The notes beneath the pieces are model-generated. The model worked only from the letters and a program-made list of their open reading frames with translations. It had not been told where the DNA came from and did not search any database. 32,576 nucleotides of DNA from Acidobacteriota bacterium (lineage in GTDB: Bacteria; Acidobacteriota; Polarisedimenticolia; Gp22-AA2): the NCBI GenBank assembly GCA_018606725.1, contig JAGYID010000028.1, positions 1-32,576 on the forward strand. The letters are read 5' to 3'. Of this stretch, positions 1 through 32,576 are shown one piece after another (position 1 is the stretch's first letter; each line of letters begins with the position of its first letter). The position numbers and the translations under genes were made by a program.

Positions 1-1
1 T

Positions 2-160
2 CGTCGCGAGACCGCGCAGATGGCCGTCATGACGGGCTCCCGCAGCGGCGAGGACCCGAAACGTATTCGACATACGTTGACGGGTGCGAGCCGCGAGGAG
101 GCCCGTCAGGGCGGCCAGATCCGCGGTCGCAGCAGAAGACCGGTGAGAATTCCGGGCTAG
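2..160 (+). other. possible 3' end of an unidentified plus-strand gene
   Basis: An open frame enters from the left edge and stops at TAG (158-160). The 52 visible residues are Arg/Gly/Ser-rich and match no family I know. Third-position G/C is lower than in the confident genes nearby, and the minus strand is also open across the same stretch, so coding is uncertain. One point in favour is that the stop is followed directly by AGGGCCTGTCCGG, resembling the repeat that starts at the stop codon of the arginine decarboxylase gene near 15.68 kb. Nothing else is visible in 1-174. Confidence 0.25.
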
Positions 161-181
161 GGCCTGTCCGGCCATCAGGCC
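157..181. repeat. diverged copy of intergenic repeat; small hairpin
   Basis: The plus strand reads CTAGGGCCTGTCCGG followed by CATCAGGCC. Six bases (GGCCTG, 161-166) pair with CAGGCC (176-181) around a nine-base loop, overlapping the stop codon of the FG-GAP gene. The AGGRGCCTGTCCGG part matches the better copies at 30.8 kb and 15.7 kb. There is no T-tract on either side, so it is not a typical intrinsic terminator. The copy is short and may be chance similarity. Confidence 0.35.
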
Positions 182-2025
182 GGGCCGCGCTCGTCCCGCG
201 GGCCGCGCGGCCGACTCTGCGGACCGGTCGGCTCCTGGATGGTGTGATAGCGGTCGGCGGGCAGCGCCCCGAGCGTCGTGACCCGGCCGCGCGGCCAGCG
301 AATTTCCACCCGATCGACTTGTCCGGCGGACCCGAGCCCGAACCGCAGTCGGGGATCGTTCGAGCACAGGTGCGAAGACCCGGCGTGCGTCTCGCTCATC
401 TGCCGGCGCCCGCCCGCGGTGATCGTCACCCGGGCACCGATGGCGCCGCGGTTCCGGCGGGCGCCGATCAGTCGGAAGCCGATCCAGTGATTCGACGAGG
501 GACTGTCGTTGCGCAACAGGCTCGGCGTCTCGTCAATGTTGTTGACGACAATATCGATGTCCCCGTCGTTGTCGAGATCTCCAAAGGCGGCGCCGCGGGC
601 GCTGTGCATCTCCTGGAAGCCGGGGCCGGCCTCGCCGGTCACTTCCCGGAAGCGGCCGTCCGCCTCGTTGTGGAACAGCTGGTTGCGCTGTTTCCAGGTT
701 GTGCCGGCCACGAACTTGTCGATCATCGGAAACACGTGACCGTTGGCGATGAACAGGTCGCGCCAGCCGTCATTGTCGTAGTCGAAGAACCCGGTCCCCC
801 AGCCGAGCGTCGGCAGGGTCGCGGTGCCGATCCCGGAGGAGAGCGCCACGTCGAGGAAAAACATCCCGCCTTCGTTGTGGTACAGCGTCGAGTAGTCGTG
901 CGAGAAGTTGGTCACGAACAGGTCCGGCCGGCCGTCGTTGTCGTAGTCCGCCGCGTCGACCCCCATGCTGGCCTGCGCGCGCCCTTCTTCGTTGTACGCG
1001 ACCCCGGCGATCGTCCCGATCTCCGTGAACCGCCCACCGCCGTCGTTGCGATAGAGGAAGTTCCGCGTCGAGTCGTTGGCCACGTAGAGATCGAGGTCGC
1101 CGTCCAGATCGAGGTCGGACCAGACGACCCCGAGGCCGTAGCCCGAGGGCACGGTGATCATCCCCGAGGTCTTCGTGACATCGCGGAATTTTCCGCCGCC
1201 CTCGTTGTGATAGAGATGTCCGAGCGAGTGCTTCAGGCCGCCGGGGCCGCAGATCACCGGAAAGCCGCGGTAGAAGCAGTTCGGCGCCGAGCCGGGGTTC
1301 GGCAGGGGAGGACCCTTGGGGTCGTAGTCGACGTAGTGCGACACGTACAGATCGATCCGGCCGTCGCCGTCGTAGTCGCCGAAGGCGGCGGCCGTGCTCA
1401 TGTCCCGACCGGTCAACCCCGAGCCGGTGGTGGCATCCCGGAACCTCAACCCCCCCTCGTTGTGGTACAGGATGTAATGCCCGAACCCGGTCACCAGCAG
1501 GTCGACCCTGCCGTCGTCGTCGTAGTCGCCGAAGGCGCAACCCTGCCCCCAGTAGCCGGGAGAGGCGACGCCGGCCTGTGACGTGACGTCCTCGAACGCC
1601 AGGCCGCCCCGGTTGCGGTACAGGGCGGCGCGCGGCGCCTCGCCAGGCGGGAACGGCCGGAGCCTCGAGCCGTTCGGCAGGAAGATATCGATCAGTCCGT
1701 CGTCATCGACATCCGACAGGCAGGCGCCGTTGCCGACGGTCTCCACGATCAGGGTCTTGTCGAGCTCGCCGCAGACATTGCGGAGCGTCAGTCCGGCCTG
1801 CGGCGCGAAGTTCACGAAGCGGGCCGCCCCGGGCCGCGGCGCGCCGGCCGCCGCCACAGCGCCATCGGCCGATGCCAGCGCGACCCCCAGGACCCAGGCG
1901 GCGCCTGCTCCCGCGACCACCGCGGCACCCGCGGCGGCGGCGACGCCCGGGCCCCGGCCGCGTCGTCCCGCCCTGCCGCGGCCGCCCTCACTCAGCCGAT
2001 TCGACGCCGGTCCGCTTGGCTTCAC
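175..2025 (-). CDS. secreted FG-GAP/VCBS repeat protein with C-terminal ASPIC/UnbV domain (CRTAC1 family)
   Basis: The 616-residue product starts at GTG (2025), preceded by AAGAGG. An Arg-rich N-terminus leads into an Ala/Val-rich hydrophobic stretch at about residues 28-52, which looks like a signal peptide or anchor, so the protein is probably exported. About seven FG-GAP repeats follow, each with a calcium-type loop such as DVDDDGLID, DYDDDGRVD, DLDLDGDLD or DYDNDGRPD and a nearby LYHNEGG-type motif, as expected of a beta-propeller. Residues about 520-595 form an ASPIC/UnbV domain (NRGAIGARV, then VEIRWPRG). Its start overlaps the end of the TPR gene by 38 bases, implying co-translation. 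Such TPR/CRTAC1 pairs recur in Acidobacteriota, where surface binding or adhesion is assumed; the ligand is unknown. Confidence 0.9.
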   Translation of the reverse strand: MKPSGPASNRLSEGGRGRAGRRGRGPGVAAAAGAAVVAGAGAAWVLGVALASADGAVAAAGAPRPGAARFVNFAPQAGLTLRNVCGELDKTLIVETVGNGACLSDVDDDGLIDIFLPNGSRLRPFPPGEAPRAALYRNRGGLAFEDVTSQAGVASPGYWGQGCAFGDYDDDGRVDLLVTGFGHYILYHNEGGLRFRDATTGSGLTGRDMSTAAAFGDYDGDGRIDLYVSHYVDYDPKGPPLPNPGSAPNCFYRGFPVICGPGGLKHSLGHLYHNEGGGKFRDVTKTSGMITVPSGYGLGVVWSDLDLDGDLDLYVANDSTRNFLYRNDGGGRFTEIGTIAGVAYNEEGRAQASMGVDAADYDNDGRPDLFVTNFSHDYSTLYHNEGGMFFLDVALSSGIGTATLPTLGWGTGFFDYDNDGWRDLFIANGHVFPMIDKFVAGTTWKQRNQLFHNEADGRFREVTGEAGPGFQEMHSARGAAFGDLDNDGDIDIVVNNIDETPSLLRNDSPSSNHWIGFRLIGARRNRGAIGARVTITAGGRRQMSETHAGSSHLCSNDPRLRFGLGSAGQVDRVEIRWPRGRVTTLGALPADRYHTIQEPTGPQSRPRGPRDERGPA

Positions 2026-3253
2026 GCAGCCTCTTCAAGATCTCGCCGTGCATGGCGAATTGTGATTCCGCTTCGGCGCGCCGGCCGGTGCGCAGCAACA
2101 GCTGGCCGAGGGCATAGTGCGCCTTCGGGTTGAGCGGGTCGAGCGACAGGGACCGGCGCAGGAGCTTCTCGGCCTCGTCGAGCCCGCCCTGCTCGCTCAG
2201 AATGGTGGCGGTGTAGTAGATGGCGTAAGGGTCGGACGGTGACAGGCGGCTCGCCGCCCGGAAGGCCTCGAGCGCCTCGGCCTTGCGGTTCTGATACAGG
2301 AGCGCCTTGCCGAGGTAGAGGAATCCCTCGGCGTCCTGCGGGTCGAGCTCGGTGGCGCGCCGGAAATCGGCGATCACATCGTCGTATTGCATCCGCTCGC
2401 GCGCCTGCTTGCCGAGCTGCAGGTACAGCCGCGCGTCCTCGAGCCCGCGGGCCAGGGCGTCGCGCAGCACCTGTTCCGAGCGTTCCGGGTGGCCGTATTT
2501 CGACAGCGCGTCGGCGTGCTTCATCAGCAGGGTGACGTCGTCGGGGGTCTCGGCGAGCGCCTCCTGCTGCAACGCGATCCCTTCCTCGTACCGCTGCTGG
2601 CGGATGCGCAGGTCGGCCAGGTTGGCCTTGGCGCGGGCCGAGTGCGGGTCGGCCGCCACGGCGCTCTCCAGGCGCCGCGCCGCCTCGTCGTACTCGTCGT
2701 GCGCCAGGAACAGCAGGCCGATCTCGGTCAGGGAGACCGCGTCGCCGGGCTGGAGGGCCAGCTCTTTCTCGAACTGGTTTTGCGCCTGCTGGGAGCGGCC
2801 GGCCTTCAGATGGATCAGACCCATGGCCCGGTGGATGCCGGGCCGCGACGGATCGGCCTGGGCGACCTGGCGGAACTGCGACAGCGCCTCCTCCTCGCGC
2901 CCGAGCGCGTCGAGGAGCTCGCCGCGCAGGGAGCGCGCATCGTGCGAGCGCGGGTCGGCCTCGATGGCGGCGCCGACCTCGTCGAGCGCCTCCTGGGCGC
3001 GGCCGGTGGCGCGCAGGGCCAGGGCCAGCTCGTAGTGCAGCGTGAAATCGCCGGGCGCGCGCCGGGCCAGGTCGCCGAGGATGGCCGCCGCCTCGGCCGG
3101 GTGTCCCGCCTCGCGCAGGCGCCGGGCTTCGGCGAGCCGGGCCGCCGGATCGCCGCCGCAGGCCAGATCGCCGATCGCCAGCCCCAGGTAGAGCGCCACG
3201 AGGAACGTCCAGGCCAGCGCGGTCGCGCCGCGCGCTTCGCGGCCGATGGTCAT
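1988..3253 (-). CDS. TPR protein with N-terminal membrane anchor
   Basis: The product has 421 residues from ATG (3253). A longer open frame would run back into the cold-shock gene, so I reject that start. A hydrophobic stretch at about residues 11-31 ends near a single Cys (GDLACGG), giving a signal anchor or a poor lipobox. The rest is helical TPR-type repeats, about ten by eye, with recurring A-x-x-x-Y/F-x-x-A-L patterns and 34-residue spacing (for example ARAKANLADLRIRQQRYEEG). It is probably a periplasm-facing scaffold. No Shine-Dalgarno sequence precedes the ATG, but an extended -10 lies 9 bases upstream, so the mRNA may be nearly leaderless. It is translationally coupled to the downstream FG-GAP gene. 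Confidence 0.88.
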   Translation of the reverse strand: MTIGREARGATALAWTFLVALYLGLAIGDLACGGDPAARLAEARRLREAGHPAEAAAILGDLARRAPGDFTLHYELALALRATGRAQEALDEVGAAIEADPRSHDARSLRGELLDALGREEEALSQFRQVAQADPSRPGIHRAMGLIHLKAGRSQQAQNQFEKELALQPGDAVSLTEIGLLFLAHDEYDEAARRLESAVAADPHSARAKANLADLRIRQQRYEEGIALQQEALAETPDDVTLLMKHADALSKYGHPERSEQVLRDALARGLEDARLYLQLGKQARERMQYDDVIADFRRATELDPQDAEGFLYLGKALLYQNRKAEALEAFRAASRLSPSDPYAIYYTATILSEQGGLDEAEKLLRRSLSLDPLNPKAHYALGQLLLRTGRRAEAESQFAMHGEILKRLREAKRTGVESAE

Positions 3254-3262
3254 CGTCAGGGC

Positions 3263-3271
3263 ATCGTAGCA
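3263..3271 (-). promoter_or_regulatory. extended -10 promoter element upstream of the TPR gene
   Basis: On the minus strand TGC-TACGAT lies nine bases before the ATG at 3253. No convincing -35 is present. It sits after the intrinsic terminator of the cold-shock gene, where a new promoter is needed. Confidence 0.4.
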
Positions 3272-3298
3272 TCTTTGCGTCGCAGGCATGGCGGCGTG

Positions 3299-3334
3299 GA
3301 AAACAAGGCCGCCCGGGGTGTCGGCCCCGGGCGG
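3299..3334 (-). terminator. intrinsic terminator downstream of the cold-shock gene
   Basis: On the minus strand a perfect 10-bp stem (CCGCCCGGGG with CCCCGGGCGG, 3309-3334) encloses a six-base loop and is followed by CCTTGTTTT. It lies 59 bases after the cold-shock stop codon and separates that gene from the TPR gene. Confidence 0.8.
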
Positions 3335-3392
3335 TTGTGGACGACCAGGATGTGCGGAACCCTGGAAGGTGACACCAGCACGACTTCGTGCG

Positions 3393-3593
3393 TCAGAGCT
3401 TGGTGACGTTCGCGGCCTGCAGTCCCTTGGGGCCCTGCGTGACTTCGAACTCCACCGCCTGGCCCTCGTCCAGGGTCTTGTAGCCGTCACCCTGGATGGC
3501 GGAGAAGTGCACGAAGATGTCCGTGCCGTCCTCCTGCTGGATGAAACCGTAGCCCTTGCTGTTGTTGAACCACTTCACTTTGCCCCTGGCCAC
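3393..3593 (-). CDS. cold-shock domain protein (CspA family)
   Basis: This 66-residue single-domain protein is the usual CspA length. It contains both nucleic-acid-binding motifs: RNP1 as KGYGFI (residues 13-18) and RNP2 as DIFVHFSAI (25-33), with the aromatic residues that stack on single-stranded RNA or DNA. The family acts in the cytoplasm as RNA chaperones that melt secondary structure. The start codon is GTG (3593) with a very strong Shine-Dalgarno sequence, AAAGGAGGG, seven bases upstream. The gene stands alone between its own terminator (3299-3334) and a 5' leader of about 125-160 bases that contains a terminator-like hairpin (3674-3707). That layout suggests post-initiation control, but whether this copy is cold-induced cannot be read from the sequence. 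Confidence 0.97.
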
Positions 3594-3673
3594 TGCGGTG
3601 AAACCCTCCTTTCAAGATCGCGGTGCCGAAGCCGGACGCCGCCGCGAGCGCCTCGAGCCAGCCCGACCGGAAC

Positions 3674-3707
3674 AAAAAAAAAGCCACAAAAGCAACGGCT
3701 CTTGTGG
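3674..3707 (-). terminator. terminator-like hairpin with T9 tract in the cold-shock leader
   Basis: On the minus strand CCACAAGAGC pairs with GCTTTTGTGG (10 bp, one G-T) around the four-base loop CGTT, then C and nine T. It lies 78 bases after the stop of the upstream HAMP-like gene and 80 bases before the cold-shock start. It may simply end the upstream transcript. However, the only promoter-like sequences I see for the cold-shock gene lie upstream of it, so it could also be a leader attenuator. Confidence 0.75.
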
Positions 3708-3759
3708 TGGTCGCGCCATCGGCTCGATAGTCTATCCCGGAGAACTGAAAAGCGGCGTA

Positions 3760-3788
3760 AGTGTGCCCCCACGCCCGGGGGTTGTCAA
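3760..3788 (-). promoter_or_regulatory. candidate cold-shock gene promoter
   Basis: On the minus strand TTGACA (3783-3788) is followed after 17 bases by CACACT (3760-3765). The -35 is perfect and the -10 weak. The -35 overlaps the stop codon of the HAMP-like gene. A second possible -10, TAGACT, lies at 3729-3734 inside the small inverted repeat GATAG-A-CTATC (3726-3736). Either would give a leader that includes the 3674-3707 hairpin. Confidence 0.45.
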
Positions 3789-4501
3789 GGAAGTTCTCGC
3801 CCCGGCGGGGCCATCGGGACAGCCGCGCCGAGCAGGTTGCGCTTGCGCTCGCGCTGGTTCTGCAGCTCGCCCGCGACCTGGCGCAGCATCAGCAGCGCGC
3901 CCTCGCGATTGCCCGACTCGAGCTCTCTGGCGATCACCCGGAGCTGCCCTTCCACACCCTGCATGGCGCTCAGGTCCTGATCGATCTGTTCGCAGGCGGA
4001 GCGGGTGGCGGCGTTGAATGCCTCCTCCATCTCCCGGAAGTTGTCGTGCTTGCGCAGCGCCACCCGCACGCCCCAGCGGCCGGACTCGAAGTCCCTCAGT
4101 CCGCGGGTCACCTTGTAGACCACGCCGGCGGTCTTGTGGGTTTCGAGGATTTCGATGACGAACACGGCGGCGACGAAGATGATGCCGACCGCCACCAGGT
4201 AGAGCACGGACCGGCTGTCGTCGAGGACGTCGCCGCGCAGGGCGCCCGGCGCCTTCTGCGCCAGCGTACGCGCCGTCTCCAGCGACAGGAGATGGAACAG
4301 GGCGGCCGCAAACGCCAGGAGGAAGGCCATCCCCAGCACCGCGACGATCGCCGAGCGCAGCTGGTAGGCGGAATCCACCAGATAGGTGCGGCGCCGCCCG
4401 AGGAAGCGCCCGAACAGCGGCCCGAGGCGGCCACCGGGCGCGCTCGTCACGCCGGTGCTCCCGGCCATCAGACCGGACGGGCGTCCATCCTGCTCCGCCA
4501 T
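3785..4501 (-). CDS. two-TM membrane protein with HAMP-like region, function unknown
   Basis: The product has 238 residues from ATG (4501). An upstream TTG in the same frame is excluded because it forms the -35 box. Two hydrophobic segments (about residues 51-75 and 98-118) flank a short loop. A HAMP-like stretch follows (VTRGLRDFESGRWGVRVALR), with a predicted helical or coiled-coil C-terminus rich in Glu/Gln/Arg. There is no kinase, methyl-accepting or cyclase output domain. It resembles short HAMP-only membrane proteins and may be a signalling subunit or envelope protein; I cannot assign a role. It is divergent from the M49-like peptidase across a palindrome. Confidence 0.75.
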   Translation of the reverse strand: MAEQDGRPSGLMAGSTGVTSAPGGRLGPLFGRFLGRRRTYLVDSAYQLRSAIVAVLGMAFLLAFAAALFHLLSLETARTLAQKAPGALRGDVLDDSRSVLYLVAVGIIFVAAVFVIEILETHKTAGVVYKVTRGLRDFESGRWGVRVALRKHDNFREMEEAFNAATRSACEQIDQDLSAMQGVEGQLRVIARELESGNREGALLMLRQVAGELQNQRERKRNLLGAAVPMAPPGRELP

Positions 4502-4508
4502 GTGGCGC

Positions 4509-4537
4509 AATATAGGCCCCGATCCGACCCTTGTCAA
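4509..4537 (-). promoter_or_regulatory. consensus sigma-70-type promoter giving a leaderless mRNA
   Basis: On the minus strand TTGACA (4532-4537), a 17-base spacer and TATATT (4509-4514) form an almost perfect promoter. Exactly seven bases separate the -10 from the A of the ATG at 4501, so the predicted +1 falls on or beside the start codon. Confidence 0.75.
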
Positions 4538-4543
4538 ACAAGC

Positions 4544-4555
4544 TCAATCGATTGA
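4544..4555. promoter_or_regulatory. 12-bp perfect palindrome, possible operator
   Basis: TCAATCGATTGA is its own reverse complement. It lies between two divergent promoters, six bases upstream of the left -35 and fifteen upstream of the right -35. This AT-containing symmetric site stands out in GC-rich DNA and suits a dimeric regulator, but no regulator gene is adjacent. Confidence 0.4.
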
Positions 4556-4570
4556 ATAACATGGAGTGAT

Positions 4571-4599
4571 TTGATGGTGCGGGGCTTCTCTGCTACAGT
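4571..4599 (+). promoter_or_regulatory. candidate promoter of the M49-like peptidase
   Basis: TTGATG (4571-4576), a 17-base spacer and TACAGT (4594-4599), preceded by TGC (an extended -10). The predicted leader is about 25 bases and carries GGGAGA before the ATG at 4631. Confidence 0.5.
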
Positions 4600-4630
4600 C
4601 CCCGGGGCGTTGCGACATGGGAGACCTCGG

Positions 4631-6304
4631 ATGAAAGCCTTGACGGAGCTGCTTCCCTGGACGATCGCATTGATGTTGACCCTCCTGGCGGGCGGCGGAC
4701 GGCCCGCCGGCGCCCTCGAGAAGAACGAGAAGGACATCCGGGATCGCCTCAAGGTCTACGCGCCGGTCAAGCTGACGGCCGACATGTCCGGCCTGTCGAC
4801 GCACGACCGGGAGGCGCTCGGCAAGATCGTCACCGCCGTGAACGCCGTCGATGCGATCTTCTGGAAGCAGATGGGCCGCCAGGCGATCGAGGCGCGCGCC
4901 GCCTTCGCGAAGGCCACCGATCCGATCGACATCCTGTACCGCGACTTCATCGCCATCAATTACGGTCCGTTCGACGTCCGCAAGGACAATGAGCGCTTCA
5001 TCGCAGTCGCCGGCGACGCGGGGCCGCGCCTGCCCGGCGCCGGCTTCTATCCGGAGGACATGACCAAGGGGGAGTTCGAGGCCCGGCTTCAGGGGCATCC
5101 CGGGCTGCGCGAGGAGTTCGAGAAGATCAACACCCTCATCCGCCGCATCGACGGGACACCGGTGGCGATCCCGTTCGAGAGGGTCTACCTCGACGAGCTG
5201 ACCGCCGCCGCCCGTGCGCTCCAGGACGCCGCGGCGCTGGTCGACAACACCAGTCTGCGCCGCTATCTGTCGCTGCGCGCCGAGGCGCTCCTCAAGGGGG
5301 ATTTCTACGCGTCCGAGCTCGCCTGGCTCGATCTGAAGGGGAATGCCATCGATGTGGTCATCGGACCGATCGAGACCTACGACGATGCGCTCCTGGGCAT
5401 GAAGGCATCGTACGAGGGCGCCGCCATGCTCAAGGACGCGAAACAGAGCCGGGCGCTCGATGTCTACAAGCAGAATCTCGAGGGGATGGCGCAGGCGTTG
5501 CCGGTCGAGGCGCGCTTCCGGAAGGCCAACACCGGCACCGGCAACGTCCTGGAGATCGTCAATATCGTCCGCTTCTCGGGCGACTTCAACGCCGGCATCA
5601 AGACGATTGCAGCGTCGCTGCCGAACGACGAACGGGTCATCCAGGAAAAGGGGGCGAAAAAGCAGATCTACAAGAATGTCCTGGAGGCGAAATTCGACGC
5701 CATCCTGCAGCCGATCGGGCGCCTGTTCCTGAGCAGGAAGGACCAGCCGAAGGTCACCCGCGACGCGTTCGTCACCAACACGCTCCTGCACGAGCTGTCG
5801 CACACGCTCGGGGTCGATTACGTCGCCGGCAAGGGGGACCTGACCGTCCGCAAGGCGCTCAAGGAGCGCTACTCGGCGATCGAGGAGGCCAAGGCCGACG
5901 TCGTCGGCATCTTCATCGTGCAATACCTGCACGCCAAGGAGATCCTGACCGACGACGAGGCGGACGAGAACTACGTCACCTACCTGGCCGGCCTGTTCCG
6001 CTCGGTCCGCTTCGGAACCGCCGAAGCGCACGGGCAGGGGACGGCGGTGCAGATCAACTTCCTGCTGCGCGAAGGCGGGATCGAGCGCGACGCGAAGAGC
6101 GGCGAGTGGTCGGTGCATCCGCGCAAGTTCGAGCCGGCGGTCGCCCTGCTGGCGAAGGAGCTGCTGGAGATCGAGGGGACCGGCGACTACGACCGCGCCG
6201 GAGCGCTGCTCGAGGCGATGGGCAAACTGGACGCCGTCACCCAGGAGGCGCTGAAGCGGACCGACGCCGTGCCGGTCGACGTGACGTTCACCTACCCGAT
6301 GTGA
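4631..6304 (+). CDS. secreted zinc metallopeptidase, dipeptidyl-peptidase III-like (M49-like)
   Basis: The product has 557 residues from ATG (4631), preceded by GGGAGA eight bases upstream. The first ~30 residues (MKALTELLPWTIALMLTLLA, ending in GALEK) form a signal peptide, so it acts in the periplasm or outside. HELSH at residues 387-391 supplies the two His ligands and catalytic Glu, and EEAKAD at 418-423 supplies the downstream Glu ligand. This arrangement and the ~550-residue length match bacterial relatives of dipeptidyl peptidase III. Classical members have HELLGH, with one more residue between the His residues. Substrate specificity is unknown. The gene ends 45 bases from a convergent small gene, and no terminator is visible between them. 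Confidence 0.8.
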   Translation: MKALTELLPWTIALMLTLLAGGGRPAGALEKNEKDIRDRLKVYAPVKLTADMSGLSTHDREALGKIVTAVNAVDAIFWKQMGRQAIEARAAFAKATDPIDILYRDFIAINYGPFDVRKDNERFIAVAGDAGPRLPGAGFYPEDMTKGEFEARLQGHPGLREEFEKINTLIRRIDGTPVAIPFERVYLDELTAAARALQDAAALVDNTSLRRYLSLRAEALLKGDFYASELAWLDLKGNAIDVVIGPIETYDDALLGMKASYEGAAMLKDAKQSRALDVYKQNLEGMAQALPVEARFRKANTGTGNVLEIVNIVRFSGDFNAGIKTIAASLPNDERVIQEKGAKKQIYKNVLEAKFDAILQPIGRLFLSRKDQPKVTRDAFVTNTLLHELSHTLGVDYVAGKGDLTVRKALKERYSAIEEAKADVVGIFIVQYLHAKEILTDDEADENYVTYLAGLFRSVRFGTAEAHGQGTAVQINFLLREGGIERDAKSGEWSVHPRKFEPAVALLAKELLEIEGTGDYDRAGALLEAMGKLDAVTQEALKRTDAVPVDVTFTYPM

Positions 6305-6349
6305 CGCGGTCGGCCTTGGTCAGCGCCGATCAGCTCCATCAAGCGACGC

Positions 6350-6640
6350 TCAGCGGGGCGCGACCTGCTTCTTCGCGGCGGCGATCTCTTTTTCGAGGCG
6401 GGTCTTCTTCTCGAGAAGCGCGGCCACGTCGGCGGTGGTGTCGGTGCCGGTCATTCCCGCCATGCGTCCCGCCTGGGCCATCTGGGCGTTGACCTGCGCC
6501 AGCTCCTGCTCGAGGTCCTTGAGGTGCTCCTCCTCGGCGCTCATCGCGGTCGGGAGAAGAGTGAAGTGGCCGGTCTTGACGTAATTGAAGCCGATCCAGA
6601 CGACGGCGAGTACCACGATCAGGAGCACGACCTTCTTCAT
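6350..6640 (-). CDS. small membrane-anchored coiled-coil protein, unknown function
   Basis: The product has 96 residues from ATG (6640), with GGAGG five bases upstream. A single hydrophobic segment at residues 4-19 (VVLLIVVLAVVWIGFNY) follows two Lys, giving a signal anchor. Residues 34-92 are charged and heptad-like (EEEHLKDLEQELAQVNAQMA, then LEKKTRLEKEIAAAKKQ), predicting a coiled coil. A much longer antisense frame runs upstream but lies opposite the ETF-QO gene and tRNA-Sec, so I reject it. I recognise no family. Confidence 0.7.
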   Translation of the reverse strand: MKKVVLLIVVLAVVWIGFNYVKTGHFTLLPTAMSAEEEHLKDLEQELAQVNAQMAQAGRMAGMTGTDTTADVAALLEKKTRLEKEIAAAKKQVAPR

Positions 6641-6715
6641 CGCGACCTCCATGCGGCCGGAACGGCGCGCCCGGGGGAGGACGATGACCGGGCGGCGGTC
6701 CCGAGAGGGAGAGCG

Positions 6716-6813
6716 TGGCGGAAGCGTGTGGGAATCGAACCCACCGAAGCCGGGTTCCCCCGGCTCCCAACGGATTTGAAGTCCGCGCAGGACACCAGCC
6801 CCGAGGCGCTTCC
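6716..6813 (-). tRNA. selC: tRNA-Sec (anticodon UCA), selC
   Basis: This 98-base gene has encoded CCA and the special shape of selenocysteine tRNA. The acceptor is GGAAGCG with CGCTTCC. The D-stem has six pairs closed by TGGT. The anticodon arm CGGA-CTTCAAA-TCCG carries anticodon TCA, which reads UGA. The long variable arm has a 7-bp stem (AGCCGGG with CCCGGCT), and the T-arm is GTGGG-TTCGATT-CCCAC. The acceptor start and anticodon loop match Escherichia coli selC. The eighth acceptor pair appears to be a C-A mismatch. No selA, selB or selD lies in this window. Confidence 0.96.
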
Positions 6814-6824
6814 GATGGCGCGCG

Positions 6825-6833
6825 TAGTCTATC
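6825..6833 (-). promoter_or_regulatory. extended -10 element upstream of tRNA-Sec
   Basis: On the minus strand TGA-TAGACT lies eleven bases before the first base of the tRNA, giving a short 5' leader. No good -35 is seen at normal spacing. The same TGA-TAGA-T form occurs upstream of addB. Confidence 0.45.
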
Positions 6834-6845
6834 ACCGGCGCCGCG

Positions 6846-6851
6846 TATAAT
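6846..6851 (+). promoter_or_regulatory. TATAAT -10 box upstream of ETF-QO
   Basis: A perfect TATAAT lies 65 bases before the ETF-QO start in GC-rich sequence. No clear -35 is visible at 16-18 bases. It would drive the ETF-QO, CNNM and phosphodiesterase run. Confidence 0.4.
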
Positions 6852-6916
6852 GCCGCGCGCAGGTGAAGCCGGCGGCGCCGGGACGTTCCCGGAGGCCGCG
6901 GCGGGCGGGGGCGGCG

Positions 6917-8617
6917 ATGCCTGAGGCGGCGCGCGAGAGTCTCGAGGTCGATGTCCTGTTCGTCGGCGGCGGGCCGGCCGGTCTGGCCGGCGCCATCCGG
7001 CTCCGGCAGCTCCTCAAGGCGCACAACGAGACGCTGCGCGCCGCGGGCCGTCCGCCGCTCGAGTTGTCGGTCGCGCTGCTCGAGAAGGGACGGGAGATCG
7101 GCTCGCACGGCATCTCCGGCGCCGTCCTCGACCCGCGCGCCCTGGCGGAGCTCGATCCGGAGTTCGCCGCCCACGGCTGCCCGCTCGAGGCCCCCGTCAG
7201 CGACGATGCCGTCTGGTTCCTGACCCGGAGCGGTCGATTCCGCCTGCCGATCGTCCCGCCACCGCTCCGCAACCACGGCAACTACGTCGCCTCGCTCGGC
7301 AAGATGGTGCGCTGGCTGGCGGCGCGCGCCGAGGCCGAGGGAGTCGACCTGTTCCCGTCGTTCCCGGCCGCCGAGCCGCTCCTGGAGGGGGACCGCGTGG
7401 TCGGCGTGCGCACCGGCGACAAGGGTGTCGACCGCGCCGGCAAGCCGAAGACGAACTACGAGCCGGGGATCGACATCCGCGCCAAGATCACGGTGCTCGG
7501 CGAAGGGCCGCGCGGCACGCTCACCAAGGTGCTGGTGGACCGCTTTAACCTCGGCGAGGGGCGCCAGCCTCAGGTGTACGCCCTGGGGATCAAGGAAGTC
7601 TGGGAGTGCCCGAAGGGGAGCCTGACGCCGGGCCGCGTCATTCACACCATGGGGTTCCCCCTCGATCGGGAGACCTTCGGCGGCGCCTTCATCTACCACA
7701 TGGGCGACGACCTTCTCGACATCGGGCTGGTCATCGGCCTCGACTACCGCAATCCGCGGCTTGATCTGCACGACCTGTTCCAGCGCCTGAAGACGCATCC
7801 GGCGATCAGCCCGATGCTGCGCGGGGCGAGGATTCTCTCCTACGGCGCCAAGGCGATTCCCGAGGGCGGCCTGTACGCCATGCCCCGGCCCTATCTCTCC
7901 GGCTGCCTGATCGCCGGCGACGCGGCGTCGCTCCTGAACAGCATGCGGCTGAAGGGGATCCACACGGCGATGAAGTCCGGCATGCTGGCCGCCGAGACCG
8001 CCTTCGAGGCGATCACCGCCGGCGACACGTCGGGGGCGTTCCTGGCGCGCTACGAATCGCGCCTGCGTCACTCGTGGCTGGGGAAGGAGCTCTGGCGGGT
8101 GCGCAATTTCCACGCCGGGTTCCGCGGCGGCCTCGTCCCGGGACTGCTGCACTCGGCGCTGCAGATGGCGACTGGCGGGCGCGGCCTGCGCGACCCGCTG
8201 CCGTCCGAGCCCGGGCACCTGCGCCTGCGCCGGATGCGGCAACAGTTCGGAGCGACGCCGCCGCCCGGCCCGGACGAGGTGGTGCGGCGCTACGAGGACG
8301 CGCTGCAGATCGACAAGCTCACCGACGTGTTCCACTCCGGCACCAAGCACGACGAGGACCAGCCGGTCCACCTGCGCGTCGCCGACACGACGATCTGCGA
8401 GACCCGCTGCCCCGGGGAGTTCGGCAATCCGTGCCAGCACTTCTGTCCCGCCGCCGTGTACGAGATGGTGCCGGGCGGGGGAGGAGGGGCGCGCCGCCTG
8501 CAGATCAACGCCAGCAACTGCGTCCACTGCAAGACCTGCGACATCATGGATCCCTACCAGATCATCACCTGGGTACCGCCGGAGGGCGGCGGCGGCCCGG
8601 AGTACCTCAAGCTTTAG
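6917..8617 (+). CDS. electron transfer flavoprotein-ubiquinone oxidoreductase (ETF-QO)
   Basis: The product has 566 residues from ATG (6917), just after a GGCGGGGGCGG purine run. It moves electrons from reduced ETF, fed by acyl-CoA and other dehydrogenases, to membrane quinone. The FAD-binding motif VGGGPAGLAGAIRL is at about residues 14-27, the quinone-dehydrogenase-like middle includes LNSMRLKGIHTAM, and the C-terminal 4Fe-4S domain carries FCPAAVYE followed by NCVHCKTCDIMDP, giving the four cluster cysteines. This length and order match mitochondrial and bacterial ETF-QO. No ETF alpha/beta genes are in the window. The stop is 13 bases before the CNNM gene, suggesting one transcript. An alternative GTG start at 6863 would add Arg-rich residues with no family match. 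Confidence 0.95.
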   Translation: MPEAARESLEVDVLFVGGGPAGLAGAIRLRQLLKAHNETLRAAGRPPLELSVALLEKGREIGSHGISGAVLDPRALAELDPEFAAHGCPLEAPVSDDAVWFLTRSGRFRLPIVPPPLRNHGNYVASLGKMVRWLAARAEAEGVDLFPSFPAAEPLLEGDRVVGVRTGDKGVDRAGKPKTNYEPGIDIRAKITVLGEGPRGTLTKVLVDRFNLGEGRQPQVYALGIKEVWECPKGSLTPGRVIHTMGFPLDRETFGGAFIYHMGDDLLDIGLVIGLDYRNPRLDLHDLFQRLKTHPAISPMLRGARILSYGAKAIPEGGLYAMPRPYLSGCLIAGDAASLLNSMRLKGIHTAMKSGMLAAETAFEAITAGDTSGAFLARYESRLRHSWLGKELWRVRNFHAGFRGGLVPGLLHSALQMATGGRGLRDPLPSEPGHLRLRRMRQQFGATPPPGPDEVVRRYEDALQIDKLTDVFHSGTKHDEDQPVHLRVADTTICETRCPGEFGNPCQHFCPAAVYEMVPGGGGGARRLQINASNCVHCKTCDIMDPYQIITWVPPEGGGGPEYLKL

Positions 8618-8630
8618 GAGAGGGGCGACG

Positions 8631-9692
8631 ATGGAACCCCATGTCCCGGTCTACCTCGTCCTGGCGCTCCTGTTGGTCGCCGGCAACGCCTTCTTCGTGG
8701 CGGCCGAGTTCGCCATCGTCAAAGTGCGGACGACGCGCATCGACGAGATGGCGCTGCACGGGCTGCCCGGCTCGGTGTTCGCGCGCGACGTGGTGCGCCA
8801 CCTGGATGAATACCTGTCGGTGTGTCAGCTGGGCATCACCATCGTCAGTCTGGGTCTCGGCTGGATCGGCGAGGAGGCGTTCGCCGGGCTGCTCGAGCCC
8901 CTGCTCATCGCCCTCGGGCCGGCCACGAAGTTGACGGCGCACACCCTGGCCGCGACCGGCGCGTTCGCCATCATCACCGTGCTGCACATCGTCCTCGGCG
9001 AGCTGGTCCCGAAGTCGGTGGCCATCCGCAAGCCGGGACGGATGGCGCGCTACGCTGCGCTGCCGCTCATCACCCTCAAGACCATGTTCTATCCGGTGCT
9101 CTGGGTGCTCAACAGCTTCGCCAATGGCACCCTCAGGCTGCTCGGGATGCGCCAGGCGGAGGAGCCGGCGGTGTCCGAAGCCGAGTTGCGGCTGCTGTTT
9201 GCCGAGTCGATCCGCAAGGGCGTCATCACTCCGAGCGAGGCGGAGATCATGGATCGCGCCACGCGCTTCGCCGACCGGACCGCGAAGGATGTCATGGTGC
9301 CGCTGGAGCGGATGGTGACCTGGTCGCTCGACCGCCCCGTGGAGGCCAACATCGAGTTCGCGCGCGCCGCCAAGCACACCCGCTATCCGGTCTTCGACCC
9401 GGCCCGCGGCGACCTCGTGGGGGTGATCAACATCAAGCGGATGGCGCTCCTGACCGAAAAGGAGCTCACCGGGCTTCAGGAAAGCGATGTCATCCGCGAT
9501 CTGCCGCGCGTCCCCGCCAACGGCCGCATCGACCAGGTCCTCAAGGAGATGCGCCGCCAGCGACAGCACATGGCGGCGGTGATCGGTCCCGACGGGCGCG
9601 CCATCGGCGTGCTGACCATGGAAGACATCATCGAGGAGATCTTCGGCGAGATCGAAGACGAGTTCGAGTCCAGCCGGACGCCCAAGAGCTGA
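8631..9692 (+). CDS. CNNM/DUF21 transmembrane protein with CBS pair (hemolysin C/CorC-related)
   Basis: The product has 353 residues from ATG (8631), preceded by AGGAGAGG. Residues about 1-175 form a CNNM (DUF21) membrane domain, starting VYLVLALLLVAGNAFFVAAE and including the conserved LGLGWIGEEAF and VLGELVPKS. Two CBS motifs follow (about 205-340), with KDVMVPLERM and VLTMEDIIEEIFGEI. The C-terminal CorC/HlyC domain found in many relatives is absent, as in the shorter family members. Relatives are linked to Mg2+ or Co2+ handling, and the CBS pair probably senses an adenine nucleotide. It lies between ETF-QO and the phosphodiesterase-like gene with tight spacing, so it is likely co-transcribed, though no functional link is obvious. 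Confidence 0.92.
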   Translation: MEPHVPVYLVLALLLVAGNAFFVAAEFAIVKVRTTRIDEMALHGLPGSVFARDVVRHLDEYLSVCQLGITIVSLGLGWIGEEAFAGLLEPLLIALGPATKLTAHTLAATGAFAIITVLHIVLGELVPKSVAIRKPGRMARYAALPLITLKTMFYPVLWVLNSFANGTLRLLGMRQAEEPAVSEAELRLLFAESIRKGVITPSEAEIMDRATRFADRTAKDVMVPLERMVTWSLDRPVEANIEFARAAKHTRYPVFDPARGDLVGVINIKRMALLTEKELTGLQESDVIRDLPRVPANGRIDQVLKEMRRQRQHMAAVIGPDGRAIGVLTMEDIIEEIFGEIEDEFESSRTPKS

Positions 9693-9695
9693 GTG

Positions 9696-11123
9696 ATGTC
9701 GAGAGGCAGATTGCTCCCGGCCCTCCCGCTTCTGCTGGCCCTGGCGGCCTGCGGGGGACGGGCAGGGCAGGAGGCGCCATCCGAATCCCGCCAACCGGGG
9801 CGGGTCGTCGTGTTTGGGATCGACGGCGCCGACTGGCAGGTCATCGAGCCGCTGGTCCGGGTGGGGAAGCTCCCGGCGTTCAAGAGGGTGATGGCGGGTG
9901 GCGCGACCGGCATCCTGCGCTCGATGGAGCCATCGGCGTCACCGGCGCTCTGGACGACCATCGCGACCGGGGTCAATCCCGAACGGCACGGCATCCACGG
10001 CTTCGTCGTCGGCGCCGGCGGCGATCGGGAAGACGCCGGGGCGCACCCGGCCGGGAGTCACCCGGCCGGCACTCACGGGGCCCGGGAGACCGGAGGGGCG
10101 ACGGGTCCGGGGCAGGGCGGGTCGCCGTCGACGACCGTCCGGCCCGTCACCAGCACCATGCGCCGGGCTCCAGCCTTCTGGAACATCCTGCCGCAATATG
10201 GCAGGAAGGTCGGCGTCGTCGGGTGGCTGGTGACCTGGCCGGCCGAGCCGACCGACGGCTTCGTGGTGTCGTCCTACCTGCCGTATCTCTACCAGTGGTC
10301 GACCGGGCGGCCGCTGAAGGGGACGATCGTCAGCGGCATCCCGCACCAGACGTTTCCGGAGGGACTGATCGACGAGGTCGAGCCGCTCAAGGTGAAGCCG
10401 GACGGGCTCGACCAGGCCCTGCTCGATCGATTCTACGACCCGGCGCGCGTCGCGCGTCTGTCGGTCGATGATCGCGAGTGCGTCGAGGGGTTCCGCTGGA
10501 GCCTCGCCTGCGACGAGACCTACCGCCGCATCGGCCTGAAGCTCTTCGATGCGCATCCGGTCGACCTGTTCGCAGTCTACTTCGGGGGCGTCGATGTCGC
10601 CTCGCACCGCTTCTGGAAGTTCGCCTGGCCGCACGCCCTCGACTACCGGGTCGGCGCCGAGGAGACGGCGATTCTTGGGCGGGTCATCGAGGAATACTAC
10701 GCCTGGGTCGACGCGGCGCTGGGAGAGTATCTGGAGCGCCTGCGGCCGGAGGACACGCTCGTGGTCCTCTCCGACCACGGCTTCAAGCCGGTGCTGTTCC
10801 CGGACAAACCGACGACCTCGGGACACCACCGGCCGGAGGGGATCATTGCGATCTACGGCCGCGCCGCCCGACCGGGCGGGACGATCGACGGGGCTGGGCT
10901 GCTCGACGTCCTGCCGACCATCCTGGCGATCATGGACGTGCCGATCGCCATCGACCTCGAGGGGCACGTCCTGAAGGACGCCCTCGAGCCGCGCTTCGCG
11001 CTCGCCCACGCCGCGCGGTTCGTCGACCGGTACCAGGATGCCGGGGCGGCGCCCGATCCCGACGCGTCGTCCGTCGACGACAATGTCCTGCAGCGCCTGC
11101 GCTCGCTCGGCTACATCAATTAA
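9696..11123 (+). CDS. alkaline-phosphatase-superfamily lipoprotein (type I phosphodiesterase/nucleotide pyrophosphatase-like)
   Basis: The product has 475 residues from ATG (9696), chosen over the in-frame GTG three bases earlier. The signal peptide ends in lipobox LAAC (Cys19), so it is probably a lipoprotein. Superfamily motifs are GIDGADW (metal-ligand Asp43), SPALWTTIATG (nucleophile region), VVLSDHGF and the downstream GHH. These predict a two-metal hydrolase acting on a phosphate or sulfate ester; the substrate is unknown. Between HGIHGF and RRAPAFWNIL there is a Gly/His/Ala/Thr-rich insertion of about 35-40 residues with repeated HPAG-type units. The C-terminus RLRSLGYIN is common in this group. 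It starts three bases after the CNNM stop and ends 14 bases from a convergent gene. Confidence 0.9.
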   Translation: MSRGRLLPALPLLLALAACGGRAGQEAPSESRQPGRVVVFGIDGADWQVIEPLVRVGKLPAFKRVMAGGATGILRSMEPSASPALWTTIATGVNPERHGIHGFVVGAGGDREDAGAHPAGSHPAGTHGARETGGATGPGQGGSPSTTVRPVTSTMRRAPAFWNILPQYGRKVGVVGWLVTWPAEPTDGFVVSSYLPYLYQWSTGRPLKGTIVSGIPHQTFPEGLIDEVEPLKVKPDGLDQALLDRFYDPARVARLSVDDRECVEGFRWSLACDETYRRIGLKLFDAHPVDLFAVYFGGVDVASHRFWKFAWPHALDYRVGAEETAILGRVIEEYYAWVDAALGEYLERLRPEDTLVVLSDHGFKPVLFPDKPTTSGHHRPEGIIAIYGRAARPGGTIDGAGLLDVLPTILAIMDVPIAIDLEGHVLKDALEPRFALAHAARFVDRYQDAGAAPDPDASSVDDNVLQRLRSLGYIN

Positions 11124-11137
11124 GTCGTCGCGATCAA

Positions 11138-11719
11138 CTAGGGATGGATCGGGAAGCGCCAGCCGATGCCGAAGTCGGCGTTGAACATCGACAGGCGCTC
11201 GCCGTCGAAGAACGCCTGACCGTCGCCGGTCCAGTAATTCTGCCGCGCTTCGAAGCGGACGTAGAAGGTGTGGCCGAGGAACAGCCGGACGCCGCCGCCG
11301 AACGAGTAGCTGAGGTCGGTTTCGGTCCCGTAGTAGTCGTGGTCGGCGGTCAGGAAGCCGAGCCCGGCGGTGATGTAAGGGACGACCCCCGAGCGGGTGA
11401 AGTTGTAGAGGTACGCCATCTGGAAGTTGGTGACATCGACGTGGTCGGATGGGAACAGTGCATCATTCGTGCTCACGCCGTCGAACAGGAACTCGATCTC
11501 GTGGTCGGGAGTCACCAGGTACCCGAACCGCCCTCCGAAGCCGACCTCGTCGTCCAGCAGGGCGTCGTCGTCGAAGGCGTTCTGGGCGAAGTAGAAGCCG
11601 AACTCGTAGCCGCGCGTGAAGTTCGCCGGCCGCGCCGGCTGCGCCAGCGCCGGCGACGCGAACATCAACGTAAGCGAAACCGCCAGGCCCGGCAGGATCC
11701 GTCGCGTCGAAGTCATCAT
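11138..11719 (-). CDS. outer-membrane beta-barrel protein
   Basis: The product has 193 residues from the first ATG of an ATGATG (11719), with GGAAGGAG seven bases upstream. A longer frame would run antisense through tRNA-Ala, so I reject it. A classic signal peptide ends in SPALA before Gln27. The mature protein alternates polar and hydrophobic residues in about eight strands rich in Tyr/Phe/Gly (YEFGFYFAQNAF, MAYLYNF, VPYITAGLGFL, YSFGGGVRLFLG, FYVRFEARQNYW), like small OmpA/OmpW-type barrels. It ends WRFPIHP rather than the usual terminal Phe. The presence of such a barrel supports a Gram-negative envelope. Its role (porin, adhesin or structural) is unknown. Confidence 0.85.
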   Translation of the reverse strand: MMTSTRRILPGLAVSLTLMFASPALAQPARPANFTRGYEFGFYFAQNAFDDDALLDDEVGFGGRFGYLVTPDHEIEFLFDGVSTNDALFPSDHVDVTNFQMAYLYNFTRSGVVPYITAGLGFLTADHDYYGTETDLSYSFGGGVRLFLGHTFYVRFEARQNYWTGDGQAFFDGERLSMFNADFGIGWRFPIHP

Positions 11720-11763
11720 GATGTCGCTCCTTCCCCGGGCGCCGCCGTCGGGGGGGGCGTTCG

Positions 11764-11793
11764 TTGACCCCCTTTTCCACGCCATGCTAATAT
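11764..11793 (+). promoter_or_regulatory. tRNA-Ala promoter
   Basis: TTGACC (11764-11769), an 18-base spacer and TAATAT (11788-11793) lie 24 bases before the mature tRNA. The same AT-rich stretch read on the minus strand gives TATATT (11789-11794), which could be the -10 of the divergent barrel gene, although no good -35 is seen for that direction. Confidence 0.55.
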
Positions 11794-11817
11794 ACGCGCC
11801 CTTCCGCAAGAGTGCGT

Positions 11818-11893
11818 GGGGCGTTAGCTCAGCTGGGAGAGCGCGAGGCTGGCAGTCTCGAGGTCGGGGGTTCGATCCCCCCACGCTCCACCA
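11818..11893 (+). tRNA. tRNA-Ala (anticodon GGC)
   Basis: This 76-base gene includes encoded CCA. The acceptor is GGGGCGT with ACGCTCC (one G-T), the D-arm is GCTC-AGCTGGGA-GAGC, the anticodon loop is CTGGCAG with anticodon GGC, and the T-arm has GGGGG-TTCGATC-CCCCC. All arms pair well. The following 11894-11948 holds no gene that I can see. Confidence 0.98.
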
Positions 11894-11948
11894 CGCACTC
11901 CCGCCGTCGCTCCCGGTGCCTGGCGGTCCGCGATGGCCGGGCGGCCTT

Positions 11949-12083
11949 CTAATCCTCTAATTGTCTCGATGGGTGTTTCGGCCGCTTGCGCCGCTTGTCT
12001 TCGTGGCGCTGGTGCGGCTTCTTCGGCAGCGGCAGCCGCACGCCCGGCAGCCCCTTGATCCGGGTCCGCCGGCGCCTCGGCAT
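11949..12083 (-). CDS. very small, highly basic protein downstream of lon
   Basis: A 44-codon frame starts at ATG (12083), eight bases after the lon stop, and ends at TAG. About 40 percent of residues are Arg, Lys or His (MPRRRRTRIKGLPGVRLPLP, then KKPHQRHEDKRRKR). The first ~35 codons almost always end in G or C, like real genes here; the last nine do not. No Shine-Dalgarno sequence is visible, so translation would depend on coupling to lon. It could be a nucleic-acid- or ribosome-binding peptide, or a chance frame. Confidence 0.4.
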   Translation of the reverse strand: MPRRRRTRIKGLPGVRLPLPKKPHQRHEDKRRKRPKHPSRQLED

Positions 12084-12091
12084 GGCGGCGG

Positions 12092-14686
<2,595 letters not shown>

Positions 14687-14746
14687 GGTCTCCCATCCCG
14701 GCGCGTCGCCGGGCTCATCTTGGATGAACCGGGGGACGGTCCGGTT

Positions 14747-15631
14747 TCAGTCGGGGCGGCGCCCGCCGGCGAAGAAGCGGTACGCGAGGACCTTGTAGAC
14801 CAGCTTCGCCGTGAGGAAGTCGGGAGCCGCATCGTCGCCCAGTGGCCTCAGTTCGTTGACGTCGAAGCCGACGAGCCGCTTGCGACGGCAGACTTCCCGG
14901 ATGAATGCCAGGGTCTCATACCAGCCCGGCCCGCCCGGCTCGGGCGTCCCGGTGGCCGGCATGATCGCCGGGTCGAAGTAATCGACGTCGATCGTAAGGT
15001 ATATGTCGTCGGTCAGCCGGTCAAGCGCGTCCAGTGCCGCCTGGGGTCGCATGATGAAATCCCGCCCGGAGATGACCGCCAGGCCCTTGTCCCGGATCAG
15101 GATGCCCTCCTCCCGGGACATGCTCCGGATGCCGATCTGGAGGGTCGGGACCGTCCCGGCGAAGGGGTACATGGCGCAGGCGTGGTTGTACTCCGACCCC
15201 TCGTAGCTGGCCCGCAAATCGCCGTGGGCGTCGAGCTGGATGATTGACAGCTTTGGGTACTTGCGCCGGTAGGCGAACATCGCCCCGACGGCCACGCTGT
15301 GCTCGCCGCCGAGGACGACCACCATCTTCCCCCGGTCCAGGTAGCCGGCCGTGGCCGCCTCGACCTTCTTGACCATGACCTCGGGCGGGTCGTCGTTGCC
15401 GGACACCGGCGCCGCGGTGTGGATGCCGATGGTGTACGGCTCGGCGTCAATCTCGTCGTCGTACAGCTCCATCGAGCCGGAAGCGCGGATGATCGCCTCC
15501 GGACCCCGGGCCGTTCCTTTCTGGTACGAGGCGGTCCGGTCGTAGGGGACCGGCAGCATGACGACCCGGGCCTCCTGGAGAGTGGGGGCGGGGTCGAGGC
15601 CGCCGAAATTGGCCGGGGGTGCCTGCGACAT
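14747..15631 (-). CDS. speB: agmatinase (ureohydrolase family)
   Basis: The product has 294 residues from ATG (15631), with GAGGT upstream. It hydrolyses agmatine to putrescine and urea using two Mn2+. Metal ligands are His111 in GGEHS, Asp134, His136 and Asp138 in DAHGDLR, and Asp215 and Asp217 in IDVDYFDP. The signature IMPATGTPEPGG (about 223-234) also fits the family. The neighbour upstream makes agmatine from arginine, which decides for agmatinase over arginase or formiminoglutamase. The 51-base gap between the two genes contains a copy of the intergenic repeat. Confidence 0.95.
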   Translation of the reverse strand: MSQAPPANFGGLDPAPTLQEARVVMLPVPYDRTASYQKGTARGPEAIIRASGSMELYDDEIDAEPYTIGIHTAAPVSGNDDPPEVMVKKVEAATAGYLDRGKMVVVLGGEHSVAVGAMFAYRRKYPKLSIIQLDAHGDLRASYEGSEYNHACAMYPFAGTVPTLQIGIRSMSREEGILIRDKGLAVISGRDFIMRPQAALDALDRLTDDIYLTIDVDYFDPAIMPATGTPEPGGPGWYETLAFIREVCRRKRLVGFDVNELRPLGDDAAPDFLTAKLVYKVLAYRFFAGGRRPD

Positions 15632-15660
15632 GTCAACCTCGCTGGTCCGCGTCTCGTCCC

Positions 15661-15684
15661 GGCCGAATACTCGGACCGGCTCCT
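15661..15684. repeat. copy of dispersed intergenic repeat at the arginine decarboxylase stop
   Basis: On the minus strand AGGAGCCGGTCCGAGTATTC followed by GGCC begins inside the TAG stop codon of the decarboxylase. It is nearly identical to the sequence in the hairpin before addB (AGGAGCCTGTCCGGGTATTC). CCGA-GTAT-TCGG and the flanking CCGG pairs can form an 8-bp hairpin with one bulged T. It has no T-tract. Confidence 0.6.
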
Positions 15685-16228
15685 ATGGGATGAGCACTGA
15701 CGCCGCCACGACCGTCGTCCAGCGGCCGCGCTTGTCGCCGACGGCAGACTGGGTGACGCTCATGGTGCGGTAGATCTGACCGCTGATCTTCCAGATCTCC
15801 TTGCGCTCGTCGTAGGACGTGTCGGGGTCGAACTCGACCCCCTGGATGGTTGCCAGCATCTGCGCGGCGAGATCTTCGGCGTAGTCGCCCGCCAGATCGT
15901 CGGTCTGGCCGAACGAGTGGTGTTCGCTCAGGTAGCCGTGGTGGTTCGGCTTCTTCGGGATGGCGATGCCGATCGAGGCGGCGCACAACCGGTGCGGCTC
16001 GTTGGTCTCCGACTGGCTCATGACGCAGAACACCACCTCGCCGGCCCGCAGGTACTTCAACCCCTGGGCCTTCGGGATGATCTTGCAGCCCGGCGGGAAG
16101 ATGCTGCTGACCCGCACGATGTTGAAATGAGCGATGCCGGCGTCGCGCAGCGCCATCTCGAACGAGTTGAGCTTCTCGCGGTGCCGGCCGACGCCCTTGG
16201 TCAGGAAGATCTTCTTCGAAACGAACAT
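15683..16228 (-). CDS. pdaD: pyruvoyl-dependent arginine decarboxylase
   Basis: The product has 181 residues from ATG (16228), with GAGGGA upstream. It decarboxylates arginine to agmatine. Members are proenzymes that self-cleave at a Ser-Ser bond to create a pyruvoyl group; here the site is VSSIFPPGC, predicting cleavage between Ser41 and Ser42. Other family features are the Gly/Glu-rich middle (RAGEVVFCVMSQSETNEPHR) and GYLSEHHSFG. The length fits the archaeal and bacterial PdaD type. With the agmatinase downstream it completes a route from arginine to putrescine. A strong promoter and a perfect 23-base inverted repeat lie in the leader. The divergent GFA genes share the upstream region. Confidence 0.95.
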   Translation of the reverse strand: MFVSKKIFLTKGVGRHREKLNSFEMALRDAGIAHFNIVRVSSIFPPGCKIIPKAQGLKYLRAGEVVFCVMSQSETNEPHRLCAASIGIAIPKKPNHHGYLSEHHSFGQTDDLAGDYAEDLAAQMLATIQGVEFDPDTSYDERKEIWKISGQIYRTMSVTQSAVGDKRGRWTTVVAASVLIP

Positions 16229-16266
16229 CCGGTCCCTCGCTTGGCGTGTGGGTTCCGCCCGTCCGG

Positions 16267-16289
16267 TCGCGCGTCCCGGGGACGCGCGA
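16267..16289. promoter_or_regulatory. perfect 23-base inverted repeat in the decarboxylase leader
   Basis: TCGCGCGTCCC and GGGACGCGCGA are exact reverse complements around one central base. It lies between the predicted transcription start (about 16305) and the ATG at 16228. In RNA it gives a stem of at least 9 bp. It could be a leader hairpin that tunes polyamine synthesis or an operator for a dimeric repressor. No T-tract follows. Confidence 0.5.
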
Positions 16290-16311
16290 TGCTTCCGTCA
16301 GATGCAGCGCG

Positions 16312-16341
16312 TTTATACACAGGTGTTCCGGCAAGGGTCAA
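16312..16341 (-). promoter_or_regulatory. promoter of the arginine decarboxylase operon
   Basis: On the minus strand TTGACC (16336-16341), an 18-base spacer and TATAAA (16312-16317). Both boxes match the consensus at five of six positions. The leader is about 77 bases. Confidence 0.7.
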
Positions 16342-16398
16342 GGGAAAACCGGGGTCGCCCGCTCCCACGCGTCCCTTCGCGTGCGCGGGCCGCGGGCC

Positions 16399-16428
16399 TT
16401 GACAGCGCGGCGCCGGCGCGGCTAACGT
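16399..16428 (+). promoter_or_regulatory. candidate promoter of the GFA gene pair
   Basis: TTGACA (16399-16404), an 18-base spacer and TAACGT (16423-16428), 30 bases before the first GFA start. The -35 is perfect and the -10 weak. Confidence 0.5.
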
Positions 16429-16458
16429 GCCGCCGAACCCATCCAGAGGAGACATGTC

Positions 16459-16869
16459 ATGAGCGCCGCGACGCCGACATCCAAGGGATCGTGCTTATGC
16501 CAGGCCGTGCAGTACGAGGTGCGCGGGGAACTCGGCTCCATTTCCAACTGCCACTGCACCGATTGCCGGCGGAGCCACGCCGCCGCCTTCGCCACCTACA
16601 TCGACGCACCGCGCGAGGCGTTCAAGTTCACCAAGGGTGAGAAGGAGCTGACCACCTACCAGACCTCCTCCGGCACCAAGCGCGCGTTCTGCCGCACCTG
16701 CGGCACCATCGTGCTCTGTCACGGCGAAGGTTTCTTCGAGCTGTCGGCCTCGACCCTCGACACGCCGTTCGAGCGCCGGCCGGAGTGGCACGGCTATGTC
16801 CGCAGCAAGGCGCCGTGGTACGACATCCTCGACGGCAAGCCGCAATACAAGACGACCAAGGATGCCTGA
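16459..16869 (+). CDS. GFA/CENP-V family zinc protein, copy 1
   Basis: The product has 136 residues from ATG (16459), with AGAGGAG upstream (ten bases). Zinc-binding cysteines fit the GFA fold: GSCLC near residues 11-14, NCHCTDC at about 30-36, and CRTCG at about 78-82. The family was named after a glutathione-dependent formaldehyde-activating enzyme, but most members have no proven reaction, so I do not assert one. It ends SKAPWYDILDGKPQY, typical of the family. The stop overlaps the start of a paralogue by eight bases, indicating a tandem duplication and translational coupling. Confidence 0.9.
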   Translation: MSAATPTSKGSCLCQAVQYEVRGELGSISNCHCTDCRRSHAAAFATYIDAPREAFKFTKGEKELTTYQTSSGTKRAFCRTCGTIVLCHGEGFFELSASTLDTPFERRPEWHGYVRSKAPWYDILDGKPQYKTTKDA

Positions 16870-17284
16870 GCCGGAGAGCTACGACGGCTCCTGCCTGTGC
16901 GGGGCAGTGCGCTACCGGATCACCGGCCCGCCCGGCACCATGTCGAACTGCCACTGCACCGACTGCCGCAAGAGCCACGCCGCCGCGTTCTCGACCTACA
17001 TCGACGTCGACCGCAGTGTCCTGCGCTTCGTCTCCGGCGAAGATCGGCTGACGACCTACCGGGCCCTCTCCGGCACGATGCGCTCGTTCTGCCCGACCTG
17101 CGGCACGATCGTCCTGTGCTTCACCGAGACCGACCCCGACTGGGTCGACATCTCCGTCGCCACGCTCGACACCGCGACCGCCAAGCGCCCCGAGTACCAC
17201 ATCTTCGTCCGCAGCAAGGCGCCGTGGCACGACATTCTCGACGGCAAGCCGCAGCACCAGGCGGCGTACGGGCGGGGGTACTGA
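16862..17284 (+). CDS. GFA/CENP-V family zinc protein, copy 2
   Basis: The product has 140 residues from ATG (16862); the start and the preceding stop share ATGCCTGA. It is more than half identical by eye to copy 1, with the same cysteines (GSCLCG, NCHCTDCRKSHAAAF, CPTCGTIVLC) and the same ending (VRSKAPWHDILDGKPQ). It differs by a Thr/Asp/Trp-containing insert (TETDPDW) where copy 1 has GEGF. An earlier in-frame start at 16796 would overlap copy 1 deeply and lacks family similarity. It ends seven bases from the convergent thioredoxin-like gene, with no terminator between them. Confidence 0.9.
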   Translation: MPEPESYDGSCLCGAVRYRITGPPGTMSNCHCTDCRKSHAAAFSTYIDVDRSVLRFVSGEDRLTTYRALSGTMRSFCPTCGTIVLCFTETDPDWVDISVATLDTATAKRPEYHIFVRSKAPWHDILDGKPQHQAAYGRGY

Positions 17285-17291
17285 GGACCGG

Positions 17292-17915
17292 CTACTTCTT
17301 GGCGTACTTGACGCCGCAGCCGAAGGCCGTGGTCTCGGCGACCGGGACCGGCTGGCCGGCGGCGAGGGCGGCGAGGGCGCCGGAGAGATCGCGTTCCTTC
17401 ACTTCCGCTTCCTTGAGGTTGTCGTCGACCCGGCCGCGATAGACCAGCTTGCCGGCGGCGTCGAGCAGGAAGATGTGCGGCGTGACCTTGGCGCCGTAGG
17501 CGATGGCGACCATCTGGGTGTCGTCGAAGACGTACGGGTAGGGGAGACCTTTCTCCTTCGCGCGCACGACCATCTTATCGAACGAGTCGTCGGGGACGAT
17601 CTTCGGGTCGTTGGCGTTGATGGCGATGAAGGCGATCCCCTTCGGCTGGTACTCCTTCGCCAGACCGATCAGGCGGTCCTCGTAGCCCTTCGAGAACGGG
17701 CAGGCGTTGCAGGTGAAGATGACCGCCGTCCCTTTCGATCCTTTGATCGCAGCGAGCGAATACATCTTCCCGTCGGTCGCCTTGAGGTTGAAGGCCGGCC
17801 CCTGCGAGCCGATCGGCAGCTCGGTCAGCGACGGGGCGGCGAGGGCGAGCGATGCGGCGAGGGTCAGGACGGCGACGAGAGCGGAAACCTTCAGCAACGG
17901 GGACGACGGGTGCAT
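17292..17915 (-). CDS. exported thioredoxin-like/redoxin protein
   Basis: The product has 207 residues from the ATG at 17915, chosen because GGAGG lies six bases upstream; the in-frame ATG at 17921 would touch it. The signal peptide runs to about residue 26 (ALAA). The redoxin/AhpC-TSA domain follows, with a CxxC at Cys69-Cys72 (FTCNACPFSKGYEDR) and the cis-Pro region (AKVTPHIFLLD). The C-terminus FGCGVKY places a further conserved Cys, as in periplasmic 'redoxin domain' proteins. It probably handles thiol or peroxide redox outside the cytoplasm. It follows a copper ATPase but has its own promoter. It is not a selenoprotein, since both redox positions are Cys. Confidence 0.88.
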   Translation of the reverse strand: MHPSSPLLKVSALVAVLTLAASLALAAPSLTELPIGSQGPAFNLKATDGKMYSLAAIKGSKGTAVIFTCNACPFSKGYEDRLIGLAKEYQPKGIAFIAINANDPKIVPDDSFDKMVVRAKEKGLPYPYVFDDTQMVAIAYGAKVTPHIFLLDAAGKLVYRGRVDDNLKEAEVKERDLSGALAALAAGQPVPVAETTAFGCGVKYAKK

Positions 17916-17976
17916 ATGCATCCTCCAGTGAGTGTGCGCGTCCGTTGGGCCGGACGCAATCGGGGCCGGGCTGCCC

Positions 17977-18004
17977 ATTCTATGTGCGCCGGCGGAAATT
18001 TCAA
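17977..18004 (-). promoter_or_regulatory. promoter of the thioredoxin-like gene
   Basis: On the minus strand TTGAAA (17999-18004), a 16-base spacer and TAGAAT (17977-17982), each five of six to consensus. The -35 overlaps the stop codon of the copper ATPase, and the leader is about 55 bases. Confidence 0.6.
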
Positions 18005-20292
18005 ACGGCGTCGAGCTTGACCCGGCGCAGGCGCAGGGCGTTGGCGATGACGCTGACCGACGAGAAGCTCATCGCCGCGCCGGCGAGCATCGGGCTGAGC
18101 AGGATGCCGAAGGCGGGGTAGAGCGCGCCGGCCGCGACCGGGATGCAGACGACGTTGTAGGCGAAGGCCCAGAACAGGTTCTGGCGGATGTTGCGCATGG
18201 TCGCCCGGCTGAGACGCCGGGCCCGGGCGATGCCGCGCAGGTCACCCCGCAGCAGGGTGATGCCGGCGCTCTCCATGGCGACGTCGGTGCCGCCGCCCAT
18301 GGCGATGCCGACGTCGGCGGCGGCGAGCGCCGGGGCGTCGTTGACACCGTCGCCGGCCATTGCCACGACGCGGCCGTCGCGCCGCAGCGCGCGGACGAAC
18401 TCGTCCTTGCGGTCGGGCGGCACCTCGGCGTGGACCTCGTCGATGCCGAGCCGCCGGGCCACCGCCTCGGCGGTAGCGCGGGCGTCGCCCGACAGCATGA
18501 CGATCCGGATCCGCTCGCCGCGCAGGCGCCCGATGGCCGCGGCGGCGCTCTCCTTGATCGGGTCGGCGACGGCGAGCGCCGCCGCCGCGCGGCCGTCGAC
18601 GGCGAGGAGCACGACCGTCGCGCCGTCATGCCGCAGCTCCTCGGCGCGTTCGAGCAACCCGCTACGGGCCAGATCGACGCCGGCCTCGCGCATGAAGGGC
18701 TCGTTGCCGAGCAGGACTGCGCGGCCGCTCACCCGCCCCGCCACGCCGCGTCCGGGAGTCGAACGGAAGTCCTCGACCGCCGCCGGCTTGATGCGCCGGG
18801 CCTCGGCCGCCTCGACGATGGCGGCGGCCAGCGGGTGCTCGCTGCCGCGCTCCACCGCGGCCGCCAACTTCAGGATTTCGTCATCGCGGAGAGGTGGATC
18901 GAGCGCAGGCGCGACGGCGATCGCCACCAGACGCGGCTTCCCCTCGGTCAGGGTGCCGGTCTTGTCGAGCGCCAGCGTATCGACCTTCTCCAGCGTTTCG
19001 AGGGTGGCCGCGTCGCGGACCAGGACGCCGGCGCCGGCGCCGCGCCCGACGGCGACCATGACCGACATCGGCGTCGCCAGGCCGAGGGCGCACGGGCAGG
19101 CGATGATCAGGACCGCCACCGCCGCCACGAGGGCGTGCGTCAGGCGCGGCTCGGGACCTGCCAGCGCCCAGACGGCGAACGCCGCGACCGCCACCGCGAG
19201 GACCATCGGGACGAACCAGGCGGCGACGGCGTCGGCCAGACGCTGGATCGGGGCGCGGCTGCGCTGCGCCTCGCCGACGACCCGGACGATGCGGGCGAGC
19301 AGGGTGTCGGCACCGACGCGCTCGGCCCGCATCACGAAGGAGCCGGTGCCGTTGACCGTGCCGCCGACGACCGGGTCGCCGGGGCGCCTGGTCACCGGGA
19401 TCGATTCGCCGGTGACCAACGACTCGTCGACGGCGCTCGCTCCCTCGAGGACGGCGCCGTCGACCGGCACCTTCTCGCCCGGGCGGACGCGCAGCCGGTC
19501 GCCCGGCCGGACCTCGGCGAGTGGGATGTCGGCCTCCCGGTCGTCCGGCCCCACCCGGCGGGCCGTCTTCGGGGCCAGGTCGAGCAGCGCCCGGATGGCG
19601 CCGCCGGTACGGGCGCGGGCGCGCAGCTCGAGGACCTGCCCTAGCAGGACCAGGACGGTGATGGCGGCGGCGGTCTCGAAGTAAACGCCGACCCGGCCGG
19701 CCGGATCGCGAAGCGACGGCGGGAACAGGTCGGGAGCGATCGCCGCGACGGCGCTGTACGTATAAGCGGTCCCGGTGCCGGCGGCGATCAACGTGAACAT
19801 GTTCAGGCTGCGATTGACGATCGACGCCCAGCCGCGCTCGAAGAACGGCCAGCCGCAGTACAGTACGACGGGAGTCGCGAGCAGCAGCTGGATCAGCGTC
19901 GATATCCCCGCCATGCCGAGCCCGAGCACCGGCAGCGTCAGGACGAGACCGATCCAGAACCGCCGCGTCATATCGCGCAGCTCGGGGTTCTCCTCGTCGG
20001 TCGCGGACGCGACCATCGGCTCGAGCGCCATGCCGCACTTCGGGCAGGCGCCCGGCCGGTCGCGGACGACTTCCGGATGCATCGGGCAGGTATAGAGAGT
20101 CGCGCCGGCGGGCGGTGCCGGCCGCGGCTGCATCGGCTGCGGCGGCGCCGCCAGGATCTTCTCCGGGTTCGCCTGAAAGCGCTTCAGGCAGCCGTCGCTG
20201 CAGAAGTAATAGGTCGTGCCGGCGTGGTCGGTGCGCGGGGCGCGCGCCGGGTCGGGGTGCATGCCGCAGACCGGGTCGACGGGCCGCTCCAC
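18001..20292 (-). CDS. Cu(I)-exporting P1B-type ATPase with YHS and heavy-metal-binding N-terminus
   Basis: The product has 763 residues from GTG (20292), with GGAGG ten bases upstream inside the preceding gene. It pumps Cu(I), possibly Ag(I), out of the cytoplasm using ATP. A YHS domain (DPVCGM to about residue 47) and a short metal-binding motif ([15 protein letters not shown], about 67-95) replace the usual ferredoxin-like domain. Eight membrane segments are expected. The ion site is Cys399-Pro-Cys401, the phosphorylated Asp443 is in DKTGT, and the SEHPLA and GDGVNDAP motifs are present. YN in segment 7 and MxFSS in segment 8 fit the Cu(I) class (P1B-1). It begins four bases after the amidohydrolase stop. 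Confidence 0.95.
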
Positions 20293-20296
20293 CGTT

Positions 20297-22993
20297 TCAT
20301 CGCCTCCATTTCTCGTACAGGGCGGTCTGCCGGCTGGTGAGCGGGATCGGCCGCCCCTTGATCATCATGTGCCGCAGCGGCGTCAGCGGTTGCAGCGGAT
20401 CGCCGGCGGCGACGATCAGGTCGGCTTCCCGGCCCGGCTGGATGGTGCCGACCCGGTCGGCGACGCCGAGGATCTCCGCGGCGTTGACGGTGATGGCGCG
20501 GATCGCCTCGTCCCACGGCAGGCCGTAGGCGACCGCCAGCGCCGCCTCGTACGGCAGCATGCGGGCGTTGAGGGTGTCGCCCGACTGGATGGCGATCTTG
20601 ACCCCGGCCCGGTGCAGCCGCGCGGCGTTGTCGTAGATGGCGCCAAGCGTCTCGATCCTGTCCGGTTGCGTGGTGATCGGCCCGACGATCACCGGGATGT
20701 TGCGGGCGGCGAGCAGGTCGGCGACCTTGTACGCCTCGGTGCCGCGATTGAGGATCAGCTTCAGCTTGAACTCGTCCGCCAGCCGCACCGCGGTCAGGAT
20801 GTCGTCGACCCGGTGGGCGCGCACGACCACCGGCATGGCGCCTTCGAGGGCCGGCAGGAGCGCCTCCAACTTGAGATCTCGATCGGGCGGCACCGGCTTT
20901 TCGGGCGCCTTGTCGCCGGTGGCCTTCCCTCCGGTCGATGGCTTGGCCCCGCTCGCCGGCTTCGCTCCGCTTTTCTTCTCGTACTCCCGCAGCTTCTTTT
21001 CATAGTCGGCCCGCTTGGCGCGGTAATCGGTGGCCTTGACGAAGGCGTCGCGCACCAGCGCCGCGATCCCCATGCGGGTGTCGGGCGACTGGTGCTTCGG
21101 ACCGTAACGCGCCTTCGGCGGCTCGCCCAGATTGATGACCAGTGCCGCCCGGTCCTTCACCAGGACCGCGGCGGGGCTGTCGCCGTCGAGGCGGACGACG
21201 GCGCCGCTGCCGCCGAAGACGTTCCCCTCGCCGGGCGCCGCGAAGGCGGCGGTCAGGCCATGCAGGCGGGCGACCGGGATCAGCTCGCTCTCGGTGTAGA
21301 AGGCGTCCATCACCTGCATCTGCGGCAGGACCGGGTCGGTCGCCTCGTCGTCGTCGCGGGTGATGTCCTCGAGATCGATCTCCGACAAGCCGAGGTGGGT
21401 GCCGGCCTCGATGAACCCCGGGAACACCCAGCCGCCGGCGGCCTCGATGACCGTCGCCCCGGCCGGCGCAGCAAGCCCCCTCTTCACCTCGCGGATCAGG
21501 CCGTCCTCGACGATGATGGTGGCGTCGTCGATCGGCGGGCCGGCCATGGTGAAGGCCCGGCCGCCGGTGATGGCGTACAGGCCGCGCGGGTTGATCGGGT
21601 CGGCCGCGGGGACGAGGTCGGCGGCCGGCGGCGCCGACGGGCCCTTTGGCAGGGGAGGGGCGGGCGGCAGAATCGCCGGCGTCGGCGCGGCACCGCGATC
21701 GTAGACGACGACGCCGTCGATCAAGGTCTTTTCGACCAGCGTGTAGGCGTCCAGCGGGTGGCGGGTGAAGATGGCGATGTCGGCGTCCTTGCCGACATCC
21801 AGCGTGCCGATCCGGTCGCCGACGCCGATCGCCGAGGCGGCGTTGATGGTGATCGCTTTCAGGGCATCGTCGGCCGACAGGCCGTAGCGCGCCGCAACCG
21901 CGGCTTCGTTGTACAGCCGCTGCACGAGATTCCCCGAGTCCGAATGGATGCTGACCCGCACGCCGGCGCGGGCCAAGAGCGCCGCGTTGTGCGGGATGCC
22001 GTCCCAGGCCTCGACCTTGTAGCCCCACCAGTGCGCGAAGGTGGCGACGGCGATGTCCCGCTGCGCCAGGGCGCCGGCGATCTTGTACGCCTCGAGCCCA
22101 TGCTGGAACGAGGCAACCTTGAAGCCGTATTCGTCGGCGATCTCCAGGAACCGCAAGATTTCGTCCTTGCGGTAGGAGTGGACGTGCACCAGCACCTTGC
22201 CGTCGAGCACGGCCGCCAGCGACTCCAGCTTCAAATCGCGCTCCGGAGCCGGCCCGCGGTCCTTCTCCGGCTTGGCGCGCCAGGCGTCCTGCTTGGCGCG
22301 GTAGTCGCGCGCCGCGCTGAACGCCTGGCGGAACATCGCCATGTTCCCCATGCGGGTGGAGGGCATCTTGTCGCGCCCGCCGTAGACCCGCTTTGGATTC
22401 TCGCCCAGCGCCATCTTGATGCCGCGCGGCGCGCCCTGGAACAGCATCCGGTCGAGGCTCGGGCCGGGACGAAGCTTGACGGTCACCGTCTCGCCGCCGA
22501 TCAGGTTGGCGCTGCCGGGGAGGATCTGCACCGTGGTCACGCCGCCGGCGCGGGCCCGTTCGAACTCCGGGTCCTCGGTGTAGACCGCATCGGCCGCCCG
22601 CATCCACGAGGTGATCGGCTCGGTCGCCTCGTTGCCGTCGGAGTTCGCCTCCACCTCGGGCCACGGGTAGACCCCCATGTGCGAATGCGTGTCCACGATC
22701 CCCGGCATGACGTAGCGGCCGGCCGCGTCGATGACCCGCGCCCCGGCCGGCGGCGCGATGCTGCCGCCGAGCGCGGCAATCACCCCGTCGCGGATCAGCA
22801 GATCGCCGCGCTCGATGGCCCCGTGGCTGATGGTCAGAAGGGTGCCGCCCCTGATGAGGATGGGGGTGACGGGTCCGGCGTCGGACGCGCCGGCCGCCAC
22901 CGCGCCGCTCGTGACGAGCCAGGCCGACGCGCCGAGGGCGGACAGGGCGGCGGCGCCGAGCGCGATGAGGCGGGATCGGGAGCCCAGGACCAT
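20297..22993 (-). CDS. exported two-domain amidohydrolase (imidazolonepropionase-like tandem)
   Basis: The product has 898 residues from ATG (22993), with AAGGAGAG eight bases upstream. Residues 1-35 look like a signal peptide or anchor. The first half (about 45-455) is a metal-dependent amidohydrolase with His103-x-His105 in DTHSHMG, then [14 protein letters not shown] and HSDSGN supplying the later His and Asp. The second half (about 460-898) repeats the same fold with matching landmarks but changed residues: GTHLGLSEI for the Hx[10 protein letters not shown] for FQHGLEAYK, and IQSGD for HSDSG. It is probably catalytically degraded or altered. A Lys/Pro/Gly linker ([20 protein letters not shown]) interrupts it. 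Related proteins hydrolyse cyclic amides or dipeptide-like substrates; the substrate here is unknown. Confidence 0.88.
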
Positions 22994-23054
22994 GAGCGCG
23001 TCTCTCCTTGATCGACCGCGCGGGGCCGCCGCGGGTCGCCGTGGACGGGCCGGG

Positions 23055-23063
23055 ATTGTAGCA
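23055..23063 (-). promoter_or_regulatory. extended -10 promoter of the amidohydrolase/copper ATPase unit
   Basis: On the minus strand TGC-TACAAT, five of six to the -10 consensus with a TGn extension, lies 61 bases before the ATG. No -35 is obvious. The remaining bases of 22994-23170 hold no gene or other site that I can support. Confidence 0.5.
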
Positions 23064-23170
23064 CCGGCGCCGCATCCCGCCGGCGGCGCCGCGAGCCCGC
23101 CGCCCAGGCGGCTTGCAACGGGGTCGCCGGATCGGCGATGATGCGCCCTGTTCCTGCCCGGAGCCTCCCG

Positions 23171-24049
23171 ATGTACGACGAACCTCGCGGCCTGACACTC
23201 GAGCCGGATCGCAGCAGCCGGCACAGCGTCGGCATCCATGCCTCGCCCGCCGAGGTCTATCTGGCGCTGACCGACCCCAAGGAGCTGTCGCGCTGGTTCG
23301 TGTCGGAGGCGGCCATCGATCTCAAGGCGGGCGGCTCGTACCGCTGGGTGTTCGGCGACGCCACCGGCTCGTCCGGACCGGATTCGCTGGTCGCATCCGG
23401 AGAATTCGCGCAGATCGTCCCGCACGAGTTGCTGCGGCTGAGGACGCGCGTCGAGGACCTCGACACCCAGCTCGAATTCCGGTTCGACCCGTGGCGCGAC
23501 GGCACCGTGCTGACGGTGTCGCACACCGGCTTCCCCGGGGAAGAGGCCTGGGACGACGTCTTCCGCGTCATCGACCAGGGATGGGAGTCGGAGATCCAGA
23601 TCCTGAAGCTGTTTCTCGAGCGGGCCCGCGGCATGGTGCGCCAGTCGCGCTTCCACCAGGTCCGCGTCCCGGCGCTTCCGGAGGCGCTGTTCGACCGCTT
23701 CAGCACCCCGGCCGGGATCATCGGCTGGCTGGCGCAGCGGGCGGCGGCCGTCCCGGAGCCGGGCGGGGAGCTGCGCCTGGAGTGGGACGCGCGCCCGCCG
23801 ATCACCGGCCGCTTCCTGGTCTGGGACCCGGACCGCTTCCTGGTGATGAGCTGGGAGGACCCCGGCGCCGGCCCTGCGCCGCAGCACTCGGCGGTCCGTC
23901 TCTGGCTGGAGGAGGCCGACGGCGAGGCCGCCACCGAGCTGAGCCTCGAGCACCGGCTGTTCGCCCCGGCCCCCGACCGCTTCGCCCCGTTCGACTGGGA
24001 CGCGGCGCTGGAGCGGCTGATCAAATCAGTACGATCGATCCCCGCCTGA
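23171..24049 (+). CDS. double SRPBCC (AHSA1-like) domain protein
   Basis: The product has 292 residues from ATG (23171), with CGGAG nine bases upstream; an ATG pair at 23138 is a possible but less likely start. Two START/SRPBCC-type halves follow each other. The first (about 18-155) begins HASPAEVYLALTDPKELSRWF and includes GGSYRWVFGD. The second (about 165-290) begins VPALPEALFDRFSTPAGIIG and ends PFDWDAALERLI. The first half resembles the Hsp90-activator-homologue/AHSA1 group, which binds small hydrophobic ligands in a central cavity. No catalytic residues are known for such proteins, and the ligand is unknown. Its 3' end overlaps the convergent addA gene by 29 bases. Confidence 0.85.
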   Translation: MYDEPRGLTLEPDRSSRHSVGIHASPAEVYLALTDPKELSRWFVSEAAIDLKAGGSYRWVFGDATGSSGPDSLVASGEFAQIVPHELLRLRTRVEDLDTQLEFRFDPWRDGTVLTVSHTGFPGEEAWDDVFRVIDQGWESEIQILKLFLERARGMVRQSRFHQVRVPALPEALFDRFSTPAGIIGWLAQRAAAVPEPGGELRLEWDARPPITGRFLVWDPDRFLVMSWEDPGAGPAPQHSAVRLWLEEADGEAATELSLEHRLFAPAPDRFAPFDWDAALERLIKSVRSIPA

Positions 24050-27000
24050 GAAACAGGATCTCCGACCGCACCATCGCCTGACCGAGCGCCCGCCGGAGGG
24101 CTTCCCGGTAAATTTCGAGCTGGGCGCGGTAGCGCTCCGCGTGGACTCCCGGGTCGCCATCGACGCGGTCGGTCTTGTAATCCGCCACCACGATGGCGCC
24201 GTCGCGGTCGCGGTAGACGAGATCGCACGATCCGCTCCAGGTCGTCCCGGCCTCGTCGCGATACAGGACCGGCATCTCGCGGCCCAGCACCTCGAGCGAC
24301 GCGAGACGCGCCGGCAGCCCGGAGGCGAGGAACCCATCGACGATGTCGCCGGTCTCGCGCACGACCTGCATCAGGATTTCTCCGCCCGGGGCCGGCTCCT
24401 CCGCCATCTCCTCCACCGACTGCCGCGCCATCGGCTCCAGCAGGCGGCGGAGCGCGTCCGGTTCGCGGAAGTCCCAGCGCTCCATGGCCAGGTGCACGGC
24501 GGCGCCGGCCAGGCGGCCTACCGCATCGGCGCCGCGCCGGCGATGGCCCGCCAGATCGACGGCCGCCGCCAGGTCGCTGCGGCCGTCACCGGCCTGCAGG
24601 CGCGCATCGGCGATCCCGGAGGGGCGGCCGAACGGCGGCCGGGTCGCGGCTTGGACCTCCTCCGCCGCCCGCCCGAACGCCTCCGCGGCCGCCGACCAGA
24701 AGCCGACGTCGGCCTCCGGCTGCTCCACTCGGCGCAGGGGAGCGGGCCGGACCACCCGGTGCAGGATGCGGCCGTCGTCGAGCGTACCTGGATCCGGGGG
24801 TCCTTCCTCGAGGACGTAACCCAGGGCCGCCAGAGCGTCCCGCCAGGGCGCCGCCTTGGTCCCGAACTGGCTGTTGACCAGGATCAGCCGCTCGATGGCG
24901 CGCGTGCAGGCGACGTAGAACACCCGTTTCTCCTCGGCTTCCTCGTGGCGGCGGCCCCACTCCTGGTGCGGGATCCAGGCGGCGTTGGTGGTCCCGTCAG
25001 GCAGTCGGATCGCCAGGGCCTCGGCGCCGCCGAGCCGCGCCGCCTCCAGCCGCGGCGTGCCGTCGAAACGCGTCCGGCCGGCCTCGCGACCCAGATCCGG
25101 AACGATGACCACCGGGTACTCGAGCCCCTTCGCCTTGTGGACCGAGAGGATGCGCACCGCATCGATGGTTTCGTCGGCCAGCGGGCTTTCCCCCTCGGCG
25201 CGCTCGCCGTCGAGGCTCTCTTCGAGCGCGTCGAGGGTCTCCTCGAGGGAGGCACCCTGCCTGGCCAGCGCCCCCGCCCGGGAGACCAGCTTGCCCAGAT
25301 TGGCGAGCCGCTGCGCCCCTTCGAAGGACGAGGCGTGCAGGAGGAGCAGGGGAGTGGTCTCGAGCGCCGCCCGGATGACGTCGTCGGTGGCGGCGCCTCG
25401 CGTCGAGGCGCGGAAGGACGCGAGCAGCTCGAGCGTCCGTTGCACGTGCGGGAACGGTGCGACATCGCCGAGCCCGCCGTCCGGCCGGTCGAAGCAGCCG
25501 CCGGCGGCGGCGAAGCGCGCCAGCTCCTCGTCGGGCACAGCCCCCAGCGGCGACCGCATGACCGCCAGGACGGCGGGAGCGTCGTGGGGGTTGACGACGG
25601 CCCGGAGAAACGCGACCAGGTCGCCGACCTCGGAACGTTCGTAAAAGTCTTTGCCGCCTTCGACGATGTAAGGGATGCCGGCGCGCCGCAGCGCATCGGC
25701 GTACAGCCCGGCGTTGGTCAGGGCTCGAAGCAGGATCGCCACCTGGCCGAATTTCAGCGCGGCGCCGGTCGCGTCGATCCGCCCGCGCTGGTCCTCGATC
25801 CAGGCGGCGATCGCCTCGGCCTCGGCCCGCCGGCGGATCTCGGCGTTACCGTCGGCGATCACCGACCAGATCTCCGCCCGCGGGCCGCCGCGCGGCCCGC
25901 GGGCCGATTGGATCGGCTCGTAGGGCGGCTCGTACGGGCCGTCGCCGGAGGGGCGGATGAGCCGGGCAAACAGACGATTGATCGGCTCGACGATCTCGGC
26001 CGGGCTGCGGAACGAGGCGGAGAGCGTCAGTCGCTCGCCGCCGCAAGCCTCGATGCGACCCACCGCCCGGTTGTAGGCGTCGATATCGGCACCGCGGAAC
26101 CGGTAGATCGATTGCTTCGGATCGCCCACGATGAACAACCGGCCGGCCTGCAGCCGGGCATCGAACGGATCGGCGCTCACGGTGGAGCCGCCCGCGCACA
26201 GGTAGAACAGGATCTCGTACTGCAGCGGATCGGTGTCCTGGAATTCATCGACCAGCAGCACGGGCGTGCGCGCGGACAGTTCGCGCCGCGCCTCCGGGTG
26301 GGACTGCAGCAGATCGCGCACCAGGCGCAGGAGCCCGTCGAACGACACGAAGCCGGACGCGAGCAGGCGCTCGCGGCAGCGCGCCGCCAGCGGCAGGGCG
26401 GCGTTCACCAGCGTGCCGACCGGGGCCTCGTCCACCAGCGCCAGGGCGCCGACGACGTCCCTGGCGCGCCCCGCCACCTCCTCCACGATCTCGGGATCGG
26501 CGCCGGCCAGGTTCCTGCCGGGCGCCGGCACGCCCTTCTCAAGGTAATCGGAGGGCGCCAGGCGGGCGAGGGCCGCGGCCAGTCCGCCGCTCCCGTCGCG
26601 CGCAAAGGCTCCGAGCATCTCGTTCGAGCGCCGCAGGAAACCTTGCATGTTCTCGTTGGCGCCGGTGACGGTCTTCAGGAGGTGGTCGAGGTCGCGACGC
26701 AACCGTTCGACCAGCGGGCCGAGGACCAGACGGGGGTCGACGCTCCCATAACCGGGATCGGGGGAGTTGAGGGAAGGGGGGAGGCCGAACGAGGCGAGCG
26801 CCCGCGCCAGCGCGCGGATGACTTCGAGGGCGCCGGGGAAGCGCAGCGCCTCGCGCCACAGCGCCTCCCGGCCCGGCTTCGGCCCGAGCTCAGCGGCCAG
26901 GTAGGCTCCCCATTCCTCCTCGAACACCCGGTCGGCCGCCGGCCCGTCATCGATCTGGAAGGCGGCGTCGACGCCCGCCTCGACCGGGTAGCGGCGAAGG

Positions 27001-27428
27001 ATCTCGGCGCAGAACGAGTGGATGGTGCTGACCGCGGCCGCGTCGAGGTTCAACAGCGCCGGCAGGGCCCGCCCTGCCACCTCATCCGGCCTTTGCCCGG
27101 CCTCGCCCAGCAGAAAATCGCGCGCCCGAACCGCTTCGCCGGCCGGATCGGCGGGCGGCGGTCCCGCCGTCAAGGCACGCAGGTGATCGAGCCCGACCGC
27201 CAGCCGCAGGCGCAGCTCGGCCGCCGCCTTCTCGGTGAAGGTGATCACCGCCAGCTGGTCGATGCGGGCCCGGCCGCCGCCGATCAGGTTCAGGGCGCGC
27301 TCGACCAGCAGCGCCGTCTTGCCGGTGCCGGCGCCGGCGGTCACCACCAGGTTGCGATCGAAGACCGTGGCGGCGCGCCGCCGATCGCCGGCATCCGGCA
27401 GTGGCCGGCCGGCGGCGGGACGGCTCAT
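24021..27428 (-). CDS. addA: AddA-type helicase-nuclease subunit (UvrD-like helicase with PD-(D/E)XK nuclease)
   Basis: The product has 1135 residues from ATG (27428), whose ATGA overlaps the addB stop. It unwinds and degrades double-strand DNA ends to start recombinational repair. Superfamily 1 motifs in order are Walker A TAGAGTGKT (30-38), ITFTEKAAAEL, STIHSFCAEIL, Walker B LLVDEFQDTDPLQYE, FIVGDPKQSIYRFRGAD, LSASFRSP, ILSVHKAKGLEYPVVIV and FYVACTRAIERL. A C-terminal nuclease (about 1065-1095) shows GSCDLVYRDRDG then VADYKTDR, with the catalytic Asp and Asp-x-Lys. This architecture fits AddA (RecB-like). It lies directly after addB, in the usual B-A order. Confidence 0.95.
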   Translation of the reverse strand: MSRPAAGRPLPDAGDRRRAATVFDRNLVVTAGAGTGKTALLVERALNLIGGGRARIDQLAVITFTEKAAAELRLRLAVGLDHLRALTAGPPPADPAGEAVRARDFLLGEAGQRPDEVAGRALPALLNLDAAAVSTIHSFCAEILRRYPVEAGVDAAFQIDDGPAADRVFEEEWGAYLAAELGPKPGREALWREALRFPGALEVIRALARALASFGLPPSLNSPDPGYGSVDPRLVLGPLVERLRRDLDHLLKTVTGANENMQGFLRRSNEMLGAFARDGSGGLAAALARLAPSDYLEKGVPAPGRNLAGADPEIVEEVAGRARDVVGALALVDEAPVGTLVNAALPLAARCRERLLASGFVSFDGLLRLVRDLLQSHPEARRELSARTPVLLVDEFQDTDPLQYEILFYLCAGGSTVSADPFDARLQAGRLFIVGDPKQSIYRFRGADIDAYNRAVGRIEACGGERLTLSASFRSPAEIVEPINRLFARLIRPSGDGPYEPPYEPIQSARGPRGGPRAEIWSVIADGNAEIRRRAEAEAIAAWIEDQRGRIDATGAALKFGQVAILLRALTNAGLYADALRRAGIPYIVEGGKDFYERSEVGDLVAFLRAVVNPHDAPAVLAVMRSPLGAVPDEELARFAAAGGCFDRPDGGLGDVAPFPHVQRTLELLASFRASTRGAATDDVIRAALETTPLLLLHASSFEGAQRLANLGKLVSRAGALARQGASLEETLDALEESLDGERAEGESPLADETIDAVRILSVHKAKGLEYPVVIVPDLGREAGRTRFDGTPRLEAARLGGAEALAIRLPDGTTNAAWIPHQEWGRRHEEAEEKRVFYVACTRAIERLILVNSQFGTKAAPWRDALAALGYVLEEGPPDPGTLDDGRILHRVVRPAPLRRVEQPEADVGFWSAAAEAFGRAAEEVQAATRPPFGRPSGIADARLQAGDGRSDLAAAVDLAGHRRRGADAVGRLAGAAVHLAMERWDFREPDALRRLLEPMARQSVEEMAEEPAPGGEILMQVVRETGDIVDGFLASGLPARLASLEVLGREMPVLYRDEAGTTWSGSCDLVYRDRDGAIVVADYKTDRVDGDPGVHAERYRAQLEIYREALRRALGQAMVRSEILFLRRGSIVLI

Positions 27429-30400
27429 CGCCGCCTCCCGGTCGCCTCCGGCGCGGCGCGCCGGGCGACGTCCGCGAGCAGCGGCGCGCGGGTGCTCTTG
27501 CCGCGCAGCCGGCGGTAGGCCTCGAGGCGCGGGTCGGCCTCGAGGCGGGCGACGGTGGGCGGATGCAGACGGCGGCAGGCTCGTACGTAGGGACAGTGAC
27601 CACAGTAACGGGAATCCTCGCGGTTGAACGGGAACAGGCCGGCCCGCGCCAGATCGACGAGGACCGTCAGGGTCTCCAGGAGACCGGCCCGATTGGCCTC
27701 GAATTTCTCCGGATCGATCGACGCCCGGACCGGGAATTCGGCGGCACGGTCGAACGCCGGTCCGGCGCCCAGGACCTCGGCGGTGACCCGGGCGCGCGGG
27801 CGCTGCCAGGCTGCGCGGAGCTCTTCGGCCATCAGGACGTAGACCGGCATCTGCAGCCTGGCGCCCTTGAGCATCGTCGCCGCGTCGACGTGCGACTCCA
27901 GATCGGCGCCGCCGGTCTTGTAGTCGGTGATCACGATGGCGTCCTCCCCGCGCGCGTCGGCGCGATCGAAGCGCCCTTCGACGATCACCGGATCGCCCTG
28001 CCCGCCCCCGCCGGCGAGGTCCAGCGACGCCGTGGCGGCATGCTCGACCCCCAGGATGGTCGTCCTCCGGGCGCACAGGGCGGCGACCTCGGCGCGCACG
28101 AGGCGTTCCAGGGAGTCGCGCCAGGTCGCGAGGAGGGCCTCGCGGAGCAGCGGATAACGACGCATCCGGGCCGCGATCCTGCCGGCGCGCAGCTCGACGC
28201 TCTGCCGCATGGTCCGCAACGCCAGATCGATCGTCAACGTCTCGTTCCCCGGTCGCAACGGCGTCGGCGCCTCCATGAGCGCGGCGAAGACGTCGCGCAG
28301 CGCGGCGTGAAGACCCAGGCCGACTTCGAGGCGGTCGATGTCGTAGCCCTCCATCGCTTCATCGAGCTCATCCACGTGGAGCAAGTGACGGAAGAAGAAG
28401 CGCTGCGGGCAGGCGCCGATGGCCTCGAGTCGCGACGGCGACCAATGCGCGGGCGGTGGGACGGCACCGCCCACGAAGGCGTCGTACCGTCGATCGGGGC
28501 CCGCGGCCTCGTCGATCGAGGCCATCATGGCAAGTCCGGCACGCAGGCGCGCCGGGTCGTCAACGGCCGCCGCCGGCAGCCGGTCGGCGGTTGCGAGCAG
28601 GCGGAGCGGGGAGCGCAGCGCCAGCGCCACGCCGGCCGCCGCGGCCCCGGGGGGCAGGATGCCGTGGGTCTGGACCGCCCTCGCGAGCCACTGCGCCGGG
28701 TGCGTCGGGACCCGGTCGGCCGCGCGCTCGACGAGGGCGGCGTCAGGCTGGCCGAAGGCCAGGCGCGCCGCCTCCCGCAGCATCAGGCTCGGCACCCTGG
28801 CGCGACCCGCGTCGTCGGCGCGCTGCCAGGAGATCGTCAGGCTCCGGCAGGCGCAGCCCAGCAGGTGGGCGAGAAGCAGGTGCTCCTCGCCGGCGGCGTC
28901 GGACCCGATCGGGATTGGTGCGCCGAGCCGTTCCTTCAGCCGGCGGCGCTCGAGGTCGCCCAGGAAGGGAACTTCCCGGGCCCGCCGGGGAATCAGATCG
29001 GCGTTGAAGCCGATCAGGAAGACGTGGTCGAAGGTCAGGCCGCGGGCCTGCATGGCGTCGAGGATGCGCACGCCGCCGTTGTCGCCCGCCTGCCCGGAAC
29101 CATCGGCGCCGACCGAGCCGATCGGCACGCTCCGCCGCGCCAACGCCCGCTCGAAGAACAGCATGGCGGACCGTGACGAGAATGGCAGGCGCGCGCCGTC
29201 GAGGTCGCGCACCTCGGCCAGGACTTCAAGCATCAGGTCGAAGATGACACCGCGCGCCGGTTCGCCGGACGCCGCATCGCCACCGGCGTTGCCGGCGCCC
29301 ATGATCGTCGACAGCAGGCTGTCGACGCCATCCGCCCATGCGGCCCAGGAGGCCGCCGCCGCGGCCTGGCTCGCCGCCTGCCGCAGGGCGGTCACGGCGG
29401 CGGCGAGCGCGTCGGCGGCCCGGATGCGCGCCTGCTGCGCCGCCAGGACGCGGTCGCGGAACGCCTCGTCGGCGTCCTCGGGCAGAAACGGCTCCGCAGC
29501 GGCAATCCAGCGGGGCAGATCCTTTGTCCAGGCTTCGTAGCCACGGCTGACCTGCCAGCGCCGGCTGAGATCGTCCCAGACGTGCGCCTGGTCGGCGACG
29601 TCGCGTCCGGCGATGGTGCAGAGGCCGCTGCGGAACAGATCGATCAAGGGTTGTCTCTCGAAATCCCCGCCGATGACGCGCACCAGGTTGAGCGCCGCCT
29701 GCACCGCCGCCTCGCGCGGCGCTCCGAGGGCGGCGGTCGTCGTGAACGGCAGGGAGTGCCCGGCGAACACCGGCCGCAGATCGGCCGCGTACGGCTCCAG
29801 GCTCCGTCCCACCACCGCCACGCGGCGCAGCGGCGCGCGCGCCTCGCGCTGCAGCGCCAGGATCCGCAGCGCCACCTCGCGCAGCTCCGCCGCGGTTCCC
29901 TGGGCGTGGAAGAAGCGGATCGCCCCCGCCGCCGCCGGGGAGGGCCGCGACTCCTCGCGATAGAGGTCTGGCAGGGACGGCCCGAGCAGCGCCGGCCCGG
30001 CGACCTCCGGAAGGAAGACCGGAGCGACGCCGAGCTGTTCGGACCAGAACCTTCGGGCGTGCGCGAAGGCGGGTGATGTGGGATGGTACGGCGCCAGAAA
30101 GCGCACCGGGGTGCCGGAGCGCGCCGCCCGGTGGAGGAACGCGAGGTTCACACCGATCAGCTCGTAGGCGCCGTAGTGCACGATCAGCCGAAAGCGCCGG
30201 GCGAACGCCTCGGCGCAATCGGCCGCCAGCTGCGCACGCCCCGCCCGGTCCGTCGGTCCCTGCGGGCGCAGCGCATCCAGCCTGGAGGCGTAGGCCCGGT
30301 ACACCGCCAGCACCTGCCTGCCACGTTTGGCGGGGCGCGGCGCCGCCAGGTCCGCGGTAAGGTCGACGCCGGCCTCGCGGAGGTCGTCGAACACATCCAG

Positions 30401-30811
30401 GAGAATGGCGAGGCTGCCGGGCCGCGCCGCGGTGTGCGCCGCCAGCGGACCGCCCTCGCGCGCCACGATGTCCGCCAGGATCGCCTCCCTGACATCCTCG
30501 GAAAGCAGGCGGGGGAGCGACACGCCGGCCGCGGCCGCGGCGGCCCGCGCCAGTGCCTCGTGGTGGTAGAAATGCACCGCGACGAGCCCGGGTCGCTGCT
30601 CGGCGAGACGGAGCTGGAGGTGGGCGAGCAGCCGCCGGGTGGGAGCGACCACGGCAATGGGCGCGAACGGTCCCTCCGGAGCCTCGCGCTTGCAGCCGTC
30701 GATCAGGTCGGCGAGCCGCGCCTCGAGGACGGTGAAATCGTGGTGGCCCTCGATGGGTCCAAGCGCACTCGGCCGTTCGGTGGCTTCAGGAATGGGGCGC
30801 CCCGCTGCCAA
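27425..30811 (-). CDS. addB: AddB-type helicase-nuclease subunit with Fe-S nuclease domain
   Basis: The product has 1128 residues from TTG (30811), the only ATG/GTG/TTG codon before the conserved region. The N-terminal helicase-like half (VVAPTRRLLAHLQLRL near residue 55) lacks a Walker A motif, as expected of an inactive helicase that scans DNA. The C-terminal half carries GACPQRFFFRHLL (about 800), VITDYKTGG (about 962, nuclease Asp-x-Lys) and RYCGHCPYVRACRR (about 1072-1084). The single upstream Cys plus three clustered ones fit the 4Fe-4S staple of AddB-type nucleases. The start codon sits in the 3' arm of a perfect 18-bp hairpin, with no ribosome-binding site directly before it. It pairs with AddA downstream. 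Confidence 0.9.
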   Translation of the reverse strand: MAAGRPIPEATERPSALGPIEGHHDFTVLEARLADLIDGCKREAPEGPFAPIAVVAPTRRLLAHLQLRLAEQRPGLVAVHFYHHEALARAAAAAAGVSLPRLLSEDVREAILADIVAREGGPLAAHTAARPGSLAILLDVFDDLREAGVDLTADLAAPRPAKRGRQVLAVYRAYASRLDALRPQGPTDRAGRAQLAADCAEAFARRFRLIVHYGAYELIGVNLAFLHRAARSGTPVRFLAPYHPTSPAFAHARRFWSEQLGVAPVFLPEVAGPALLGPSLPDLYREESRPSPAAAGAIRFFHAQGTAAELREVALRILALQREARAPLRRVAVVGRSLEPYAADLRPVFAGHSLPFTTTAALGAPREAAVQAALNLVRVIGGDFERQPLIDLFRSGLCTIAGRDVADQAHVWDDLSRRWQVSRGYEAWTKDLPRWIAAAEPFLPEDADEAFRDRVLAAQQARIRAADALAAAVTALRQAASQAAAAASWAAWADGVDSLLSTIMGAGNAGGDAASGEPARGVIFDLMLEVLAEVRDLDGARLPFSSRSAMLFFERALARRSVPIGSVGADGSGQAGDNGGVRILDAMQARGLTFDHVFLIGFNADLIPRRAREVPFLGDLERRRLKERLGAPIPIGSDAAGEEHLLLAHLLGCACRSLTISWQRADDAGRARVPSLMLREAARLAFGQPDAALVERAADRVPTHPAQWLARAVQTHGILPPGAAAAGVALALRSPLRLLATADRLPAAAVDDPARLRAGLAMMASIDEAAGPDRRYDAFVGGAVPPPAHWSPSRLEAIGACPQRFFFRHLLHVDELDEAMEGYDIDRLEVGLGLHAALRDVFAALMEAPTPLRPGNETLTIDLALRTMRQSVELRAGRIAARMRRYPLLREALLATWRDSLERLVRAEVAALCARRTTILGVEHAATASLDLAGGGGQGDPVIVEGRFDRADARGEDAIVITDYKTGGADLESHVDAATMLKGARLQMPVYVLMAEELRAAWQRPRARVTAEVLGAGPAFDRAAEFPVRASIDPEKFEANRAGLLETLTVLVDLARAGLFPFNREDSRYCGHCPYVRACRRLHPPTVARLEADPRLEAYRRLRGKSTRAPLLADVARRAAPEATGRRR

Positions 30812-30851
30812 GGAGCCTGGCCGAATACCCGGACAGGCTCCTTGGCAGCGG
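30802..30851 (-). repeat. 18-bp perfect inverted repeat at the addB start, containing the dispersed repeat
   Basis: On the minus strand CCGCTGCCAAGGAGCCTG pairs exactly with CAGGCTCCTTGGCAGCGG around the 14-base loop TCCGGGTATTCGGC, in which CCG and CGG can pair further. The 3' arm contains the TTG start of addB, and the 5' arm contains AAGGAG. No T-tract follows. Its central part matches the repeat at 15661-15684. Confidence 0.9.
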
Positions 30852-30853
30852 TC

Positions 30854-30862
30854 ATTCTATCA
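30854..30862 (-). promoter_or_regulatory. extended -10 promoter of addBA
   Basis: On the minus strand TGA-TAGAAT (-10 five of six, with TGn extension) predicts a transcript starting near 30847, inside the 5' arm of the inverted repeat. No -35 is seen. The remaining 30863-30918 shows nothing else. Confidence 0.5.
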
Positions 30863-30918
30863 GGGGGGTGGCGCGAGGCGGGTCCGCGGCCGGAGGGGGC
30901 GCCGAGACTTGCGGCCCG

Positions 30919-31320
30919 CTACTTCTTGTCGCCCGAACCCGGCTCGGGGTCGGTGTTGGGGTCGAGGCTGTTGGTCAGGAATGACTTCAGATCATCTTCG
31001 GGCGCCAGGGCGGCGCCGTCGCGATTCATGAACTCGGCGATCTCGTCCTGCAGCGACTTCGGCTGCTCCTTCTTCTTCGCCTCGGCGGCCTTGCGCTTCT
31101 TCGCCGGCTTGGGCGGCGGTGGCGGCTCCTCCTCCTCACGGTCGAGCCGCGACAGCATGCCGAGCTCGTCGGGCGACAGGTTCGGCATCGGCGGCGGCGG
31201 TGGCGGTGCGACCGCCGACGGCAGCGCCTCGGGCGCCGGCAGGAAGGCGTCGAGCAGCAGGCGCTGCTTCGGAGTGCGGACCAGCAGCTCGAACCGCTGG
31301 TAGAGATCGGCGATCGACAC
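30919..31320 (-). CDS. low-complexity Pro/Lys-rich protein, unknown function
   Basis: The product has 133 residues from GTG (31320), with GGAG four bases upstream. It begins with a possible helix (MSIADLYQRFELLVRTPKQR), then a Pro-rich stretch (APPPPPPMPNLSP), an acidic run followed by another Pro run (REEEEPPPPPKP), a Lys/Ala-rich stretch (AKKRKAAEAKKKEQ) and an acidic C-terminus (LQDEIAEFMNRDG). There is no signal peptide or membrane segment. It is probably largely disordered. It starts 15 bases after the coiled-coil/TPR gene stop, so the two are probably one transcript and may be partners. I recognise no family. Confidence 0.7.
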   Translation of the reverse strand: MSIADLYQRFELLVRTPKQRLLLDAFLPAPEALPSAVAPPPPPPMPNLSPDELGMLSRLDREEEEPPPPPKPAKKRKAAEAKKKEQPKSLQDEIAEFMNRDGAALAPEDDLKSFLTNSLDPNTDPEPGSGDKK

Positions 31321-31335
31321 GGCGCTCCGGCTCCT

Positions 31336-32576
31336 CTAGTTCCGCTCCGGGCCCTGCTGGTACATCCGCAGGCCGCGCAGGGCGTTCTCGTTCAGGGGGT
31401 CGAGCTCGACGGCGCGCTGCCAGGCGGCGACGGCGCGCTCCGGCTGCTTCATCTTGTGGAAGGTGTTGCCGAGATTGGTGTAGGCGACCGCCGAATCCGC
31501 GGCATTTTCGATCGCCTTGTTGAACATCTCGGCGGCGCGTTCGAACTGCGCCGACGTGTGATACAGGAAACCGAGGTTGTTGTACACCTCGCCCATCTTC
31601 GGGTCGAGCCGCAGCGCCTCCGCGAAGGCCGCCGTCGCCTCCGCCTCGTGTCCGAGCCGCGACAGCACCAGCCCCAGATTGTTGTGCGCCTCGGCGTAGT
31701 CGGGCGTGAGCTCGACCGCCTTGCGGAACGACAGCAGCGCCGCCTCGAGGGCCCCGCGATAGTACAGGACGACCCCGTGGTTGTTGCACTCCATCGCCTC
31801 TTCGCCGCGCCGGCGGGAGAGGTCGGCCTGATCGCGCTTGAGCTGGGTCTCCACCGCCTGGATGACGGCGCGATTCCCTTCGTTGATGGTGCGCAGCGCC
31901 GCGTGTGTCTTTTCGGCCTGACCCTTCAGGAGCGTCAGGAGCTGCGAGATCTGGAGGTTGTCATCGATGGCGCGGTCGATCTTCTTGTCGAGCGCCACGA
32001 CCGCCTGGTCGAGCTTCTTGTCGAGGCCGCCGGCCGCCTGGTCGACCTTGCGCGAGGTCGCCTGCAGCAGCGACAACTCCTCCAGCATCCGCTCGGCGAC
32101 CTTGGGCTGCAGCTCGGAGAGCGATTCGACGTGCTCGGCGACGCGGACCGTGACCTCCTGGACCTCGGCGGTCGTCCGGACGCCCTCGTCCAGCCGGGCG
32201 GCGAGGGTCCCCATCGACTCTTCGAGGGCGCGGCGCAGCGGATTGGCGGTCTCGCCGACGGCGCGCTCGAACCCTTCGAGCCGTCGCGCCAGCGCGCCGC
32301 TGAGCTCCTGCGCCAGGTCGTCGAGCCGCTGCTGCATGTTGGCCTGAAGCTTTCCCTCGAGGCCGTCGATCCGCTGCTCGAGCGCGCCGCGCAGGGCGTC
32401 GAGGATGTGCCCGGAGGAGGCGACCTGCTCGAGGACCGCCTGTCCGGCCTCGCGCACCACACCCTGCACTTCGAGCGAGGAGTGCAGCAGGTCTTTGCGC
32501 ATCTCGGTGAGCTGGTGCCCGAAGTCGGCGATCGCCGCGCTGGCGGCCGGGTCGGGGACGGCGCCGCCGGCCGCCT
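31336..32576 (-). CDS. coiled-coil protein with C-terminal TPR domain (5' end outside window)
   Basis: The frame is open to the right edge; the ATG at 32502 is probably internal, because the 24 codons before it (IADFGHQLTE) continue the same helical pattern without a stop. About 200 residues of Leu/Glu/Arg/Ala-rich coiled coil follow (LRGALEQRIDGLEGKL, LDKKLDQAVVALDKKIDRAI). Four TPR units then occupy the last ~145 residues (GVVLYYRGALEAALLSFRKA, AHNNLGLVLSRLGHEAEATA, VYNNLGFLYHTSAQFERAAE, AYTNLGNTFHKMKQPERAVA), ending at TAG. There is no enzyme domain in the visible part. It is probably a scaffold or assembly factor; its N-terminal type cannot be judged here. Confidence 0.85.
   Translation of the reverse strand, partial: AAGGAVPDPAASAAIADFGHQLTEMRKDLLHSSLEVQGVVREAGQAVLEQVASSGHILDALRGALEQRIDGLEGKLQANMQQRLDDLAQELSGALARRLEGFERAVGETANPLRRALEESMGTLAARLDEGVRTTAEVQEVTVRVAEHVESLSELQPKVAERMLEELSLLQATSRKVDQAAGGLDKKLDQAVVALDKKIDRAIDDNLQISQLLTLLKGQAEKTHAALRTINEGNRAVIQAVETQLKRDQADLSRRRGEEAMECNNHGVVLYYRGALEAALLSFRKAVELTPDYAEAHNNLGLVLSRLGHEAEATAAFAEALRLDPKMGEVYNNLGFLYHTSAQFERAAEMFNKAIENAADSAVAYTNLGNTFHKMKQPERAVAAWQRAVELDPLNENALRGLRMYQQGPERN

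Follow-up and report, generated by a model that had tools for sequence, protein, structure and literature searches.

A stable hairpin upstream of an acidobacterial addB gene is very probably a copy of a dispersed MITE/REP-like repeat

Stabilizing hairpins at the 5′ end of mRNAs and leaders that sequester the start codon are well known, for example in the ompA-type leader and in structured initiation regions. MITEs and similar elements have been described as altering the mRNA stability of their neighbours (PMC3733652), and template switching is known to homogenize and extend inverted repeats (PMC7202029, PMC8604942, PMC3820800). Here we examined an addB gene of an Acidobacteriota bacterium that appeared to have a bespoke hairpin gate at its start codon, and found that this hairpin leads instead to a genome-wide family of palindromic elements in the Acidobacteriota. 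All positions are those of the window, i.e., the whole 32,576-nt stretch of DNA that was analysed.

The addB locus and its hairpin

The addB product is an AddB-like protein with a C-terminal PD-(D/E)XK nuclease domain (PDDEXK_1, E 1e-28; addB_Gpos, 1.6e-15, which is below the latter's curated cut-off), and an AddA-like gene is adjacent (Table 1). The small gene upstream, which carries a SLQDEIAEFMNRD motif and has no Pfam or NCBIfam match, is separated from addB by a 107-nt same-strand gap containing the hairpin. The original prediction of an 18-bp perfect hairpin in front of addB was borne out, since a repeat search returned an inverted repeat with two 22-nt arms (30802-30823 and 30830-30851, 95% complementary). 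On the minus strand, the outermost 18 bp of the stem are perfect and are followed by one T/C mismatch, four more pairs and a GTAT loop (TGATAGAAT-GA-[CCGCTGCCAAGGAGCCTG]-T-CCGG-GTAT-TCGG-C-[CAGGCTCCTTGGCAGCGG], where the additional brackets enclose the perfect 18 bp). The geometry was also predicted correctly, with a TTG in the 3′ arm paired with the AAGGAG-containing 5′ arm and a -10-like box just outside the stem. RNA folding of the hairpin gave an MFE of -50.5 kcal/mol (z -5.7), and none of 200 shuffles was equally stable.

Table 1. Coordinates of the features discussed, in window positions.
Feature	Position	Strand	Remarks
Small conserved upstream gene	30919..31320	-	Gene order kept in relatives
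Extended -10-like box TGATAGAAT	30854..30862	-	Positional equivalent of TATGAT in relatives (comparison of upstream regions)
Outer 5′ arm CCGCTGCCAA	30842..30851	-	Private to the addB copy; junction with the repeat unique, stems of other copies extend 0-5 bp
Inner 30 bp, short palindromic repeat copy, GGAGCCTGTCCGGGTATTCGGCCAGGCTCC	30812..30841	-	Genome matches to its 22-nt half, see text
Outer 3′ arm TTGGCAGCGG	30802..30811	-	Repeats the 5′ outer arm in inverted orientation; includes the TTG; resembles TTGGCGGCG at the G001 addB TTG start
TTG, candidate start	30809..30811	-	Sole canonical start in frame with addB; stem-buried (frame scan, folding)
CTT	30761..30763	-	At the position of the ATG start in G003/G005/G006/G007 (alignment with relatives)
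addB-like nuclease/helicase subunit	27425..30811	-	1128 aa; PDDEXK_1; homology to relatives from about residue 13-20
addA-like helicase-nuclease frame, downstream	24021..28076	-	UvrD helicase, PDDEXK_1; true start inside the frame
Second window copy of the repeat, one-sided	15662..15683	-	Begins in the TAG stop of a pyruvoyl-dependent arginine decarboxylase gene

A dispersed repeat family and the origin of the stem

We searched the bacterium's own genome (G000, 3.74 Mb in 235 contigs) with the 101 bases around the hairpin and obtained 34 matches, mostly to the inner part only. The 22-mer GGAGCCTGTCCGAGTATTCGGC, allowing up to three mismatches, gave 94 matches, compared to one for a reversed-pattern control. 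Nearly all of these were retrieved, and 90 copies were sorted by a simple script into 26 hairpins, 17 one-sided copies and 47 that either run on as a longer element or look like its end; these genome-wide statistics are based on retrieved stretches of a draft assembly. The hairpin class consists mostly of ~30-bp copies (GGAGCC...GTAT...GGCTCC), a few of which have poor or distant right arms, and the longer form is ~275 bp with similar inverted ends of ~34 nt (e.g., L028:39-312). Near-full ~275-bp copies lie on contigs C179, C80, C197, C105, C46 and C20, and many contigs end inside the element. The hairpin, one-sided and ~275-bp two-ended forms have common ends (GGAGCCTGTCCGAGTATT), usually flanked as CTA/GGAGCC..GGCTCC/TAG, the slashes marking the edges. 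Head-to-head fusions of two element ends (~51 bp), standing between the 30-bp hairpin and the ~275-bp form, were seen at L256 (G003:C15:32752-32802) and on G007 contigs C32, C112 and C325. A second repeat, ending in ...CCGGTGAGAAATCCGGG, borders CTAG beside several copies (L099, L101, L105, L146, L147, L118 and L226) and at many contig ends; it appears to be the terminus of a different insertion element, which would likewise use CTAG.

Among 60 relatives, the repeat was matched 81 times in G003 and 42 times in G007, with 2, 1, 1, 0 and 0 matches in the other five family members (G001, G002, G004, G005 and G006, as a group), and it is near absent beyond the family. An exact 23-mer search of 84,980 species genomes returned one other MAG only, JACOUZ01. 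The coordinates of the repeat matches agree between G007 and the Acidobacteria MAG NC_groundwater_87_Ag_B-0.1um_69_32, to which G007 corresponds, and this places the window in the acidobacterial family of that MAG, most of which is uncultured.

The left edge of the repeat (TA/G) is the in-phase stop codon of the preceding forward gene (TAG, once TAA) in 27 of the 31 copies of the own genome, and in 15 of 15 in G003, for which a forward gene, unannotated and inferred by codon usage, clearly reaches that edge. Examples of copies abutting a stop codon are L114, L124, L133 and L143, together with the copy at 15683 of the window. Element-free orthologues of two such genes end at the same residue with a TAA or TGA stop (L114 vs. 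L201, 64%; L124 vs. L203, 88%), and hence the copies at stop codons leave protein length unchanged there. This suggests that placement at stop codons may allow an insertion element to spread without doing damage, which is possibly a more interesting property of the family than the addB hairpin.

As the addB hairpin is one of ~90 dispersed copies, it is better read as a repeat-derived insertion than as a purpose-built conserved switch. What distinguishes it is its stem: the outer 10 bp of each arm adjoin the repeat nowhere but at addB, and the stem is extended by at most 5 bp in all the other copies. The usual CTA/TAG flanks are missing from the addB copy, which has AA/TT, and it reads GGCCAGGCTCC compared to GGCCGGGCTCC in most hairpin copies, replacing a wobble by a pair, as expected from a homogenization of the arms. 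We infer, as regards both timing and mechanism, that the stem grew after the insertion, when 10 bp of flanking sequence were duplicated in inverted orientation, for which template switching at the palindrome is the simplest route. In G001, the start region of addB resembles the 3′ outer arm, which favours the 3′ arm as the ancestral one and the 5′ arm as its copy. Alternatively, the repeat could have entered a leader palindrome that already existed, at its centre, which would result in the same structure. In summary, the identity of the repeat, its copy number, its inverted-repeat long form, its absence at addB in relatives and the matching -10 box and gene order make it very probable that a short MITE/REP-like copy was inserted downstream of the -10 box, ahead of the coding region, and that its stem was then lengthened.

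Start codon, transcript and addB leaders in relatives

We compared addB with its counterparts in five family members (G001, G003, G005, G006 and G007; 48-52% identity, with the alignment starting at query residue 13-15). All five have the same small gene upstream and a -10-like box in between (TATGAT in four, TAAGAT in G007), and the corresponding hexamer in the window is TAGAAT, with no -35 match upstream of TGATAGAAT. This corresponding position makes it plausible that transcription starts in the leader; the usual spacing would place the RNA start at ~30849-30845, within the 5′ arm as originally predicted. RNAs starting 5-9 nt past the -10 box fold at -42 to -54 kcal/mol in this segment, and an addB mRNA with such a start would open with a stem of ~12-16 bp that buries the TTG, whose bases (30811-30809) have an ensemble unpaired probability of about 1e-3 or less. 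This terminal stem would reduce initiation from the TTG, shield the RNA 5′ end, or both. At a TTG buried in this way, hardly any initiation is to be expected, unless upstream translation or helicases open the RNA. Hence, addB could be translated very weakly, initiation could take place downstream at a non-canonical codon, or transcription could come from further upstream. The very stable leader hairpin probably lowers addB translation or stabilizes the RNA.

The TTG is the sole canonical candidate, since, in agreement with the original prediction, no in-frame ATG, GTG or TTG lies between TTG 30811 and IEGHHDF. However, codon usage over codons 1-19, from the TTG to IEGHHDF, is -0.67 per codon, compared to 0.42 ± 0.30 for the 19-codon windows of addB (0.7% of which are as low), and this non-coding-like usage suggests that translation may not truly begin at the buried TTG. 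Since the inner 30 bp belong to a repeat found across the genome, the AAGGAG is largely the repeat edge (GGAGCC) and not an addB ribosome-binding site. In G003, G005, G006 and G007, the addB start is an ATG immediately ahead of (I)EGHHDF or its counterpart, and G001 has a TTG only, in TTGGCGGCG, which resembles TTGGCAGCG of the window. Hence, G001 speaks for TTG 30811 and both codon usage and burial speak against it, and translation may in fact begin 3′ of the stem. We also considered an ATG in another frame, which overlaps the -10 box and opens a frame of ~50 codons across the hairpin, but dropped it as a candidate, since it is present in no relative. In several addB and other genes of the class (L163, L165 and L167), a -10-like box lies only 7-12 nt before the start codon, a spacing that suggests leaderless mRNAs in the class. 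TANNNT is enriched at -18 to -13 in the gene samples of G000 and G003.

The repeat is absent from the addB upstream regions of all five family members. Nevertheless, three of them have unrelated perfect palindromes at the same spot, between TATGAT and ATG: GCGGCGCG..CGCGCCGC in G003 (8 bp), CGCTCC..GGAGCG in G005 (6 bp) and GGCCGCCG..CGGCGGCC in G006 (8 bp). Those of G003 and G006 were not found elsewhere in the sampled 400 kb of G003 and 431 kb of G000 and so are not repeats there, and that of G005 has three exact copies in its genome, too few to call it a repeat. A comparable hairpin is missing from the other two relatives, as G001 has a 4-bp stem only and the leader of G007, a congener of G003, is 12 nt long and hairpin-free. 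Gating of addB translation by the hairpin stands as far as a plausible transcript and a sole canonical start within the stem are concerned, but not as an evolved addB gate, given a dispersed repeat, its absence from relatives' addB, the ATG starts in four of five, a close relative whose leader forms no hairpin and the non-coding-like codons 1-19.

A functional 5′-terminal leader hairpin whose place is retained in the family although its sequence changes, with the repeat recruited into it or inserted within it and now gating translation or stabilizing the RNA, would account for the three palindromes. Only 5-6% of the sampled genes have a stem of at least 6 bp in the 35 nt before their start. 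These frequencies are, however, near the shuffle level (6.0 vs. 4.3% shuffled in G000, 5.2 vs. 3.8% in G003), for which reason a clade-wide habit of leader hairpins was rejected. Dinucleotide shuffles of each leader gave P values of 0.05 (G003), 0.06 (G005), 0.02 (G006), 0.71 (G001) and 0.94 (G007), with a Fisher's combined P of about 0.03 over the five, and class-level relatives mostly have very short addB leaders. With two leaders lacking a comparable stem, positional conservation in the family is a hint and a weak case, and we consider the functional leader unlikely. Likewise unlikely is the combined reading, in which a mobile repeat was domesticated as the addB 5′ leader in a family that repeatedly gains hairpins there, with exposure of the start depending on the opening of the stem. 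A role as intrinsic terminator or attenuator, acting between addB and the gene before it, would suit a very stable stem in a 107-nt same-strand gap, but no T-run follows the stem on either strand, the terminator scan was empty at the hairpin, and the hairpin is placed after the addB -10 box rather than in the stretch from the upstream stop codon to the promoter, all of which makes this reading extremely improbable.

Relation to known elements

We compared the repeat with the known kinds of small mobile elements. A strict REP element, mobilized by a RAYT, would match an imperfect palindrome of 20-40 bp with an internal mismatch and many extragenic copies. However, the GTAG/CGTC tag (as defined in PMC3733652) is at neither edge, the edges being CTAG/GAGCC and GGCTC/CTAG; no Y1 transposase (PF01797) was matched in G000, G001, G003, G005, G006 or G007; and the repeat is continuous with the ~275-bp two-ended element, so that this assignment is very unlikely. 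The repeat is non-coding, with terminal inverted repeats and many dispersed copies, as in a MITE, and its two-ended copies are flanked by CTA..TAG, which fits a TA or CTAG target-site duplication, although this sequence is itself palindromic. A search for DDE_Tnp_1 in three genomes, all draft assemblies, yielded a single such gene and no parent transposase with matching ends. This DDE_Tnp_1 gene, a 462-codon frame in the own genome at L226 (G000:C148:385-1059), has inverted ends around CTAACTAACCGGCATTG; a PF01609 IS was rejected as the parent, as this single gene bears other ends. The hairpin had no Rfam hit near the gathering score (sub-threshold only), and the ~275-bp element had no meaningful match to plasmids. 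A MITE-like family with many reduced copies is the simplest description; the MITE/REP-like kind is known, and the family itself appears to be new as far as our searches show, no description having been found.

The addB case suggests that hairpins at start codons should first be checked for repeats. If the stem is transcribed, it would provide a natural test of the suppression of initiation by a terminal hairpin.

Like MITEs (NEMIS/Correia, RUP, ERIC and Nezha), the family is non-coding, dispersed and intergenic, with inverted ends and gene-adjacent hairpins; unlike them, many of its copies retain just one end or a hairpin of ~30 bp, the searches yielded no parent transposase, and the repeat edge often coincides with TAG stop codons. 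With REP elements (GTAG-/CGTC-tagged, PMC3733652), it shares size, imperfect palindrome, high copy number and extragenic location, but it lacks the tag and a RAYT and is related to the ends of a longer element. Like an ompA-type or start-codon-sequestering leader, the addB hairpin would work from the very 5′ terminus and mask the start codon, whereas it is repeat-derived, not conserved in sequence and without a ribosome-binding site, and its regulatory role is putative.
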